Virus record (IMG/VR): IMGVR_UViG_3300009537_000020
Span: 1-50,348 of that record
DNA length: 50,348 nucleotides
Strand: one strand, 5' to 3'
Origin: a virus
Shown: positions 1 through 50,348 of the stretch, one piece after another
How positions within the stretch are numbered: the stretch's first letter is position 1
Layout: each line of letters starts with the position of its first letter
Translations under genes and position numbers: made by a program
The notes under the pieces: generated by a model
What the model saw: the letters and a program-made list of their open reading frames with translations, nothing else
The model's database searches: none
What the model was told of the DNA's origin: nothing

Positions 1-827
1 GCTAATAATCTTTCTTTCCTTGTTAGGTCAAGGCCTGTGAATAAATCCTTTTGTTCTTTTGTTGTTAATTTACCTGTCTTAAATATATCGGCAACTTCGT
101 CACGGCTTAATTTGAACTTATCGGGAAGCTTTATTTGTTCCATTCTTGTTTGAAAGTATTTCTCAATAAAGGCTGGCCCTTTCTTGCCGGCAAAGCGTAC
201 ACCACCACCTATTATCCCGCCTTTAAGGCCAAGATCCAACAATTCAACCGCAGTCTTTGTGGCATTATTAGCGTCGGAAGGTACAAAATCAGAAAGGTTA
301 ATAATTTTATCTAAAGCTGCAAAAGCGCCAAGAGATAACGCTGTTGTAACAGGGGCTGCTGCAAGACCTGATGCTATTGCCGGGGCAAATACTAAGGCGA
401 GATGTTCTTCGTTCGTAAGCTGTGTGGGGCGAATACCGGTTATTTTATGATTCCTGGATAGAACATCGATATTTTTCTCAACATCTCGCAGAGGTATCCC
501 TGTTTGTTTTGATATTGCATATACATTCTGAGAGGTAGCAATTCTTTCTTCAGGGGATTGCCCATAAATATTCTTCAGCTGTTTACTTAGTTTATCTGTT
601 ATTCTACCAAGCAAGAAAAATTCAGCGACATCCGGGGCATAAAAGTTATTCTTCTTTTCTGGTGAAACATAAGATGCAGAAGCCCCTCCGAGCAAAGAGT
701 CATACGGGGTTTTTGGTTGATCAAGCTGGTCAAAGATGTCACCTCTGGTGGCCGTAGCTGTAGCAGTTGATGGCCCTAGCTGATCAAAAATATCCTTTTT
801 CTCATCAAGCTGATCGAAAATATCCAC
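1..827 (-). CDS. N-terminal part of giant ejection/polyvalent protein (cut by window edge)
   Basis: Open reading frame from a GTG at 827 (AAGGA 5 nt upstream; 12 nt after the stop of the preceding gene) that runs off the window, 275 codons. An ATG two bases upstream is out of frame. The protein begins with three copies of a DIFDQL motif in its first 40 or so residues. Later comes a hydrophobic Ala/Gly-rich stretch around residues 145-175, as in virion proteins that insert into host membranes during DNA ejection. It is the last gene of the virion module here. Its frame does not continue directly into the coding region that ends the window, although that region carries the same motif. The role is inferred from position and composition. 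Confidence 0.8.
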   Translation of the reverse strand, partial: MDIFDQLDEKKDIFDQLGPSTATATATRGDIFDQLDQPKTPYDSLLGGASASYVSPEKKNNFYAPDVAEFFLLGRITDKLSKQLKNIYGQSPEERIATSQNVYAISKQTGIPLRDVEKNIDVLSRNHKITGIRPTQLTNEEHLALVFAPAIASGLAAAPVTTALSLGAFAALDKIINLSDFVPSDANNATKTAVELLDLGLKGGIIGGGVRFAGKKGPAFIEKYFQTRMEQIKLPDKFKLSRDEVADIFKTGKLTTKEQKDLFTGLDLTRKERLL

Positions 828-839
828 ATGAATCCTTAT

Positions 840-1433
840 TTATAGTGTATAACCCATTTTCCTAGCCATGGCACGTGCTTTATCTTTATCCCCTCCGGCT
901 TTCTGTAAAATCCTTCTTGCCGTATCAGCGTCAAGCTGTTTTCCAGAATTAACATCTTGTGGAGGTATGTTTTGTCTTGGATTATAACCGGAATTAATAC
1001 CTTGCATTAAGCTTGGCTGAGTTGCGTTTGTTGGTTTCGGAGTAGAGGCATCATCTTCTCCACCACCCTTAACTTGATTTAATAAAGTTTGATAAATCTT
1101 CCGGAATTGAGCTTGTCCTTCTGGAGTATCCATATCAATTAAATTATCTTGTGCCATTTTGACAGCTTGAGCCAATACATTTGCTTCTATAGTGGACCTA
1201 GCAGACACTTTATTTCGTAATTCCTGCTCTTTAAGGCCATATTGCCCTGCGATATGTTGCTTTCTCTCACCACCGGCAAGTTCCTGAGAGCTTCTCTGCA
1301 TCTCCCAAGTGTGCTTCATAATGGCCAAATCAAGAGCTTTCTTGTTTGTTAAAACTTTTAAAGGTACTCCAAACTTAGAAGGGGCCATCTCATACATTTG
1401 CCCCGGTGTCATTTGTTGGGCTCTTCCTGGCAT
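840..1433 (-). CDS. virion-associated protein, unknown
   Basis: Protein of 197 residues, Gln/Ala/Lys-rich and probably largely helical, with a low-complexity Thr/Pro/Asn middle and a C-terminus rich in basic and Ala residues. Its ATG shares one base with the TAA of the upstream gene (TAATG), so translation is probably coupled. It sits between a Gly-rich small protein and the giant ejection protein, which suggests a minor internal virion or ejection component. I do not recognise a domain. Confidence 0.75.
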   Translation of the reverse strand: MPGRAQQMTPGQMYEMAPSKFGVPLKVLTNKKALDLAIMKHTWEMQRSSQELAGGERKQHIAGQYGLKEQELRNKVSARSTIEANVLAQAVKMAQDNLIDMDTPEGQAQFRKIYQTLLNQVKGGGEDDASTPKPTNATQPSLMQGINSGYNPRQNIPPQDVNSGKQLDADTARRILQKAGGDKDKARAMARKMGYTL

Positions 1434-1825
1434 TACACTCCTCCCCCGCCGCGGCTACCTAGAGAGGCCATCTCATCGGCACCAACAACCCGGCCTTGAA
1501 TAATTATCCCATTAAGCCCGTACTGCGTAATGAGCTGGCTCAATATCTCTGGATTCTGCTGAATTAACTGCATGACAACCTGAAAAGGCACCTTGGATAT
1601 TTGCGGCCACATCGTAATAAGCCGGTCCATATTCACATAACCTTTCTCATCAATCACTTGAGGTAATATCTGCTTTAAAGCGCCCATTATTTCAGATATC
1701 TGAGTTGTTGCCGTGTTACCACCGCCAACAGTTGTCATTGGCGGTTGAGCCGGTTGATTTATTGCTGGTCCACCGCCACCGCCGGCCATCTGTGCGGCTC
1801 CCATCTGTGGATTTATTCCTGGCAT
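1433..1825 (-). CDS. Gly-rich small virion protein, unknown
   Basis: Protein of 130 residues preceded by a strong AAGGAGG site. The N-terminal 30-35 residues are Met/Gly/Gln/Pro-rich and disordered. The middle looks helical and resembles a stretch of short amphipathic helices. The last residues are a Gly-rich tail. It is coupled by TAATG to the next gene. Position among the ejection genes implies a minor virion component; no family recognised. Confidence 0.75.
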   Translation of the reverse strand: MPGINPQMGAAQMAGGGGGPAINQPAQPPMTTVGGGNTATTQISEIMGALKQILPQVIDEKGYVNMDRLITMWPQISKVPFQVVMQLIQQNPEILSQLITQYGLNGIIIQGRVVGADEMASLGSRGGGGV

Positions 1826-1840
1826 CTGATGCCTCCTTTA

Positions 1841-3442
1841 TTAAGCAGTTACAAAACCTCTATTCATATCAAAATAAGTATTTTGGTTTTGTTGTGGTGT
1901 ACTTTTTAATGAGAATATTTCCGCTAGAACATTCTGTAAAGCGTCATAATCTTTTACTTCCATTGCATAACGTAACTCATTGTCACGTCCCATATAAGTC
2001 GCTAACTCCATGGCACTTTCATAATCGAAATTACCTTGCGCCATTGACTTTCCAAGAATGTCAAGTTTGAAATCAATTGCCTTCGCCATTGCCTGATTCT
2101 GAACTTGTTGTTGATACTCAGCAATAGCTTGATCATATTGAGTTGTTATATTGTCCAATTCTTGACGAGCCTGTGTTGAGCTATACGGATCTTGCCCATA
2201 GTTAGCATACTGAACCATTAATGAATCTATTGACTGTTGTTTTCTTTCTTCTAATTGGCGGATCCCTTTATCATCAGGAGCATAAAATTCCTGACTTAAA
2301 TCAGCTAATGAGGTATTAACATATTTATCTAACTGTGCTCTGGTAGCTTGTGGGAGCGCTTGGAAATTATCTAAGCCTAAATATTCTGCGGCTTTGGATA
2401 AATTCTCGGTAGCATTACCGCCTAATTCAGGTTTAGGTATTGTAGTTGACAATCCTGCCCCTAATAATTTTAACCCGTTTGCCCCGGTTAATATTTTTGA
2501 TAAATCAAAACCACCAGGTGACCCGGGCAATTGAGGCGTTGTCCCGCCACCGGCAAAAATTGAAGCGCTGCCGCCTAAGTTTGCCGGGCCTGCCAAGCCT
2601 GGAATACCAACGACCTTATTTCCTATACCAGGAAGGGTGTATGTTCCGCTGTATCCGGATGGCGTTGGAATACCAGTAGAACCTGGCGCTAATTCAACGC
2701 CCCCTCCAGGAGTAGTCCCACCAGCAAGGCTTTGAATCTTATTCGTAATCGAACCAACCCCACCTTGAAACCCGCTAGATAATTTTCCAAGAAAACTTGA
2801 ACCAGTCGGAGCACTTGTATAACCTTGCCCAAATCCACCAGCGAATAAATTAGATCCATATTGACCTAAACCGGCAGATATCGGGGCCATCCAATTCCCT
2901 GATTTTATAGCCCCCGGAACTTCACCGGCAGCCGCGGATACGGCTGAAATAAACGGACTGCTGGCCGCTGTAGCCCCGCTGAGTCCTCCTGTGGCTATTC
3001 TCCACCATTCACCCTCACCTTGATCACCAAATGCCCCTGCGGCCGTTGCAGCGCCAAACCCGGCACCAACAAGGGTACCAAGAACAGGATTAACAAGGGA
3101 AGCAAACCCAATGGCTATTGGTTGTAATATTTGACCGACATTCTTCCGGCCGCGGATTTTCTTTGCTAAAGAATAAGGTAAAGGTTCGTTCAGCGGCCTT
3201 TCAGTCAAAACATACCCATCGTAATCACCGGAAGGCATTGGGTCACCGTTCTTAATAAAGACAAAGTGATCCTTTTGATGAAATATTGCCGGCCGAGATA
3301 CTTGCACTAATTCATCAGGTTCAACTTTGCAAAAGTATAGGCGTAAACCATTATCCTTTGCCAGGTGTATTAGCGTAAACATTGACACCTCGTGTAATTC
3401 GGCCATCCTCTCCAGGGCTTCTAGCCCGCAACATTTAGACAT
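1841..3442 (-). CDS. ejection-type virion protein with N-terminal C39/papain-like domain
   Basis: Protein of 533 residues with an AAAGGAGG site. The first 80 or so residues resemble a C39-type papain-fold peptidase: a Cys pair at residues 4-5 followed by a helix, a segment reading PAIFHQKDHFVFI with the candidate catalytic His, and an Asp a few residues on. The middle (about 100-330) is Gly/Ala-rich and hydrophobic, a membrane-active pattern. The C-terminal third is Gln-rich helical and probably coiled-coil. Its start overlaps the end of the GNAT-like gene by 22 nt. I infer an internal virion protein that crosses the cell envelope; protease activity is not shown, since family members can be inactive. 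Confidence 0.7.
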   Translation of the reverse strand: MSKCCGLEALERMAELHEVSMFTLIHLAKDNGLRLYFCKVEPDELVQVSRPAIFHQKDHFVFIKNGDPMPSGDYDGYVLTERPLNEPLPYSLAKKIRGRKNVGQILQPIAIGFASLVNPVLGTLVGAGFGAATAAGAFGDQGEGEWWRIATGGLSGATAASSPFISAVSAAAGEVPGAIKSGNWMAPISAGLGQYGSNLFAGGFGQGYTSAPTGSSFLGKLSSGFQGGVGSITNKIQSLAGGTTPGGGVELAPGSTGIPTPSGYSGTYTLPGIGNKVVGIPGLAGPANLGGSASIFAGGGTTPQLPGSPGGFDLSKILTGANGLKLLGAGLSTTIPKPELGGNATENLSKAAEYLGLDNFQALPQATRAQLDKYVNTSLADLSQEFYAPDDKGIRQLEERKQQSIDSLMVQYANYGQDPYSSTQARQELDNITTQYDQAIAEYQQQVQNQAMAKAIDFKLDILGKSMAQGNFDYESAMELATYMGRDNELRYAMEVKDYDALQNVLAEIFSLKSTPQQNQNTYFDMNRGFVTA

Positions 3443-3882
3443 TTTATGCCTCCTTTAATCTTTTTATGAAAGAATTTTCCTCTGTCAACATTAAACCAGG
3501 CCGCTTCATCAACAATATCTCCGAAACGCCTGGATAAGCTCTCTTTAATAGTCCGCATCATTTTACGTTCCGTTGTGAGACATGCCGGGATATACATTAT
3601 ATTCCCTTCATTAATATTATCTGGCAACAACCACTTTATCTTATTGATTTCTTTTTTACTTTTCTTATCAACAATGACCCAACTACAAAATCCCTTCAAA
3701 ACTCCTTCTTTATTACGAAAAGTCATCACATGTCCTTCATTAATTAATCTTATAAAATGAACATAAAAACTTTTTTGATAATGTGACCGCGTAGCAAACA
3801 CGCCGTTCTTATCATAAGAATCCATAAGACTCTCGATCTCATCAACTTCAACACATTTATCTTCTTGGATGAATTGGATCAT
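3421..3882 (-). CDS. GNAT-like acyltransferase-fold protein of the ejection module
   Basis: Protein of 153 residues with a GGAGG site; the ATG overlaps the previous TAA. The pattern (a strand ending in GFCSWVIVD, then LPDN...IMYIPACLTTER, a helix, then AWFNVDRGKFFHKKIKGG) matches the GNAT-like proteins often found beside phage ejection genes. A canonical acetyl-CoA loop (Q/RxxGxG/A) is not evident, so it may be a structural or degenerate member. Substrate unknown. The fold assignment is inference from pattern. Confidence 0.6.
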   Translation of the reverse strand: MIQFIQEDKCVEVDEIESLMDSYDKNGVFATRSHYQKSFYVHFIRLINEGHVMTFRNKEGVLKGFCSWVIVDKKSKKEINKIKWLLPDNINEGNIMYIPACLTTERKMMRTIKESLSRRFGDIVDEAAWFNVDRGKFFHKKIKGGIKCLNVAG

Positions 3883-5381
3883 TATTTACCTCCTCCAATG
3901 CCGCGTTGGCTTCCAAGAATTGTCCAAATTCTAAACGCCGGATTTGTTGAATTATCAGCTATTTTAAATTGGATCATATTATCAACTCTGCCAGGCGACC
4001 AATTATGTGAATTAGCGTTTGCTGTCATAGTATTATCAACCCATGTTGTTTCCCAGTCAGCCCTCCATGAAAATGTCGGGGTACATGAAACAGAAGCGGT
4101 TTCTACTTCAACTTCATCCATTTTTTCTAATATAATAGGATTACCTATTTTTTCAGATGTCCAGAATCCATTTATTGCTGTACCGGAATCAGAGTTAGAA
4201 CTGTTTGTAAGATACGTAACACCGTTTGTCGCTCCCTGGACATAAACAACGCGCTTACCAGATCCGTTATCTGCTGTCACGCCATAAGTAAAATTACGAT
4301 TCGTCATCGGCCAGAAAGCTTTCAGCCGGTAATCATAAACAATTGAATAATTTGGTACTGTCGCTGTACCGATACAGACAAATAACTCATACCAATTAAG
4401 ATCAAAATGTACCGCGGCATAACAGGCATTAAGTGCGCTGTCATTAATATTCTGCATATAAACTGTAGCCACTCCATTTGTCACGTCAATTGAATCACTT
4501 ATTTCTTGCGCGTCAAACCCGTCACAAAGATATAACTTTTTATTTGTGCCAAGGAATAAGACAACCTCACCATCAGGAGTATCAACATTCTTAACTGACC
4601 GCGGTGACTTTGTTCCTGTTGTGCTCTTAATGGTTCGTATTTCGACAAGGGGTGAAGGTGATCCTGTATATGTAAACCGATGGATAGAGAACCCTTTCGT
4701 TACATAAAGGCGCCCGTTCAATAAAAACCCGCCGGTTATTCCAATATCATTTTCAGTATAAATCGTGTTTGAACCATATAAACTTCCTGAAAAATTATTA
4801 TAACTATTTACAGACGAATGTGTAATCTGATCTTCTGACCCAACAACATTAGCGTACCAAGCATGATTTTTCCAATTAAAGACAAATTTTGCTTTTGGAG
4901 CTGTACCGGTTCCTCCAGTAATAATATCAAAATGGCTTGCGTCACTTGTTGTCATTTTCTGTATCTCATCCCAACTGTCTGTTGACATGAGAAGAACCCC
5001 ATTAAAATTAGAAAAATACATTGTGCTTGCGGAAAAAGCTGTGCCACTCGCGCTATGAGCTGATATCGCGTCCCAAGTACCATCCCATACCCCACCAGCA
5101 ATATCCATCTTGAATAAGGAAGACCCCCAGAAGCTTACCAACCATTGCGCTGTTGAAGAGCTACCGCGCACCCAATTATAAAGCCCATTTCCGTTACCTG
5201 ACGCTGCTGTAGGATTCAAGACAGTGATACCAAGCCGTTTTCTAAGGATTGCCCCCTCACTATAAACATCCTGACAATCAACAGAATATTTCATATCAAT
5301 ATTTTTAGGCGGGGTCTTTGTAACTAACCCCCCCGAAAAATCTTTCATCTCCAAATTCTCTCTGCCGCGTATGCTTTTCAT
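3882..5381 (-). CDS. packaged-DNA stabilisation / tail-hub-like protein
   Basis: Protein of 499 residues. The N-terminus carries a DFSGG motif followed by a segment ending ILRKRLGITVLN, typical of phage stabilisation or neck proteins that plug the portal after packaging. The rest is made of short beta strands with repeated Trp/Tyr-Gly motifs, consistent with a beta-propeller or beta-helix. It lies directly after the adaptor gene (3 nt gap), the usual neck-gene order in P22-like phages. An alternative start at Met12 is possible; the chosen ATG follows AAAAGG. Confidence 0.65.
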   Translation of the reverse strand: MKSIRGRENLEMKDFSGGLVTKTPPKNIDMKYSVDCQDVYSEGAILRKRLGITVLNPTAASGNGNGLYNWVRGSSSTAQWLVSFWGSSLFKMDIAGGVWDGTWDAISAHSASGTAFSASTMYFSNFNGVLLMSTDSWDEIQKMTTSDASHFDIITGGTGTAPKAKFVFNWKNHAWYANVVGSEDQITHSSVNSYNNFSGSLYGSNTIYTENDIGITGGFLLNGRLYVTKGFSIHRFTYTGSPSPLVEIRTIKSTTGTKSPRSVKNVDTPDGEVVLFLGTNKKLYLCDGFDAQEISDSIDVTNGVATVYMQNINDSALNACYAAVHFDLNWYELFVCIGTATVPNYSIVYDYRLKAFWPMTNRNFTYGVTADNGSGKRVVYVQGATNGVTYLTNSSNSDSGTAINGFWTSEKIGNPIILEKMDEVEVETASVSCTPTFSWRADWETTWVDNTMTANANSHNWSPGRVDNMIQFKIADNSTNPAFRIWTILGSQRGIGGGK

Positions 5382-5383
5382 AA

Positions 5384-6493
5384 TTACCTTTTCCCAAAAA
5401 ATTGTTTTAGTTCACTTACATTTGCGCGTTTACTTTCAACGGTCTTATCCAAAGAAATTGCTTCAGAATAAAGGCCAGTCCATTTCTGGGTCTGTGCATT
5501 ATCCGGGTCTGCTATCAAGGCTGCCTTATATAAAATAGCATCATCAAATCGTGCCGGCCATTTTGATATTTCACTTATTGTATAACTTATCCCTGTCCCG
5601 CTTGTAAAGCTGAAAGCCCCTGAAAGCGTTAACGCGGTATCATTGGCAACGGTTGAAATCTTCGCCCATTTAGAAGCTGATCCTGTACCATCAGCGTCAT
5701 TACGAATATAATAAGTATTTGCTGAGGTATTAACATTGGTTGACCATAATGGCGCCCCAGCAGCTACAACAGCCGTACCGGTCGTAAATGTCACTGTGCC
5801 GGTAGTGTATTCAGTTAATGTCGTTAACTGAGGAATGTACCAATATCGTAAAATATCAGCTGTGCTCGGCGCGGACAGGACTAAGATATACGGTACTTCC
5901 GATATCCATTTAACGGTGTAAGCCCAAACATCACCGATAATACCATTAAAATCCAATTCAAATTCATCATTATCTTTCGGTTCAAGAAACAATTGGGAAT
6001 TACTTAAATACCTGCTTACAACTTTAGGATCTGTCGGATCATCTTCAACCATATATGCGAAATCGCTTGCTAATTGATATTTATCCTGAAATAAAGTATA
6101 TGTTAACCCAGACCCGGTTGACCCTATCCAGGATAAAGAATTTTTGGAAGTCAGAAGAGTCGCGGCAGAATAACTAACACGGTACAACCGGTCATAACCA
6201 TTTACCTTTATCAGATAATCTTCATGCGCTGAAGTCCATACTGTTGTTGCTCCTTGGATAAGAGCCGTGCCACTTCCAACGGTAACGGTTCCTGTTGTAT
6301 ATTCAGATACCAAATTAATGAAAGCTTCTTTACGAATATACCGTTCAGGTAATAAACTCGGTAGATCGTTGCTATATACCTGATTGACTAATCCCCAATA
6401 TTTTGCCTCTTGGTTAGAAGCTGCCTCACGAACCAATTCGTTCTGGACAACTTCCACAATCTCCGTTGCAACTCTTCTTCCGTTAATGCTCAT
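5384..6493 (-). CDS. head-tail adaptor-like protein with a duplicated beta module
   Basis: Protein of 369 residues. An N-terminal helical part (1-60) and a C-terminal helical part (about 320-369) flank a beta-rich core containing two copies of a TTGTVT..GTA..G...W module (about residues 65-125 and 235-310). Helical ends that contact the portal with beta insertions suit a phage adaptor or neck protein, and the position before the stabilisation protein agrees. The duplication is visible in the sequence; the function is inferred. Confidence 0.6.
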   Translation of the reverse strand: MSINGRRVATEIVEVVQNELVREAASNQEAKYWGLVNQVYSNDLPSLLPERYIRKEAFINLVSEYTTGTVTVGSGTALIQGATTVWTSAHEDYLIKVNGYDRLYRVSYSAATLLTSKNSLSWIGSTGSGLTYTLFQDKYQLASDFAYMVEDDPTDPKVVSRYLSNSQLFLEPKDNDEFELDFNGIIGDVWAYTVKWISEVPYILVLSAPSTADILRYWYIPQLTTLTEYTTGTVTFTTGTAVVAAGAPLWSTNVNTSANTYYIRNDADGTGSASKWAKISTVANDTALTLSGAFSFTSGTGISYTISEISKWPARFDDAILYKAALIADPDNAQTQKWTGLYSEAISLDKTVESKRANVSELKQFFGKR

Positions 6494-6638
6494 CTTTATC
6501 CCCCTCTTGCAAAAGCCCGTTAAGCTCTTTTATTTTATCTTGATAATTCTTACGATCTGTAGTTATTCTTATCTGTAAATCAAATATTTCAGCTTTTAGT
6601 ATTATCACCTTGTCTAATTCTTTTTGGTTTGGTGTCAT
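6483..6638 (-). CDS. small coiled-coil protein, unknown
   Basis: A 51-residue reading frame with ATG at 6638 preceded by a GGGAGAAACC stretch. The product is Lys/Glu/Ile/Leu-rich with a heptad-like pattern, so a short coiled coil is likely. It overlaps the end of the preceding 57-residue gene by 4 nt (ATGA) and runs 11 nt into the start of the adaptor gene, so it is integrated in the operon. Function unknown; it could be a small assembly chaperone. Confidence 0.6.
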   Translation of the reverse strand: MTPNQKELDKVIILKAEIFDLQIRITTDRKNYQDKIKELNGLLQEGDKDEH

Positions 6639-6808
6639 GGTTTCTCCCAAAAGTTTAATTTGTTTAATTCATTAAATTGCTCTCCCAAGACTTGTTTCCA
6701 ATCACTAGGCACAACCTCAACTTTAGTACGTATCTTGTGAAGCCCTTTAAAGCCGAAGATAGAATCATCTTCTTTATTCACCTGTTCTTCAATTAACTCT
6801 ATCTTCAT
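6635..6808 (-). CDS. small tail-region protein, unknown
   Basis: A 57-residue reading frame, ATG at 6808 after a clear GGAGGTGG site. The product is charged and contains a KIRTKVEVVP segment and a tryptophan pair. It overlaps the end of the sulfotransferase gene by 20 nt and the next small gene by 4 nt, consistent with coupled translation. No family recognised. Confidence 0.6.
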   Translation of the reverse strand: MKIELIEEQVNKEDDSIFGFKGLHKIRTKVEVVPSDWKQVLGEQFNELNKLNFWEKP

Positions 6809-7610
6809 TACCACCTCCGTAATTAAAAGCCTTGTTGTAACCCTTGAACCTGTCCATAATGGTCATTGATAATTCGGTAGTTAGATACTTCTTCCACTCA
6901 TCTATATCACAAGCATTGACCTTGCCCTCGCCCTTATGCGGATATTTATTTAGATACATAAAATCGGGGTCTTCGGCTGTATTTTTCACATCATTAAAGT
7001 CGTGTTCAAAGTGGTCTTGTTCCAAATCTACATAGAGTTTCTGCATCGTTTTTTTGGGGTTATCCGCCAATTCCTCATACTTAATTAAGATTACACCTTT
7101 CGGTGTTCTTCTTAATAAATCTTCAATGCCTGTAAGCGGAGCACCTATTATCCCCTGTGGGCTGAACATATTATCGGCTCTTGAAAATATCGTCTTTGCC
7201 TGTGGTGTCTGGGACTCATCAAGTATCGGGTTCTTACGGTGCTGTTTCTCAATAGAGGCGAATACGTTTCTTAAATCCCTTACCAAACATATCATCTTGC
7301 CTTCAGGAAAGAGCTGGTTAAATACTAAAGCGTTGCTCGACCAACCTCTTGACTTATCAAAGACCACCTTATCGGTATTGTGCCATGCCTTCGCTATTGC
7401 CCGTAATGTTCTTACCGTGCGTTCATCCACTTCCTCTCTGTGTAGGCTTAACATACTCTTGAACTCTGGTGAGGTTGACCAGAGGTGGCTTATCTGACTT
7501 AACATCTGCGATAATATGCTCGTTGTCGTAGCATGGAAACGTGGGTTCTGGTTTAAGATATTACAAAGTAAAGTTGAACCCGCTCTTGGTAATCCAGTAA
7601 TTACATTCAT
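6789..7610 (-). CDS. PAPS-dependent sulfotransferase
   Basis: Protein of 273 residues. It opens with NVITGLPRAGSTLL, the 5'-phosphosulfate loop of the sulfotransferase family, and later has LVRDLRNVFASI, matching the 3'-phosphate-binding region (RDPRD..S). Such enzymes move sulfate from PAPS to a hydroxyl or amine on a carbohydrate, protein or small molecule. The gene lies between receptor-binding tail genes and neck genes; its ATG overlaps the stop of the 68-residue gene upstream by 4 nt, so it is expressed with the virion genes. Likely targets, by inference, are tail proteins or host-surface glycans. Family assignment is strong, substrate unknown. Confidence 0.85.
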   Translation of the reverse strand: MNVITGLPRAGSTLLCNILNQNPRFHATTTSILSQMLSQISHLWSTSPEFKSMLSLHREEVDERTVRTLRAIAKAWHNTDKVVFDKSRGWSSNALVFNQLFPEGKMICLVRDLRNVFASIEKQHRKNPILDESQTPQAKTIFSRADNMFSPQGIIGAPLTGIEDLLRRTPKGVILIKYEELADNPKKTMQKLYVDLEQDHFEHDFNDVKNTAEDPDFMYLNKYPHKGEGKVNACDIDEWKKYLTTELSMTIMDRFKGYNKAFNYGGGNEDRVN

Positions 7611-7813
7611 GGCATTTGTGTTATTAAACCGTTTATCTTTGTTAGTTTTGCATCAATCTCAGTTATCTCTGTTGTCGTATCTATTTGCTGTTTTAGTAAA
7701 GTGTCTTTTCGTTCAGTAAGCCGTTGTTTTATTTTCTCAAGACGTGCTTTTGAGACTCCCATTGTTGCTTTACCTTCAAATATCTTTATATTATCTAACA
7801 TTGGAAAATCCAT
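7607..7813 (-). CDS. small coiled-coil tail protein
   Basis: Protein of 68 residues with a strong AAGGAG site. After a short N-terminal stretch the sequence is a Lys/Glu/Thr/Ile coiled coil. It lies between the beta-roll tail protein and the sulfotransferase. It may assist tail fibre trimerisation; that is inference from position only. Confidence 0.65.
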   Translation of the reverse strand: MDFPMLDNIKIFEGKATMGVSKARLEKIKQRLTERKDTLLKQQIDTTTEITEIDAKLTKINGLITQMP

Positions 7814-7822
7814 AATATCTCC

Positions 7823-9286
7823 TTATGCAATTTTAGTTGCTGTTCCTGCGTCATCCGTAAACCATAGTTCAGCAGGGGTTGTATTCTTAACCCATATCTG
7901 TCCCCACCCTGCAACATCTGCGGTATCCACTGCCTTCTCTTTAAGGAATATTGAGCCATTATCACGAATAGATGAGCCCGCACCTACTTGTAAACTATCA
8001 GCAATAACATTTGTGCCTACTCCGAATTGAAAGGCGTTTTGAGCAGTTGCATGTATCTTTGCAGTGCTCGCAAATCCAAATACGGCAGAACCTTTCCCTT
8101 CGGCATAAAGATTATACTCATACGCATAGCCGTGTGCGAAAGAACCGTGTCCTACTGCTTTTATATAAGCGTTATTTCCATAACCATAACAAAAACCACT
8201 TGCAAATGACCCTTGTCCAGATGCAGTTATATCAGAAGTGGAATCTCTTGCAGATGAAAATCCTCTTGCAAATGCTCCACTCCCCGAAGCAGTAATCTTT
8301 GCGAGGTATGCATAAGAATAGTAATGATATGAATATCCTTGCACAAAAGAACCCGTACCATTTCCTAATAAAGAACATAAGTTATCGTATAAATGTCCTA
8401 TTACTTTACCAGATTTAACTCCAGCTGTACTGCCCCCTACCGCAAATAATTGAACTGTATGAACACTATTAAATCTTTTAGCGGCAGAACCTAAGTCATC
8501 TATTTGGTCTGAATCAGAAATTATACTTGTATTAAGTTCCACACTTGCGAGATTAGAAAGTGCGGTGTTAGCACCCGCACTACCAGCTGCTTTGAATATG
8601 GCGTTCCCTGTGCTGGTATCTTTTGTAAGGACATGCTCATTAGTGGCACCAGAAACCGCAGTAAGGGCGTTTATTGCCGCTTGGGCAGTTGATTGACCAG
8701 TCCCGCCATCTGTTAATGGAACATCTGTCCCACCAGCACGATAAACATAAGCACCGATGCCGTCAAGATACTGGAACTCTGTGCTTAATGAATAAGCTCC
8801 GACCACAAATGATGTCCCTGTTATCGCCCCCGCTCCGAGAGTGCCTGTTATAACTGTATTACCCGATATGCGCACACCAATATCAGCCACTAAATCTAAA
8901 TACCCGTCATCATTGGAAAAGATATAAACCCCAGCGTCACCAAATTGAATTTGTTTATCTAACGCAAAGCCGGCGTGATCATCAAAATATATGCTTCCTG
9001 TAACATCTATATCTGGTGAAGAAAATGGCGTACCCGCCCCGTCAGCAGAAATAACTATCCGGCCATCAGCACCGAGATCTATAAATACGCCAGTATCAAA
9101 TCCTTCTAATTTGTCTACGGAAGTAATATCAAAATCACCAGCATCTAAATTCTGGCCAAGGCCATCAATATAAGCCAAACCATCTATGTATAAATCTTTC
9201 CATTCAACTAATGAAGAGCCGAGATCAGAGGTATTATCTGCCCCACCAGTTACTGACGTATCATTTATAATAAATATTTTAGCCAT
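7823..9286 (-). CDS. tail fibre / receptor-binding protein with YadA-head-like repeats
   Basis: Protein of 487 residues. The N-terminal half contains repeated YIDGL and LDAGDFDITS segments and a TDVPLTDGGTGQST motif common in phage fibres. The region about 330-440 has repeats of the type GSGAFARGF, GQGSFASGF, GHGSFAHGY, GKGSAVFGF: the 'SAxGxxA' pattern of left-handed beta-roll heads of trimeric adhesins. No S74 chaperone domain follows. The Shine-Dalgarno is weak, so expression may rely on reading through from the gene upstream. Probable receptor-binding fibre. Confidence 0.75.
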   Translation of the reverse strand: MAKIFIINDTSVTGGADNTSDLGSSLVEWKDLYIDGLAYIDGLGQNLDAGDFDITSVDKLEGFDTGVFIDLGADGRIVISADGAGTPFSSPDIDVTGSIYFDDHAGFALDKQIQFGDAGVYIFSNDDGYLDLVADIGVRISGNTVITGTLGAGAITGTSFVVGAYSLSTEFQYLDGIGAYVYRAGGTDVPLTDGGTGQSTAQAAINALTAVSGATNEHVLTKDTSTGNAIFKAAGSAGANTALSNLASVELNTSIISDSDQIDDLGSAAKRFNSVHTVQLFAVGGSTAGVKSGKVIGHLYDNLCSLLGNGTGSFVQGYSYHYYSYAYLAKITASGSGAFARGFSSARDSTSDITASGQGSFASGFCYGYGNNAYIKAVGHGSFAHGYAYEYNLYAEGKGSAVFGFASTAKIHATAQNAFQFGVGTNVIADSLQVGAGSSIRDNGSIFLKEKAVDTADVAGWGQIWVKNTTPAELWFTDDAGTATKIA

Positions 9287-9289
9287 AAT

Positions 9290-10648
9290 TTACGGTAATG
9301 AATAAAAGTTTACAGGGAGTTCTACCGTTTCAGCTGTGGGTAAACTTCCACTACAAGCTTCTGCATAAAAATTTGGAAATATTACTGAACTATCTGATTT
9401 GAATAATGTTGAAATAACCCCTTTCCCAGGAAGGTCTCCATTTGTTTGATCAATGGCAAAGGAAACTATATCCCCCAAAACGACACTAACAGTACCCGTT
9501 GATACACCACTAACTCCCCCAGAATTTATAGTCATGGTTAACGCGGTATCAACATGGTTTTTCCTTAAAGTTACAATTACTGTTTCACCAGCACCTACAG
9601 GATTTGGAAAATAACACTGTATTTTAGTAAAATCACCTTCATAAGGAACAACATTATACCAGAGTAAACTAGCCTGGCTAGGGGATATATTACCACATAT
9701 TGGCGTTTCCGTAACTACACCAGAATCCACCCCCTGATAATGAAGAGTATAAATAAATTCCCCAGGCGTATCGGGGACAAATTCAGTACAAACGCTTAAT
9801 GTGCAATCAGGCCCTGGTGAATGTTGAGGCCTTATTAATGCTCTAAATTCACCCGAATTAAGTTGAACAACTGATGAATCAACAAAATTTTTATCCGACG
9901 CATCCAGCGTTGTAAATCTATTTAAAGCTGAAGCATTATAATTTGTGCCACCTGTTCCAGCGTCTACAGTCCAAAAAAAGCTATCCCTTTGGTTATTGTT
10001 TGTTGCGTCTACATCTTGTCTTCTGGAAATTCGCATATTTGTTAATGCACCAGATGTTGGTGAATATAACCAAAACCCGTGATAAAAATCATTTGGACCA
10101 ACAGACTTATTAACAGCATTTTCAATATTACAATGCCCTGGCATTTCTAAATATGCAGCACCCCCAAGAAGTGCAGACCTCCCGAATAATGTTTGGTTTC
10201 CTGCATTATGTTGAACAGCATAGGATATTGTCAATGGAGATCCTGTCCCATAATTTGAAACCGAACCAATATATTGAACCTGGGTATCCACATAATCGTG
10301 ACTATCAATAGGAACATCAAAATCTGCATAATTGTATGTTTGTGTTCCTACGAGACTTACTGATAAATTTGTTGTGATAAAATTTCTCCTTAACGTACAT
10401 TTTATTTTTTTACCGATCCCAGGAGCCAACCCGCGCGCAACGACAATTCTTCGATAGGTTGACGCATTAACTGTTTGAGAAACAAGGTTGACCTGTAAAT
10501 TTGTTGTGTATCCTGTTGTGTATCCCTTAACTAAATTCCCACATACGCCTGCGTATAAAATTTTAGCCTGATACGCAGAAGCTGCCCTATCGTAGAATTG
10601 TATCGGTTTGATAGAACGATCATAAAATTGTATCGGTTTATCTACCAT
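9290..10648 (-). CDS. tail protein with N-terminal tandem KPIQFYDR repeat
   Basis: Protein of 452 residues, beta-rich, Gly/Thr/Ser/Asn-rich. The extreme N-terminus has a directly repeated KPIQFYDR motif within the first 22 residues. Two related long segments contain CGN and TLRKN motifs (about residues 35-75 and 315-370), suggesting an internal duplication of a jelly-roll-like domain. The ATG overlaps the preceding TAA (TAATG). Probably an accessory fibre or baseplate protein. Confidence 0.65.
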   Translation of the reverse strand: MVDKPIQFYDRSIKPIQFYDRAASAYQAKILYAGVCGNLVKGYTTGYTTNLQVNLVSQTVNASTYRRIVVARGLAPGIGKKIKCTLRRNFITTNLSVSLVGTQTYNYADFDVPIDSHDYVDTQVQYIGSVSNYGTGSPLTISYAVQHNAGNQTLFGRSALLGGAAYLEMPGHCNIENAVNKSVGPNDFYHGFWLYSPTSGALTNMRISRRQDVDATNNNQRDSFFWTVDAGTGGTNYNASALNRFTTLDASDKNFVDSSVVQLNSGEFRALIRPQHSPGPDCTLSVCTEFVPDTPGEFIYTLHYQGVDSGVVTETPICGNISPSQASLLWYNVVPYEGDFTKIQCYFPNPVGAGETVIVTLRKNHVDTALTMTINSGGVSGVSTGTVSVVLGDIVSFAIDQTNGDLPGKGVISTLFKSDSSVIFPNFYAEACSGSLPTAETVELPVNFYSLP

Positions 10649-11124
10649 TACATTTCAATCCTTATTGCTCCATCAACATATCCTTGCAGATAAGCTGACG
10701 CGGAACTATACGTCCAATATACATTTCCGGCTAAACCATTAAAAACCATTTTATACTCCGGGGAAACCTGTATTCCATAAGTGTCCATTGCCACAACATA
10801 AGTACCGAAAGAATAAAACCGTAATACGTCCTCATCAGCTGAAAATTCTGGGGTTATCCCAGTGTCACCATCAGCATCCCAGAGAGCCATTGTACCAAAC
10901 GAATTAAACCCGATCGCCGCCCAGACACCATTTATATGCACATAAAGCGCCAGGGTCGAACCGGATGATAAGACTCCCTGTTCTCCATCATTAGCCAACC
11001 AATCAGGAGCGGTATCGAATACACGAAACTCATACAGCCCCCGGTTGATAATGGTCTGCGTATAATCCATGAACTCAATAAGCTCAAGGTCCCTTATTTT
11101 AACTACTGTATCCGGTACTTTCAT
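10648..11124 (-). CDS. tail-associated beta-rich protein
   Basis: Protein of 158 residues, rich in aromatic residues, Ser and Gly and predicted beta. It overlaps its upstream neighbour by ATGA and its downstream neighbour by TAATG. The C-terminus (GNVYWTYSSASAYLQGYVDG) looks like a small fibre knob. It lies next to larger tail proteins; no family recognised. Confidence 0.65.
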   Translation of the reverse strand: MKVPDTVVKIRDLELIEFMDYTQTIINRGLYEFRVFDTAPDWLANDGEQGVLSSGSTLALYVHINGVWAAIGFNSFGTMALWDADGDTGITPEFSADEDVLRFYSFGTYVVAMDTYGIQVSPEYKMVFNGLAGNVYWTYSSASAYLQGYVDGAIRIEM

Positions 11125-11627
11125 AATTTAACTTTTTTTAATAACCGTTTATTTACTTTATATAATTTTCTCGGGCTTATGCGCTTCTTCCATACTCCGG
11201 TCAATACAAAATTGACAACCTCTGAACAGTACCATTTATTCTTGTCGTTAATTGCACTAAAGGGCGTTAAGAACCCGAATATACCAAGCCAATCATACTT
11301 TAAACCTAAACATGAATCTGCCCGTTCAAGTATTTTATCTGGTACGTAATCAGCATCATAATCATAGACATCCCAACGATCCGTATTCTTTAATAATACA
11401 TTACCGTTAATCCAACGCGTTCCATTACTTTTCTTGGAATCTTTTACCCTATTTCTGGTTGTTGAACTGAAATAACACCAAACGCCATCGATTTCAATTC
11501 CAATTTCAGAATGAGAATAGGGAGGAGTACCAATATTCGGTAAGTATGTCCACCAAGATATCAGGTCATCAACGATAGACCCATCTGGAAACTTTGCTTT
11601 ATAAAAAACCAATCTTACTTTACTCAT
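11121..11627 (-). CDS. permuted NlpC/P60 (YiiX/LRAT-like) papain-fold hydrolase
   Basis: Protein of 168 residues. A conserved His occurs early in YSHSEIGI and a candidate nucleophile Cys late in KWYCSEVVNFVL: this His-before-Cys order marks the circularly permuted NlpC/P60 group (YiiX, YaeF, LRAT-like). A GLKYDWLGIFGF stretch between them also fits. Members cleave peptidoglycan peptides or lipid acyl bonds. It follows a lipoprotein gene and a set of membrane genes, so an envelope role in lysis or entry is likely. Substrate is not determinable here. Confidence 0.7.
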   Translation of the reverse strand: MSKVRLVFYKAKFPDGSIVDDLISWWTYLPNIGTPPYSHSEIGIEIDGVWCYFSSTTRNRVKDSKKSNGTRWINGNVLLKNTDRWDVYDYDADYVPDKILERADSCLGLKYDWLGIFGFLTPFSAINDKNKWYCSEVVNFVLTGVWKKRISPRKLYKVNKRLLKKVKL

Positions 11628-11884
11628 GGGATTATCGCTCCTTTCCCGGCAAGGTCAATAGCTTTACTGGCAACTTCCGCCATCGCCCCCGCGTCACCGG
11701 AACTCTTTGTTACAGAGAGCGTAAACTTTTCATTATCAAAACTGCCCACTATCTTATCTGATGAAAATGACCCGAATCTGAACCAATTAAAAGATATTTC
11801 CTTTGTTTTAGGATCAATTTTACCGGATAATGAAGCACACCCAACAAGAAGAAAGCTTAACATAAATATAGAAATAACTTTCAT
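11624..11884 (-). CDS. small lipoprotein
   Basis: Protein of 86 residues with an AAGGAG site. A short basic-hydrophobic leader ends in LLVGC, a typical lipobox with Cys16 as lipidation site. The mature part is about 70 residues. It overlaps the permuted NlpC/P60-like gene by 4 nt and follows several membrane genes, a context compatible with an outer-membrane spanin subunit or a superinfection-type lipoprotein. Confidence 0.75.
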   Translation of the reverse strand: MKVISIFMLSFLLVGCASLSGKIDPKTKEISFNWFRFGSFSSDKIVGSFDNEKFTLSVTKSSGDAGAMAEVASKAIDLAGKGAIIP

Positions 11885-11885
11885 A

Positions 11886-12005
11886 TCAAAACTCCTTCGT
11901 TATTTTAATGCCCTTTATTTTATTACCACCAATAGTCTTGGTTTTTGCTGATATCTTTAGATTATCTTTCAGCCATTTTATAATAGTTTTTATCTTGTTT
12001 TTCAT
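11886..12005 (-). CDS. small basic protein, unknown
   Basis: A 39-residue Lys/Ile-rich reading frame (ATG at 12005) that contains the Shine-Dalgarno of the lipoprotein gene near its end. It overlaps the end of the upstream 47-residue gene by 4 nt (ATGA). pI is clearly very basic. Function unknown; it may be a leader peptide for the lipoprotein. Confidence 0.45.
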   Translation of the reverse strand: MKNKIKTIIKWLKDNLKISAKTKTIGGNKIKGIKITKEF

Positions 12006-12145
12006 GCGCCGGCCATAACCTTTTTTAACTCTACTCTTACATCAGAAAGTCTTCTTCTTATTTCGTGTAATCTTTCATCTAAATATTCACTCTCTTTTTC
12101 AAGATCAGTCAACTCATCATCTAATTGTTCTAGTGTTTTAAACAT
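12002..12145 (-). CDS. small coiled-coil protein
   Basis: A 47-residue reading frame with ATG at 12145 after an AGGCGGTGAA site. The product is strongly charged with heptad spacing of Leu (LEQLDDELTDLEKE...), so a coiled coil is likely. It is coupled by ATGA to the next small gene. Function unknown. Confidence 0.6.
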   Translation of the reverse strand: MFKTLEQLDDELTDLEKESEYLDERLHEIRRRLSDVRVELKKVMAGA

Positions 12146-12273
12146 ATTCACCGCCTAAAGACAGGTTTATAAAACAGACATTAAAACAGCGACACAATCC
12201 GCAGATAGGTTTAAACCGATAAAGACAGTTTGCCCGAATCATTAGAAAGTTTATAATAATACAAAGAGCAACT

Positions 12274-12582
12274 TCAGGCGGCTATATCTATGTCCTGCAT
12301 TACAACACATGGAATTTTTATCTTATCCTGAAGTATCTTCTCCATTTTCCGTTCCATACGTTCAAGGACTACCTCTTCTAACTCCATCGGTGAATCAAAC
12401 TCGACTATGAATCGGTATTTCATGTGCCAGTTGTACTCCCTTCCGTAACGGTCTTTACTGTCTTTTAACCTGAACGGCTTACCGAATTTACGCCTATACA
12501 TCTGATCTATCGTTTCATTATTACGTTTACATTCAGCGATAACTTCTGCAAATTGTTCGTTACATTCGTCTATGTTTTTCAT
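12274..12582 (-). CDS. unknown protein of the envelope cassette
   Basis: Protein of 102 residues, helical and highly charged, ending VVMQDIDIAA. It overlaps the preceding coiled-coil membrane protein by 4 nt (ATGA). A 128-nt gap follows. No domain recognised. Confidence 0.65.
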   Translation of the reverse strand: MKNIDECNEQFAEVIAECKRNNETIDQMYRRKFGKPFRLKDSKDRYGREYNWHMKYRFIVEFDSPMELEEVVLERMERKMEKILQDKIKIPCVVMQDIDIAA

Positions 12583-13193
12583 TTCTTTTGAAGCATCCTA
12601 ACCTGTTCCTTTAAAACCTTAATCTCAGGTAAGTCCAAGCGTGACTGCTCGGAATACCTTAAGTTAGATTGGTCAACTGATGCCCGCAAACGTTCTAACT
12701 CTGTTCCGACTGACCCGAACTCAATCTGTAACTTTTCGTCTAAGGAAAATATCTTTTGGTCTGCCGCACTTTCAATGCGATGGACAAGGGTATCTAACCC
12801 TCTAAATTGTGTTTCTACTTCAGCAAACTTCTGCTTTAAGGTAGCAACTTCTTCCAATATACCTGGATGACCCTTTATGGCGGCGTGTGCTTTTCTGGAT
12901 ATTGATTCTTGTAATATTGACTCATTCGTTGTCTTTATTTGAAAACTGATAGGGTTAATCTGCCCTACTAAAATAGTAATAAAGAATCCGAGCAGTGTGA
13001 TTACGGCAAGTGTAAGCCCTACCGATTGCCTGACCCAAGAAGCATTTTCATCCATCTTAGGTAAACGTTTAATAATCTCATCAGGTAACCTATCAATACG
13101 ATCATGGATTGCAGATATGTCAGACCGTCGTTCTTTACGCTCCGCCTCTATCGCTGTGAATATTCTTAGTTCTATCTCATTTTCTGGCGGCAT
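12579..13193 (-). CDS. single-pass membrane protein with long periplasmic coiled coil
   Basis: Protein of 204 residues. About 50 charged residues are followed by a hydrophobic segment (VGLTLAVITLLGFFITILVG, about residues 53-73), then about 125 residues with coiled-coil character. This topology resembles an inner-membrane spanin or holin partner. It is coupled (TAATG) to the holin-like gene upstream. Role inferred from topology and neighbours. Confidence 0.65.
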   Translation of the reverse strand: MPPENEIELRIFTAIEAERKERRSDISAIHDRIDRLPDEIIKRLPKMDENASWVRQSVGLTLAVITLLGFFITILVGQINPISFQIKTTNESILQESISRKAHAAIKGHPGILEEVATLKQKFAEVETQFRGLDTLVHRIESAADQKIFSLDEKLQIEFGSVGTELERLRASVDQSNLRYSEQSRLDLPEIKVLKEQVRMLQKK

Positions 13194-13471
13194 TATTTTC
13201 CTTTACGTTCAATATTAAACCTAACATTCAAACCAAATTTACGCAGTAAACTTGGGATAAGGGTAACAACCCCAACAAGAATTACAACCCCCATAACCCA
13301 AGACGGTATAAAAGTCCTAGCCCAAATATACGCCTTGTCAATACCATCTACTTTAATGCCTTCAAACAAATTCTGGCATTCTTCTTTCTGAACAGAAGGA
13401 ATAGCATCAAGATCATAATATGCCTGTTGCACCGCCTGTTCCTGTTTAATCCAATCGTTACTTCCGCCCAT
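13193..13471 (-). CDS. holin-like membrane protein
   Basis: Protein of 92 residues with one strong hydrophobic segment (WVMGVVILVGVVTLIPSLL, about residues 58-76) and a basic tail ending in KGK. The N-terminal half is hydrophilic. Size, single membrane span and basic C-terminus fit a small holin, but no family is certain. It overlaps the signal-anchored protein upstream by 14 nt. Confidence 0.55.
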   Translation of the reverse strand: MGGSNDWIKQEQAVQQAYYDLDAIPSVQKEECQNLFEGIKVDGIDKAYIWARTFIPSWVMGVVILVGVVTLIPSLLRKFGLNVRFNIERKGK

Positions 13472-13706
13472 GTTGATCCCCTATATAATCCTTAACTAAG
13501 AACTTTAATATTTTTGTTAAATCAGCTATGTGTTGTTTAAGCTGTGTGCTGTTCATGGCATCAACATCACGATTAAGGATTTGTTTTACGTTATTATTTT
13601 TTAATACCTGTTTTAATTCTTTTGCTTGTGGTCGTTCAATCCTTTCGACTGCCCCAAGACAAAGAAAAGAAATAAGCACTATAGGTATTAATCGTTTTAA
13701 TTCCAT
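13458..13706 (-). CDS. small secreted or signal-anchored protein
   Basis: Protein of 82 residues. The first 20 residues (MELKRLIPIVLISFLCLGAV) form a signal peptide or anchor. The rest is Lys/Gln/Asn-rich and helical. The start overlaps the end of the LamG gene by 10 nt. It belongs to the envelope cassette at 11.1-13.7 kb; function unknown. Confidence 0.65.
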   Translation of the reverse strand: MELKRLIPIVLISFLCLGAVERIERPQAKELKQVLKNNNVKQILNRDVDAMNSTQLKQHIADLTKILKFLVKDYIGDQHGRK

Positions 13707-15643
13707 GTCATGCTCACCCCTTTGATGTCTTGGTCTTTAGCGTTATGTGTTGAAAATTTATACTTCATTGTTGTGCTTGATGATTGTGCGGATATGTCAG
13801 CCAGACCAGTTAATACATCTGTCGTTGCGTCATAATCCCCTGAATCAGCTAAAGTAACTGTCGTGTATGAACCCCCGCCATTGCGGCTTACAAATGCGGT
13901 TATATCCGTGTTGAGAGTTACGCTATCTACTGGGGTATGAAGAACGATTAATCTAGCTGTGTCTGGTGCTGAATCGGCGGTGAAATCTTGAGATATAAGA
14001 ACCATATTGGGGGTGCTTGACCCTGTGGCGTAGGGTACGGTTTCTGGCGTGAAATTCCCACCATACCTAGCGATTCCTTTTGAAATCCTAAATTCGTCAA
14101 TGTATGCTGGGATAACTCCATAAGCTGCTGAATAACCCACGTAAGCGGTGGCTGCAAGGTCAGGGAAAGAAAAGCTAGCGTCTAAGTTATCAGACCATGT
14201 CACTGTTTGAGATACTCCGTTCAAATATATTCTCATTTCGTTCTCGCCCGTGCCATATTTCTCCACCGCCATGTGATACCAAGTATTCACGGTTATTGTT
14301 AAGCTGTCTGAGTAGCCAATAATATATGTCCCGCTATTGACAGCAAGGACGTATATTCTTGTATCATTAACTAAAATAACAAATCTATTATTATTGTCTA
14401 TAACCTGACCCCATACCGTTCCTTGATTTGCTGTAATGCGCCTATGCCACCAATCTATTGTCCAATCCCCTGTTCCCAAAAACCAATCGGCGCTGTCGGA
14501 AGCAGAAATATAATCACCACTTCCATCAAAATACCCAGAGCCAGTACCTAGCTTTTTTATAGCTGTATCTATTTGAGCGTTACCAGCCGCTGTCCATGTA
14601 TGAGCCCCATCACTAGGACAATCTTCGTCAGTAAATGTTGTCGATTCATCAGACCCGTCCATGTGCAACAATAACACAGAATAACTATCACAGCCCAAAG
14701 AAGCCCCAGGTGTAGGAGAATATAGGTCATTTGTAGCGTCATAGGTTTCGTTTGTAGACGCCGATGTATCTATCCCGCTCTCATCTTCAAATTCATCTAC
14801 AATCCCGTCTATCATACCAAATTGAGATAGTGAACCGTTAACAGCAATACGAAAAGAATTAATTCCTATGTTCTGCTCAATCCTATCATTGATGCTGAAC
14901 ACATTAGCTGTGTCTATAATGGTATCTCCGTCGGCAGACTTAGCGGTACCACCAGAACAATTCGTCCCGTCAGATTCACAAACGTAATTACTTCCTATTT
15001 TAATCGCCGTAGACGCATGGATAGACCCCGTAACATCAAGCTCTACCGTCGGGGCAGTATTGCCAATACCAACGTTGGCGTTCATTAAATTGATATTATC
15101 CGTGGCCTCGTCCTCAAACTCGATTAATGCTTTGCCTGCGCCCAACCCGAGTGTAGTGTCTGAGTCCATAATGATACTAAAGGAATTCGCATCAAGATTC
15201 CCGCCTAATTGTGGGGTTAAATCTTCCACCACGTTAGATAAGCCAACACCAATTAATTCTATTTTGTCATAGACAGCATTCTTTGTAGGGACTTGTGTTG
15301 ATCCATTCCACCCAGCACCATAAATAGCATCTATAACGGTAACAAACCCGGCATCTAAAGTATTACCCGCATCAAGAGTTATACTAAATCCATTACCGTC
15401 TAAATCTCCGCCTAACTGCGGAGTGGTATCTTCAACTATATTAGATAATCCGCCAGCCACAGATTGATCGGCAACACTACACGTTCCGTCGTTATTATTA
15501 GTTACGTTCCCATTTGCAAATTTTAATAAATAACCATAGCATGTTGGTGCGCCGTCTTCTTCAGACACCCCCCGGACATACTGAGCCTGTGCTGTATTTA
15601 ATAAAGTAAATATAAACAATAATGTGAATAATATTTTTTTCAT
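13697..15643 (-). CDS. secreted LamG/concanavalin-like fibre protein
   Basis: Protein of 648 residues with a clear Sec signal peptide (KKILFTLLFIFTLLNTAQA). After it come two related PQLGG(D/N)LD segments (about 75-160), typical of phage and phage-like fibre stalks. Then comes a LamG-type jelly roll at about 305-540 (LLLHMDGSDES..., YFDGSGDYI..., WYHMAVEKYGTG, YIDEFRISKGIARY). A beta domain ends the protein. A Sec signal on a fibre-like protein inside the virion operon is unusual: virion proteins normally assemble in the cytoplasm. It may be exported to the host surface. Confidence 0.75.
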   Translation of the reverse strand: MKKILFTLLFIFTLLNTAQAQYVRGVSEEDGAPTCYGYLLKFANGNVTNNNDGTCSVADQSVAGGLSNIVEDTTPQLGGDLDGNGFSITLDAGNTLDAGFVTVIDAIYGAGWNGSTQVPTKNAVYDKIELIGVGLSNVVEDLTPQLGGNLDANSFSIIMDSDTTLGLGAGKALIEFEDEATDNINLMNANVGIGNTAPTVELDVTGSIHASTAIKIGSNYVCESDGTNCSGGTAKSADGDTIIDTANVFSINDRIEQNIGINSFRIAVNGSLSQFGMIDGIVDEFEDESGIDTSASTNETYDATNDLYSPTPGASLGCDSYSVLLLHMDGSDESTTFTDEDCPSDGAHTWTAAGNAQIDTAIKKLGTGSGYFDGSGDYISASDSADWFLGTGDWTIDWWHRRITANQGTVWGQVIDNNNRFVILVNDTRIYVLAVNSGTYIIGYSDSLTITVNTWYHMAVEKYGTGENEMRIYLNGVSQTVTWSDNLDASFSFPDLAATAYVGYSAAYGVIPAYIDEFRISKGIARYGGNFTPETVPYATGSSTPNMVLISQDFTADSAPDTARLIVLHTPVDSVTLNTDITAFVSRNGGGSYTTVTLADSGDYDATTDVLTGLADISAQSSSTTMKYKFSTHNAKDQDIKGVSMTWN

Positions 15644-15951
15644 CTAAAATATGACACGCTGATTACAGCGGTCGTCCCACTACTTACAGAAGTTGCTCTA
15701 AAATCCCTTATTTGCTGGTTTCCGTATAAATTTATCTCAGTAAACGGAGTAGCTACATGCCCTGTCGCGCTGCCAACGGTAACACCACCATAAACATAAC
15801 TTATCAAAGGCCCTGTCCCGACAACGACCTTTGCCAGACGTGCTGGAAGACCGCCCGAATCAGGAGAATATTTTGATTTAGTTAATGGTGTAGCTGCATT
15901 AGCACTTGAAACAGTTAATAATTCAAAAGCAAATGCTGTAAAATCATTCAT
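15640..15951 (-). CDS. small structural protein, unknown
   Basis: Protein of 103 residues, beta-rich, ending in a strand (TTAVISVSYFR). Coupled by ATGA to the LamG gene. Composition resembles small capsid decoration or tail proteins. No family recognised. Confidence 0.65.
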   Translation of the reverse strand: MNDFTAFAFELLTVSSANAATPLTKSKYSPDSGGLPARLAKVVVGTGPLISYVYGGVTVGSATGHVATPFTEINLYGNQQIRDFRATSVSSGTTAVISVSYFR

Positions 15952-16301
15952 CAGCGCTCCTGTACTATAAAAATTACCTTAAATTTATCCGGTTTTTTTC
16001 TCTTAATGAATTTCATTAATAATGATCGGTTGATTTTAACATTTTTAATATATATAATTAATGATTCTTGTGTACTCTTTCCGACGGGTATATCAGCATT
16101 TATATGTACTTTATTAACTAAAGAATTACGAAAAAAAAGCTCATCATTCTCAAAGTCTTCAATACTTAAATTATACGTCACCTTTTCCTTAAACAAAGGT
16201 TCTATGATAATCGTGTGGACAACACCCCTTAATTCACCGGTGATAAATTTACCGGATCCTTTAGAAACAACAATACTATAACGATCCTTTTTATAAAGCA
16301 T
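15951..16301 (-). CDS. unknown protein of the structural module
   Basis: Protein of 116 residues with beta-strand pattern and a very basic C-terminal third (KRKKPDKFKVIFIVQER). The start shortly follows the stop of the upstream gene (6-nt gap) and its end touches the next start (TGATG). No domain recognised. Confidence 0.65.
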   Translation of the reverse strand: MLYKKDRYSIVVSKGSGKFITGELRGVVHTIIIEPLFKEKVTYNLSIEDFENDELFFRNSLVNKVHINADIPVGKSTQESLIIYIKNVKINRSLLMKFIKRKKPDKFKVIFIVQER

Positions 16302-16307
16302 TAACGC

Positions 16308-16619
16308 CTATTTAGTATAAATAGCTAATTTAGAAATATCCGTCATAGTCCCTTTTCGTAAACCACGAAAAATCCCTTTGATCGGCAACCATTGGCTTAA
16401 TTCGTTTGTTGCGGCCGACGTGGCTCCCGATGAGACGGCATCTAATATTGTCATACCGGCAGCATTATCTCCTCCTTCACCGACCTCAGTTAAAACAATA
16501 GCCCCGGCTGATGCAACTTTCCAAGTGACAAGAACCCCACACATATTAACATTATCACTTGTTACTAAACCTGCTGCTGTGTCCAATGTCCAAACTTTAC
16601 CAGTAATCACATTTGCCAT
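16308..16619 (-). CDS. small structural protein, unknown
   Basis: Protein of 103 residues, Gly/Ala/Thr-rich and beta-like, similar in style to decoration or minor tail subunits. It is coupled by TAATG to the Lys-rich gene upstream. No family recognised. Confidence 0.65.
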   Translation of the reverse strand: MANVITGKVWTLDTAAGLVTSDNVNMCGVLVTWKVASAGAIVLTEVGEGGDNAAGMTILDAVSSGATSAATNELSQWLPIKGIFRGLRKGTMTDISKLAIYTK

Positions 16620-16840
16620 TATTTACCTCTCTTCTTTTTTCCGGTAAGCTTTGACAAGATCGATTTCTTTTGCTCCTTCTTGGCTGGCTTTTTACCGAGA
16701 GTTTCTTTTGGTTTACTTGGTTCTTTTACAACGGTATTTTTTGGGTCAAATATACATTCACCCTTCTCATTAAACTTATAACCTTTGTCTTCAAGCTCCT
16801 TTTGTTCGATTGCCCACGGGCGTCTTTTACATAATCCCAT
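16619..16840 (-). CDS. Lys-rich small protein
   Basis: Protein of 73 residues with a strong AGGAGG site. The N-terminal half contains a KGYKFNEKGECIFDPKN motif; the C-terminal half is almost only Lys/Pro/Gly/Ser and certainly disordered, with multiple KK and KKK runs. It could bind nucleic acid or virion surfaces; function unknown. Confidence 0.65.
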   Translation of the reverse strand: MGLCKRRPWAIEQKELEDKGYKFNEKGECIFDPKNTVVKEPSKPKETLGKKPAKKEQKKSILSKLTGKKKRGK

Positions 16841-16851
16841 AATATTCCTCC

Positions 16852-17373
16852 TTAACGTATTCCTCTTGATTTTGGCCTGAACCGCTCATAATCCGCGGCA
16901 TTTGGATTCTCTGGGCATAAATGCCTCATAATATTCTTAAATTCACGTAACTTTGCTTCATTTCGTCTGTACCAGATTGTATTTCGTTCTGTACTATTTA
17001 ACGCGCGCATTTTTTCTTCATCAACAACCCAAACCATCTTCCCATTATCACTAAAACCTTTTACAGGATGCAACTCTTCCTTTGACAACATACCAATCGT
17101 AAATTCATCTTTCAATTGTTTAGCTCTACTCCACATCATATTTTTAGAACTAGGAGTTAATTTCTCGGCAGTAACACGTTCCAAATTCACTCCGTATTTC
17201 TGAGCATTCTTGGCTGACTCTGCCCAATCAACACGTTTCTTCCACCAAGGATCAGTTGATTTAAACTTTTCACTATTATACATTTTTGAAAGTTCTTCAA
17301 ATGCCGCAGGCTTTGCAACTTCTTTCTGCATCTGATGGCGTTCTATCGCCCCGTTTTTAACAATTATTTCCAT
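16852..17373 (-). CDS. unknown protein of the structural module
   Basis: Protein of 173 residues, Lys/Arg/Trp-rich and helical (PWWKKRVDWAESAKNAQKYG near residue 42). It has no clear membrane or catalytic motif. It overlaps the upstream zinc-ribbon gene by 10 nt. Position suggests a neck or internal protein. Confidence 0.65.
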   Translation of the reverse strand: MEIIVKNGAIERHQMQKEVAKPAAFEELSKMYNSEKFKSTDPWWKKRVDWAESAKNAQKYGVNLERVTAEKLTPSSKNMMWSRAKQLKDEFTIGMLSKEELHPVKGFSDNGKMVWVVDEEKMRALNSTERNTIWYRRNEAKLREFKNIMRHLCPENPNAADYERFRPKSRGIR

Positions 17374-17690
17374 CGCGCCAGTACCCCCATACTTTCAAAA
17401 GACGGTTTACCAACCAATAATGCTGGATTTATTCTCCAAACTTCTCGCCCATCTTCAGTTATTTCAACACTTTTATTTGCCAGGCAACCACAATCTTTAC
17501 ACTTATATTGATAAACTCTCGGTTGTATCTTTTGAACAAACTTCATTCTAGCCGGTTGAATAAATCCATCCTCTACACCTGGATTTAATAAATGTTTATT
17601 GCTCGGGCATAACATATACGGGCACCGGTATTCATCGTTCCACCCTTTGTTTTTATCACCAATAATACTATGAACTATCGCGTCCCACAT
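17364..17690 (-). CDS. zinc-ribbon protein
   Basis: Protein of 108 residues with Cys pairs CPYMLC and CKDCGC about 40 residues apart, consistent with a zinc ribbon. Related Cys-ribbon proteins recur in this genome (25124, 32937, 40498, 43641). Overlaps the GT-C-like gene upstream by 16 nt. Confidence 0.65.
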   Translation of the reverse strand: MWDAIVHSIIGDKNKGWNDEYRCPYMLCPSNKHLLNPGVEDGFIQPARMKFVQKIQPRVYQYKCKDCGCLANKSVEITEDGREVWRINPALLVGKPSFESMGVLARWK

Positions 17691-19057
17691 AATTCACACA
17701 CCTTTTCTTCTATACGTATTTTAGCTAAAAGATCATCCACATATTTTCTCATCACTTCTTGGGCCTTAAAGCCATTATCTATATGTTTAAGCTGTTGCTT
17801 AAACACCCCATAAGCCATCCCACGGCTTTCTGAATACTTAATTGCCATCTCGGTATGATATTTCCCTTGTTCTGGCCTATTAATTCCTAACCAATACGCC
17901 GCAAGGTTGGCGTGACATAGGAATGATTTCGGATCAAGAGTTAACCCATATTTTAATAATTTGTAACCATCATAAAATTTACCAATATGCAATTTACGTT
18001 CAGCAAGATTTACGTAATTACTTATACACTTTGGATAATTTTCTATGCCATTCTCATACAAAGTTTCAATATTCTTAAAAGCAGGAATATATTTATTCGT
18101 CCTGTAAATATATAAACCGACGACGACAACAAATAGTGGAAAGGCTACAGTCGAAGATAATAAGGAAGTCAACATCAGCGTCCAGCCGATCATAGGCAAA
18201 TAAAGATAACGCTCCGCAACAAATTGCCCCAACACTTTCCATTGGGTAAAAGGTAGAATGCCGGCCAAATAAATCATAACTCCCAAAGGAGATAAATAAA
18301 GCCCTGCCAGAGTGAACGCAACAGATATTAATACAGATTCCCAGAAATGACGGTTAAATGACTCCAAATCTTTTTTTACTTTAGGGTCTTTACCATATTC
18401 AAAACCAAACTCCTGGAAGAAAGCTAATCGTTTAGGAAATACCGTCATTCGTATGTAATATGCCAATACCTTAGGGACAACGGCCATCTTCCTCCAGGTG
18501 ATAGGGTCACCTTTTCCTATATTCCTTTTATTGAATCCAATACGAAATCTACGTCCAGTCAGGTACATAAATAAAGGCCAGAATAAAACTAACCCTGTTG
18601 TAGGTTGTGTAAACAAGAATATAAATGGAATGGCAATGCAGTTTATCGTCGAGCCTAACGCAGCAGTAAAGAAGATGGCTGCGATTAAAGCCCCGTACAA
18701 TCCAGGAATATTAACGAGAAAGAAATACGAGGTTAGCGTAAATAGCGCGGTTACCTGATAATACCCACCTGTTATCCAGGCGGTACAGGCTACGCAGATA
18801 GGATTAACACCAAAAAGTAGCGCGGCTTTCCAGCCCCATAAGAAATATATAATCGATACAATAACGCAATGAGTTAACGTAAGAAAAAAATGACGTGTCT
18901 TTTGAGGTTTTTTTGAATAGAATTCCGGCGGTGGTGAGGTTTCCGGTATTTCATAAAGATACCCCCATCTCCTAACGATGTCATCAATAAGATAGCAATA
19001 ATCATTAGTACGCCAATATAAAATAATGACAAGTGTGATTATTAAAAATAATTCCAT
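17675..19057 (-). CDS. GT-C/TMTC-like polytopic membrane glycosyltransferase candidate with TPR tail
   Basis: Protein of 460 residues with about 8-9 membrane segments in the first 325 residues and TPR-like helices at about 330-440. Three features match the GT-C/TMTC (PMT-related) superfamily. An acidic DD pair sits in the first loop (residues 25-26, YLIDDI). A segment reading ALLFGVNPICVACTAWITGG parallels the family's LFalHPihveavaWisG motif. VAERYLYLPMIGW matches the family's ERxLYLPS motif. Known members transfer sugars from lipid-linked donors across membranes. The gene overlaps its downstream neighbour by 16 nt and lies between capsid and tail genes, with no sign of recent insertion. Activity and target are inference. 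Confidence 0.7.
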   Translation of the reverse strand: MELFLIITLVIILYWRTNDYCYLIDDIVRRWGYLYEIPETSPPPEFYSKKPQKTRHFFLTLTHCVIVSIIYFLWGWKAALLFGVNPICVACTAWITGGYYQVTALFTLTSYFFLVNIPGLYGALIAAIFFTAALGSTINCIAIPFIFLFTQPTTGLVLFWPLFMYLTGRRFRIGFNKRNIGKGDPITWRKMAVVPKVLAYYIRMTVFPKRLAFFQEFGFEYGKDPKVKKDLESFNRHFWESVLISVAFTLAGLYLSPLGVMIYLAGILPFTQWKVLGQFVAERYLYLPMIGWTLMLTSLLSSTVAFPLFVVVVGLYIYRTNKYIPAFKNIETLYENGIENYPKCISNYVNLAERKLHIGKFYDGYKLLKYGLTLDPKSFLCHANLAAYWLGINRPEQGKYHTEMAIKYSESRGMAYGVFKQQLKHIDNGFKAQEVMRKYVDDLLAKIRIEEKVCELCGTR

Positions 19058-19070
19058 ATTTTTATCCTTT

Positions 19071-19115
19071 TTTAATTAGGGGAGGGGAGGTAATGTTTTC
19101 CCTCCCCTAATTAAA
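19071..19115 (-). terminator. perfect 16-bp hairpin after decoration-like gene
   Basis: TTTAATTAGGGGAGGG (19071-19086) and CCCTCCCCTAATTAAA (19100-19115) are perfect reverse complements separated by 13 nt. It starts 2 nt beyond the stop of the 19117-19566 gene. On the minus strand it is followed by AAAAAAGG and not a T-run, so it is not a textbook terminator. It may attenuate transcription or protect the 3' end of the capsid mRNA. Confidence 0.7.
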
Positions 19116-19116
19116 T

Positions 19117-19566
19117 TTATGAAGTTCTTTTAATAACAACACCAATTGTCGAACTCCCTGCGGTCCCTTGTACCCCTCGAACAACTGTAATTCCTGAAGC
19201 CGTTGTTACAGCTACCGTAGTTGTCGTTAAAGCTTGTTGAGATCCGTTAAGAGTATTTGTATTATTTACTGAAGCAACAGCTACTGTGCCAGCAGATCCT
19301 ATACGTACTGTATAAGCTGCCGCAATTGCTGACGTTGCTCCTATTGTCACAAAAGTTTTTGTAATATTTCCTGCAAACGGAACAGCTAAATATGCTGTCT
19401 CAGCTGTTGAAGCAGACCCGAAAGTATATTGAAGCATCTGGGTTTGGCCAATAGCTGTACCGCCAACATACAAATTATTACAATCTAAATCACCAGCTCC
19501 TGAGTTGGAATTAGAAGCTGAAGCTGCTTGAACGGAAATACCATTTGGAAAATGCGTTAAAGGCAT
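19117..19566 (-). CDS. capsid decoration or fibre-like protein
   Basis: Protein of 149 residues with an AAGGAGG site; Thr/Ala/Ser/Val-rich and beta-like throughout. The N-terminus (PLTHFPNGISVQAA) and an LDCNNLYVGG segment resemble phage fibre or decoration proteins. It directly follows the capsid gene and is bracketed by two strong hairpins, suggesting high expression. Function inferred. Confidence 0.65.
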   Translation of the reverse strand: MPLTHFPNGISVQAASASNSNSGAGDLDCNNLYVGGTAIGQTQMLQYTFGSASTAETAYLAVPFAGNITKTFVTIGATSAIAAAYTVRIGSAGTVAVASVNNTNTLNGSQQALTTTTVAVTTASGITVVRGVQGTAGSSTIGVVIKRTS

Positions 19567-19626
19567 TTTAACCTCCTTCTCTGCCGTCCAGATTTGCGCT
19601 GGACCTTAGCATCTTGTGACAGAATA

Positions 19627-19661
19627 ATAGTTATTGGGGGGACAATCCCCCCAATAACTAT
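19627..19661 (-). terminator. near-perfect GC-capped hairpin after capsid gene
   Basis: ATAGTTATTGGGGGG (19627-19641) pairs with CCCCCCAATAACTAT (19647-19661) over 15 bp with a 5-nt loop. It begins 14 nt after the stop of the major capsid gene. On the minus strand it is followed by TATTCTG, not a T-run. Probably a partial terminator or RNA 3'-end stabiliser. Confidence 0.7.
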
Positions 19662-19674
19662 CTTACTAAACAAT

Positions 19675-20562
19675 TTAAACCAGCTGGCCATAAAGATAGC
19701 GCCAATCATCCCAGACAATACCAATACGGTAATAACCCAAATAAATAGCGGTCATTGTATTGGAATCCTTATCTTGGAAGAATTGGACCGGTTCACGGTT
19801 CCACCAGATTTGATACTCTTTTTGCATTGAATAGTCAGACATAAACCAGTTATTGGTATCTGTAAGACGTTTCCAAACAATAAGTTTGTACTTTCCTTGG
19901 TGGAAGTTACCGTTATTTTCAGCTGTATCAACTTTCCCTTTGGTATTAATAATCTCCCAACCTGTTTGTTCCAATGCGATAGGAATAGTGATCGTATCGG
20001 GCTCGATTGAAATCAATTCACCGATATCATCCTTAAACCCATGCATTGCAATACGGGTTGTTTCGACGTTCGTTGCCGAAAGGGCAAGCGTACCTTCGTT
20101 TGATTGAGCGGCCGTGGTACCCACATTTGATCCGTGATCAGAAGCGCAAAGTTCCGCGCCATCCCCATCAGTAGGCTCAAACGTGAATGCCAGATTGTAA
20201 AGACTGGCGCCCGATTTTTCTCGTGATCGTGACGCAGAAACCGACATGTTCTTCGGATACCGCGACATTACACGTTGTTGATCGTCAGCAGCGAGTTTTC
20301 GCTGTATTTCGATCTTTGCTGCAAACTCTGTAAAGGTTGCTGTTTTATCGTAAGCCTGGGTAGGTGATACTTCGGCTACTTTTCCAGTAAACTCAACAAA
20401 GTCTGGTACCTGACCAACTGCGCCTGTTTTCTCGAACGCAGCTTCTGTCTTCAACACATTGAAGAGGTCAGGAACCATTCGCTTAATCTGCATGTATTGG
20501 TCTTGGTAGATCTTGCGGAAATCCTTCTCCAAAAGATCTGGCCAATTAGCGGCTAATTGCAT
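19675..20562 (-). CDS. major capsid protein
   Basis: Protein of 295 residues with a strong AGGAGGTG site. It opens NWPDLLEKDFRKIYQDQY and contains an SASRSREKSGASLYNLAF stretch and ELCASDHGS, patterns of HK97-fold capsid proteins near the gpT-like group. Gene order (portal, scaffold, small structural protein, this gene) and the strong hairpin behind it support the call. No protease domain is fused. Confidence 0.8.
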   Translation of the reverse strand: MQLAANWPDLLEKDFRKIYQDQYMQIKRMVPDLFNVLKTEAAFEKTGAVGQVPDFVEFTGKVAEVSPTQAYDKTATFTEFAAKIEIQRKLAADDQQRVMSRYPKNMSVSASRSREKSGASLYNLAFTFEPTDGDGAELCASDHGSNVGTTAAQSNEGTLALSATNVETTRIAMHGFKDDIGELISIEPDTITIPIALEQTGWEIINTKGKVDTAENNGNFHQGKYKLIVWKRLTDTNNWFMSDYSMQKEYQIWWNREPVQFFQDKDSNTMTAIYLGYYRIGIVWDDWRYLYGQLV

Positions 20563-20576
20563 GGTTACCCACCTCC

Positions 20577-21437
20577 TTATGCGATCGATTCATTGAACGC
20601 GTAGTGGTCGTATAAATAAACTTCCCCGAACAATTTGACACCAGTCAAAGCGTCCAGGCCGTCGTCCATCCAAGAACGAAGAGGGTGCATCGGTGCCGAA
20701 TCCCAGGAACCATATACATCGAACTGATATAAACCTTGAGCTAACTTCAGCCCAGCTCCTCCTTGTGAACGCAAATATCGGCCGTCAGAGCTAACAATAG
20801 AACGTATTAACCCTGGAGCATCCATTGCGACCAAAGAAGAATCAGTTGAGTTATTCATTGCTGTTAATAGCCCAACCAAACCTGTCTGGGTTGAAACAGA
20901 AATATAACGTAATGATCCTGAATATGTCGGTGTACCGGCACTGTTAGAGCTATGACTAAATAGCCACCCTCCAACTTGATCCTGATCAAAACTTGCAATC
21001 GTTACTGTTGATCCAACAGAAGCTGTGATGTTTTGGGTAATCGTATCACCAGCCGTTGCCGCTGCCTGAGTCGTGGAATACCACGCAAAGTACAGAGCAT
21101 CCGGGTTGATGATAGCAGGAAGCCAATCGTTCCCACCTACTGCTCCACGATCACATATCAGATCACTTTGAACGCGGAAGTCGGAGCCTTTTGTACTTAA
21201 GCCCCCACCTTGATCCACGTTAGCATAAGCGAATGATGCGCTAATCGCTAGAACACCCATTGCATTTTTTGCAGCAGCGGTCGTTGTAGCAACAGAAAGG
21301 GTAAACCCTCTGTTAGCTCCAGTTGCGCCGTTACAAACTACAGCTCCCTTTTTTAACCCGTTAACAGTTGTTGCGAGGTAAACAGGAATATTCGTCTCAA
21401 ATGGACAGTTACCGCTAACTAAACGCGATAAATCCAT
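20577..21437 (-). CDS. capsid-associated structural protein
   Basis: Protein of 286 residues starting at the ATG at 21437, which has AAGGAGG 6 nt upstream; a longer in-frame start upstream lies inside the scaffold gene. Beta-rich, Gly/Ser/Thr/Ala-rich sequence (GFTLSVATTTAAAKNAMGVL..., LPAIINPDALYFAWYST). It lies between scaffold and capsid and may be a head decoration or second shell protein. Confidence 0.7.
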   Translation of the reverse strand: MDLSRLVSGNCPFETNIPVYLATTVNGLKKGAVVCNGATGANRGFTLSVATTTAAAKNAMGVLAISASFAYANVDQGGGLSTKGSDFRVQSDLICDRGAVGGNDWLPAIINPDALYFAWYSTTQAAATAGDTITQNITASVGSTVTIASFDQDQVGGWLFSHSSNSAGTPTYSGSLRYISVSTQTGLVGLLTAMNNSTDSSLVAMDAPGLIRSIVSSDGRYLRSQGGAGLKLAQGLYQFDVYGSWDSAPMHPLRSWMDDGLDALTGVKLFGEVYLYDHYAFNESIA

Positions 21438-21447
21438 TGATTCCTCC

Positions 21448-22494
21448 TTATTTCTTTGAAAAGATGGGTGTACTGTTTTCTTCAACGATCCCAGTATTTT
21501 TCCCATCTCTTAACTGGCAGTATTCTTCTAGGCTTTTATAAACCCCACGCTCAACCGCCCTTGTCGCGTGTCCTTTTTCTTCATCAGAGCTGAATGACAC
21601 CTTTCCAGTTACTGGTGGTGTAACGCCTCCTGGCATTACTCCATGTTGATCTGGTGCAGGTGGTTGCCCTCCCGGTGGTTGTCCGCCAGGCACGGCGGCT
21701 TGAATCTGTTGCTTACCTTGATCTTGCAATCGTCGTTCCATTTCTGCCATCGCAAGTCTAGGCCCGTACTTTGCCCCATCATACCCTTGTGGGTCCTCTG
21801 TATAAACCTGAACGAAGAGTTTTCCTTTCTCTGATTCAAGATTAAGCATTGGTGCCCCGGTATTTGGGTCTAATTTTAAGATGGGTTTTCCGTTCCCATC
21901 TACTTTTATATTCCCTGATTCGTCAATATCTTGAACATACATATCAGGATGACGATCCCAAATAATCTTTGCGCTTTCTTTACGTGCTTTTGCAAACTCT
22001 GTTTGAGCAGCAGTCTGTCTTTGTTGAATATCTAAATCTCTTTGATTCTTGAAATGCCTCAAATCAGCGGCTAAATTTGGCTCTTCTATCCAAAGTTGAT
22101 CCCATTGATCCTTTGTTTGTGGCATATTTTCCCGTGAAAATGGCTTTGTACCATCAAAATTTTTAGGTATATCCGTAGGTGGGACTTTATACTTTTCCAA
22201 TTCAGCAGATAAATTCTGAGATTTTGCTTGCTCCTGGGCTAATTTCTCTTGAGCTTCACGCCCTTGCCTTACAACCTGATCCATTCTTGATTGAGTCAAA
22301 TTTATCCAGCGTTGAGGATTTTCCTTGGCCAAATTATCCCATTCTTCTTTATTTTTTGGGATTTGTTCCTGAATTGGCGGAGTGACTGGTGGAGTTTCAG
22401 GCGGAGTCGCTGGCGGGGTTGTTGGTTCTGGTATAATCTCCCCTCCGTTATCAATTGGATCTGGGTGTCTTAGGATTTTCATAAACGTTTTCAT
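21448..22494 (-). CDS. scaffolding protein
   Basis: Protein of 348 residues with an AAGGAG site. A Pro/Thr-rich linker near the N-terminus is followed by helical, Gln/Glu/Lys-rich coiled-coil sequence (about 60-120) and a Pro/Gly/Gln-rich C-terminal linker. The end is a short basic helix before the tail FSKK. The layout matches phage scaffolds that co-assemble with the capsid. No protease motif is visible. Confidence 0.75.
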   Translation of the reverse strand: MKTFMKILRHPDPIDNGGEIIPEPTTPPATPPETPPVTPPIQEQIPKNKEEWDNLAKENPQRWINLTQSRMDQVVRQGREAQEKLAQEQAKSQNLSAELEKYKVPPTDIPKNFDGTKPFSRENMPQTKDQWDQLWIEEPNLAADLRHFKNQRDLDIQQRQTAAQTEFAKARKESAKIIWDRHPDMYVQDIDESGNIKVDGNGKPILKLDPNTGAPMLNLESEKGKLFVQVYTEDPQGYDGAKYGPRLAMAEMERRLQDQGKQQIQAAVPGGQPPGGQPPAPDQHGVMPGGVTPPVTGKVSFSSDEEKGHATRAVERGVYKSLEEYCQLRDGKNTGIVEENSTPIFSKK

Positions 22495-22551
22495 TCTTTT
22501 TCTCCTTGTTTGTCTTACGCAGTTAAGGATATATATCCAGAACGGTAAGCC

Positions 22552-22812
22552 CTATTGTTTTGACATTGCCGCTTCTAAAACATCTTCCGGTGCTTTTAAG
22601 ATTAGCGGAAGAATGTCTATTTGCCCGGCAAATTTAGCAGATTCTATCTCATCCCCAGCGCGTGCTGCGCTCATTAATTTATCCGTAAGCTGGTCCTTCA
22701 GGCACTTGACCCCCTCCCTGTTGCTCGGTCCCAACAGGAGGCCCTTGATAATTTCCCATCCTGGGTGAATTAAGATTTCCTGTAGGTGCTGCATTTCCTT
22801 GTCCAACGGCAT
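22552..22812 (-). CDS. small protein between portal and scaffold
   Basis: Protein of 86 residues with a GGGAGGTC site; its first 134 nt overlap the end of the portal gene in another frame. It contains HPGWEIIKGLLL and a helical C-terminal half, a pattern seen in small phage proteins next to portals. Role unknown, perhaps a head-assembly factor. Confidence 0.7.
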   Translation of the reverse strand: MPLDKEMQHLQEILIHPGWEIIKGLLLGPSNREGVKCLKDQLTDKLMSAARAGDEIESAKFAGQIDILPLILKAPEDVLEAAMSKQ

Positions 22813-24847
22813 TCTGACCTCCCTGTTGCCCCATTAGGGCTGATTCCTGTAATTTCATCTGATATTTTGATCGGTGTTCCAATAGATGCGATGTCATTTG
22901 AAATAGAGCTTGAGGCGTTAAATGTTTCGCCATTGTACGCTTAAACTCTGCATGTGAATTAATATGAGCTAAATGGTCATCATTATCATTTACTTCAACT
23001 TCACCTTCCTGGTACATCAGCATATTTTCATCCTCAATATCACCAGGACTCAATTCATAATCCGGCTTAGGGCCTATAATTTTTTCAGCATCTTTCTTGC
23101 CGAGAGAAAGAATATAATTCGCGCGTAATTCCCAGGCATAAGCCGGATTTTGATTAACATAAGGATCCTGAGCCAATGACTGGAAAAGAACCTGATTAAC
23201 TTGTGATTCAATTGCCTGATTCTGTGAAGAAAGGTCAATTGACATATAACAATCATATTCCCCGGCAATCATTTCCGGTGAAAGTCGAGTCCATTTCTGT
23301 TTTCCGTCTTTACCAAGTACCCTATTGGCTATTGCCGGATCCAGATTTTCCTCATAATCTTGTCGTGTTCCTGTAATTAGGTCAGAGAATATCTTTACAA
23401 CCCTTGCCGCAATCGGTGATATACGCTGATCACCCTGTGCAATAATGGCCAGTGTCCCGCGCGCGGTAGGCCTATTTGCCAGCTCTTTACCTAACATTGG
23501 ATCAGTTACGTTTGTAACCATCTGAATAAGCTGCATAACAAGCTGTTCTTCCTGGAATGAAATAGATAGCCTGCCTGCGTTATAATCCGGAAATACTACA
23601 TCTCGTGTTGGGTCATCTAATGGGATGCCGGTTGCCGGCCGTACAGATATCTTCTTAGGATCAAAACCGGATGCCGGCCTGTAAAAGAAGAACGGGGCAA
23701 TAACCATGTTGCCTGCATCTATGCGTTGATTATGAATGGCATCCATTTCATTATGAAGGTGATAAACGACTTCCGGGATGCCTTTCCCGATCATTGTGTT
23801 CGGCCGGCGTAAGAATGGACGTATAATCCAGGGGCGTTTACCTATTTTTGATACGCAATGTAATGGTTTACCGGCTGCATAAAGTTCTAAGTCGGGAAGT
23901 GTAATAAAAATACATTCCTCTCTCAAATCATCATCATTAATATCATATTTAATGTACGCCTCATAGAATTTGATAGGATAACTTTCCATCCGGTCTTTAT
24001 ACTCAGTTATCCCCAAGGCCATGTTTCGCGTATCTTCAATACCGCTTGGTTCAAATAGCTTGGTCAATTTCTCTTTCAGGAGATCTGTATCAAAATCAGG
24101 AAGGAGTAATCCTCTGGCTTTCAATTCAAGAACCATCGGATATGTAAAATACGCTTCTTCGATTATATAATCAGCTTCCCGCACATTTGGGGCATTAACC
24201 GGGAAATAAACCCGGTCAAGGTCTTTTGCCACCCATTTTGCGCGTTCACGTTTAACTTGTTCGTAAGTAATCTTATATTTTATTTCCCCGCGTCCATCCA
24301 CACTTTCCGGGACTGCCCTGGTCACATACGGATAATATTTTTCCCACATCCTTTTAACTTGCAGACCCCCTTCAACAACAAGGCGCCATACGTATTCATC
24401 AACTTTATCCTGTGTATCTTCCATGTCCTTTGTCAAAGCCCAATGCATCAGAACTTTATTATTTTCAGCAACAGTATCATCATGTTTTTCGCGTCCGATA
24501 AAATGCATCAAATCCGGGTTCCAGACCATAGGAAATATCTTTGAATGCATCATATCCGAAGCAATTGTCGTTATCATCGTTGAAATATTACTTGAACCTT
24601 CCCAAGGCCCGTTAGTTTCTTTTAAGCCTTCATAATTTTTTATGGCACGTTTCTTCATTTCGATCAATTCAACGCGTTGTTTCTTGCATTCTTCAACACA
24701 ATCATTAACGAATTTAACAATGTCCTTCTTTTTTGTTGAATCAAGCTGAAACATGTGACCGTAATTAATCTCTTTTTCTTCATCGATCAATTTTTCTGTT
24801 TTATCAGGAAAAAGTTCTTCAACTGCGGATAGTTTAAATTTAGCCAT
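22679..24847 (-). CDS. portal protein
   Basis: Protein of 722 residues. Starts after AGGAATATATA. Helical N-terminus, then MKKRAIKNYEGLKETNGPWEG..SNI and further motifs (LMHFIGREKHDD, EYYIEEAYFTYP-type wing region, IGKGIPEVVYHLHNEMDAIHNQRIDAGN) that match P22-type portal proteins, including the Met/Asn-rich crown. The C-terminus (about 680-722) is Gly/Gln/Pro-rich and disordered, overlapping the next gene. It forms the dodecameric DNA channel. Confidence 0.85.
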   Translation of the reverse strand: MAKFKLSAVEELFPDKTEKLIDEEKEINYGHMFQLDSTKKKDIVKFVNDCVEECKKQRVELIEMKKRAIKNYEGLKETNGPWEGSSNISTMITTIASDMMHSKIFPMVWNPDLMHFIGREKHDDTVAENNKVLMHWALTKDMEDTQDKVDEYVWRLVVEGGLQVKRMWEKYYPYVTRAVPESVDGRGEIKYKITYEQVKRERAKWVAKDLDRVYFPVNAPNVREADYIIEEAYFTYPMVLELKARGLLLPDFDTDLLKEKLTKLFEPSGIEDTRNMALGITEYKDRMESYPIKFYEAYIKYDINDDDLREECIFITLPDLELYAAGKPLHCVSKIGKRPWIIRPFLRRPNTMIGKGIPEVVYHLHNEMDAIHNQRIDAGNMVIAPFFFYRPASGFDPKKISVRPATGIPLDDPTRDVVFPDYNAGRLSISFQEEQLVMQLIQMVTNVTDPMLGKELANRPTARGTLAIIAQGDQRISPIAARVVKIFSDLITGTRQDYEENLDPAIANRVLGKDGKQKWTRLSPEMIAGEYDCYMSIDLSSQNQAIESQVNQVLFQSLAQDPYVNQNPAYAWELRANYILSLGKKDAEKIIGPKPDYELSPGDIEDENMLMYQEGEVEVNDNDDHLAHINSHAEFKRTMAKHLTPQALFQMTSHLLEHRSKYQMKLQESALMGQQGGQNAVGQGNAAPTGNLNSPRMGNYQGPPVGTEQQGGGQVPEGPAYG

Positions 24848-24872
24848 TATATATTCCTAGTTTACAGTTTAT

Positions 24873-25127
24873 CTAATCATCCTCTTCTTGGACAATACGC
24901 TGTAATGTTTGAAGTTCACCATTCCAGTTATTCAGGACATCATTATTTAAAATATTTGTCAACCAGCAAGATCTCATCCAATTTCCTTTACCGTAATGAA
25001 AACCGCAATCTTGAGTCCTATCTTTATCTTCATTCAATTGCCAGGCTGCCACAAAACTGCTGCATCGCTTATCAGCTTCTTTTATCAAATCATTAAAAGG
25101 AACTAATGAAAGATCTTTTTTAATCAT
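24873..25127 (-). CDS. small protein upstream of portal, unknown
   Basis: Protein of 84 residues with four Cys scattered among Trp and Asn residues and a C-terminal acidic tail (VQEEDD). Coupled by ATGA to the zinc-ribbon gene upstream. No domain recognised. Confidence 0.6.
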   Translation of the reverse strand: MIKKDLSLVPFNDLIKEADKRCSSFVAAWQLNEDKDRTQDCGFHYGKGNWMRSCWLTNILNNDVLNNWNGELQTLQRIVQEEDD

Positions 25128-25522
25128 TGCAAAGTCGGTATGGTCATAACCGGTTTATCCGGGTCATACATAAATGAACCACAGCTTGGGCACCCTCCGC
25201 CAACTGTTCTCGTATAATACTTATCCGGCGTTCCTGATACGCTTCCCGCGGCCGGAGTCTTAGAGTCACCGATTGAAGCTCCTGCTGTTTGCTGTGTGCT
25301 GAATTGGATCCCTAGCCCCGCAAATCTGCCATCATCGATCCTCACATCTCTTTCCCGGTCACAAATCCAGCCGCAAACGCGGCAACGTACAAGTCGGGCA
25401 CCTTCATTCGTTTTTGTTACGGCTGAACTTGTTCCCGGAGCGCGAGAGTATGAATGTTGAAATGGCTGTGAATTCTTAAAAACAGACTGCTGAGTATTCT
25501 TAGATTTCAGATTCTGGAACAT
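25124..25522 (-). CDS. zinc-ribbon protein of the packaging module
   Basis: Protein of 132 residues starting at the ATG at 25522, with GGAGAC 4 nt upstream (a longer frame upstream overlaps a separate small gene). Cys pairs RCRVCGW and CPSCGS are about 75 residues apart and probably bind zinc. Function unknown; it may bridge to DNA or host factors. Confidence 0.65.
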   Translation of the reverse strand: MFQNLKSKNTQQSVFKNSQPFQHSYSRAPGTSSAVTKTNEGARLVRCRVCGWICDRERDVRIDDGRFAGLGIQFSTQQTAGASIGDSKTPAAGSVSGTPDKYYTRTVGGGCPSCGSFMYDPDKPVMTIPTLQ

Positions 25523-25535
25523 TTTAGTCTCCAAA

Positions 25536-25652
25536 TCACCTTGGCCATTCAGAAGGAAACATGACAATAATCATTGTGATCCCAACCACGGCAAAGGTAC
25601 CTAACACAAATAAATGGTTATACTGATAAATAAAGTTAATTATATCAAACAT
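25536..25652 (-). CDS. 38-residue membrane peptide
   Basis: ATG at 25652 to TGA. The product has one hydrophobic segment (HLFVLGTFAVVGITMIIVMF) and a short tail. It fills the gap between terminase and the zinc-ribbon gene. I see only a modest ribosome binding site, so the call is tentative. Confidence 0.45.
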   Translation of the reverse strand: MFDIINFIYQYNHLFVLGTFAVVGITMIIVMFPSEWPR

Positions 25653-25673
25653 AATATTATCAGTCCCCACAAA

Positions 25674-27317
25674 CTAATTATAGAAATTCCCATGCCCTTC
25701 AACTAAGACCGGCTTATACCGCTCAAAGTTAGAGAGGGCAAGGTATCTGCACAAACTAGGAAAATCGGTGTTCATATCTTTTGGTTTTTCTTTCGGATCG
25801 CGGTCATAGGTCGATTTAAAGTCATCCCAAACGTAATGTTCTATTTGGTAAATGAACTCCTTTAGATCGTTTGCCGCGCGAAACTTGGGGTGGTTAGCAA
25901 AGCTGATAGGTCGCGTTTGGTCAAATCGCAAAAGAGCGCCGAACTGTTTATGTCCTAATGCTATGTTATCATCCCCGAAAGTGAATCTCATGGGATGGAA
26001 AATTTCTTTGGCCGCTTTCTCAAACTCTTCACGGCATGTCATTCCTGTGTTACCATATTTCTTTGGTCCAAAATTCGGGTCTAATATCCTGACAAGTATG
26101 CGTTCTTTAGCAAAAGTCTCTGATTCCTTACAAAATCTAGCCACATCCTCCGGTAATGCGTCTGGCAACCAACCTTCCCGATATGCCCAATAATCACCGC
26201 CATCATCACAAGCGACCCATAAAAGGGCTTGAGGCTTCCGATCGTGCGGGTCCATAAGCATAACCCGCGGCCAATGTATCGGAGGTTCACCATTAACGAT
26301 AATTCCTTTTGACCGGTTCAAAGGCCACTCTTCAAATCTATCGAATGTGTGAACATCCCTGTCCCAGGACTTCCAGATGCGTCCGGCCAGATACCTGAAC
26401 TTGCCATGAGCACGCGTTTCACGCTCTTCCTCGGTCAATTTCATCTCAAATTTACGGATAGCACGTTCGGATAACCCGATTTTAACACCTGAAAGGGGAT
26501 TAATCCTCTCCAGGTTATGGCGCATATCGCAAATAACCGAGAAAACATTCGGATTTTTGGAGCTATAAATTTCGTCAAAGATCCAGGGTTCTTTAAGCGG
26601 TGTCAGTGTAAACCAGCATAAACCCTCATTATCGACCAAACCACGAACGGCCGCAATATACATAGGCCTTGGAGGCGGTTCATCGAAATGTATCCAGTCA
26701 CCATCCCAGCCTTCAGCCGAGAATGGGTCAGATTCATAGGTTAAAATATCAAAGTGCGAAACTTTCCCGGAAACATGTTTAATATACCAATCAACCTCAA
26801 CGCCAAGATTCCCTTTTTTCGGAGCGCAATAATAAGCATCCTGCGGCATCCACTTCTTAAGGTTCTTGATAATAACCGAAGCACCTTTTTTATAATCCTG
26901 GCAGAATATCCTTCCTTCAGTCGCTTCAGTAAACTTCCTGGCTTTCCACCAGTCGGGGTATCTACCGGTCGCGTGTATGATATCCTTTAAAACCCCCGCT
27001 GTGGTCTTACCCGATCGATTCGCCCCGAAATACGCTGTCGTTTCCGACAGGGCATTCATAAACTCAAACTGAGGGCAGCCCTTTATCGTTATCTTTTTGT
27101 TGTCGTATGTCAGAAAGCTTAGGATCGCGTTTTTGCAATTTTTTCCGTCGCAATTTAGTTGGTGAGGCCAGAAGAATTTCAGGGGGTTCTTCGCTATCCT
27201 GTTTTTCATCTCCTTCTGTAAACTCATCAACCGCCGAATTTCCTCGTTTGATAACGAGATTAGCTTTTCTGATAAGTTCGTCACGTTCTGCCTGGAGCTG
27301 TTCGTCAGTAAGCTCAC
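25674..27317 (-). CDS. terminase large subunit
   Basis: Protein of 547 residues. Walker A GANRSGKTT (about 98-106) and Walker B DWIHFDEPPP (about 210-220) show the packaging ATPase. The C-terminal half has the RNase H-like nuclease pattern (MLMDPHDRKPQALLW, ILDPNFGPKKYG). The best start is a GTG at 27317 with AAGGAG 6 nt upstream, giving the usual NEEIRRLMSL...NPLKFFWPH N-terminus. It implies a 254-nt overlap with the small-terminase gene in another frame. Confidence 0.85.
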   Translation of the reverse strand: MSLLTNSSRQNVTNLSEKLISLSNEEIRRLMSLQKEMKNRIAKNPLKFFWPHQLNCDGKNCKNAILSFLTYDNKKITIKGCPQFEFMNALSETTAYFGANRSGKTTAGVLKDIIHATGRYPDWWKARKFTEATEGRIFCQDYKKGASVIIKNLKKWMPQDAYYCAPKKGNLGVEVDWYIKHVSGKVSHFDILTYESDPFSAEGWDGDWIHFDEPPPRPMYIAAVRGLVDNEGLCWFTLTPLKEPWIFDEIYSSKNPNVFSVICDMRHNLERINPLSGVKIGLSERAIRKFEMKLTEEERETRAHGKFRYLAGRIWKSWDRDVHTFDRFEEWPLNRSKGIIVNGEPPIHWPRVMLMDPHDRKPQALLWVACDDGGDYWAYREGWLPDALPEDVARFCKESETFAKERILVRILDPNFGPKKYGNTGMTCREEFEKAAKEIFHPMRFTFGDDNIALGHKQFGALLRFDQTRPISFANHPKFRAANDLKEFIYQIEHYVWDDFKSTYDRDPKEKPKDMNTDFPSLCRYLALSNFERYKPVLVEGHGNFYN

Positions 27318-27798
27318 CCATTTCTCCTTGTCCTAAACCGATTCCAATATTAATTCCGTTACGCGGTTCCATTTCGTTCCGGGCCATATCTAAAATCTCT
27401 ATGAGCCTCCGTGTAACAGTAAGGAATTTATTAAAATTTTTATCCCCGCGTTCTAAATGGCAGCTATTAAGGATCCCGCGCAAACGCATCCGCATATTCT
27501 CCAAGTCATCTAAACGGACTTTCTTGTCCGCGACAGGTATATCCTTAACATTTTTAAGAAATTCTAAACGGTATTTTGAAATATGGCGTTGAGCTTCCGG
27601 CTGCTCTAAAACACGCTCTATGGTAGGAGTTGTGATATATGGATGCCCTGCGGTATTACCCGCTTTCTTATTATTATCTTTACGAAAGAGTTGATTATAC
27701 TTACGCATAATCTCCCGCTTCGCATAGCCTTCACCGGCTAGACGGTAAATAAGAGCATACTCTTCATCCGACAGCTTATCGAAAATAGATACAGGCAT
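27064..27798 (-). CDS. terminase small subunit (DNA recognition)
   Basis: Protein of 244 residues. The N-terminal 40 residues form a helix-turn-helix-like segment (LSDEEYALIYRLAGEGYAKREIMRKY). A helical oligomerisation region follows, then a disordered acidic and basic tail (about 200-244) encoded opposite frame to TerL's N-terminus. Position before TerL and size fit TerS. Assignment rests on these, not on a strong sequence motif. Confidence 0.7.
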   Translation of the reverse strand: MPVSIFDKLSDEEYALIYRLAGEGYAKREIMRKYNQLFRKDNNKKAGNTAGHPYITTPTIERVLEQPEAQRHISKYRLEFLKNVKDIPVADKKVRLDDLENMRMRLRGILNSCHLERGDKNFNKFLTVTRRLIEILDMARNEMEPRNGINIGIGLGQGEMGELTDEQLQAERDELIRKANLVIKRGNSAVDEFTEGDEKQDSEEPPEILLASPTKLRRKKLQKRDPKLSDIRQQKDNDKGLPSV

Positions 27799-27848
27799 CT
27801 TAATTAAAGACTAGCACTAATTCTAATAAATTGAAACATATTTTATAA

Positions 27849-27974
27849 TTATTTTTTATCTTTGGAAATTTCACGTAAACTCGACACACGCATTCTGTGA
27901 GCAAGATCATCTAACTCTTGAACTTTTTTTAAAATATCAGCTATGAGAATTTTTAATTCTGAGATTTCGTCCAT
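27849..27974 (-). CDS. 41-residue coiled-coil peptide
   Basis: ATG at 27974 to TAA. The product is Leu/Ile/Lys/Glu-rich with heptad spacing (ISELKILIADILKKVQELDD). It overlaps the preceding membrane gene by 22 nt. Function unknown. Confidence 0.55.
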   Translation of the reverse strand: MDEISELKILIADILKKVQELDDLAHRMRVSSLREISKDKK

Positions 27975-28135
27975 TTAGGAATACCTTCATGAAAAGTTAA
28001 AACATAAACACACCCAACAATATAAACCGCACAAATAATTTCAATTATATTTCTGTAATCGATTGAGAAAAACATCCCAACCGCGCACATTATAAAAAAT
28101 ATCCCTGGAATAAACCAACATAAAATAAAATTCAT
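27953..28135 (-). CDS. small two-span membrane protein
   Basis: 60 residues from the ATG at 28135 (GGAGGG upstream). Two hydrophobic segments (FILCWFIPGIFFIMCAVGMFF and IIEIICAVYIVGCVYVLTF) with a short loop. Start lies 2 nt after the stop of the Phd-like gene. Unknown function; possibly holin-like, although it opens the packaging operon. Confidence 0.6.
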   Translation of the reverse strand: MNFILCWFIPGIFFIMCAVGMFFSIDYRNIIEIICAVYIVGCVYVLTFHEGIPKWTKSQN

Positions 28136-28136
28136 T

Positions 28137-28391
28137 TTAAACCCTCCCATGTACAGGACATAAATATTTACCTTCAACCTTTGCACACCCGCAACTGAAT
28201 GTATCAAAAGAAGCTTTCTTTAACCCTTCCTTAAAGGCCTCTGAAGAAGCCGGTTTCTTCTCATAGTAATTTATCGGGATTAATTTTAAACAATCCTCAC
28301 CCCTATGCGTAATGATAACGGGCTCCCCTATCTGCATAAATGCCCACGTATTCCTGCAAAATAAGAACTTTGAAACGCGCCTTACTTCCAA
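28137..28391 (-). CDS. Phd/YefM-like fold fragment with C-terminal Cys motif
   Basis: 84 residues from a TTG at 28391 with GAGGAGG upstream. GEPVIITHRGEDCLKLIPI resembles the core of Phd/YefM antitoxins, but the N-terminal DNA-binding helix is short. The C-terminus (CGCAKVEGKYLCPVHG) has Cys/His that could bind metal. No toxin gene is next to it. It overlaps the end of the upstream 47-residue gene by 10 nt. Call tentative. Confidence 0.5.
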   Translation of the reverse strand: MEVRRVSKFLFCRNTWAFMQIGEPVIITHRGEDCLKLIPINYYEKKPASSEAFKEGLKKASFDTFSCGCAKVEGKYLCPVHGRV

Positions 28392-28525
28392 TCTGAATCG
28401 AACCTCCTCTCCAAATACTTCCAGATCTCCTGTCTAAGTGCCCCATACACTGAAATACACACCGCTACAGGCAATATGACCAGAATACACACTAAAACTT
28501 GTGCGAATAGCCTTATTTTACCCAT
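28382..28525 (-). CDS. 47-residue membrane protein, first gene of virion operon
   Basis: ATG at 28525, 6 nt after the -10 element of the promoter at 28531-28559, so the mRNA may be leaderless or nearly so. One hydrophobic segment (VLVCILVILPVAVCISVYG) and a charged tail. No Shine-Dalgarno is seen, as expected for a very short leader. Confidence 0.5.
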   Translation of the reverse strand: MGKIRLFAQVLVCILVILPVAVCISVYGALRQEIWKYLERRFDSDWK

Positions 28526-28530
28526 GAATA

Positions 28531-28559
28531 AGGATATAACATAGCTATGAAATAGTCAA
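28531..28559 (-). promoter_or_regulatory. sigma70-type promoter with palindromic operator for virion operon
   Basis: TTGACT (28559-28554), 17-nt spacer, TATCCT (28536-28531) on the minus strand. The spacer holds the perfect 10-bp palindrome CATAGCTATG (28540-28549), a likely operator. It faces the whole structural module. Prediction from sequence only. Confidence 0.6.
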
Positions 28560-29383
28560 GGGATTTTTTTAGATTTTAAGGGTACTTGGTGGTTTCACCC
28601 GGCTGTAGTTAACAATAACGGGAATCGATAGCTACACAGAGGTGTGGGGGAAGATATGTGAGTCACTCGTTGGGATATATGGTGGGGTTGGGGCGAGGGA
28701 CCCAATGGGGGATTTCGCTTTTTAGTATATGTAAAATACTGATACAAAATAACTTACAAATAATAATTAAAATAATTCTGATCGCATGGGGATCATACCA
28801 CATATAGATGTGTCCGTGAGGGCATGTATCCCGGCATGATAGGCATATCCATAACATACTGCTATCATTAGACATAGCAATTCTACTTCTGCTAATAATA
28901 GTTATGTTAACTCCGCAATAATTTGTTGTAAGTTCAACGTGCATGTGGGTTTAAATAAAACCACCCGGACACACCAGGACACGCCCCAGACGGCAGGCCA
29001 GATCAACAGCCATAATTTAATACCTAACCTAACTAATTAAGTAATGTAATAAATAATATATAACACATAAAGATAACATAACCAGTTCAGTTATGTATTC
29101 AGATATGAATAAAACACACAAACAACACACACAGCACATATCACAGCCAGAGCCCCGATCTCAAGTCAATACAACCCTATTTCCTGATCTTACCAATATA
29201 CCGCTGATATACCCCTGCAGCACTACCAAACAACGCACAGGATGGCCACAGACAAACGATCTCGTATCATATAGGGTCATGGTATGAATATATTAAAGCA
29301 AAGACCTAACAGACAGTATATTATTAAATAACTACTACCGGCTAACGCCGGATATAGCTTATTAATTATTTTATAATATACCC
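28560..29383. other. non-coding control region, G-poor and AC-rich
   Basis: No convincing gene. A frame at 28663-28944 (minus) is open but has no ribosome site, odd composition (Ile/Cys/His) and no resemblance to phage proteins. From about 28,950 the plus strand is strongly A+C-rich and nearly free of G runs, with an AT-rich core around 29,020-29,090. CCGGC-TAAC-GCCGG at 29338-29351 is a small perfect hairpin just before the plus-strand promoter. Divergent promoters leave on both sides. Candidate origin or packaging-related site, not proven. Confidence 0.5.
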
Positions 29384-29412
29384 TTGACAGACACCCGGTC
29401 ATGTGTTAACAT
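29384..29412 (+). promoter_or_regulatory. early plus-strand promoter
   Basis: TTGACA (29384-29389), 17-nt spacer, TAACAT (29407-29412). It drives the plus-strand early genes from 29498 on. The operator at 29404-29420 overlaps the -10 box. Confidence 0.7.
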
Positions 29413-29420
29413 TGTTAACA
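29404..29420. promoter_or_regulatory. palindromic operator TGTTAAC-N3-GTTAACA
   Basis: Perfect 7-bp inverted repeat (TGTTAACATTGTTAACA) covering the -10 element of the early promoter. The same TTGTTAAC core occurs next to the minus-strand promoter at 45842-45851, suggesting one regulator for both early operons. Confidence 0.65.
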
Positions 29421-29497
29421 GATGGCACAGATAACAACATACATTATATAGGGAAAGGGTTACCCCGACGAGTTAACCCAAAAGGACAGGTGAAAAG

Positions 29498-29968
29498 ATG
29501 AGCACACGAACACAGATAGGATTTTACGAAAAAGATTCTGCATTAGAAAACCCGCATACGTTACTATATCGCCATAGTGACGGATACCCGGGCGACCCGG
29601 ACAAAAATGAGTATGGCGTGCTTACTGATCTGATTCCATTTTGCACCAACTTTATTAAAAACAGGGGCTTTGATATAGAATACATCGGAGCCAGGGCGTT
29701 ATGTTATCTGATCCATAAGCATACCGAAGATCTCCCGGGCCAAGCCGGCTGGAAAGACAAGATCTATCCATTCGGCGGATTCCTGTCTTATGGCATTTGC
29801 CGGCCGGGCGCGTTTCACGGTGATATTGAATATTATTACGCTGTTTATTGCGATCGAATCGATGTATATGAATGCGGATTTTTTGCCGAACAGCCGGGCG
29901 ATTGGGTTAAAATAAGCACTGTTACATCAAACGCTGATAAAACCTATAAATATTTGAGTTTAACATGA
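29498..29968 (+). CDS. phage early protein of the MSTR-type family, unknown function
   Basis: Protein of 156 residues with AAAAGGACAGGTGAAA upstream. It starts MSTRTQIGFYE and has HSDGYPGDPDK, the signature of a widespread phage protein group that begins MSTR.xIGI and contains a H.DGYP motif. Function of that group is not known to me. First gene of the early operon. Confidence 0.75.
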   Translation: MSTRTQIGFYEKDSALENPHTLLYRHSDGYPGDPDKNEYGVLTDLIPFCTNFIKNRGFDIEYIGARALCYLIHKHTEDLPGQAGWKDKIYPFGGFLSYGICRPGAFHGDIEYYYAVYCDRIDVYECGFFAEQPGDWVKISTVTSNADKTYKYLSLT

Positions 29969-30027
29969 GCGCGCTGATCTTCGACATCATCTTACTCGCG
30001 GTCATATTTTATATAGAATTTCATTAA
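29965..30027 (+). CDS. 20-residue hydrophobic peptide
   Basis: ATG overlapping the preceding TGA (ATGA), reading MSALIFDIILLAVIFYIEFH. Nearly all hydrophobic, so a membrane peptide. Small size makes it tentative. Confidence 0.35.
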   Translation: MSALIFDIILLAVIFYIEFH

Positions 30028-30051
30028 TAATAACAAAGGACAGGTGAAATC

Positions 30052-30450
30052 ATGGAAGCAATAAAAGAGCAGTTAACTCCTCATAATTTATCACAATTCA
30101 CAGGAACAGAGCAATACTTCAAACATTGGACAAAAAAACTTGTCTATACAGACGGCGTCCGGTACATCGGGGCCAACGGCGCGTATTGGGTTATTGACCT
30201 GATCGCCAGTTACCAAAACGATGTCTTCACCCCAGCCAACCCCTTCCAATCCTGGAAAATCCGCCGGACGGATTCGGGCGGATTCATAGCCACGGCCACG
30301 GATGGAAACCAGCCGGATTATGCAGGGGCTAAAATCGATTACTTAGTTGTCCAAGATGGCGGGTATACCGATCTCCCGATAGATCTGGAGTTTTATCTTA
30401 TCGCGGATGAAACATTCAAAGCGGTTTTATTGTTACCAAGTGAATATTGA
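30052..30450 (+). CDS. DUF6876-like protein
   Basis: Protein of 132 residues with AAAGGACAGGTGAAA, the same leader as the first early gene. The pattern GANGAYWVIDLIASYQ, FQSWKIRR and YTDLPIDLEFYLI fits the DUF6876 family known from phages and plasmids, function unknown. Confidence 0.7.
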   Translation: MEAIKEQLTPHNLSQFTGTEQYFKHWTKKLVYTDGVRYIGANGAYWVIDLIASYQNDVFTPANPFQSWKIRRTDSGGFIATATDGNQPDYAGAKIDYLVVQDGGYTDLPIDLEFYLIADETFKAVLLLPSEY

Positions 30451-30470
30451 AAAGATAAAAAGTAAGGACC

Positions 30471-30560
30471 ATGAACAGAAAAGACAAAGAAATACTCGGA
30501 GATTTAGGCGCGTTTATCGCGCTGATCGTTTTATTAATGGCTGTGTATCTTTTAACTTAA
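30471..30560 (+). CDS. 29-residue membrane peptide
   Basis: ATG after AGTAAGGACC. MNRKDKEILGDLGAFIALIV begins a charged leader followed by a single hydrophobic span. Unknown role. Confidence 0.45.
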   Translation: MNRKDKEILGDLGAFIALIVLLMAVYLLT

Positions 30561-30605
30561 GGCGTAAGGCGCCGGCCTATGACAGGCGCTAAAAGGACGG
30601 GAAAG

Positions 30606-31031
30606 ATGAAATATTTTAAAGAAGGGCGAGATCGGCAGTATAAAGCATATTACGAATTATCAGAAGATGAAAAGAAGGTCTGGGATGACCGGGAAATAAC
30701 ACACATCAAGGTATCGCTTGAATACACAAAGGGCGGTATTAATTATTACTCCGGAGCGACAAATCCGCGGGGTTACCGGATAACAACAACCCCGGTCGCC
30801 TTGTCTGATCAATACGGCTATACAACCGAATCATATACGCTATTAGGAGATAGAAAAAACAGCGGCGGTTATGTGATGATCGAGCCGTCCAACAGGTATA
30901 ATGCCGGGCGATTGGCGCAGTTGGCCTATCGTTATGACGCTAAGGTTCCGGAGATAGCTAAGGCCGTAATAAAAGACTCGGTCGCGGAGCTTGTCACTTT
31001 AGTAAAAGACGCGGATCTGGCAGTTGTATAA
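30606..31031 (+). CDS. early protein, unknown
   Basis: 141 residues from the ATG at 30606 (AAAAGGACGGGAAAG upstream); an in-frame ATG at 30579 is a possible alternative. Lys/Tyr-rich N-terminal half and helical Ala/Val-rich C-terminus. Composition is typical of phage early inhibitors, but no family recognised. Confidence 0.65.
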   Translation: MKYFKEGRDRQYKAYYELSEDEKKVWDDREITHIKVSLEYTKGGINYYSGATNPRGYRITTTPVALSDQYGYTTESYTLLGDRKNSGGYVMIEPSNRYNAGRLAQLAYRYDAKVPEIAKAVIKDSVAELVTLVKDADLAVV

Positions 31032-31065
31032 TTAATATTAATCTTTATCTACAAGGAGTTATGTT

Positions 31066-31236
31066 ATGAAAGGATTGGCATGGTATTCAATTATTATTGT
31101 TAGCTTCTCAATTTTATCATTAATTATTGATGTTATGGCAGGGACATCAACAGACGTCTCCGTAGATCTTTGGGGGGCAGCTTTATATATTCCGATATTC
31201 CTGTATTTGGCTTTGAAAATTAAAGAACAGAATTAA
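31066..31236 (+). CDS. 56-residue two-span membrane protein
   Basis: ATG with AAGGAG 6 nt upstream. Two hydrophobic segments (IIIVSFSILSLIIDVM and LWGAALYIPIFLYLAL) separated by a Thr/Ser/Asp loop. Unknown function; candidates are inner-membrane modulation or superinfection exclusion. Confidence 0.6.
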   Translation: MKGLAWYSIIIVSFSILSLIIDVMAGTSTDVSVDLWGAALYIPIFLYLALKIKEQN

Positions 31237-31250
31237 TAAGGAGATTAAAG

Positions 31251-31547
31251 ATGCGGACATTGGTTGTCGGTGATATAGTTAAGAGCACCCGGGAGATCCT
31301 GGGCAATGAACCCGGGGCGCTCGGTTTTGTTTACGAAATGTATGACATTGGGACTCCCGAAGATCCATCGCCCGGAGTTTCGATTATATTTGAAAACGGC
31401 GAGTATGACGGCTTTTCACATCAAGAGCAGGACTTATATGTTACCCGGGTCGGCCGATGTGATGAATTGGCGGGATACAAATTTAAAAATGTTATGAAAG
31501 TATCGCAGGACTTCAGAGATGGAGTATTTGACCCGGCGTTTGCTTAA
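31251..31547 (+). CDS. conserved phage early protein, unknown
   Basis: 98 residues with AAGGAG. VGDIVKSTREILGNEPGALGF and IIFENGEYDGFS are motifs I know from small phage proteins of unknown function; beta-barrel-like pattern. Confidence 0.65.
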   Translation: MRTLVVGDIVKSTREILGNEPGALGFVYEMYDIGTPEDPSPGVSIIFENGEYDGFSHQEQDLYVTRVGRCDELAGYKFKNVMKVSQDFRDGVFDPAFA

Positions 31548-31554
31548 ATAACCC

Positions 31555-31616
31555 TGCCCCGCGTCCCGGAGATCACCTGTCGCCGGGTTTTCCCTGGCCT
31601 GTCCAGGGCCGGGGCA
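31555..31616 (+). ncRNA. three-way-junction RNA element
   Basis: In the 87-nt gap between two early genes TGCCCCG (31555-31561) pairs with CGGGGCA (31610-31616), enclosing two hairpins: CCCGG (31565-31569)/CCGGG (31583-31587) and CCCTGG (31592-31597)/CCAGGG (31603-31608). No T-run follows, so not a plain terminator. It sits just before the AAAAGGAG ribosome site of the next gene. Likely a regulatory leader or processed small RNA. Confidence 0.5.
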
Positions 31617-31634
31617 CAACAAAAGGAGTCGGCC

Positions 31635-31907
31635 ATGTTAGACTTTTTAAAAAGAAAATCCCCGGAAACAAAGAAAATAAAAAAGATCGATTTATTAAAA
31701 GAGTGGTGTTCAGGTGTTGGGGTGTTCAGTACGACCGATGTCAAACGTTGGGGATTAGATCACTTTTACAGTTCCGCTGACGTTCGTGTTAGAATAGATC
31801 TAAAGAATGAAGGGTTTGTCCGGCAGATACCGGATGATGAAGCCAGGGAGCGGCACCTGATAAAAGAGGGCAACAAAAACATCCGCTGGTACGAGATCGT
31901 CAAATGA
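31635..31907 (+). CDS. winged-helix-like early protein
   Basis: 90 residues after AAAAGGAG. STTDVKRWGLDHFYSSADVRVR followed by a beta wing (GFVRQIPDDE, IRWYEIV) resembles a short winged helix-turn-helix module. Ends 4 nt inside the RHH gene. Possible DNA-binding regulator; tentative. Confidence 0.55.
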   Translation: MLDFLKRKSPETKKIKKIDLLKEWCSGVGVFSTTDVKRWGLDHFYSSADVRVRIDLKNEGFVRQIPDDEARERHLIKEGNKNIRWYEIVK

Positions 31908-32104
31908 CAACCGCTTTTTCAACAACCGTAAACTTCAATGCCGATGAATTAAAAAAACTAGATGATGAAATGTCTAAATCGGGAATGACAAGGCGATCAA
32001 CATATATAAAACACGCCCTGATCACATTTTGGAGGCAGCAACATGAAGCGAATCCTGAAAATAGTGACAGCTTTGGAGTTCGACCACAGCAAGAAAGCAC
32101 TTAG
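31904..32104 (+). CDS. ribbon-helix-helix DNA-binding protein
   Basis: 66 residues. FSTTVNFNADELKKLDDEMS and GMTRRSTYIKHALITFW match the strand-helix-helix pattern of RHH repressors. It overlaps neighbours on both sides (62 nt downstream). A good candidate for the regulator of the TTGTTAAC operators, since no CI-type repressor is seen; that link is inference. Confidence 0.7.
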   Translation: MTTAFSTTVNFNADELKKLDDEMSKSGMTRRSTYIKHALITFWRQQHEANPENSDSFGVRPQQEST

Positions 32105-32306
32105 CGAAGCCATGAACGCCGATTATCATCGAGCGTTGGCCTTAGTGAGAAAGACAAAAAAATGCGGATCCGCGTCCAAAGTGATAGAGATGCTATTATT
32201 TGATAATGATGAAACGCTGCAAACGCGTGTCCTGGCCATCTTCATTGCCGGTTCGATGCAGGGCAGGACCCCGACAATTATCGTAAATAAACAAACCAGA
32301 GAATAG
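32043..32306 (+). CDS. conserved small phage protein
   Basis: 87 residues with GGAGGCAGCA upstream, starting 62 nt inside the RHH gene in another frame. Helical, with a segment LQTRVLAIFIAGSMQGRTP in the C-terminal half that I associate with small phage proteins of unknown function. Confidence 0.6.
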   Translation: MKRILKIVTALEFDHSKKALSEAMNADYHRALALVRKTKKCGSASKVIEMLLFDNDETLQTRVLAIFIAGSMQGRTPTIIVNKQTRE

Positions 32307-32315
32307 GAGAAAAAA

Positions 32316-32588
32316 ATGATCACACAACCCCACAAAGATTATTTATGCTTAATCCTTTTCCTTTTTACCTGTGCCCTGCTTCTTTGGGCGTGCCCGGCAC
32401 GCCCGGCATTCCCGGATGATATAAAAGACAAGGCCGTCCAGGAGGCCTTGGATTGCGCTGACCCTGATTTGCTTCCTGACACCCCGGGCGCTGATCTAAA
32501 AACCGCTTATTACCAGTTAAAAGAGTTAGCTAAAGAGTACCCGGGTGAGATCGATGTTAAAATTGTCTGTAAGAAAAAGGAGAAATAA
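32316..32588 (+). CDS. exported protein, possible lipoprotein
   Basis: 90 residues with AGGAGAAAAAA. N-terminal hydrophobic span (LCLILFLFTCALLLW) followed by AC, a weak lipobox. The mature part is acidic with two further Cys. Suggests a periplasmic early protein. Confidence 0.6.
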   Translation: MITQPHKDYLCLILFLFTCALLLWACPARPAFPDDIKDKAVQEALDCADPDLLPDTPGADLKTAYYQLKELAKEYPGEIDVKIVCKKKEK

Positions 32589-32794
32589 TGGGACCACACA
32601 TGAAGCGGATTATGGCCACGATGAAATTCCATAAAAAGAACGCTAAGTTTTTTAAAATGACCCCGAAAAATAAAAAAACAGAGGGTGAAAAGGATATCAC
32701 TTCGTATAAAATAGAACGGCGAATTATTGTGGACGAAAAATTAAGAAAAAGCAACTTCCCCAGAAGGTTCAGGGCTAGAAAGACAGGGGTTTAA
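32588..32794 (+). CDS. Lys/Arg-rich small protein
   Basis: 68 residues, highly basic (KKNAKFFKMTPKNKK; RRFRARK at the end). The upstream gene ends at the first base. AAAGGAGAAATA precedes the ATG. Likely nucleic-acid binding; function unknown. Confidence 0.55.
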   Translation: MGPHMKRIMATMKFHKKNAKFFKMTPKNKKTEGEKDITSYKIERRIIVDEKLRKSNFPRRFRARKTGV

Positions 32795-32795
32795 A

Positions 32796-32936
32796 ATGAC
32801 AGAAAAATATCTTTACCCGAGTAAATTCTTTAATTGGCGCGGCTGGGATTTCATTAAATGGCCGTTCGCGTTCGCTATCCTTGCGGCCATCATCTGGATT
32901 ATCTGGGCAACGGCTACCGGCCAGAATCCTATATAA
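32796..32936 (+). CDS. 46-residue membrane protein
   Basis: ATG 1 nt after the previous stop. A hydrophilic N-terminus (MTEKYLYPSKFFNWRGWDF) precedes a single span (AFAILAAIIWIIWA). The next ATG directly follows its TAA. Unknown. Confidence 0.55.
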   Translation: MTEKYLYPSKFFNWRGWDFIKWPFAFAILAAIIWIIWATATGQNPI

Positions 32937-33362
32937 ATGATACACAAGCCCTGTTCAAAATGCGGGACATTAGATTACCCGAAATTTAAAAGAGTCCGCG
33001 ATCAAGGCCAAGGTAAGAAAACTTATTACAGCCGGCATTGCATCTTGTGCGAGCGCGAAGCGTACAAAATGCGATATGAACGCCTGCGCCTGGATCCGGA
33101 GAGATACAGAAAAGTCATCGAGTCCAATTCCCGCTACAATAAAAAGCACAAAGCCAAGCTAAAGAAATATTCACAAGCCTGGGAAAAAAGAAACGCGTCA
33201 AGAAGAAGGCAGCAGAAACGCGAGTATTATCTAACGCATAGGGATAAACTCATGGAGTACAGCCGGAATTGGAAAAAGAAAAATCTTAAACCTAAAAAGA
33301 AACAGACAGCCGAGCATCCATGGTGTGCTCTTAATAGATCGATAAGAAATCAAACAAAATAA
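32937..33362 (+). CDS. zinc-knuckle, very basic protein
   Basis: 141 residues. CSKCG and CILCE (about 20 residues apart) form a likely zinc site; the remainder is Lys/Arg/Tyr-rich with repeated YSR/RNW motifs and no HNH catalytic motif. It resembles the basic zinc proteins often next to phage HNH genes. The last plus-strand gene ends 7 nt before the converging minus-strand gene. Confidence 0.6.
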   Translation: MIHKPCSKCGTLDYPKFKRVRDQGQGKKTYYSRHCILCEREAYKMRYERLRLDPERYRKVIESNSRYNKKHKAKLKKYSQAWEKRNASRRRQQKREYYLTHRDKLMEYSRNWKKKNLKPKKKQTAEHPWCALNRSIRNQTK

Positions 33363-33369
33363 TAATTAT

Positions 33370-33666
33370 TTATGTTTTAGGAAAAACAATTCTATTCAGC
33401 GGTACATCCCCTTTTTGTTTCTCATCATATTTTACAATCTCCAGGACAATACCTTTCGGTAGCTTATATTCACTGACCTTATCCATGGTTTCCTTATCTT
33501 TGAACACATGGATCCAGACCCTGTGATGATGCGTATCAAACCCAAAAAAATCAAATAACGGTTTCGGGCTTGGGAATATCGAATACCCCCTGCTGGAATA
33601 ATAAGAACGGACCTTATTGTCTATCTTCCGGCTTTTTGTAATCGTTGAACTGGCTTTTGTTTTCAT
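33370..33666 (-). CDS. possible nuclease-like early protein
   Basis: 98 residues from the ATG at 33666 (GGGAGAAAATAA upstream). A YYSSRGYSIFP start and a FDFFGFD...WIHVFK middle resemble a degenerate PD-(D/E)xK core, but key residues are not all visible. It overlaps the upstream gene by 53 nt. Tentative. Confidence 0.5.
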   Translation of the reverse strand: MKTKASSTITKSRKIDNKVRSYYSSRGYSIFPSPKPLFDFFGFDTHHHRVWIHVFKDKETMDKVSEYKLPKGIVLEIVKYDEKQKGDVPLNRIVFPKT

Positions 33667-33964
33667 ATTTATTTTCTCCCTGGGTATGAACATCAGGTTG
33701 AGGCGCGACGCCTTCCGGGATATAAGTGACCGTCCTCTTTTCCAATTCTCCGAGGTATTCAACGATGTCCCGCTGGTACCGGTCAACCTTCTTTGCGTTA
33801 TCAATAACCAGGTCGATACGTTTTGTTATCTCAGACAACAAGCTCTGTGCCGTCTGTACGTCATTCTCGATATATTTCCCGTCGGGAGTCTTACGAACGA
33901 GTGTTTTTAGTATTTCCCTGTCGTTTATCCTCAAGGCCCACGCGTTTAAATGTTCTAAATTCAT
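33614..33964 (-). CDS. unknown helical protein
   Basis: 116 residues, largely helical and charged; disordered Gln/Asn/Lys C-terminus overlapping the next gene in another frame. AAAGGAGAAATGG precedes the ATG. No motif recognised. Confidence 0.6.
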   Translation of the reverse strand: MNLEHLNAWALRINDREILKTLVRKTPDGKYIENDVQTAQSLLSEITKRIDLVIDNAKKVDRYQRDIVEYLGELEKRTVTYIPEGVAPQPDVHTQGENKYENKSQFNDYKKPEDRQ

Positions 33965-34292
33965 AATCCATTTCTCCTTTTTTTATTAACTCATATATAA
34001 GCCGATGCACTTCATCGGGGTTTATGTTTAAGACGCTGCTATTTTTTAAATAATTTAAGAATCCGTTCTTTTCCCAGCTGCTCTTAAAAAAGCCATGCTG
34101 GAATTCGGATTCGCATTTTATCAAATACCCGGCAAGATCAGTTACAAGCTCATCCGTATTAAGCCCGGCAAAATACGGCGTATCTGTACCGCCGGTTTCA
34201 ATGATCGCCAACAGTTGGTACGTTTGATATACAGAAAACTTATACTTATGTGCAATCTGTATTGTCCTTTTGAGGTCGAGTAATTCTTGCAA
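33891..34292 (-). CDS. unknown protein near chaperonin genes
   Basis: 133 residues, helical. TYQLLAIIETGGTDTPYFAGLN suggests a compact domain, the rest is charged. Start overlaps the GroES-like gene by 47 nt and its end overlaps the next by 74 nt. No family recognised. Confidence 0.55.
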   Translation of the reverse strand: MQELLDLKRTIQIAHKYKFSVYQTYQLLAIIETGGTDTPYFAGLNTDELVTDLAGYLIKCESEFQHGFFKSSWEKNGFLNYLKNSSVLNINPDEVHRLIYELIKKGEMDYEFRTFKRVGLEDKRQGNTKNTRS

Positions 34293-34524
34293 TGACCAGC
34301 TCCTCCTTTATAAACATTTTTTCTTCTCCGTTAACATTCGCTTTAACGATCATGTCCGGCTCGGCGATAACAATATCTCCAACCATTATCCCGACGGAGG
34401 CCATTGAGCTAATTAACTCTTGATCTTTATAAGTCTTAACAACCTCATACTCATTACAATCATCCCACGCGATATCGCTGCGCTGGACCTGCTTAACCTG
34501 AATGTACCCGTTAACTGGATCCAT
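34246..34524 (-). CDS. divergent GroES-like co-chaperonin candidate
   Basis: 92 residues with AAAGGAGAAAATT upstream. VGDIVIAEPDMIVKANVNG followed by EKMFIKEELVIARI parallels the GroES core (kvGDIVif...G.k.ei.geeyli..esDILaiv), and a strand at GYIQVKQV fits the first strand. The usual mobile-loop IVL motif is absent; a short loop around residues 15-35 would take its place. Two genes after groEL, size typical. Fold assignment is inference. Confidence 0.5.
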   Translation of the reverse strand: MDPVNGYIQVKQVQRSDIAWDDCNEYEVVKTYKDQELISSMASVGIMVGDIVIAEPDMIVKANVNGEEKMFIKEELVIARITRPQKDNTDCT

Positions 34525-34729
34525 AATTTTCTCCTTTGTCTTTAAGATTTATCTTTTCTGTTATTTTTTGGAACATAAGCTTCCAATCATTTCTTGTCCC
34601 ATTGAATTGATGAAAATATAACAAGGCATAAATATTCATACGAAGAGAATAAGGATAATTTCTTTTATCAAACTCTTTATCAAGCTGGAACATAAAATCA
34701 ACAAGATCGTTTACAACTGCATGCTCCAT
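34511..34729 (-). CDS. small protein between groEL and the GroES-like gene
   Basis: 72 residues from the ATG at 34729 (AAGGAGAAAATT upstream). Helical (LVDFMFQLDKEFDKRN, YALLYFHQF), no domain recognised. Its position between the two chaperonin genes and a similar leader suggest a linked function. Confidence 0.6.
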   Translation of the reverse strand: MEHAVVNDLVDFMFQLDKEFDKRNYPYSLRMNIYALLYFHQFNGTRNDWKLMFQKITEKINLKDKGENYGSS

Positions 34730-34739
34730 AATTTTCTCC

Positions 34740-36356
34740 TTACATTGACTTTGGTTTTGGTGTCCTTGCCGGTTCAACCTCTTCATCCTCTGAACACAAA
34801 CATTCCGTGGTTAGAAGCATTCCGGCGACAGAAGCGGCATTGACCAAGGCGGTCTTAACAACCTTAGCGGGGTCAATAACACCCATTTCCATCAGGTCAC
34901 CGTATTTATTTGTTAGAAAATCGTACCCGTCATTAACGCCGAGCATCAATTTAATTTGGGCGATGATCTCAGACCCTTCAACCCCGGCGTTAAAAGCGAT
35001 CTGAATTAACGGAGCGCGCAATGCTTTTTTAACAATGCGTTGGCCAATCAACTCCTCTTCCGTTTCCTTTCCTGTTTCTTTGATGGAGTCGGTTGAATGA
35101 AGGTACGCCAAACCGCCGCCTGGAACGATGCCGTCCTCAAGAGCCGCCCTGGTAGCCAAAAGCGAGTCCTCGATCCTCATTTTCTTTTCCTTCTGTTCAA
35201 CCTCGGTCGGCGCGCCGACTTTGATAACGGCAACCCCGTTTGTTAGCTTTGATAATCGTTCCCGGAGCTTTTCCCGGTCATAATCGCTTTCTGATTTTTC
35301 GATCTGCTGTTTTATAGACGTTATTCGGCCTTCAATAACCGATTTGTCACCTTTGCCATCAACTATGGTTGTAAAATGGCGCGTGGCTTTGATCGTTTCA
35401 CATTCGCCTAAATGGCTAAGATCAGCGTCTTCAGGCCGAAGGCCGCTTACCGGCCCTATGATGCTGCCGCCGGTTAATGCCGCAATATCACTTAATTGTT
35501 CTGTTCTAAACTCACCAAAATACGGAGATTTTACAACAACAAGTGAAATATTATTCTTCATCCTTGTCTGGACAAGGTTTTGTAATACGGATGCGTGGAC
35601 CGAATTAGCCATCAAACAGACTGCCCGGCCGGTGTTGATCGCTTTCTCAATGATCCCCTTGATCTGATTAACATGAGAAATGTCGCCATCGATAATGATT
35701 ATGTACGGCTTTGACATATTAGCTTCCATCTTAACCGGGTCGGTAATGAAATACGGGCTCATTAACCCTTCCATGAGCTGCATCCCTTCCATGATCTCAA
35801 TAAAAGTATCGCTCCCCTGGTAATTATCCTCAATGGTAATAACGCCGTCTTCCCCGGCCGTCTTTACCGCTTCATTGATCAATTCGCCGATCCCGCGGTC
35901 ATTATTAGCTGATAACGAGGCAACTTTTATGATTGTTTCCTCTTCGATCAATTTTATCTTTGTGCTGTCAATGTATTTAATGACCTCTTCAACCGCTTTA
36001 TCGATGCCCCGTTTGATTAAGATCGGGTTTGCCCCTGATTTAAGGACTTTTAACCCTTCCGTAAAGATTTCCTGGGCAAGTAATGTGGCCGTTGTTGTCC
36101 CGTCGCCGGCGTCATCAGCCGTTTTCTGGGCCACTTGTCGTACCAATAAAAGGCCGAGTTGTTCGTCCGGATCCTTTGCTTCAACCTGTCGCGCTACAGT
36201 TACCCCGTCCTTTGTGCATACCGGATAACCATAATGGAACCCAAAAATCATATTCCGCCCGCGTGGCCCGAGTGTGACCTTTACCGAATTTGCAATAAGG
36301 TCAACGCCTCTTTTAAGTTTTTCCCTGGCTTCGTCCGAAAATGTTACTGACTTCAT
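34740..36356 (-). CDS. groEL: GroEL-type chaperonin
   Basis: 538 residues, near the normal 548. Group I chaperonin with apical, intermediate and equatorial domains in order: KDGVTV (Asp50, equivalent of E. coli Asp52), DAGDGTTTATLL (Asp85, equivalent of Asp87), IEDSLLATRAA (equivalent of Asp398) and PGGGLAYL. So the ATPase residues are kept. The tail lacks the GGM repeat and ends in an acidic and basic stretch (EDEEVEPARTPKPKSM). AAAGGAGGCA precedes the ATG. A phage GroEL is uncommon; folding of capsid or ejection proteins is the likely role. Host contamination is unlikely, as it lies inside an early operon. Confidence 0.95.
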   Translation of the reverse strand: MKSVTFSDEAREKLKRGVDLIANSVKVTLGPRGRNMIFGFHYGYPVCTKDGVTVARQVEAKDPDEQLGLLLVRQVAQKTADDAGDGTTTATLLAQEIFTEGLKVLKSGANPILIKRGIDKAVEEVIKYIDSTKIKLIEEETIIKVASLSANNDRGIGELINEAVKTAGEDGVITIEDNYQGSDTFIEIMEGMQLMEGLMSPYFITDPVKMEANMSKPYIIIIDGDISHVNQIKGIIEKAINTGRAVCLMANSVHASVLQNLVQTRMKNNISLVVVKSPYFGEFRTEQLSDIAALTGGSIIGPVSGLRPEDADLSHLGECETIKATRHFTTIVDGKGDKSVIEGRITSIKQQIEKSESDYDREKLRERLSKLTNGVAVIKVGAPTEVEQKEKKMRIEDSLLATRAALEDGIVPGGGLAYLHSTDSIKETGKETEEELIGQRIVKKALRAPLIQIAFNAGVEGSEIIAQIKLMLGVNDGYDFLTNKYGDLMEMGVIDPAKVVKTALVNAASVAGMLLTTECLCSEDEEVEPARTPKPKSM

Positions 36357-36673
36357 ACTGCCTCCTTTAAGTTGATCATTTCTTTCAGCGCTTTAGGCGC
36401 CTCGTTAATATTAAAAACGGTACATCTGTAAATCTTACCCTTTATTCTCCGACATGCCATTGGCTCCAGGAATCCCGGCGTTTTACTGATCAATTCTCTA
36501 ACGGCACCCCTTAAGATAAGCTTATCAGTTTTCTTATTGGCATACGCCCAATCGATCCAAAGTTCAATAAGCGCGGTCGTATGAATAAATAACAACGACC
36601 CGCGGATGACAAACGGAATATCTCCTTTCCAGGCGTTACTTTTAAAATCTTTTACATTTTCAAAAAATCCCAT
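36353..36673 (-). CDS. unknown protein before groEL
   Basis: 106 residues with AAAGGAAAATAATT. Middle contains LLFIHTTALIELWIDWAYANKK; end ALKEMINLKEAV. It overlaps the groEL start by 4 nt (ATGA-type). No domain recognised. Confidence 0.6.
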   Translation of the reverse strand: MGFFENVKDFKSNAWKGDIPFVIRGSLLFIHTTALIELWIDWAYANKKTDKLILRGAVRELISKTPGFLEPMACRRIKGKIYRCTVFNINEAPKALKEMINLKEAV

Positions 36674-36686
36674 AATTATTTTCCTT

Positions 36687-37040
36687 TCATATATCTTCTA
36701 TGGTTATCATACCTTTTACACTCCAATATTTAGACACCCGACTATCCCAGATGTGGGCATCACTATCATAAATCGAGTCTAAAAGCGCCTTTTCAAGATT
36801 ATCCTTGTCCGGCTTTATTTTATGCGGCTGGCCAAGCATTGCCTCACGTTTTTTCTTAGGCCAGGATACCGGCATTGGTAAATAAAATTTTATCCAGGAC
36901 CCGCTTTCCGGGACAATAATACCCAATTCTCTTACTTTATCCTTAAATTCCCAATACCGCATTACACAATCCCTCTTTTTCCAACGATCAGCGCGTGTCA
37001 TCCTCGGTTTACCCATGGCAGTTATTTCATATATTTTCAT
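36687..37040 (-). CDS. rusA: RusA-family Holliday junction resolvase
   Basis: 117 residues. MGKPRMTRADRWKKR at the start and KPDKDNLEKALLDSIYDSDA in the middle carry the family's Asp signature (kPDiDNL...D); VSKYW near the end fits too. RusA cleaves recombination junctions. Neighbours RecT and YqaJ support a recombination module. Weak Shine-Dalgarno. Confidence 0.85.
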   Translation of the reverse strand: MKIYEITAMGKPRMTRADRWKKRDCVMRYWEFKDKVRELGIIVPESGSWIKFYLPMPVSWPKKKREAMLGQPHKIKPDKDNLEKALLDSIYDSDAHIWDSRVSKYWSVKGMITIEDI

Positions 37041-37046
37041 ATATTT

Positions 37047-37487
37047 TTAACTATTATGTATCTTATAATCTAATTCATAAATAGCTGTCTTTAACTTTTC
37101 ATGACTAGGTATATCTGGCTCCGGAATATGGCCTTTAGCCCACCTCATCCAGTATAAATTTGATAAATTATGATTTTTTATATTCATTTTTTGTTCTAAA
37201 TAATCTGAAACGTCCTTCCTGAACCAAAATTCCTTATTGCTATTGACGCGACGCTTCTCAAGAACGCCAGATGCATAATATTCATTCATAACTAACGGGA
37301 CTGTTGGCAACATCTTATATTTCATATATTCAAGATTATTAATAATCCAATATGAAATCTCTTCATCAGCGGCTTTTAGATCAACTTTGCTTAAATTAAC
37401 AAGCTTTTTTAGTGTTTCCATCTCTGGTGACGAACTATTTAAGATAGTGCTGAAAATTTTTATGTTCTTTACTGGAGTTTGGTTCAT
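37047..37487 (-). CDS. unknown protein of the replication module
   Basis: 146 residues from the ATG at 37487 (GGTGGTATAAAA upstream). Lys/Asn-rich, helical; FRKDVSDYLEQKM and WMRWAKGHIP in the second half could be an excisionase-like or helix-turn-helix segment. Overlaps the initiator by 53 nt. Confidence 0.55.
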   Translation of the reverse strand: MNQTPVKNIKIFSTILNSSSPEMETLKKLVNLSKVDLKAADEEISYWIINNLEYMKYKMLPTVPLVMNEYYASGVLEKRRVNSNKEFWFRKDVSDYLEQKMNIKNHNLSNLYWMRWAKGHIPEPDIPSHEKLKTAIYELDYKIHNS

Positions 37488-38268
37488 TTTTATACCACCT
37501 ATCCCAGCCCTCAGCATTCCTGAAGGCCGCTTTCCAATCCTTCATTTTGTTTTTGCCAACCATCCAACCCTTTGATGCATAAAAATCTAAGAATATTTGA
37601 GGTATGACCACACTATTCCGTTCATTAGCATACGCTTTTACTTCTTCTAAAGTTGGTTCTTTGAACCCCCCATATACATTCTTCTTAATGTTTATTAATG
37701 CTTTATAATGTTTGTTTGTGTTCACTCGTTGTTCACTCGTTGTTCGCTGGTTGTTCACTGGTTGTTCATTTTGTTGTTCAGAAATATATAATTCCCCGAC
37801 GTCATTCGATTGTTCATCTTGTTGTTCGCTTTTTGGGTCTTTTTTGATTTTACCTGCCTTTTTCGTTGCACCGTCGAGGGATTCTTCTAAACCGTTGTCA
37901 TTCAAAGTATTATGAACCTTAATTCCGTTGTTCACCTGTTGTTCACTTTGCTGGTATTGAGCGTAATTAAATATTGATACCAAAGTAAATACGTTATTTT
38001 TTCGCTGTTCAATTAGGCGTTCTTTTTCAAATAAATTTAATAGCCTATAAATCTTATTTTCGTCTATTCCGGTCTTTTCGCTTAAAGCTTTTCGGCCAGA
38101 AACAAATTGACCGCACCGGCACAACATCTTTTTACCATTAAACATAAATACGCGATCTTTATGGTTTGCCATAAGAAGGATACAACACCATAGATGAAAT
38201 GTTTCAGAATCAAGAAATATGAAACTATCCTCAATTTTACGCCAGAGCTTTACGTATCCACGATGCAT
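37435..38268 (-). CDS. phage replication initiator (replisome organiser-like)
   Basis: 277 residues. The N-terminal winged helix (HRGYVKLWRKIEDSFIFLD... GRKALSEKTGIDENKIYRLL) is typical of phage replisome organisers. A Gln/Asn/Ser-rich linker (SEQQNEQPVNNQ) is followed by a DnaD-like C-terminus (DWKAAFRNAEGWDRWY). It binds the origin and loads the host helicase. The linker DNA carries iteron-like repeats. Confidence 0.75.
   Translation of the reverse strand: MHRGYVKLWRKIEDSFIFLDSETFHLWCCILLMANHKDRVFMFNGKKMLCRCGQFVSGRKALSEKTGIDENKIYRLLNLFEKERLIEQRKNNVFTLVSIFNYAQYQQSEQQVNNGIKVHNTLNDNGLEESLDGATKKAGKIKKDPKSEQQDEQSNDVGELYISEQQNEQPVNNQRTTSEQRVNTNKHYKALINIKKNVYGGFKEPTLEEVKAYANERNSVVIPQIFLDFYASKGWMVGKNKMKDWKAAFRNAEGWDRWYKNEPNSSKEHKNFQHYLK
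37720..37793. repeat. iteron-like tandem repeats with AT-rich flank (candidate origin)
   Basis: Four tandem 11-mers GTTCACTCGTT, GTTCACTCGTT, GTTCGCTGGTT, GTTCACTGGTT (37720-37763), then GTTCATTTTGTT and GTTCAG, followed by the AT-rich stretch AAATATATAATT. Copies of TTGTTC recur at 37812-37829 and 37926-37947. Placement inside the initiator gene mirrors lambda O, but the repeats also encode the low-complexity linker. Confidence 0.5.
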
Positions 38269-38335
38269 TAAATGTCTTTCATTAGGCTGTGGCTGGATGG
38301 TAAAGCAGAGACCAGAGCCAGCCGATCAGCCGTTA

Positions 38336-39271
38336 TTATTCTTTTATGCTTCCATCAGGGTATTCTTTGTATGCTGATGGCGGAATTTCTTGTGACGGAA
38401 TATTTTCCTGTTTTTCCTGTTCCTGACTTGGTACAGGGATGCCTCTAGGAACGTCAGAATTGCCACTAGAATCGATTTTTACGCCTTCATTGACCTCTAT
38501 AGTATCCCCATCCCAATCTGCTTCATTTACGGCTTGTGGGATATCGGCAGAAATTGTGTTTTTTATTGTTTCATCCGCGCTTATTTGTGTTTGGATTTCT
38601 GATGAAAGAGGAAGAAGCTTGCATAAACGCTTAACCGCTGTTTTTTTTGCCATTTCAGCCGGCCATGTAGTCCAAGGGCTATAATCTGAATTCTTTGATT
38701 TAGATGCGGCTTTTACATTATCTATTTCATCTTTTTGAAGATACACAAAAACCTTTTCGTTAGCATTCATATTCTTGGCAATAGCGTAAACTCCTATAAT
38801 ATCGCCACGATTACCAGGAGCCGGGATATGCTTTAATTTAGGGGTTAACCCTAACTCATAATCAAAAATGTCCTTTTCGTGGACAACTTCGGCTGTAAGG
38901 ACAACCGCGCGGCCTGAACGGTTAACAAGCTCACAAAGCCCTTTATATCCAACAATAAGCTGGACTTCATCTCTGTAACTTCCGTCTTTCTGCTTATTTT
39001 TGAACGGGACCAAATAGACGTGACCAAGATTGCCCGGCTGTAACCCAAGCTGAACCGTTTGAATGACGGCACTAATCAAGCTGGTTTGTGTGCATTTAGA
39101 CAATTGTGGTGAAGACTTTAGGATCATTGTAAAGACACCGATCAGCCGCTCTGTAGTTATTGTCCGTGGTAAAGCGGCTTCAATGAGATCCTTTTTCTGT
39201 GTCAGGAAATCATAAACAGTAAGTATCTTATTTTCAGAAACCTGATTTATTACATCTTTTGTCGTGCTCAT
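38336..39271 (-). CDS. recT: RecT-family single-strand annealing protein
   Basis: 311 residues after AAAGGAGAAAAGGA. Clear RecT pattern: LSKCTQTSLISAVIQTVQLGLQPG, GHVYLVPFKN, EVQLIVGYKGLCEL, SPWTTWPAEMAKKTAVKRLCK. The Pro/Gln/Glu-rich C-terminus (about 250-311) is disordered. It anneals strands made by the adjacent exonuclease. Overlaps that gene by 4 nt. Confidence 0.9.
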   Translation of the reverse strand: MSTTKDVINQVSENKILTVYDFLTQKKDLIEAALPRTITTERLIGVFTMILKSSPQLSKCTQTSLISAVIQTVQLGLQPGNLGHVYLVPFKNKQKDGSYRDEVQLIVGYKGLCELVNRSGRAVVLTAEVVHEKDIFDYELGLTPKLKHIPAPGNRGDIIGVYAIAKNMNANEKVFVYLQKDEIDNVKAASKSKNSDYSPWTTWPAEMAKKTAVKRLCKLLPLSSEIQTQISADETIKNTISADIPQAVNEADWDGDTIEVNEGVKIDSSGNSDVPRGIPVPSQEQEKQENIPSQEIPPSAYKEYPDGSIKE

Positions 39272-40179
39272 TCCTTTTCTCCTTTGTTTAACCTTATCCT
39301 TAAAACCCGCGAAGAGCTTTGGTAACTGTATTTATTAAAAACATCTGGTTGCTCAGATTTTAATGTTTTAGTATCAATTCTTGTGCTTGTCTGAGCCTTC
39401 CAGGTGACTAGATAGTTTGATGTTTTTATTCCCAAGTTATCCCCTACGACCATTTTCAATTTAGCTTCAATATCATCCTGCTGTTTTTTTAAATTACTTA
39501 GATCGTTTTTTGTTTGTTGTAATAAAGCAATGCTTGAGTTCATCTCCTCAATCGCCTGTATCTGATCATCGCTTTCAGGATAAAGCTCTGCAATGAAATC
39601 AGAATCCATCCCAAGGGCTATTGGCGGGGTATCATTCTTAACCATAGACCAAAAATCAAGAACGCCTTTCTCGATCTTGTCAGACAGCACAGCATCAAAA
39701 TCAATTTTCTTATAAACAAATTTTTGACCGCCGATAAGGCACGCGATCCAGCCAACCCTTCTGCCGGACACAAGAAGATTAAACATGACTTGACAAATAT
39801 ATTCCCCGGGGATTTCTTCGCCTTCCCACTCTTTAGCTTTCCAGGCTGAACATGTTTTTACTTCCAACAATTCATCTGTTCCTTCTATTAACCGGTCAAC
39901 CTGGCACTTCATAAAATTATATTTTGGATGCGTATATTGTTTTGGCGCGCGACGCACCTTCATGCCGGTTTTACGTGAAAATTTCTTTGCAACAAAATCC
40001 TCCAACTCTACCCCTAACTCAACAGCTTCAATATCACTTAAATCTTTCGCTCCAACGCGACCGGTCTTTTCAGACCATAATTGTAATGGCGAAACCCAAC
40101 GGCTTATGCCAATAGCCGCGGCGGCATCGCTGCCTCCAATAAAAGTCTTTCTGTCTTCCGTCGTTATAACTTTTTTCAT
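39268..40179 (-). CDS. YqaJ-type lambda-exonuclease-family nuclease
   Basis: 303 residues. GGSDAAAAIGISRWVSPLQLW, ELGVELEDFVAKKF, CQVDRLIEG and ELLEVKTC give the order and catalytic residues (Glu, Asp, Glu-x-Lys) of YqaJ viral recombinases. The C-terminal 80 residues are helical with a DNA-binding look. Works with RecT. The start follows GGAGGGAGATTA. Confidence 0.9.
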   Translation of the reverse strand: MKKVITTEDRKTFIGGSDAAAAIGISRWVSPLQLWSEKTGRVGAKDLSDIEAVELGVELEDFVAKKFSRKTGMKVRRAPKQYTHPKYNFMKCQVDRLIEGTDELLEVKTCSAWKAKEWEGEEIPGEYICQVMFNLLVSGRRVGWIACLIGGQKFVYKKIDFDAVLSDKIEKGVLDFWSMVKNDTPPIALGMDSDFIAELYPESDDQIQAIEEMNSSIALLQQTKNDLSNLKKQQDDIEAKLKMVVGDNLGIKTSNYLVTWKAQTSTRIDTKTLKSEQPDVFNKYSYQSSSRVLRIRLNKGEKE

Positions 40180-40322
40180 TAATCTCCCTCCAATAATAAT
40201 TCATCTATTCTATCATCCGTATCATCATACGGATCTTTGCAATCTTCATCTTCATACGGGCCGTCTTGATCCGTCCAGTCCGGTATATAATTTGGATTAA
40301 ATTCTTTATTAAAATCCCACAT
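40179..40322 (-). CDS. 47-residue acidic protein
   Basis: ATG at 40322; very Asp/Glu-rich (DQDGPYEDEDCKDPYDDTDD). TAA overlaps the ATG of the nuclease gene (TAATG) and it carries that gene's ribosome site. Possible DNA mimic, or a regulator of the nuclease; tentative. Confidence 0.55.
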   Translation of the reverse strand: MWDFNKEFNPNYIPDWTDQDGPYEDEDCKDPYDDTDDRIDELLLEGD

Positions 40323-40479
40323 CGTTACTTTTCTTTTTCAATAATTCCTTTAATTCACTTATCCTGTGGTCCAACCAATCCCAAACATATTTATCCCCAT
40401 GGTATTCCGCTAAACCTGCCTTGCCTTTGATTACTTCAAGTTCGTGGAGTAGCGCCTGATTATGTTCTTGCTCTGTCAT
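40309..40479 (-). CDS. 56-residue helical protein
   Basis: ATG at 40479 with AAGGAGAAAG upstream. Two helices (EQEHNQALLHELEVIKGKAG and DWLDHRISELKELLKKK) suggest a small coiled-coil protein. Overlaps the acidic gene by 14 nt. Confidence 0.6.
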   Translation of the reverse strand: MTEQEHNQALLHELEVIKGKAGLAEYHGDKYVWDWLDHRISELKELLKKKSNDVGF

Positions 40480-40497
40480 CTTTCTCCTTCTTAGTCC

Positions 40498-40692
40498 TTA
40501 AGTAATTGTATTTTTGTTACAGCGAAAACACTCTGACTGGTTTGGGGAATAAACACTCCCACAACTGGGGCAAACCCAACCAGAGCTTGTGCTTATACTA
40601 CAAACGCAAGTTTCAACTGGAACGGAATAACTTCCATAATCCCAATAAGACTTACCACACTTAGGACATTGCGTATTAGTATTTGTGTTCAT
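40498..40692 (-). CDS. double zinc-ribbon protein
   Basis: 64 residues from the ATG at 40692 (GAGGAGAGAT upstream). CPKCG near the N-terminus plus ETCVC, then CPSCG and CFRC: two zinc ribbons. Possible transcription-associated factor. Confidence 0.65.
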   Translation of the reverse strand: MNTNTNTQCPKCGKSYWDYGSYSVPVETCVCSISTSSGWVCPSCGSVYSPNQSECFRCNKNTIT

Positions 40693-40700
40693 ATCTCTCC

Positions 40701-40868
40701 TCATATTGTTTCTAAATATTCTTCAGCCAATCTATAAATATCTTTCCATTCAAGCTCACCGATAATTTCCTCTTTCGTATCATCTTTAAATATTAAAGAA
40801 TCTTTATAAACTTCAATACTTGCTCCATTGAGAAGAATACAATGTGGTGTATCTTTTGATAATGTCAT
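40701..40868 (-). CDS. 55-residue unknown protein
   Basis: ATG at 40868 after GGAGGGGAGAGAT. Acidic, compact; LLNGASIEVYKDSLIFKDD suggests beta strands, then a helix. TGA overlaps the start region of the zinc-ribbon gene. Function unknown. Confidence 0.6.
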   Translation of the reverse strand: MTLSKDTPHCILLNGASIEVYKDSLIFKDDTKEEIIGELEWKDIYRLAEEYLETI

Positions 40869-40932
40869 ATCTCTCCCCTCCTTAGTCCTGAACTAATATC
40901 CTATCCTTTCATAAGATTATATTGCGTGTTGG

Positions 40933-41031
40933 TTATACAATAGAAAAATATGCACAAAAATCATCACTATTATGTAAATTCCAAAAACTAATTATGTGTA
41001 CCCACACTGTACCTGAACATTCTGTTTCCAT
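40933..41031 (-). CDS. 32-residue peptide with repeated leader
   Basis: ATG at 41031 preceded by AAGGATAGGAT, the same leader as the Ala-rich gene (41897). The product METECSGTVWVHIISFWNLH... is short and unrecognised. The leader recurs once more at about 40910 without an ATG. Tentative. Confidence 0.4.
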   Translation of the reverse strand: METECSGTVWVHIISFWNLHNSDDFCAYFSIV

Positions 41032-41042
41032 ATCCTATCCTT

Positions 41043-41897
41043 CTAATGTGTTGGGTTAAGCTTATTTTGCTTTTTAAGTCCTAACATCTTAATTAATGTT
41101 TTGGTTTGCCATTTTCTTTCAGCATCCCTAGCAGCATCCCTAGCAGCCCTAGCAGCAGCCCAAGCGGCAGCCCCAGCAGCCCTAGCGGCATCCCAAGCAG
41201 CAGCCCTAGCTGCATCCCCAGCAGCCCCAGCAGCAGCCCAAGCGGCATCCCAAGCGGCAGCCCTAGCGGCATCCCAAGCAGCAGCCCTAGCGGCATCCCA
41301 AGCAGCAGCCCTAGCTGCATCCCCAGCAGCCCAAGCGGCATCCCTAGCAGCATCCCCAGCGGCATCCCTAGCAGCAGCCCCAGCAGCAGCCCTAGCGGCA
41401 TCCCAAGCAGCAGCCCAAGCGGCATCCCTAGCAGCAGCCCCAGCGGCATCCCCAGCAGCAGCCCTAGCAACAGCCAATTCTTCTTTGCTTATTTCCCCTA
41501 ACGCAAATAGTCTAGCTTTTTCTATTACAATTCTAGGTCTTTTATCGTTAGGGTATTCCTTTTCAAATATCGGCAATACTCTTTTTGCACATTTGACAAC
41601 GAATAGCCTTGCGTTCTTATCATTCCACGAATCAATACGCCTAATTAGCCTTGCCTGTTGGGCGACAACCTTATTGTCATCCTTAATAATGGTCCCCTTT
41701 AACTCAACTTCATAAAGTTCTTTGTTTGTCCATTGAATTAAATCTTTTTGTTCACAGGCATGATAACCCCTCTTACATAACCCAATATCTTCGATGAAGG
41801 GCATCCACTTGCCCTTACGTTTACCTTTAGGTAAATACCACTTGCCTGTGCCATAAGCTGGTTCGCCGTCTTTTTGAAGAAATTTGTAGTATTTCAT
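41043..41897 (-). CDS. Ala/Arg/Asp/Trp-repeat protein (DUF7666-like head)
   Basis: 284 residues. The first 140 residues (WYLPKGKRKGKWMPFI, KRGYHACEQKDLIQW, ELYEVELKG, ARLIRRIDSWNDKNARLF, VLPIFEKEYPNDKRPR) match phage proteins with a DUF7666-like head. Residues about 145-260 are a long amphipathic helix of AAAWDAARAA-type repeats. The start follows AAGGATAGGAT. Function not known to me. Confidence 0.75.
   Translation of the reverse strand: MKYYKFLQKDGEPAYGTGKWYLPKGKRKGKWMPFIEDIGLCKRGYHACEQKDLIQWTNKELYEVELKGTIIKDDNKVVAQQARLIRRIDSWNDKNARLFVVKCAKRVLPIFEKEYPNDKRPRIVIEKARLFALGEISKEELAVARAAAGDAAGAAARDAAWAAAWDAARAAAGAAARDAAGDAARDAAWAAGDAARAAAWDAARAAAWDAARAAAWDAAWAAAGAAGDAARAAAWDAARAAGAAAWAAARAARDAARDAERKWQTKTLIKMLGLKKQNKLNPTH
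41118..41470 (-). repeat. GC-rich tandem coding repeat (units of about 9-24 nt)
   Basis: About 350 nt of degenerate repeats with cores such as GCCGCTAGGGCTGCT and GCTTGGGATGCC; three 24-nt units stand in a row near 41264-41330. The high-GC insert contrasts with the AT-rich genome. All of several frames stay open here on both strands, an effect of the repeat. Copy number changes by slippage are expected. Confidence 0.7.
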
Positions 41898-41900
41898 ATC

Positions 41901-42083
41901 CTATCCTTTGTTACCGTTACCATACATATATACCAAACCTAACACTTGTAAGGTAAACCGTACAATTAATTGTATGTATCCGTACAACTTGTTGTATGCA
42001 CAAATACAATTACCATTCTCATCAACTTCCATCTGGTAATCGGTATCGTATATTGTTCCGCATTTGCACTTTAGCATACTCAT
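41901..42083 (-). CDS. small Cys-pair protein with hydrophobic C-terminus
   Basis: 60 residues. CKCG and CICAYN in the first half, and a hydrophobic span (IQLIVRFTLQVLGLVYMYG). AAGGAGTAATTAAA precedes the ATG. Unknown. Confidence 0.5.
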   Translation of the reverse strand: MSMLKCKCGTIYDTDYQMEVDENGNCICAYNKLYGYIQLIVRFTLQVLGLVYMYGNGNKG

Positions 42084-42088
42084 TTTAA

Positions 42089-42298
42089 TTACTCCTTAAT
42101 GTTGTAATCACCATCAAATCGTGGATACAAATGTATATAATCCTCGTATTTTTTCCCGTAACAATACGGCTTTCCCCACTCAACCCATTCGTTTGGTTTT
42201 AGCTTATACAATCTGGCTAATTCTATTGCGCTAACATAGTGCATATCGTCGTCATTTTTTGACAACACTTCCCCTGCGTGTAGGGCATATTTCTTCAT
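42089..42298 (-). CDS. conserved phage protein, unknown
   Basis: 69 residues from the ATG at 42298 (GGGGGGTGCTTGA upstream). MHYVSAIELARLYKLKPNEW and CYGKKYEDYIHLYPR are motifs I associate with short phage proteins of unknown function. Confidence 0.6.
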   Translation of the reverse strand: MKKYALHAGEVLSKNDDDMHYVSAIELARLYKLKPNEWVEWGKPYCYGKKYEDYIHLYPRFDGDYNIKE

Positions 42299-42600
42299 TT
42301 CAAGCACCCCCCGATGTTCTCGACGATGGCTTGGGCAGTTTCTTTATAGGTATGCCCAAGATATTCTGCTAAGTGGTATTTCATAATATTAATTACCTTC
42401 TCCACATCAATCAACTCCGAGAGGTCGATTTCTAGGTTGGAGATTTCGTCGAGTGTTAGGTTTGAATCAAATGCCCCACAGTCGCAATACTTCTCTTTTG
42501 AAGGGTTCCCAAAATATCTTGGCTCTCTAACGTAAATACAATCTTTACTATGTTCCATTTTCTCCGGCAACTCAACGACCTGCGATAGTTTAAGTTTCAT
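42295..42600 (-). CDS. small Cys-containing early protein
   Basis: 101 residues. HSKDCIYVREPRYFGNPSKE and YCDCGAF in the first half; second half helical with an acidic patch. ATGA-type overlap with the next gene and 11-nt overlap with the upstream gene. Unknown. Confidence 0.55.
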   Translation of the reverse strand: MKLKLSQVVELPEKMEHSKDCIYVREPRYFGNPSKEKYCDCGAFDSNLTLDEISNLEIDLSELIDVEKVINIMKYHLAEYLGHTYKETAQAIVENIGGCLK

Positions 42601-42844
42601 TTGATTCCCCTTCTTTTATAAACTTATTTAATTTTGAACAAAGGGCATATTCAGGACTATTACACCATTTATCCCAATTATCCAATAAGAATTTAGCCAA
42701 CTTAACATCAAGGCATATTACGTTTTTGGAGTTAATTTGTGTTATATCTGGGGTGGGCGGCATACCTGAAACACAACCTGTAAAAACACTTGTCACTCCA
42801 TCATCTGAATCTCCTGCTTTATCTAATATAGCTAACACTTTCAT
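42590..42844 (-). CDS. unknown early protein
   Basis: 84 residues with start overlapping the preceding gene by 4 nt. SVFTGCVSGMPPTPDITQIN and LAKFLLDNWDKW are visible; no family recognised. Confidence 0.55.
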   Translation of the reverse strand: MKVLAILDKAGDSDDGVTSVFTGCVSGMPPTPDITQINSKNVICLDVKLAKFLLDNWDKWCNSPEYALCSKLNKFIKEGESNET

Positions 42845-43272
42845 TTCTCTCCCCCTTCAAGTGCGGTTTTGATGGCTTCAACAATAAGCTGGTTTAAGAA
42901 AAAACCCATTGGCGGAATACCATGTTCATCCGTATATTTGTCAGAAGTTTTCTGTATTGTTTGCGTTAATAATTTAACATCAACCCTCGGTCTGCCGAAG
43001 CGAGCGCAGATTGCTCTAGCAAAATGTTTCCACTTCTGAGGATACCCTGTTTTTCTTGTGTATTCCTCACAACTCTTAGAAACCAAACAAGCCTCTACCT
43101 TATCCTCCTCTAAACACTCCATCTCAAAACTATCCTCCTCAACAATCTTTGTTACTTTGTCGTGGAGTTGGTTGTAAGAAATGCTTTCTATATCACTACA
43201 ACCTAAACCACTCATAACTTCCCTTTTTCCACCCATCTTCTCAAGCAACTTTTCTGTGTCAATTAGTTTCAT
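42841..43272 (-). CDS. unknown early protein with helical C-terminus
   Basis: 143 residues starting after AAAGGATGAGAT. Contains KWKHFARAICARFGRPRVD and GIPPMGFFLNQLIVEAIKTA; no DNA-binding signature that I can name. Coupled by ATGA to the next gene. Confidence 0.55.
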   Translation of the reverse strand: MKLIDTEKLLEKMGGKREVMSGLGCSDIESISYNQLHDKVTKIVEEDSFEMECLEEDKVEACLVSKSCEEYTRKTGYPQKWKHFARAICARFGRPRVDVKLLTQTIQKTSDKYTDEHGIPPMGFFLNQLIVEAIKTALEGGEK

Positions 43273-43294
43273 ATCTCATCCTTTGGTGTGGGTG

Positions 43295-43480
43295 TTAATC
43301 ATTCGTTTCAGCTATTACAACAATTGCCCATTCTTCTTTATCGCTTATATATCTTCTCCAAACCATCTCAGCATCTTTTATTCTAGTAAAAAATGCTTTT
43401 TTCCTGTTTCCTTGATTTGTTGAATAATCAAACATAACAGAAAAATCTGATTTATTTTTAAATCCAAATATTGGCTTCAT
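43295..43480 (-). CDS. small basic protein
   Basis: 61 residues, start ATG at 43480. NRKKAFFTRIKDAEMVWRRY and EEWAIVVIAETND. Start overlaps the end of the small acidic gene upstream region (2 nt gap). Unknown. Confidence 0.5.
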   Translation of the reverse strand: MKPIFGFKNKSDFSVMFDYSTNQGNRKKAFFTRIKDAEMVWRRYISDKEEWAIVVIAETND

Positions 43481-43481
43481 C

Positions 43482-43607
43482 TCAACTCCCTTCGTTTGAT
43501 TCGTGGGCTATTAGGACATTTATAACCCTAATAACTTCATTCAGTTTTTCGGCTATCTCTCCAATTCTGTCATCTGTGTCGGTGTATAGCTCATCAATTT
43601 TATCCAT
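43482..43607 (-). CDS. 41-residue coiled-coil peptide
   Basis: ATG at 43607 to TGA at 43482. Acidic N-terminus (DELYTDTDDRIGEIAEK) and hydrophobic heptads (LNEVIRVINVLIA). Contains the GGGAG ribosome site of the next gene. Unknown. Confidence 0.5.
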   Translation of the reverse strand: MDKIDELYTDTDDRIGEIAEKLNEVIRVINVLIAHESNEGS

Positions 43608-43640
43608 TCTCAACTCCCTTTCACCCGTGTGGGTGGTTAA

Positions 43641-43844
43641 TCACCCAAAAAATTTATCTTGACACTCTTGGCACATCCCAGATATTGTAAATTCTCTCTT
43701 ACTTAATTCATCCTTAAAATTTTTGGCTTCTTTTAAACAAACAGCACATACATCAGATTTTATGCTTTCTCTCCTGCCTAATGGATTAGGTGTTATGCTG
43801 TCAATAAAATTTTCCAATGATTCACTCTTAACTGTTGGTTCCAC
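43641..43844 (-). CDS. conserved small zinc-finger phage protein
   Basis: 67 residues from a GTG. CAVCLKEAKNFKDELSKREF and ISGMCQECQDKFFG are hallmarks of a widespread small phage protein; the four Cys probably bind zinc. Function unknown. Confidence 0.65.
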   Translation of the reverse strand: MEPTVKSESLENFIDSITPNPLGRRESIKSDVCAVCLKEAKNFKDELSKREFTISGMCQECQDKFFG

Positions 43845-43921
43845 CCCAATCCCCCTTTTCCTGTTGGTTAATTATGCCATAAACAGCATAAGTTTAGTGT
43901 TTTTGTGTGCTAAATATTTCA

Positions 43922-44139
43922 TCACTCACCACCTAAGCGTTGTAGTGCTTCAGTAATAACATCAACAACATCGCATTCATCTGGGTTCCACTTCTTTAAT
44001 GCTGGAACAATCGTATCAAGAACATCCGAAAGTTTAACGAGTTTTTCTTCTCCGAGTGGTTCGAGTTCGATAACCGCTCCGAGCGTACCGCCATTCAAAT
44101 AAGATGAACCCTTAACTATATCCTGTACTTTTTACCCAT
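43922..44139 (-). pseudogene. frameshifted small gene (or -1 frameshift site)
   Basis: AAGGAGATTGAA and ATG at 44139 open a frame that stops after 7 codons (MGKKYRI). A -1 shift at GGT AAA AAG continues into VQDIVKGSSYLNGGTLGAVI...VVDVITEALQRLGGE, about 68 sensible residues ending in TGA at 43922. The run of five A at the switch point suits either a sequencing/assembly indel, a decayed gene or programmed slippage. A start at the in-frame TTG (STYLNGG region) would be a third explanation. Confidence 0.5.
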
Positions 44140-44150
44140 TTCAATCTCCT

Positions 44151-44160
44151 TTTAAAGAAC
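44151..44160 (-). promoter_or_regulatory. boxA-like motif 4
   Basis: GTTCTTTAAA on the minus strand, following RNA unit B and merging into the AAGGAG ribosome site of the next gene. Resembles the rrn boxA core (TGYTCTTTAAMA). Confidence 0.5.
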
Positions 44161-44309
44161 TTGGGGAGGCAGGGATTTGACTAGATTTGCGTCGGATTTA
44201 CGTTAATTAGATTAACCACCTCACTAGTATAGTCACCCTGCAAGCGTCTATGGCGTTATCCATAGAATCTAGTGTTGCGTCTTTCTCGCTCTATTCCGCC
44301 ACTCCCCAA
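44161..44309 (-). ncRNA. structured RNA unit B of a tandem array
   Basis: 149 nt closed by the perfect stem TTGGGGAG (44309-44302)/CTCCCCAA (44168-44161). Inside, ACTAGAT (44273-44267) pairs ATCTAGT (44186-44180), TCTATGG/CCATAGA (44266-44260, 44253-44247) forms a 6-nt-loop hairpin and GTTAAT/ATTAAC (44216-44211, 44207-44202) another. GCAGGG (44241-44236) could pair with CCCTGC (44174-44169), crossing the middle stem as a pseudoknot. The 5' part resembles the acceptor and D arm of tRNA-Leu, but no anticodon arm fits. Confidence 0.6.
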
Positions 44310-44310
44310 T

Positions 44311-44322
44311 TATCAAAAGAAC
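44311..44322 (-). promoter_or_regulatory. boxA-like motif 3
   Basis: GTTCTTTTGATA on the minus strand between RNA units C and B. Shares the GTTCTTT core with three other spacers at intervals of 162-169 nt. Confidence 0.45.
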
Positions 44323-44483
44323 AAAATCGGCACGTACGCTGATACGTCTACCCAAATTCTATCTGTGGCTGTGTTCAGGACACTTTTCAATAGTGGCGTC
44401 TGCCTTGGCACTACCACAAGCAACCCGTTAAACCCGTCGGCTAACCGTGATTCACCGATAGAAAGGCGTAACGCACCGATTTT
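44323..44483 (-). ncRNA. structured RNA unit C of a tandem array
   Basis: 161 nt closed by a 13-bp stem, AAAATCGGTGCGT (44483-44471)/ACGTGCCGATTTT (44335-44323), with two G-T wobble pairs. Inside, TTCTATC (44463-44457) pairs GATAGAA (44363-44357), and GTGT-CCTGA-ACAC (44383-44371) is a hairpin. It shares ACGGGTTGCT(T/C)(G/A)TGG with unit A. No open reading frame with a ribosome site. Family unknown. Confidence 0.6.
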
Positions 44484-44493
44484 TAAAGAACAA
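44484..44493 (-). promoter_or_regulatory. boxA-like motif 2
   Basis: TTGTTCTTTA on the minus strand, continuing AAAAT into unit C. The whole TTGTTCTTTAAAAAT is close to the rrn antitermination boxA (E. coli TGCTCTTTAACA; Bacillus TGTTCTTTGAAAA). Confidence 0.55.
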
Positions 44494-44641
44494 TGGTCGA
44501 AGGGGGCAGGGTTTGACCTGCAATTCTCAATCCACCCATGAGCAACCCGTCGTCACGTCTGCTCGCCCGTGGTTCAAGCCGTCACATATCCACTTGAGAA
44601 CTCACCACCTAGCGGCTCACTGTCCGCCACCCCGACGACCA
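44494..44641 (-). ncRNA. structured RNA unit A of a tandem array
   Basis: 148 nt closed by TGGTCG (44641-44636)/CGACCA (44499-44494), extended outward by AACAA/TTGTT and inward by GGGG/CCCC. Inner elements: TGGCGG-N8-CCGCTA hairpin (44629-44610), TTCTCAA (44600-44594)/TTGAGAA (44530-44524), GAGCA/TGCTC (44564-44560, 44544-44540) and a T-arm-like hairpin GCAGG-TCAAAC-CCTGC (44521-44506). It follows directly on the stop of the Cys-rich peptide gene. Confidence 0.6.
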
Positions 44642-44655
44642 TATTGTTAAAGAAC
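44642..44655 (-). promoter_or_regulatory. boxA-like motif 1
   Basis: GTTCTTTAACAATA on the minus strand, directly beyond the stop codon of the Cys-rich peptide gene (its G lies in TAG). Closest match in the window to rrn boxA (TGCTCTTTAACAAT). Confidence 0.6.
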
Positions 44656-44807
44656 TAATTACACCAAGTACACATTGACTGGCAATAACCCCATTGATAA
44701 CCCCTGGAAGTGCAGTCTGTAACACATTTCCAATCTGTTTGGCAATAAGCATAAGCTATTGTTGTGAATAATGACAATATTGCTAATAAGATCAATAATC
44801 TTTTCAT
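44655..44807 (-). CDS. secreted Cys-rich mini-protein
   Basis: 50 residues from the ATG at 44807 with AAGGAGGAATATA upstream. A 20-residue signal peptide (MKRLLILLAILSLFTTIAYA) is followed by a 30-residue core with six Cys (CQTDWKCVTDCTSRGYQWGY, then C, C and C). The even number of Cys and aromatic spacing suggest three disulfides. Similar DW.CV.DCT..GYQ..YCQ peptides occur in proteobacteria and phages, function unknown to me. Possibly a periplasmic inhibitor. Confidence 0.75.
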   Translation of the reverse strand: MKRLLILLAILSLFTTIAYAYCQTDWKCVTDCTSRGYQWGYCQSMCTWCN

Positions 44808-44825
44808 TATATTCCTCCTTAAATT

Positions 44826-44878
44826 CCGCCCCTTTTGGAAGCACTACACGGTTGGCGTACCATTGGTAGGAGGGGCGG
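44826..44878 (-). promoter_or_regulatory. structured leader of the Cys-rich peptide gene
   Basis: CCGCCCCT (44878-44871)/AGGGGCGG (44833-44826) pair over 8 bp around a 37-nt loop that contains TACC-AAT-GGTA. It ends just before the AAGGAGG ribosome site. May regulate translation or act as a processing barrier. Confidence 0.5.
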
Positions 44879-44885
44879 TTGGTTA

Positions 44886-45107
44886 TTAAGAAAGATCTTC
44901 CTTTGCCGCCTTAGCTTCCGGTGATAGATCCGAGTCTAATTCATCCTGAAAATCATCGATTGGCCTGATAGATATCTTATTCACCGAGCTTTCTTTACTA
45001 ACATATTCAATGACTTCGTCTAACAAAATGCAGGCGCAATCAATCTTTGCCTTGCTCGTCGGTTTTTCCAACATCTTCCGTATTGCTTTCAGATTGTTTA
45101 GAAGCAT
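44886..45107 (-). CDS. unknown early protein
   Basis: 73 residues, helical with two Cys (IDCACILLDEVIEYV) and an acidic C-terminus. Its start lies 68 nt inside the end of the upstream gene in another frame; AATCTGAAAGCAATACGG precedes no clear ribosome site, so the ATG is less certain. Confidence 0.5.
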   Translation of the reverse strand: MLLNNLKAIRKMLEKPTSKAKIDCACILLDEVIEYVSKESSVNKISIRPIDDFQDELDSDLSPEAKAAKEDLS

Positions 45108-45435
45108 TCTTATATCCTTCCAATTTTATTTGATGTTCAGTTTTGGCTTGGTCATATTCTTTGTGGTTAACTTCTTTGTGGTTATTTTCCATATCTTTTA
45201 TGACTATGGCTGCGCGTTGGCAAAATTCTTCATCGATCTTCTTGTCCGGGGGTTCATCCTTGTAAAATCTGACCCACATTTCAAGATCAAGAGCTTTTAA
45301 ATAACCAACGCTCTTTGGGGTTAAATCAACTCCGGTAAGGTGTTTGATACGTTTTATTGCTGCGGACCTATTATGAAGGGCAGTCTGTTCACTATTCCCG
45401 CCCATAGGAATAAATGGTAGTTCAGGGGAATTCAT
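45040..45435 (-). CDS. unknown early protein
   Basis: 131 residues. First half (SAAIKRIKHLTGVDLTPKSV, DLEMWVRFYKDEPPDKK) is folded in look; second half is Lys/Glu/Gln-rich and disordered. One-base overlap with the upstream stop (TAATG). Unknown. Confidence 0.6.
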   Translation of the reverse strand: MNSPELPFIPMGGNSEQTALHNRSAAIKRIKHLTGVDLTPKSVGYLKALDLEMWVRFYKDEPPDKKIDEEFCQRAAIVIKDMENNHKEVNHKEYDQAKTEHQIKLEGYKNASKQSESNTEDVGKTDEQGKD

Positions 45436-45806
45436 TATTTATCCTTTACATCAACGGTTGATTCAGGCTCAGGCATGGTAATCTCTTCCGGGGGCTCACG
45501 TTTTTCCATCATCCGTAACGGGATATTATAAATCCAGCCTGTATCCACGCCCATCTTCTCCCGGATACGTATTACCTCTTTGCCTATATTCTGTTCGGAC
45601 AATGTTGCATTATCAAATTCTTCAAGCTGTTTTTTTTGTAGTCCAATAATCTGCCTGCTGATCTGCATAAAATTATTGGCATGTTGCGCGTTTTCTTGAA
45701 TGTGTTTCTCAATATCCGGTTTATACTTATCCGGGACATTAACACGTACAACCGTCTCGCCGGTGTTTGGGTCAACGAATTTCTCATCGAATTTTTGTTC
45801 TGTCAT
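45435..45806 (-). CDS. unknown early protein, first gene of the minus-strand early operon
   Basis: 123 residues from the ATG at 45806 with AAAGGAAAACC upstream. DPNTGETVVRVNVPDKYKPD and a helical middle; Pro/Glu-rich end. It follows the promoter at 45851-45878. Function unknown. Confidence 0.65.
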   Translation of the reverse strand: MTEQKFDEKFVDPNTGETVVRVNVPDKYKPDIEKHIQENAQHANNFMQISRQIIGLQKKQLEEFDNATLSEQNIGKEVIRIREKMGVDTGWIYNIPLRMMEKREPPEEITMPEPESTVDVKDK

Positions 45807-45841
45807 TGGTTTTCCTTTCAATTTGTAGGTGGGTTATCTGC

Positions 45842-45851
45842 TTGTTAACAA
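45842..45851. promoter_or_regulatory. palindromic operator TTGTTAACAA
   Basis: Perfect 10-bp palindrome just downstream of the -10 box of the minus-strand early promoter. Its TTGTTAAC core is also in the operator at 29404-29420. Confidence 0.6.
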
Positions 45852-45878
45852 CTATAACACAATTAACATTGTATGCAA
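45851..45878 (-). promoter_or_regulatory. minus-strand early promoter
   Basis: TTGCAT (45878-45873), 16-nt spacer, TATAGT (45856-45851). It lies between the giant ejection gene and the first early gene at 45806 and would drive the 45.8-33.4 kb module. Confidence 0.55.
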
Positions 45879-45890
45879 GATATTTTTAAA

Positions 45891-48800
45891 TTATTTTTGT
45901 CGTCGGGACTTGCGGATAATAGCTGGGGATGCTGCTTTAATATGCAGTATTTTACGTTCTAATTCACGCATTTTATCGGCGTCGTACATCTTTCGCATCT
46001 CACGTAAAATGATTTCTTTCTCCTCATTTGTTCTGGCGGTCATAAGCATATCAAGATATACGTTTGGCCCGCGCTCTTTTTCTTGTTTTATATCATCACG
46101 AATATTTTTCATTTGGCGTGTGGTTGGATTGTCATAAAGTTTTTTAGATATATCTTTTGATACTTTATTTAAGCTTTCTCCTTTTTCTATACGATCAGCC
46201 GCCTTATCTATAAGCTCACGCTTCAATATAGTTCTTTTGGCCTGATCCTTATCAATATCCTCACGAACCTTGCGTAATGACTCAGTTTTACCGTAATCAC
46301 TTACTTTTATAAGCCTATTTACCCCTGGAACCTTCCTAATAATTGACTCAAATGTTGTCTGGCTCTTGTCAGAATACGTTGCAAATTGAACAAGGCCAGA
46401 GTTATTTGTCGTCCATTGTACCATTTTCTTTAAAGAAGGCCATCCTCCAGCCTTCCAGGCGGTGTCAGAAATAAGATATTGACCGCGGAAGGCATCATAA
46501 GGGTTTTTACCGGTTAAATACTGGATCCACGCCCCTGACATCTCAATACCAGGGGCAAGGCCAGGCATCTGACCAGATCCGAATGCGAAAATCTGTTGCA
46601 ATTGTTTAGGGTCTTTTTCGTAAATTCCCATTCCAACTTTCCAAAAAATAGCTGTCATTAATCGTCCGGTTTCATCGTGAGGTATTCTAAAATAAACAGT
46701 CTTTCCGTTCGAATCTTTCCCGACCGGTATAATAATATAATTAGTCTTATCGTATTCACTTATATTATCGTATAAGTCTTTTATCTCTTTGCCGGCCAAC
46801 CCTATAGAAGCAGCAATCATTAAAAATTTTGGCAATATATTTATTTTAAAATGTGACCACCAGAATCCGCTTCTTGTCTTTGGATGCGTAGCCAGCTGTG
46901 CATCTGCCTTCAGCCCTTCTTTCATAATATTAGAGAACATCCAGACTGAGTTTGTAACAGATGTTATCGTACCTCCTCGACGATAATTAGGAGTACCAAT
47001 ATAATTCCTTGTCATATACGAAACTTGTTTTTGACTAAGATTAGGATCGTCCTTTAATATATTATACCCGGCAATTTTAGATAAAGACTCTAACGTGCTG
47101 CCCATGAACCGAACCCCCTCCATAAAAGCTAACAACGGACGAAGTAACGGCTTCATTAATTTCTGGTATTGATGTTCCTCCCCTTTTAATATTCCAAGCT
47201 GTCTTAAAATACCGTGATAATCATCGCCATGAATATCAAAATTAAAATCTATAAAAGGAATGTCAAGGGCGTACGTACCAAGCATTTCTTTAATGGTGTT
47301 ATCTTCTAAACCCATCTGTCTACGAATAGACGTCGGTAAAGCTTGAGCATACACAGATAGCAGTTTCAAAAGAGATACTTTCTGCCCCATAGCGTTCAAG
47401 TTTGCATAAGTACGCTTGAAGTCACGGATAGGGTTGAAAGCAAAAGCGAATCCAGGGTTATATGTAATATAAAGATTCTTAAATATTTGATTTCCGAAAA
47501 CTTTATTTATTAAATGGCCAACAAGCATAACATCACCATCTTTGTTAGCTTCCACAGATTTTGCTATATACTGATCTACCTCATAAGCGGTAAGTTTCCC
47601 GTCTTCCAGAAGCTTAATTAATCCCATGCCGGATCCAGGCTTTGGTTTAGCAAAATTACCTCTAATATCTTTCTTAACAAGTTTAATTTCTCCCGGGAAA
47701 GATTTTTTAAGCCAATCACGCAACTGGTTTGCCGCCCTTTGTCTGGAATTTAACCGGTTTAAAGATATCATTTTTAAGATGGTAGTTATAAATGGATTCT
47801 CAATGTCAAGCAGGGTACCTTTCTGCATTTTTACAGTAGCCGGAACATGCTCTTGAAGATAATTTAAAACTCCAAAAGTTGCATAATACCCTTTATTTGG
47901 CTTGATAATATTCTCAAAGGTCTCTCTATTATAACTTCCGACTCTGACAGCCTCTTCAATTATAGGCCAAATTATTTCGTGGAAATCCCGAGCTATCCTT
48001 TCGATCTCATTAAATTTTTCAGGCCCGATCTTCTCTGCAAAGAATCTCATCTGTTCGGCTGCGCTCTTTGGTGAATACCCTAACGGATTTGCAATATCCT
48101 TCCTACCGGGGACATTAAAGAATTCTTTCTTCATCATCTCGCCTTCTTCTTCAGAAAAAGGCATAAATTCTTCTGGAGGAGATTGTATATCTCCCTGTAA
48201 GGGCATTTCAGGGCGGCCCATAACACGTTTTAGAAATAAATAAATACCTAAATCGTCATCTTTCATCCCAATCTCTGTTAAGGGCTTATTCACCTTATTA
48301 TCAATATCGGACATTAAAAGAAAATTATCGTTGTCAACTAAGGATCTTTCTTCCAATTCATACTCCGGGCTTTCCGACGGTGGCAAGAATTCACCTTTAC
48401 TTTCTATCGATCTGCGCTTTGCAATGATTGGATAATTAATATCATCAACCATCTGCCTTATTCGTTCCCAATAATTAACATTAGAAAGTTCTTTTTCTTT
48501 TCGTTTTTGATCGCGGAGTTCCTCCCCTTTGGCATACATCTGACGTATATCTTCGTCGCGCCTTTTCAATAACTCCGCCGGTTTACCATCAAGAATATCC
48601 TGGATATAAAAATATTCTTGTTTAACTAAAGATTTTTTATCAAGAGCCTCAAAAAATAATTCAAAAGTTTCCGGGGCGATCTTCTTTGCAAGACTTGGGT
48701 TGTTAAAAAGAACAGACACGAAATCAGCGTACAGTTCCACGCTGCTATAACGGTATTTTATATATCCTTCGCTTGATAGCGCTTCATCAAATGGTTTCCA

Positions 48801-50348
48801 CTTTTTGGTCAAAGCTTTCAACTCTTCTCTTAATTCCTTATTTGTGACAACATTTTCCCCGAAAGTATTTTTTAAGAATTTCCTAAGAGAAAACAGCCGG
48901 CCATATATATTCCCACGCTTCATTGTATTCTGAGGAACATAATCAATCAAATGACCAATCTCATGCGCCAGAGTTGATGCCAATTGTTCCTCATTACCAC
49001 GTTTGAATAATTCATAATTGATTCCTATTTGCCCCTGTTCACGCGGATAGAATTTACCGTAACTTGCAGGATATTTCTTTGGTATCGGTGGCCCGCCCAT
49101 AATATCACTGGCAATCTTTACCATTTCGATAACTGGTATTGGCTTCACATCAACGGTTTCTGATTCTTGCGGGAGTCCTTCTGCTGTCTCATCGACGGAG
49201 CTAAGTTGCTCTGGGGATTCTTTATTCTTAGATCGCTGTCTTTCAATTAATGCTTTCTTATAATCATAAATATCTTTAGCAGCATCTAATATTTCTTGAT
49301 CTGATAATGAATCAATCTTTTGTCTATCAATATCTGTACTCTTTTGCCCATGCCATTTTAAACTTTCTCGCATATTTCCGATAATATCTTTTCGAGTCAT
49401 CCCGGCGGTTCCATCATTATCAAGATAACTTTTATATAAACTGCTCAATAAATTCTCAATAGAACCCCATTCTTCTGATACATTATCTCCCTCTACGTCT
49501 TGGCCTGTATTTGGATCTATAAGTCCTGGACTTCCTTCGCTTATACGTTCTGCGTAAACCGATTCTAAAGAATCCAATACTTCCTGGGTTAATCCTCTTT
49601 CGTACGCACCTTCTATGAAATACTCTAGTTCTGTTATGTTGAGCTTCCTAGCTTCATTCTCAATTTCCTGTAATTCCTTAGATTTGGTTCTTGGAGGACT
49701 GTCTTCTTCATCCCACGTATCTTCTTTACTAAGCGGTTCGTCTTGATTAGCCTTTCGTACAATTGCTGATGTTTCTGATTCCGAAATGCCTTCCGTATTG
49801 GCTTGTCCACCGTACACCTCCTTATGCCAGCCTCTTAATAATTGAGCGGTCTCAATCTGTTTATTAGTCAGCGGCTTATCATTATTAATTGCAGCAAACA
49901 TTGGGACCATGTGATCGTGATTAAGCCCTATATTTTTCAACTCCGTCGGGAATGTTGAGGGGCTTCTTATCTTTGACCCTGGACGGTCACCAGGGATTAA
50001 CGGACCTCCTGCCACCCAATCACCAGACAAAATCTCAACTTCTTTTAAAGCCTCTTTATCTTCTATAGTAAGAATAGGTTGCTTTGATGCCGGCTTATTT
50101 GATCGCAATACCCTTCCTTTTTTATCTCTCCTCAACGGCTCCGGTTCTACTTTAAAATTAAGAAGCCCTGGCTCCTCTGTAACCGTTGGTTCACTTGTTA
50201 TTTGATCGAAAACATCTCCCTTACCTTGTTGGGGATTAATCTCAATAGGCTTTCCCTGCTCATCTCTGGCTATTCTTGGCTTTATATCAGACGGCTCAAA
50301 GGTTATTTGGTCAAATATATCTTTTCCTGGTTTAATTGGCTCTGCTTT
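45891..50348 (-). CDS. giant polyvalent ejection protein with HEIGH metalloprotease motif (5' end cut by window edge)
   Basis: Open for 1485 codons from the window edge to the stop at 45891. The first 50 residues shown contain KDIFDQITF and GDVFDQITS, the same motif as the fragment at 1-827. A gluzincin-type zinc site AHEIGHLIDYVP lies at about 48951-48965 with a helical region after it. Further on (FFAEKIGPEKFNEIERIARD, LNRLNSRQRAANQL, TYNPGFAFAFNPIRDF) it resembles the LPD38-type polyvalent phage proteins. Probably an internal virion protein that enters the host with DNA. The frame does not join directly to that of 1-827. Confidence 0.8.
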   Translation of the reverse strand, partial: KAEPIKPGKDIFDQITFEPSDIKPRIARDEQGKPIEINPQQGKGDVFDQITSEPTVTEEPGLLNFKVEPEPLRRDKKGRVLRSNKPASKQPILTIEDKEALKEVEILSGDWVAGGPLIPGDRPGSKIRSPSTFPTELKNIGLNHDHMVPMFAAINNDKPLTNKQIETAQLLRGWHKEVYGGQANTEGISESETSAIVRKANQDEPLSKEDTWDEEDSPPRTKSKELQEIENEARKLNITELEYFIEGAYERGLTQEVLDSLESVYAERISEGSPGLIDPNTGQDVEGDNVSEEWGSIENLLSSLYKSYLDNDGTAGMTRKDIIGNMRESLKWHGQKSTDIDRQKIDSLSDQEILDAAKDIYDYKKALIERQRSKNKESPEQLSSVDETAEGLPQESETVDVKPIPVIEMVKIASDIMGGPPIPKKYPASYGKFYPREQGQIGINYELFKRGNEEQLASTLAHEIGHLIDYVPQNTMKRGNIYGRLFSLRKFLKNTFGENVVTNKELREELKALTKKWKPFDEALSSEGYIKYRYSSVELYADFVSVLFNNPSLAKKIAPETFELFFEALDKKSLVKQEYFYIQDILDGKPAELLKRRDEDIRQMYAKGEELRDQKRKEKELSNVNYWERIRQMVDDINYPIIAKRRSIESKGEFLPPSESPEYELEERSLVDNDNFLLMSDIDNKVNKPLTEIGMKDDDLGIYLFLKRVMGRPEMPLQGDIQSPPEEFMPFSEEEGEMMKKEFFNVPGRKDIANPLGYSPKSAAEQMRFFAEKIGPEKFNEIERIARDFHEIIWPIIEEAVRVGSYNRETFENIIKPNKGYYATFGVLNYLQEHVPATVKMQKGTLLDIENPFITTILKMISLNRLNSRQRAANQLRDWLKKSFPGEIKLVKKDIRGNFAKPKPGSGMGLIKLLEDGKLTAYEVDQYIAKSVEANKDGDVMLVGHLINKVFGNQIFKNLYITYNPGFAFAFNPIRDFKRTYANLNAMGQKVSLLKLLSVYAQALPTSIRRQMGLEDNTIKEMLGTYALDIPFIDFNFDIHGDDYHGILRQLGILKGEEHQYQKLMKPLLRPLLAFMEGVRFMGSTLESLSKIAGYNILKDDPNLSQKQVSYMTRNYIGTPNYRRGGTITSVTNSVWMFSNIMKEGLKADAQLATHPKTRSGFWWSHFKINILPKFLMIAASIGLAGKEIKDLYDNISEYDKTNYIIIPVGKDSNGKTVYFRIPHDETGRLMTAIFWKVGMGIYEKDPKQLQQIFAFGSGQMPGLAPGIEMSGAWIQYLTGKNPYDAFRGQYLISDTAWKAGGWPSLKKMVQWTTNNSGLVQFATYSDKSQTTFESIIRKVPGVNRLIKVSDYGKTESLRKVREDIDKDQAKRTILKRELIDKAADRIEKGESLNKVSKDISKKLYDNPTTRQMKNIRDDIKQEKERGPNVYLDMLMTARTNEEKEIILREMRKMYDADKMRELERKILHIKAASPAIIRKSRRQK

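What the first reader, a model, noticed from the sequence alone, without database searches (positions are those of the whole stretch)
17675..19057. TMTC/GT-C-like membrane glycosyltransferase candidate inside the capsid module
A 460-residue polytopic protein with the GT-C acidic loop, an LFGVNP..AWITG motif, an ERYLYLPMIGW motif and TPR-like tail is overlapped with virion genes. TMTC-type enzymes are known from eukaryotes and bacteria; a virion-operon copy suggests glycan modification of exported or surface molecules, timed with virion production.
Basis: partly seen in the sequence, partly recalled or inferred. Interest (0 to 1): 0.75.

Follow-up and report, generated by a model that had tools for sequence, protein, structure and literature searches.

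The report
Phage head-operon membrane sugar transferase
A virus of bacteria carries, among its head-building genes, a membrane enzyme that looks like a known class of sugar-attaching proteins but whose charge pattern suggests it sits upside-down in the membrane, facing the cell interior where new virus particles are built.

Summary
In detail: 17675-19057 on the MINUS strand is a 460-aa polytopic protein with a DD loop, an AERYLYLP motif and a TPR-like tail, in the head module. It has no useful Pfam, PHROG or NCBIfam match, but profile comparison with bacterial TMTC-like proteins gives E 5e-35 over 403 columns (controls 0.007 or worse). An AlphaFold2 model (pLDDT 90) matches GT-C enzymes best (Pmt4 Z 16.0, Pmt2 15.8, ArnT 14.4). 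Catalytic-loop DD and phosphate-binding ER..Y are kept in 7 of 7 phage members; the TMTC motifs RxD, KE and DW, and the DUF1736 profile, are not, so it is TMTC-like, not a TMTC. The gene travels with a Ser/Thr-rich putative decoration-protein gene: both present in 7 of 7 loci, both absent in 4 of 4 readable relatives. New: K/R residues are swapped between membrane sides. Loops that are cytoplasmic in cellular homologues hold 0-1 K/R in all 7 phage proteins (12-24 in 34 of 34 bacterial homologues), while the motif-bearing side holds 23-28. The positive-inside rule thus predicts an upside-down GT-C facing the cytoplasm, where virions assemble. Activity, orientation and acceptor are untested.

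The parts
17675..19057 (-). GT-C / TMTC-like membrane protein, 460 aa (11 predicted TM segments + TPR tail)
19065..19068 (-). ribosome-binding-site-like AGGA upstream of the ATG
   Evidence: sequence read
18980..18985 (-). D25 D26, acidic pair of the first motif loop (EL1), invariant in 7 of 7 phage and 30 of 30 bacterial homologues
18350..18556 (-). EL4 (residues 168-236), K/R-rich loop with juxtamembrane helix; the homologous loop faces outside in cellular GT-Cs
18200..18214 (-). E282 R283 Y L Y286 motif (EL5); the Arg is the lipid-phosphate ligand in GT-C structures per PMC7801869
   Evidence: PMC7801869 section 7
17834..18070 (-). TPR-like helical tail (about residues 330-408)
19117..19566 (-). 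'FPNG' protein, 149 aa, 26% Ser+Thr; probable capsid decoration protein and candidate acceptor; present in all 7 GT-C loci
19675..20562 (-). major capsid protein (Mu gpT-like, PF10124 1.1e-12)
17364..17690 (-). zinc-ribbon gene overlapping the GT-C stop by 16 nt
16852..17373 (-). 173-aa gene conserved downstream of the slot

Best explanation
The gene encodes a membrane glycosyltransferase of the GT-C fold, descended from (or sister to) bacterial TMTC-like proteins: 11 transmembrane helices, an acidic first loop (D25 D26), an Arg in the last motif loop (R283) for the phosphate of a lipid-linked sugar, and a TPR tail that would hold the acceptor. It is a fixed part of a head-gene cassette with the small Ser/Thr-rich 'FPNG' protein. 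I think it works from the inside: its charge distribution predicts that it inserts upside-down relative to known GT-C enzymes, so that the active site and TPR tail face the cytoplasm. There it would take a sugar from a host polyprenyl-phosphate sugar on the inner leaflet and attach it to a virion protein, most likely the FPNG protein encoded next to it, before or during head assembly. SHOWN: gene, conservation, homology, predicted fold, kept D25/D26/R283, cassette linkage, charge swap. INFERRED: enzymatic activity (about 0.75), inverted orientation (about 0.65), virion acceptor given activity (about 0.5).
For: Homology: hhalign of 6 phage vs 20 bacterial proteins, prob 99.9, E 5.3e-35, 403 columns; TM-only 8.8e-25, TPR-only 1.6e-9; reversed 0.021, TM reversed 0.11, five local-shuffle controls 0.0069-0.48. 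The phage profile finds bacterial proteins at E 3.9e-17. Fold: AF2 pLDDT 90.1, pTM 0.88 with 34 rows; VIA ranks 1-16 are PMT, ArnT or oligosaccharyltransferase entries, best 9i5k Z 16.0 over 279 residues and 6p25_B Z 15.8 over 281. Catalytic residues: DD 7 of 7, ER..Y 7 of 7. Linkage: GT-C and FPNG present together in 7 of 7 loci, both absent in L083/L096, L094, L095, L084; L010 keeps the MCP-FPNG-GT-C order although its other head proteins are far diverged. Orientation: K/R in inside-homologous loops 0-1 in 7 of 7 phage proteins and 12-24 in 34 of 34 bacterial homologues; outside-homologous loops 23-28 vs 8-21 (same pattern with other loop borders or rows). The N-terminus is ME, MD or MV (7 of 7) at an ATG with a purine-rich ribosome-site-like stretch upstream. 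Yardstick: a bias of 6-7 goes with opposite orientations of homologous E. coli pairs (PMC3962082, section 12); here it is -22 to -27.
Against: GT-C enzymes of described topology act on the extracytoplasmic side (PMC6801728, passages); I found no inverted precedent in the searches made. EL1 and EL4, which hold most of the K/R, are long, and long loops obey the positive-inside rule less well (recalled). The K/R could serve substrate binding. KE (EL3), RxD and DW, proposed metal or sugar ligands in TMTCs, are missing in 7 of 7, so activity is not assured. No GT2 or GtrA gene was found in the window, so the donor must come from the host. No acceptor was identified; FPNG as acceptor rests on gene adjacency and composition. 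27 of the 34 rows behind the model are bacterial homologues, which biases it to their fold. The cassette correlation rests on few loci.
Confidence: 0.45

Rival explanations
1. Ordinary-sided GT-C: same enzyme, inserted like known GT-Cs with the active site outside; it glycosylates the host envelope (polysaccharide, lipid A, surface protein) late in infection, for instance to block adsorption of released virions. The K/R-rich loops bind an acidic acceptor or lipid phosphates.
For: GT-Cs of described topology work outside (PMC6801728); phage GT-C enzymes that alter O-antigen are known (recalled; a gtrC gene in a Salmonella prophage appears in the listing, PMC4413052). A related phage, L083, has another polytopic protein with a K/R-rich N-terminus in the same slot.
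Against: 0-1 K/R on the side that would be cytoplasmic and 23-28 on the side that would be outside, in 7 of 7, contradicts the positive-inside rule; no gtrA/gtrB partner found in the window; the gene is tied to a head-protein gene.
Confidence: 0.25
2. Repurposed pseudo-enzyme: a GT-C/TPR scaffold that no longer transfers sugar and serves as a membrane anchor or adaptor for head assembly or for capturing a host protein through its TPR tail.
For: Loss of KE, RxD and DW in 7 of 7, of the HP histidine in 5 of 7, and of the Glu after it (29 of 30 bacterial rows) in 7 of 7; long stem branch of the phage clade (1.51).
Against: D25, D26, H63, P86, E282, R283, Y286 are invariant in 7 of 7 across 39-72% identity, and the ORF is under purifying selection. 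Seven bacterial rows with H-P at M4 and G-Y at M3 also lack KE and RxD, so these motifs are not universal.
Confidence: 0.2
3. Annotation or assembly artefact: a stray bacterial gene or chance ORF.
For: The contig is an uncultured viral record; no match in 50,697 phage records.
Against: Same gene in the same head module of six other viral contigs, codon-level purifying selection.
Confidence: 0.01

Closest known systems
Bacterial TMTC-like membrane proteins with TPR tails (46 genome loci; Acidobacteriota, Myxococcota, Planctomycetota, Elusimicrobiota, Daviesbacteria and others)
   Same: Full-length profile match, same TM map, DD, H in TM2, AERYLYLP, TPR tail
   Different: Phage proteins lack KE and RxD (kept in most but not all bacterial rows), have short, nearly K/R-free 'inside' loops and only about 80 aa of TPR
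Human TMTC1-4 (O-mannosyltransferases)
   Same: 11 TM + TPR architecture, M1 DD and M7 ERxxY (PMC7801869)
   Different: No DUF1736 match, no M3, M4, M5; charge bias reversed against bacterial relatives; human proteins were not compared directly here
PMT / POMT, ArnT, STT3 (GT-C fold enzymes)
   Same: Best structural matches, Z 13-16 over about 240-290 residues
   Different: 6-12% identity; catalytic side predicted reversed
Phage GtrI/II-type O-antigen glucosyltransferases (recalled)
   Same: Phage-encoded polytopic GT-C-type enzymes
   Different: Those come with gtrA/gtrB as conversion genes (recalled); here neither is found in the window and the gene is in the head module
Virion glycosylation by phage-encoded glycosyltransferases (e.g. 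mycobacteriophage Maravista, PMC11256854, abstract in search listing only)
   Same: Idea of sugar on capsid protein made by phage enzymes
   Different: I recall those enzymes as soluble and nucleotide-sugar dependent; this one is a membrane GT-C

Membership tests
GT-C superfamily | GT-C membrane fold | tested here: met
   AF2 pLDDT 90.1; VIA top rows Pmt4 Z 16.0/279 residues, Pmt2 15.8/281, ArnT 14.4/276. Foldseek alone listed only TPR proteins in its top 50.
GT-C superfamily | Acidic residue(s) in the first external loop | tested here: met
   D25 D26 in 7 of 7 phage, 30 of 30 bacterial rows
GT-C superfamily | Arg before TM10 that binds lipid phosphate (ERxxY) | tested here: met
   E282 R283 Y286 in 7 of 7
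GT-C superfamily | Motif loops on the extracytoplasmic side, N-terminus inside | tested here: inconclusive
   K/R counts predict the opposite; no experiment
GT-C superfamily | Transfer of sugar from a polyprenyl-phosphate donor | not testable with these tools
   needs an enzyme assay
TMTC family | DUF1736 (PF08409) match | tested here: not met
   no match at E<=10 in hmmscan of the window protein or the own-record search
TMTC family | M3 RxD in EL2 | tested here: not met
   G98..Y100 in 6 of 7, N..Y in 1 of 7
TMTC family | M4 KE(T/Q) in EL3 | tested here: not met
   T followed by I or V in 7 of 7
TMTC family | M5 DW in EL4 | tested here: not met
   FF at 213-214 in 7 of 7; the aligned bacterial columns are not DW either
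TMTC family | C-terminal TPR domain | tested here: met
   TPR-only profile comparison E 1.6e-9; model helices 330-408 with TPR matches
Gtr-type phage conversion cassette | gtrA and gtrB (GT2) partners | tested here: not met
   PF04138 and PF00535: no match at E<=10 in the record; the record may be incomplete
PMT_2 (PF13231) | profile match | tested here: not met
   no match at E<=10

The most novel reading that the evidence does not exclude
A topologically inverted GT-C: a member of this fold whose active site faces the cytoplasm, evolved in phages so that a lipid-linked-sugar enzyme can glycosylate a capsid decoration protein (encoded next to it) while heads are assembled.
Probability: 0.35. 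Interest if true: 0.85.

Novelty: new variant of a known kind. Interest (0 to 1): 0.62.

Why it matters
GT-C enzymes are described as acting on the outside or lumenal face. A natural, conserved family with the catalytic DD and ER..Y residues but reversed charge bias would test whether this fold can work upside-down, would show how a polytopic enzyme changes orientation in evolution, and would link polyprenyl-phosphate sugars to virion glycosylation. The orientation question can be settled by simple reporter fusions in a laboratory strain.

Tried and rejected
Pfam (E up to 10), NCBIfam and PHROG scans of the window protein gave nothing useful (PHROG 11593 E 0.16). Phage-record tblastn: no match for two members. 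First genome-contig scan with the phage alignment: none of 74 pattern stretches is a relative. The first AF2 job with 3 rows was poor (pLDDT 45.3) and not used. Foldseek against PDB and BFVD gave no row at E<=0.001; its PDB top 50 are TPR or other repeat proteins. The GT-C match comes from the VIA second look.

Motif scans: VAERYLYLP in viral contigs gave 16 stretches; 11 are 48-aa chance frames, 5 are family (4 known contigs fetched again under new ids, and L010). GQF(V/I/M)AERY gave 8 stretches; 6 are family contigs, L103 and L104 are chance frames.

Host: the tree puts the 7 phage proteins in one clade (100) with a very long stem; the nearest row L059 is flagged as a meeting of long branches. 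The shared WISGG..Y look with Daviesbacteria suggested a Patescibacteria host, but the tree does not place them together; host left open.

L083 slot protein: by eye like an O-antigen ligase/polymerase, but PF04932, Pfam, NCBIfam and PHROG gave no support; left unassigned. The L095 257-aa protein looked like a GT-A enzyme by eye; no Pfam, PHROG or NCBIfam match.

Rows dropped: of 46 bacterial motif loci 11 were left out of the 35-row count and 19 of the later counts because the frame is cut N-terminally; 3 rows from genome-search loci were added; of 16 regions fetched, 10 gave a usable frame, 6 of them repeats and 4 new. Bacterial in-minus-out bias ranged -1 to 11, -3 to 11, -8 to 10.

Papers: PMC7801869 outline and part 1 of sections 7, 8, 9; PMC6801728 passages; PMC3962082 passages and sections 11, 12; all others search listings only. 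Searches bearing on an inverted or phage GT-C/TMTC listed nothing that I recognised as one; the library holds open-licence papers only.

Full report
1. What is there. The ORF 17675-19057 lies on the minus strand and codes 460 residues; the + strand of the same stretch is closed. The window is a 50,348-base virus record, 40.6% GC, and the two ends do not repeat each other in the lengths tried. Around it, reading 5' to 3' on the minus strand: terminase-like protein 25674-27317, portal 22679-24847, two further genes, major capsid protein 19675-20562, a 149-aa protein 19117-19566 that begins MPLTHFPNG (called FPNG here), the GT-C gene, a zinc-ribbon gene overlapping it by 16 nt, and a 173-aa gene. 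The ATG follows AAAAAAGGATAAAAAT.

2. Family. Scans of 2.9 million viral contigs gave six further distinct members: L002 (72%), L003 (67%), L004 (50%), L005 (50%), L081 (46%), L010 (39%). None is in 50,697 phage records for the two queries tried, and the pattern scan of genome contigs with the phage alignment gave no relative. pS is 0.79-0.91 and pN 0.20-0.34 in the five pairs compared, so the protein is under constraint.

3. Homology. A scan of bacterial and archaeal genomes for VAERYLYLP..G gave 46 loci; all 46 hold a long frame around the motif, and the eight scanned with Pfam all have TPR tails. hhalign of the phage alignment (6 rows) with 20 of these gives probability 99.9 and E 5.3e-35 over 403 columns. 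Membrane part alone 8.8e-25, tail alone 1.6e-9; reversed target 0.021, reversed membrane part 0.11, five locally shuffled targets 0.0069 to 0.48. The phage profile also finds bacterial proteins directly (best E 3.9e-17; 13 of 13 genomes, which were chosen because they hold such a protein).

4. Fold. With 34 rows (7 phage, 27 bacterial) AlphaFold2 gives pLDDT 90.1 and pTM 0.88, against 45.3 with three rows. Foldseek lists only TPR and other repeat proteins in its top 50. Re-alignment of 971 of its best chains by VIA puts PMT, ArnT and oligosaccharyltransferase entries at ranks 1-16 (Pmt4 9i5k Z 16.0, rmsd 4.6, 279 residues; Pmt2 6p25 15.8, 4.4, 281; ArnT 5f15 14.4, 5.0, 276), with ALG9, AftD and DPY19 further down. 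The tool warns that helical bundles can reach Z 13-14 without kinship; the two best rows stand above that and the sequence profile points to the same superfamily.

5. Motifs. PMC7801869 (sections 7 and 9) lists seven TMTC motifs. M1 DD and M7 ERxxY are invariant in 7 of 7 phage and 30 of 30 bacterial rows. M3 RxD, M4 KE and M5 DW are absent in 7 of 7 phage rows, replaced by conserved G.Y (6 of 7; N.Y in 1), T(I/V) and FF. Bacterial rows keep K at M4 in 23 of 30 and R at M3 in 19 of 30; seven rows have H-P at M4 and seven G-Y at M3. M2 and M6 were not scored as motifs. PF08409 (DUF1736) does not match. So: GT-C yes, TMTC-like in architecture and in two motifs, not a TMTC.

6. Charge swap. I mapped loops by joint alignment and, second, by the helices of the model. 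With six phage and 35 bacterial rows the loops homologous to cytoplasmic loops hold 0-1 K/R in 6 of 6 phage proteins and 12-25 in 35 of 35 bacterial ones; the other side holds 26-30 and 7-20. With model-based borders, 7 phage and 30 bacterial rows: 0-1 vs 13-25 and 23-28 vs 8-21. With four more bacterial rows: bias -22 to -27 in phage, -8 to +10 in 34 of 34 bacteria. Density is 0.020 inside / 0.162 outside in phage and 0.198 / 0.083 in bacteria. The inside loops differ in sequence and length between members (23-38 aa in total) and yet stay free of K/R apart from one position, which suggests maintenance and not only inheritance. The N-terminus is ME/MD/MV in 7 of 7 at an ATG with a purine-rich stretch upstream, which removes the usual N-in signal; L003 and L005 have in-frame upstream alternatives that I consider less likely because the ribosome-site-like GGAGG would then lie inside the gene. 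PMC3962082 section 12 tabulates biases of 6-7 for homologous E. coli pairs with opposite orientations. PMC6801728 (passages) describes GT-C members as similarly organised, most with the N-terminus on the cytoplasmic face and the conserved motifs in lumenal loops. The simplest reading of the swap is an inverted GT-C. Caveat: most of the K/R lie in the two long loops.

7. Cassette. Where the stretch downstream of the capsid gene can be read, the GT-C and FPNG genes are both present in the window, L002, L003, L004, L005, L081 and L010, and both absent in L083 (same contig as L096), L094, L095 and L084. L080/L090, L088/L085, L092, L093 and L097 end before the slot and were not counted; L098 is a very weak portal match without a capsid hit and was not counted. 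In L094 and L095 a larger protein follows the capsid gene instead; that of L094 begins MSLSHYPHGI, which recalls the FPNG start and suggests a capsid-attachment leader (my inference). FPNG proteins are 21-28% Ser+Thr (6 of 6) against 13-15% in the capsid proteins (5 of 5). In L081 a methyltransferase gene (PF13578, 3.6e-20) sits between FPNG and GT-C. These facts make FPNG a reasonable acceptor, nothing more.

8. Reading. Best: a GT-C enzyme that works with the head module, probably from the cytoplasmic side, on a virion protein. Main rival: ordinary orientation and a surface acceptor. Second rival: a scaffold that has lost transfer. Probabilities are in the fields. Orientation and activity are open to direct test.

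Noticed in passing
window 6789-7610 (-): Sulfotransferase-like protein (PF13469 1.1e-13, PF00685 5.5e-13, phrog_27463 7e-32) in the same strand and module as tail genes; a second possible modifying enzyme.
   Followed up: partly
window 34740-36356 (-): Phage-encoded GroEL/Cpn60 chaperonin (phrog_5725 2.6e-138, PF00118 4.8e-68).
   Followed up: no
window 17364-17690 (-): 108-aa zinc-ribbon protein scores above the Pfam cut-off for the WRKY DNA-binding domain (22.4 vs 21 bits, E 1.4e-4), probably a chance zinc-site resemblance; gene conserved next to the slot.
   Followed up: partly
window 41043-41897 (-): Imm5-like putative immunity domain (PF21805 3.5e-9) on a phage.
   Followed up: no
window 38336-40179 (-): RecT annealing protein and YqaJ/RecE-type exonuclease pair.
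   Followed up: no
L083:6287-7330: In a relative without the GT-C, another 348-aa polytopic protein with K/R-rich N-terminus occupies the slot before the zinc-ribbon gene; unassigned.
   Followed up: partly
L085:4995-6157 and L095:5363-6880: The capsid gene is split around an ORF of about 160 aa (MDNQQERLFWWFVGFFDGEGW...) that looks like a LAGLIDADG homing endonuclease, so probably an intron or intein; name from recall, not searched.
   Followed up: no
L081:5889-6611: Methyltransf_24 gene (3.6e-20) inserted between FPNG and the GT-C gene.
   Followed up: partly
L030, L037, L040, L044, L058, L060, L066: Daviesbacteria/Microgenomates TMTC-like proteins have H-P in place of K-E in EL3 and G-Y in place of R-D in EL2, so cellular homologues also vary at the proposed metal and sugar ligands.
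   Followed up: partly

What the first reader, a model, noticed from the sequence alone, without database searches (positions are those of the whole stretch)
34246..36356. Phage-encoded GroEL with a nearby divergent GroES-like protein
A full-length group I chaperonin with all three catalytic Asp equivalents sits inside the early operon, and the 92-residue protein two genes downstream has the GroES strand pattern (VGDIVIAEPDMIV... EELVIARI) but no canonical mobile loop. Phage GroEL is uncommon and a self-contained pair more so. The missing GGM tail and altered loop suggest co-evolution away from the host pair.
Basis: partly seen in the sequence, partly recalled or inferred. Interest (0 to 1): 0.8.

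Follow-up and report, generated by a model that had tools for sequence, protein, structure and literature searches.

The report
Phage chaperonin with reshaped lid interface
A roughly 50-kb uncultured phage carries its own GroEL protein-folding machine and, one gene away, a very diverged GroES-like lid; the contact surface has changed on both partners, so it looks like a chaperonin pair that has become private to the virus.

Summary
The GroEL is real, intact and full length (34740-36356, minus strand), with an unchanged ATPase site. The 92-aa ORF (34246-34524) fails every standard library. An HMM built from 54 GroES, nearly all from phage contigs, still picks it as the only significant hit in the window (E=8e-4). 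Among 11,009 ORFs of all fetched loci, nothing except GroES genes and one ORF directly upstream of a groEL scores as high. It sits between groEL and a conserved 116-aa gene, where sister phages carry a recognisable GroES. So the "GroES relative with an altered loop" stands. The rarity claim does not: a scan of IMG/VR gave at least 595 GroEL loci, most testable ones with groES directly upstream. New here: the loop-groove interface is changed on both sides. The lid's loop is 14 residues, against 22-26 in GroES outside this clade and 20 in sister phages. The GroEL groove deviates at 8 of 11 otherwise conserved helix H/I positions, the most of all compared. N265T occurs in none of 190 others; the published N265A mutant of GroEL cannot bind GroES. 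Best reading: a phage-private chaperonin pair. Binding is untested. New variant of a known kind.

The parts
34740..36356 (-). groEL, 538 aa, group I chaperonin with intact ATPase site
35556..35675 (-). part of groEL coding residues 228-267 (helices H and I, the GroES and substrate groove), where 8 of 11 conserved positions are changed, including K233, Q263 and T264 (E. coli L234, V264, N265)
34511..34729 (-). small ORF (72 aa from the ATG with a ribosome site), unknown function, between groEL and the GroES-like gene
   Evidence: no family match
34246..34524 (-). GroES-like protein, 92 aa, candidate phage co-chaperonin
34450..34491 (-). shortened mobile-loop region of the GroES-like protein (residues 12-25, QVQRSDIAWDDCNE)
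34531..34537 (-). ribosome binding site AAAGGAG of the GroES-like gene
   Evidence: read from the sequence
33891..34292 (-). 133-aa ORF downstream, possible counterpart of an 84-aa/269-aa gene in the same place in sister phages (not significant)
   Evidence: rank 2, E=0.96
33614..33964 (-). 116-aa conserved cassette gene that marks the downstream side of the groES position

Best explanation
The phage makes its own GroEL ring and its own GroES-like lid from its early module. GroEL keeps the full ATPase machinery, so it should cycle with ATP. The lid keeps the GroES beta-barrel, but its mobile loop is cut to about 14 residues with a short hydrophobic patch (IAW) in the middle. The GroEL groove that receives the loop is also changed: K, I, Q and T stand where E. 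coli has L234, L237, V264 and N265. The pair most likely closes the cage through this altered contact and no longer exchanges partners with the host GroEL or GroES. Shown here: GroEL identity, intact catalytic residues, remote GroES homology, shared gene position, divergence on both sides of the contact. Inferred: that the two proteins bind, that the host partners are excluded, and that the clients are phage proteins.
For: GroES homology: only significant window hit of a 54-sequence GroES HMM, E=8e-4 of 524 ORFs; 1 of 20,000 shuffles reaches the score; among 11,009 ORFs the only others at or above 10 bits are 161 clear GroES and one ORF directly upstream of a groEL. Position: between groEL and the 116-aa homologue, as in sister phages with a Pfam-recognised GroES. 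Fold: GroES barrel, pLDDT 83, PDB hits are GroES chains. Interface: loop 14 residues against 22-26; groove 8 of 11 conserved positions changed, rank 1 of 89, while the equatorial domain is ordinary. Published contacts: GroES IVL touches L234, L237 and V264, and N265A blocks GroES binding (PMC3514286).
Against: No curated model recognises the 92-aa protein; a bacteria-only GroES HMM and a sister-clade GroES HMM do not find it significantly. The confident fold is partly circular, since GroES rows guided it; alone pLDDT is 42. The groove also binds substrate (PMC10723157), so its change need not concern the lid. No binding evidence. One sequence only; read errors cannot be checked.
Confidence: 0.58

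Rival explanations
1. The phage GroEL has become independent of a lid, as in phages EL, OBP and AR9. The GroES-like gene is a decaying or re-used remnant that no longer docks on GroEL.
For: Loss of the canonical loop on one side and of V264 and N265 on the other; lid-less phage GroELs are known (PMC7185714, PMC9598537); L073 (its nearest kin in one tree) has no GroES detected in its record and shares Q at position 264.
Against: The gene has a strong ribosome site and an open frame and keeps the second half of the GroES barrel; it holds the groES position of the clade. GroEL is 42-50% identical to ordinary GroELs, unlike EL at about 25%.
Confidence: 0.24
2. The lid works on the host GroEL and the phage GroEL works with the host GroES: two separate helpers rather than a pair, in the manner of T4 gp31.
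For: gp31 and CocO act on host GroEL (PMC9598537; PMC6318259).
Against: Known GroES proteins that dock on ordinary GroEL need a mobile loop with a hydrophobic tripeptide, and L27A abolishes binding (PMC3514286); here the loop is 10 residues shorter, whereas gp31 has a longer one. The changed groove with T at N265 should disfavour host GroES.
Confidence: 0.1
3. The 92-aa protein is not related to GroES; the similarity is chance in a small all-beta protein.
For: Curated libraries are silent, the match is partial (residues 40-82), and the single-sequence model was poor.
Against: Decoy and shuffle tests, the expected place next to groEL, and a confident GroES barrel once relatives guide the model (partly circular).
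Confidence: 0.08

Closest known systems
Bacterial GroEL-GroES (group I chaperonin and Cpn10)
   Same: full-length GroEL with all catalytic residues; neighbouring small protein with the GroES barrel pattern
   Different: gene order reversed with a gene between; loop 14 instead of 24 residues; groove changed at 8 of 11 conserved H/I positions
Phage GroEL-GroES pairs (e.g. Flavobacterium phage immuto, Bacteroides phage DAC19, many IMG/VR contigs)
   Same: both genes encoded by the phage, near replication or structural genes
   Different: those GroES are recognised by Pfam, lie directly upstream of groEL and keep a normal loop
Sister phages L015, L181, L183 and L184 (IMG/VR)
   Same: closest in the GroEL tree, groES downstream of groEL, same flanking 116-aa gene; L015 also shares the terminase and many structural genes
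   Different: their GroES passes Pfam (L015, L181), loop 20 residues, N265 kept; the groove is less changed (5-6 of 11)
T4 gp31 and RB49 CocO
   Same: phage GroES analogue with very low sequence identity (gp31 14% to GroES, PMC6318259)
   Different: they act on the host GroEL; gp31 has a longer loop (22 against 16 residues), here it is shorter
EL, OBP and AR9 phage chaperonins
   Same: phage-encoded GroEL with a changed co-chaperonin groove (EL)
   Different: giant phages, solitary and highly diverged GroELs that need no lid; here a GroES-like gene is present and GroEL is 42-50% identical to ordinary GroELs

Membership tests
GroEL (group I chaperonin) | curated GroEL model above cut-off | tested here: met
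   TIGR02348 614.8 bits against 582.1; PF00118 230.5 against 34.3
GroEL (group I chaperonin) | ATPase residues D52, D87, D398 and GDGTTT | tested here: met
   D50, D85, D397, GDGTTT
GroEL (group I chaperonin) | hydrophobic GroES/substrate groove with L234, L237, V264 and N265 | tested here: not met
   K, I, Q, T at these places; this bears on partner choice, not on GroEL identity
GroEL (group I chaperonin) | heptameric (double) ring that folds proteins | not testable with these tools
   needs purified protein
Cpn10/GroES | Pfam PF00166 above cut-off | tested here: not met
   no PF00166 hit at E of 10 or better; no NCBIfam hit
Cpn10/GroES | homologous beta-barrel | tested here: inconclusive
   remote-homology tests positive; model matches GroES but was guided by GroES rows
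Cpn10/GroES | mobile loop of usual length with GG plus hydrophobic tripeptide | tested here: not met
   14 residues, IAW, no GG
Cpn10/GroES | heptamer that caps GroEL | not testable with these tools
   needs biochemistry; therefore described as GroES-like, not filed as a Cpn10 member
EL/OBP/AR9 lid-less phage chaperonins | far diverged GroEL (about 25% for EL) without a phage co-chaperonin | tested here: not met
   42-50% identity, GroES-like neighbour present

The most novel reading that the evidence does not exclude
A natural GroEL/GroES pair in which lid docking has been rebuilt: a much shortened loop with new chemistry binds a groove that has lost the canonical V264 and N265 contacts, making the pair orthogonal to host chaperonins.
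Probability: 0.4. Interest if true: 0.72.

Novelty: new variant of a known kind. Interest (0 to 1): 0.5.

Why it matters
The GroES loop and the GroEL groove are among the most conserved contacts of group I chaperonins. A phage pair that changed both sides, with sister phages showing a milder state (loop 20, N265 kept), offers a graded series for asking how the lid contact can be rebuilt while the ATPase stays the same, and whether phages gain by uncoupling their folding machine from the host. An orthogonal pair would also be a useful laboratory tool.

Tried and rejected
Curated libraries, PDB sequences and tblastn against phage genomes for the 92-aa protein: nothing. Single-protein scans of IMG/VR for GroEL and for the 92-aa protein: no relative; alignment queries worked. 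Single-sequence AF2: uninformative. Terminase relatives L089/L090: no GroEL in their records, but these are fragments. RecT and the 1414-aa protein as baits: one distant relative and none. An HMM of the sister-clade GroES did not find the 92-aa protein, so it is either extremely diverged or a separate acquisition. Correlation of loop length with groove change over 55 pairs: rho -0.45, and -0.36 without window and L015, but uncorrected for kinship and with little spread in loop length, so not used as proof. I first took V264Q to be unique; L073 has it too, so only N265T is claimed as unique. 'Recent host copy' rejected: best identity 50%, closest kin in the trees are phages. 'Rare in phages' rejected, although some records in the collections are bacterial contigs. 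A careful tree did not finish in time, so supports are SH-aLRT of quick trees.

Full report
What is there. The window is a 50,348-base virus record, classed linear; the giant ORF at 45891-50135 has an open frame up to the window end, so the record is probably a fragment. It encodes a tailed phage: terminase, portal, capsid and baseplate-type genes on the left, and an early module on the right (YqaJ, RecT, DnaD-like loader, RusA). groEL lies at 34740-36356 on the minus strand within that early module. It is a full-length group I chaperonin (PF00118 230 bits; TIGR02348 equivalog above cut-off) with D50, D85, D397 and GDGTTT intact.

The 92-aa neighbour. The ORF at 34246-34524 has an AAAGGAG ribosome site 6 nt before its ATG; a similar site precedes the small ORF between it and groEL, whose better start is 34729, giving 72 aa. 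Pfam, PHROGs, NCBIfam and PDB sequence searches do not know it. A plain phmmer against the ORFs of 90 fetched loci nevertheless puts groES ORFs of other loci at the top, though weakly (E 0.16 and up). An HMM of 54 GroES collected from the loci (nearly all phage contigs, window left out) finds it as the only significant hit of 524 window ORFs, E=8e-4, next 1.8. One of 20,000 shuffled versions reaches its score. Among 11,009 ORFs of all loci, 161 score above 30 bits (clear GroES), and between 10 and 30 bits there are only two: this protein and L039 221-565, which itself stands directly upstream of a groEL. A bacteria-only HMM is not enough (rank 2, E=0.86). The matched part is residues 40-82, the second half of the barrel.

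Position. The nearest phage, L015 (a 51,429-base record), shares the terminase (45% identity), many structural genes, groEL (484 bits) and the 116-aa gene at 33614-33964 (E=1e-4 with a small HMM). In L015, L181 and L184 a GroES lies downstream of groEL and upstream of the 116-aa homologue; the L015 and L181 proteins are over the PF00166 cut-off. The 92-aa gene occupies that same place. In the other viral loci groES is usually directly upstream: of 88 loci with enough flank, 58 upstream, 3 downstream (all this clade), 4 elsewhere, 23 none in the fetched stretch. A direct comparison of the 92-aa protein with the L015 GroES is not significant and the sister-clade HMM misses it, so whether it is a far-diverged ortholog or a replacement is open.

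Fold. Alone, AF2 gives pLDDT 42. With 34 GroES rows from fetched loci it gives pLDDT 82.9, pTM 0.71, 50 residues at 90 or above, and Foldseek returns GroES chains first (E down to 2.6e-4, TM about 0.6) and viral GroES. This is partly circular because GroES rows guided the model.

The interface. Counted between E. coli GroES K13 and G38, the loop is 24 residues in E. coli, 22-26 in GroES outside this clade, 20 in L015, L181, L183 and L184, and 14 here. It keeps a small hydrophobic patch (IAW) but no GG. On the GroEL side, of 11 positions in helices H and I conserved in at least 95% of 79 bacterial GroELs, the window protein differs at 8; the median of the compared set is 1 and this is rank 1 of 89 (85 viral, the window, three bacterial). 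H/I identity to bacteria is 0.22 (L015 0.34, median viral 0.56), while the equatorial domain is ordinary (0.51 against 0.55). N265 is N in all 164 others of the first set and in the 26 loci added later, and T here. Other changes are shared with single relatives: Q at 264 also in L073, K at 234 also in L082 and L181. Published work states that the IVL tripeptide of GroES contacts L234, L237 and V264, and that N265A blocks GroES binding (PMC3514286); V264, N265 and R268 also contact substrate (PMC10723157). The change may therefore reflect the lid, the clients, or both.

Phylogeny. GroEL identity is at most 50%, to a Bacteroidales chromosome. Trees join the window with L015 (SH-aLRT 97 and 95) and with L015/L181/L183 (91), on long branches. 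Shared terminase and cassette order support common descent within this phage lineage. No recent host copy is visible.

How it most likely works. The ring keeps its ATP cycle; the lid is present but its contact has changed on both sides. The simplest reading is a private chaperonin pair with an altered docking contact (0.58). The chief rival is a lid-less GroEL as in EL, OBP and AR9, with the GroES-like gene re-used or decaying (0.24). Binding, ring number and clients were not tested.

Known or new. [quoted passage not shown] phages immuto and DAC19). One targeted search of the held library for a GroES with a shortened or missing loop returned no paper, which is weak evidence because many papers are not held. 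Verdict: new variant of a known kind.

Noticed in passing
window 41043-41897 (-): 284-aa protein with an Imm-5-like immunity-protein match (PF21805, E=3.5e-9) and a weaker DUF7666 match in the early module; purpose in a phage unclear.
   Followed up: no
window 45891-50135 (-), frame open to 50348: Giant ORF (1414 aa or more) with a sub-threshold LPD38 polyvalent-protein match; probably cut by the record end.
   Followed up: no
window 37047-37517 (-): 156-aa protein with a weak, sub-cut-off HEPN_LA2681 match (E=0.0014) beside the DnaD-like loader.
   Followed up: no
window about 29498-33362 (+): Block of small plus-strand ORFs without assigned function between the two minus-strand modules; GC skew turns positive at 30-32 kb.
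   Followed up: no
L039 221-565 (+): Another divergent GroES-like ORF (18 bits) directly upstream of a phage groEL, the only one besides the window protein between 10 and 30 bits.
   Followed up: no
window groEL residues I451 and E463: At E. coli R452 and V464, in the region listed here as inter-ring contact (from memory), the window protein has I and E; R452 is R in 76 of 79 bacterial GroELs. Could hint at a weaker ring-ring contact.
   Followed up: no
L073 (94,011-base record): Diverged phage GroEL with Q at position 264 and no GroES found in its record; a possible lid-less case related to this clade in one tree.
   Followed up: partly
L003 (MT835992.1), L004 (CAKLQH020000021.1): Records filed as phages whose groESL flanks look bacterial (glutamate synthase-like; pckG, dgkA); such records inflate counts of 'phage' GroEL.
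   Followed up: partly

What the first reader, a model, noticed from the sequence alone, without database searches (positions are those of the whole stretch)
44142..44655. Triple tandem array of structured RNAs separated by boxA-like motifs
Seen: three consecutive 148-161-nt units (A, C, B), each closed by its own strong terminal stem (6+ bp, 13 bp, 8 bp) and each with an inner long-range stem. Four copies of GTTCTTT (three continuing as TTT[A/T]A or similar) separate and flank them at intervals of 164, 169 and 162 nt. No gene fits on either strand. Known: rrn boxA (TGYTCTTTAAMA) recruits NusB/S10 for antitermination. Inference: this may be a previously undescribed nut-like or decoy RNA array that recruits or titrates Nus factors, or a series of small RNAs released by processing at the spacers. 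The units differ in sequence but share architecture and an ACGGGTTGCTYRTGG motif (A, C).
Basis: partly seen in the sequence, partly recalled or inferred. Interest (0 to 1): 0.9.

Follow-up and report, generated by a model that had tools for sequence, protein, structure and literature searches.

The report
Phage array of anticodon-less tRNA-like RNAs
A bacterial virus carries three folded RNAs in a row, at least one of which belongs to a widespread and apparently unnamed viral RNA family that looks like a leucine tRNA without its decoding arm and with an extra piece plugged into its T-loop.

Summary

U3 belongs to an RNA family that I found in about 75 other IMG/VR loci: a covarying acceptor-like stem, a tRNA-Leu-type D-arm, a covarying 6-bp T-stem, and a 51-81 nt insert exactly between T54 and T55 of the T-loop. 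No anticodon arm is recognisable. Rfam 15 and ARAGORN did not name the members tested. On 38 selected members 99.2% of paired cells hold, with 193 double changes against 48 in shuffles; of all 90 pattern hits, 77 have a full T-stem against 29 when reshuffled. U1 is probably an insertion-less paralogue (independent model, E 0.005, second in the window after U3). U2 has no relative.

The spacers match boxA (S2 and S4 equal a Legionella CRISPR-leader boxA), but only 6 of 76 relatives have GTTCTTT just upstream, so boxA is an optional partner. Most likely these are stable, tRNA-processed non-coding RNAs, with boxA helping polymerase through 0.5 kb of untranslated RNA. The molecular job is unknown. 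The Nus-decoy idea is not supported.

The parts
44655..44807 (-). 50-aa ORF with signal-peptide-like start and Cys-rich tail (MKRLLILLAILSLFTTIAYA...CTWCN); its stop codon overlaps spacer S1
   Evidence: translation; signal peptide judged by eye
44649..44655 (-). spacer S1 GTTCTTTAACAAT, boxA-like
   Evidence: 22-nt identity (E 0.5) with a leader upstream of the SAM-hydrolase gene in T7-like phages
   Evidence: R1 15.6 bits E 0.019; R2, trained on neither U1 nor U3, 17.9 bits E 0.005, second in the window
44485..44491 (-). spacer S2 GTTCTTTAAAAAT, boxA-like
   Evidence: contains the 11-nt boxA quoted in PMC7862264
   Evidence: terminal stem 0 of 500 shuffles, z -2.5; no model hit up to E 10
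44316..44322 (-). spacer S3 GTTCTTTTGATAA, weakest boxA match
   Evidence: fits the register of 62 other members; R1 92.2 bits (in training set); R2 23.7 bits E 1.3e-4 (not in training set)
44277..44299 (-). U3 D-arm, GCG...CGC with GGAATAG start as in tRNA-Leu
   Evidence: alignment A2; coordinates checked
44242..44276 (-). U3 variable region V1 in place of the anticodon arm, with hairpin CTATGG/CCATAG
44181..44234 (-). U3 T-loop insert (54 nt) between T54 and T55, closed by CTAG/CTAG
   Evidence: pairing counts
44154..44160 (-). spacer S4 GTTCTTTAAAAGGAG, runs into the Shine-Dalgarno of the next ORF (ATG at 44139)

Best explanation
The locus is a cluster of phage-encoded tRNA-like non-coding RNAs inside an operon. 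SHOWN by comparison: U3 belongs to a virus-borne family that keeps the acceptor stem, D-arm and T-arm of a leucine-type tRNA, shows no recognisable anticodon arm, often seals the acceptor in a longer helix (6-14 bp) and carries a closed insert between T54 and T55. SUPPORTED: U1 is a paralogue without the insert; U2 is a further closed RNA of unknown type. INFERRED: the RNAs are cut out of the operon transcript by host RNases that recognise tRNA-like ends or long helices and persist as stable RNAs that do not decode. INFERRED: the boxA-like spacers load NusB/S10 so that polymerase crosses about 0.5 kb of untranslated RNA without Rho termination, as boxA does before rRNA and CRISPR arrays. Likelihoods: family membership of U3 about 0.97; U1 a paralogue 0.75; non-decoding stable RNA 0.7; boxA function of the spacers 0.45. 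What the mature RNA binds is open; a host factor that reads the tRNA elbow is my first guess (0.3).
For: 63 distinct full-length members in one register. Covariation on 38 of them: 99.2% of cells paired, 193 double-change cells against 47.6 (sd 6.4) in shuffles; changes on both sides in 8 of 8 acceptor pairs, 5 of 6 T-stem, 2 of 4 insert-stem, 1 of 3 D-stem pairs. These members were chosen for T-stem and acceptor pairing; among all 90 raw pattern hits, whose T-stem was not in the pattern, 77 have 5 of 5 T-stem pairs against mean 28.6, max 39 over 1000 reshufflings. Control: 198 other viral loci (1.76 Mb, ten of them kin of the window by terminase or RecT) gave the known G001 copy and one match of 16.2 bits, E 0.24. 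A second covarying set without insert, 8 sequences: 96.9% paired, 35 double changes against 10.7. Its model ranks U3 and U1 first and second in the whole window. A twin pair in one phage shares 56 tested nt (V1 plus T-stem start) exactly, one copy with the insert and one with a canonical TTCGAAT loop. Nearest ORFs of at least 100 aa lie on the same strand in 98 of 121 cases. Anticodon arm in 4 of 63 against 3.4 shuffled. Not named by Rfam at gathering threshold in 12 member loci.
Against: No transcript data. U2 is unexplained. boxA-like spacers are absent upstream of 70 of 76 relatives, and in L457 and L458 GTTCTTT lies in an extended terminal stem (by eye). R1 also recognises real tRNA-Leu at 26-37 bits (tRNA-Leu confirmed by ARAGORN for the five I checked), so weak matches, including U1's 15.6-17.9 bits, show tRNA-Leu likeness rather than membership. 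U1 has two acceptor mismatches. Conservation of GTGACTATAC and GTCAAATC, and the insert length range, follow partly from the search pattern. Only 6 of 71 loci have an ARAGORN tRNA within 1 kb. Processing and Nus loading are inferred.
Confidence: 0.55

Rival explanations
1. The T-loop insert is a very small intron: excision at T54/T55 restores a canonical TTCAAAT loop, and a phage or host RNA ligase joins the halves.
For: Same position between T54 and T55 in the 63 members; insertion-less twin with identical V1 in the same phage; RNA ligase models matched 3 of 120 scanned neighbouring proteins.
Against: With the insert left out ARAGORN calls only 2 of 63, and no anticodon arm is recognisable that would make a tRNA useful. 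51-81 nt is far below known self-splicing introns (recalled). The insert is closed by a covarying helix, which also fits a permanent structural element.
Confidence: 0.12
2. Cis-acting element: the tRNA-like fold in the 5' leader of the next gene acts as a processing mark or a regulator of translation or termination, as tRNA punctuation does.
For: The array ends in the Shine-Dalgarno of the next ORF. Several relatives are followed within about 30-40 nt by a Shine-Dalgarno and start codon (by eye, not counted and without control). Same-strand flanking ORFs 98 of 121.
Against: Neighbouring proteins are diverse: 218 PHROG families among 120 proteins, the commonest matched by 4, which does not suit a dedicated regulator. 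Dense phage operons place any RNA before a start codon.
Confidence: 0.2
3. Decoy or mimic: the RNA competes for host proteins that read the tRNA elbow or T-loop (tRNA modification enzymes, RNase P, or a tRNA-targeting defence).
For: D- and T-arm elements retained without a recognisable anticodon arm. Virus-borne distribution: the pattern matched 2 of 1,191 cellular genomes drawn from three phyla, and neither match has all four insert-stem pairs (by eye).
Against: No binding data. A CCA follows a 7- or 8-bp acceptor in only 2 of 63, which speaks against decoys for CCA-end enzymes unless CCA is added later.
Confidence: 0.2
4. One reading: the array titrates NusB/S10 through four boxA spacers.
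For: Four boxA-like spacers; a partial parallel with GTTCTTTAA spacers beside tRNA-Leu in L282.
Against: Only 6 of 76 relatives have GTTCTTT within 60 nt upstream. It is the RNA fold, not the spacer, that recurs in other phages.
Confidence: 0.05
5. Decaying tRNA pseudogenes or att-type tRNA fragments without function.
For: No recognisable anticodon arm, long insertions, near tRNA-Leu sequence; tRNA-Leu-derived repeats exist in L282.
Against: Strong covariation across diverse phages in stems that would drift in pseudogenes.
Confidence: 0.03

Closest known systems
tRNA-Leu (Rfam RF00005 tRNA)
   Same: D-arm of the GGCGGAATAGGTAGACGC type, T-stem and TTCAAAT-type loop halves; R1 hits ordinary tRNA-Leu at 26-37 bits; the insertion-less twin passes RF00005 (34.3 bits)
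   Different: no recognisable anticodon arm, T-stem 6 bp, acceptor helix often beyond 7 bp, CCA at the expected place in 2 of 63, 51-81 nt insert between T54 and T55; ARAGORN did not call the members in 24 loci
tmRNA
   Same: tRNA-like ends without an anticodon arm (recalled)
   Different: no tmRNA model match; Rfam and ARAGORN negative at default thresholds; forced low thresholds gave only overlapping low-grade calls on both strands
ROOL and GOLLD RNAs
   Same: large structured phage and prophage RNAs of unknown function, often near tRNA islands (PMC12286853, passages read)
   Different: much longer (GOLLD often over 800 nt by that passage; ROOL's length recalled); no Rfam match here
boxA of rRNA operons and CRISPR leaders
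   Same: GTTCTTTAAAA identical to the L. pneumophila Lens CRISPR boxA (PMC7862264); placed before untranslated structured RNA
   Different: four copies in 0.5 kb; Nus binding untested
bacterial and phage Y RNAs (YrlA), recalled
   Same: RNA with a tRNA-like module in phages
   Different: no Rfam match at E up to 5 in 44000-44900; no Ro60/TROVE domain in the 30 window proteins scanned with Pfam; the other window ORFs were not scanned with Pfam

Membership tests
tRNA | cloverleaf with anticodon arm | tested here: not met
   canonical anticodon arm in 4 of 63 against 3.4 shuffled, V1 start placed by a rule of thumb; ARAGORN tRNA in the window
tRNA | D-arm and T-arm | tested here: met
   D-stem 95.6% and T-stem 100% of cells paired; the T-loop is interrupted in insert-bearing members
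tRNA | 7-bp acceptor and CCA end | tested here: not met
   acceptor helix 6-14 bp (counting stopped at 14), 50 of 63 longer than 7 bp; CCA encoded after 7 or 8 bp in 2 of 63. CCA added after transcription is not excluded
tRNA-like family with T-loop insert (this report) | common register, covarying acceptor and T-stem, insert at T54/T55 | tested here: met
   U3; independent model
tRNA-like family, insertion-less form | same ends without insert | tested here: inconclusive
   U1: E 0.005 and 0.019, two acceptor mismatches and a 6-nt T-loop
tRNA-like family | match to either model | tested here: not met
   U2: no match up to E 10
boxA / nut-like antitermination site | boxA sequence | tested here: met
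   S2 and S4 contain a published boxA; S1 close; S3 departs after GTTCTTT
boxA / nut-like antitermination site | binding of NusB/S10 and antitermination | not testable with these tools
   needs binding or reporter assays
boxA / nut-like antitermination site | conserved with the RNA units | tested here: not met
   GTTCTTT upstream in 6 of 76 relatives, enriched but not general
Rfam 15 families | covariance match | tested here: not met
   window 0 at gathering; 44000-44900 none at E up to 5; 12 member loci only two tRNA hits, outside the member coordinates; 8 loci at E up to 0.1 only the insertion-less twin, as tRNA
tmRNA | tRNA-like ends plus tag ORF | tested here: not met
   ARAGORN 0 at default; low-grade calls only at forced thresholds

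The most novel reading that the evidence does not exclude
Phages of several lineages carry a class of small RNAs built on a leucine-tRNA chassis with the decoding arm removed, in which a 51-81 nt module sits exactly between T54 and T55. The module could be a new kind of mini-intron whose removal restores the T-loop, or the reader head of a new class of tRNA-mimicking viral effector RNA. Arrays such as this one would make several such RNAs from one boxA-protected transcript.
Probability: 0.35. Interest if true: 0.92.

Novelty: new variant of a known kind. Interest (0 to 1): 0.78.

Why it matters
A conserved, virus-borne tRNA-like RNA that standard tools miss would add a family to phage biology and could explain many apparently empty operon gaps. 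The insert at the T54/T55 step, with an insertion-less twin in the same genome, poses a sharp question (intron or structural module) that RNA sequencing can answer. If boxA guards such arrays, it adds an example beyond rRNA and CRISPR of boxA protecting untranslated RNA.

Tried and rejected
Homology by the shared motif: AACGGGTTGCTNRTGG gave 105 viral stretches. None passed the screen for flanking spacers; I read three, and the five best U2 matches are one terminase coding region. What I read were coding repeats, tRNA-Phe-derived terminator repeats in Enterobacterales and a Pseudoalteromonas repeat. 37 of the 86 genome loci have extra copies inside, a period under 100 nt, which I take for CRISPR arrays without testing it. 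Five of the 86 have only the spacers and paired ends in both units: L282, read, is the partial parallel told above; L292, read, is a terminator repeat; L259, L324 and L327 were not read. Flanking proteins: no relatives in IMG/VR for two queries and one distant RecT; no phage match for the downstream ORF. DNA search: only a 22-nt match in three T7-like phages. A group-I-intron reading of U3, from pairings seen by eye, was dropped: no Rfam match at E up to 5, and comparison supports other helices. A pseudoknot in the insert is only weakly supported: 21% against 12% shuffled, above all 50 shuffles. Terminase-kin phages: 3 of 50 records match R1, one an ordinary tRNA-Leu, one of 44 bits without insert. 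L451's two adjacent hits are one long member, not a tandem pair. Rows dropped before counts: of 90 pattern hits (85 distinct cores) 80 had at least 4 of 5 T-stem pairs; 63 with full T-stem and an acceptor of at least 6 bp were kept, U3 included; two of them, L475 and L514, lie on one contig; the alignment used 38 of the 39 with short V1, L494 left out. The 76 copies leave out truncated, near-identical and split matches. Only 50 of 80 kin loci and 50 of the family loci were searched as whole records. Literature (open-access library only): no such family in the titles and abstract starts listed, which is no proof of absence. I saw passages of three papers. Mended after re-checking the calls: I had written that no other spacer array was found; L282 is one in part.

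Full report
Setting. The window is one IMG/VR virus record of 50,348 bases, a tailed phage with RecE, RecT, GroEL, portal and terminase genes, only distantly related to sequenced phages (terminase 28.9% identity in the best-covered match). The finding lies on the minus strand. The gap between a 50-aa Cys-rich ORF (stop at 44655) and the Shine-Dalgarno of the next ORF (ATG 44139) is filled by the array.

Check of the observation. Terminal stems of U2 and U3 are beyond 500 shuffles, U1's is not (33 of 500); folding is more stable than shuffled sequence by z -1.7, -2.5, -3.3 for U1, U2, U3. The U1/U2 shared motif is not significant (9 of 300).

Finding relatives. Spacer and motif searches gave no relative of the units. 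A terminase alignment gave 80 kin loci, and a DNA comparison with 50 of their records showed three short matches close together in the nearest kin, G001. There a 186-nt RNA (992-1177) shares TGGCGGAATAG, GGGTGACTATACnAG and GTCAAATCCC with U3. The pattern GTGACTATACN{42,72}GTCAAATC then matched 90 IMG/VR stretches.

The family. Of these 90, 77 have a perfect 5-bp T-stem that was not part of the pattern, against mean 28.6 and at most 39 over 1000 reshufflings. Sixty-three distinct members, U3 included, fit one register: acceptor (6-14 bp) - TG - GCGG AATAGGTAGA CGC - V1 - 6-bp T-stem - T54 - GACTATA - 4 bp - V2 - 4 bp - TCAAAT - T-stem - acceptor. On 38 of them the 21 pairs hold in 99.2% of cells, with double changes in 16 pairs and 193 cells (shuffled 47.6, sd 6.4); sliding the partners drops pairing to 39-48%. 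Members were chosen for T-stem and acceptor pairing, so those two helices are favoured; the insert stem and the 3' side of the D-stem were not used in the choice. The covariance model R1 finds 93 matches at E up to 0.1 in 79 loci that the pattern had brought in. In 198 other viral loci it finds only the known G001 copy (L331) and one match of 16.2 bits.

Relation to tRNA-Leu. R1 scores a genuine tRNA-Leu of G049 at 35 bits. In five cellular genomes its 23 matches lie between 26 and 37 bits; the four that I checked are tRNA-Leu genes by ARAGORN. Insert-bearing members mostly score above 45 bits, and truncated ones less. The pattern occurs in 2 of 1,191 cellular genomes from three phyla, neither with all four insert-stem pairs. 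A canonical anticodon arm is found in 4 of 63 against 3.4 expected. With the insert left out ARAGORN of 63. CCA follows a 7- or 8-bp acceptor in 2 of 63. Rfam 15 named none of the members in 12 loci.

The insert. In the phage of L463 two copies share V1 and the start of the T-stem exactly (56 nt tested). One has the insert; the other has GCAGG TTCGAAT CCTGC and passes Rfam's tRNA model. So the insert is a discrete module between T54 and T55. Insertion-less relatives elsewhere carry TGCAAAT, TTCGAAT or similar loops; eight of them covary as well (96.9% paired, 35 double changes against 10.7).

U1 and U2. Model R2, built from those eight and from neither window unit, ranks U3 (23.7 bits, E 1.3e-4) and U1 (17.9 bits, E 0.005) first and second in the whole window; third is 10.0 bits. 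R1 agrees (U1 15.6 bits, E 0.019; next 9.2 bits). U1 is therefore probably an insertion-less paralogue, with two acceptor mismatches and a 6-nt T-loop. U2 matches nothing.

Arrays and neighbours. Clusters of tRNA-like units recur: L485 (insertion-less copy, 3 nt, insert-bearing copy), L463 (two members with another tRNA-like RNA and a closed-stem RNA between them, by eye), L462 (three matches in 0.8 kb). Among 71 loci 6 have an ARAGORN tRNA within 1 kb, though other tRNA-like RNAs that ARAGORN misses are visible beside several (by eye). Nearest ORFs of at least 100 aa lie on the same strand in 98 of 121 cases. Proteins around the RNAs are diverse: among 120 scanned, several terminase families, integrases, annealing proteins, 3 RNA ligases. 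So the RNA occurs in different phage lineages and is not tied to one gene.

Spacers. S2 and S4 contain the 11-nt boxA that raised precursor expression across CRISPR arrays in Legionella (PMC7862264, passages). S1 shares 22 nt with the leader upstream of the SAM-hydrolase gene of T7-like phages, at E 0.5. In relatives GTTCTTT lies within 60 nt upstream in 6 of 76 against 7 of 639 in the other upstream bins and 8 of 718 in ten downstream bins; antisense 0 of 76. That is an enrichment, but the spacer is not a family trait. One partial parallel to the array stands in a Bacteroidia genome (L282): two near-identical 137-nt closed units whose first bases copy a tRNA-Leu, between GTTCTTTAATATGAT spacers, followed by the same spacer and an ordinary tRNA-Leu(TAA). 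R2 does not recognise these units (8.4 bits, E 0.34), so I count them as tRNA-Leu-derived repeats and not as members; they show that such spacers can precede tRNA-Leu-type RNA in cells. A boxA role is plausible and local.

Mechanism. Shown: fold, register, covariation, insert position, absence of a recognisable anticodon arm. Inferred: co-transcription, release by tRNA-type or double-strand-specific RNases, stability, and boxA-aided passage of polymerase. Unknown: the partner of the RNA. The intron, cis-element and decoy readings stay open, with the tests that would separate them given above.

Novelty. Ten full-text searches in the open-access library showed no description of such a family in the listed titles and abstract starts; subscription papers were not covered. 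I rate it a new variant of a known kind, because the chassis is tRNA, with a fair chance that it deserves a class of its own.

Noticed in passing
window 44139 downward, minus strand: The ORF after the array is broken: the ATG frame stops after 7 codons, and the long frame (VQDIVKGSSYLNGG...) continues past an AAAAAG run; either a frameshift site or an assembly error.
   Followed up: partly
window 44655-44807, minus strand: 50-aa Cys-rich ORF with a signal-peptide-like start directly before the array.
   Followed up: no
window 41043-41897, minus strand: Protein with Imm5-like domain and a long AAWDAARA repeat tail.
   Followed up: no
window 34740-36356, minus strand: GroEL-like chaperonin, 46% to Bacteroides phage proteins, in a 50-kb phage record.
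   Followed up: no
window 45891-50135, minus strand: 1414-aa polyvalent protein with weak LPD38 and SprT/M48-like matches, 24% to a Pelagibacter phage protein.
   Followed up: no
L463 5399-5562 and L560 222-320 (same phage G073): Twin tRNA-like RNAs with identical V1, one with the T-loop insert and one with a canonical T-loop.
   Followed up: yes
L282 260-664: Bacteroidia genome with two 152-bp direct repeats, each a GTTCTTTAATATGAT spacer plus a closed 137-nt unit that starts like tRNA-Leu, just before an ordinary tRNA-Leu(TAA).
   Followed up: partly
L502, L510, L482, L463 around the members: Further odd RNAs missed by ARAGORN: tRNA-like units lacking an anticodon arm and 70-220 nt RNAs closed by strong terminal stems.
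   Followed up: partly
L451: Phage locus with 33 ARAGORN tRNAs and a family member of about 300 nt with a very long V1.
   Followed up: no
L260, L262, L281, L292, L321: Tandem repeats of about 165 nt in Enterobacterales with a tRNA-Phe-like fragment and a terminator-like hairpin.
   Followed up: no
L227 1156-1177 (Escherichia phage vB_Eco_D226): 22 nt identical to spacer S1 in the leader upstream of the SAM-hydrolase gene of T7-like phages, with a second CTCTTTAA site before that gene.
   Followed up: partly
L437, L475, L480, L487 inserts: A subset of inserts shares TAACAAAYTGATAGCY and a likely pseudoknot (GGAG/CTCC or GGGG/CCCC).
   Followed up: partly
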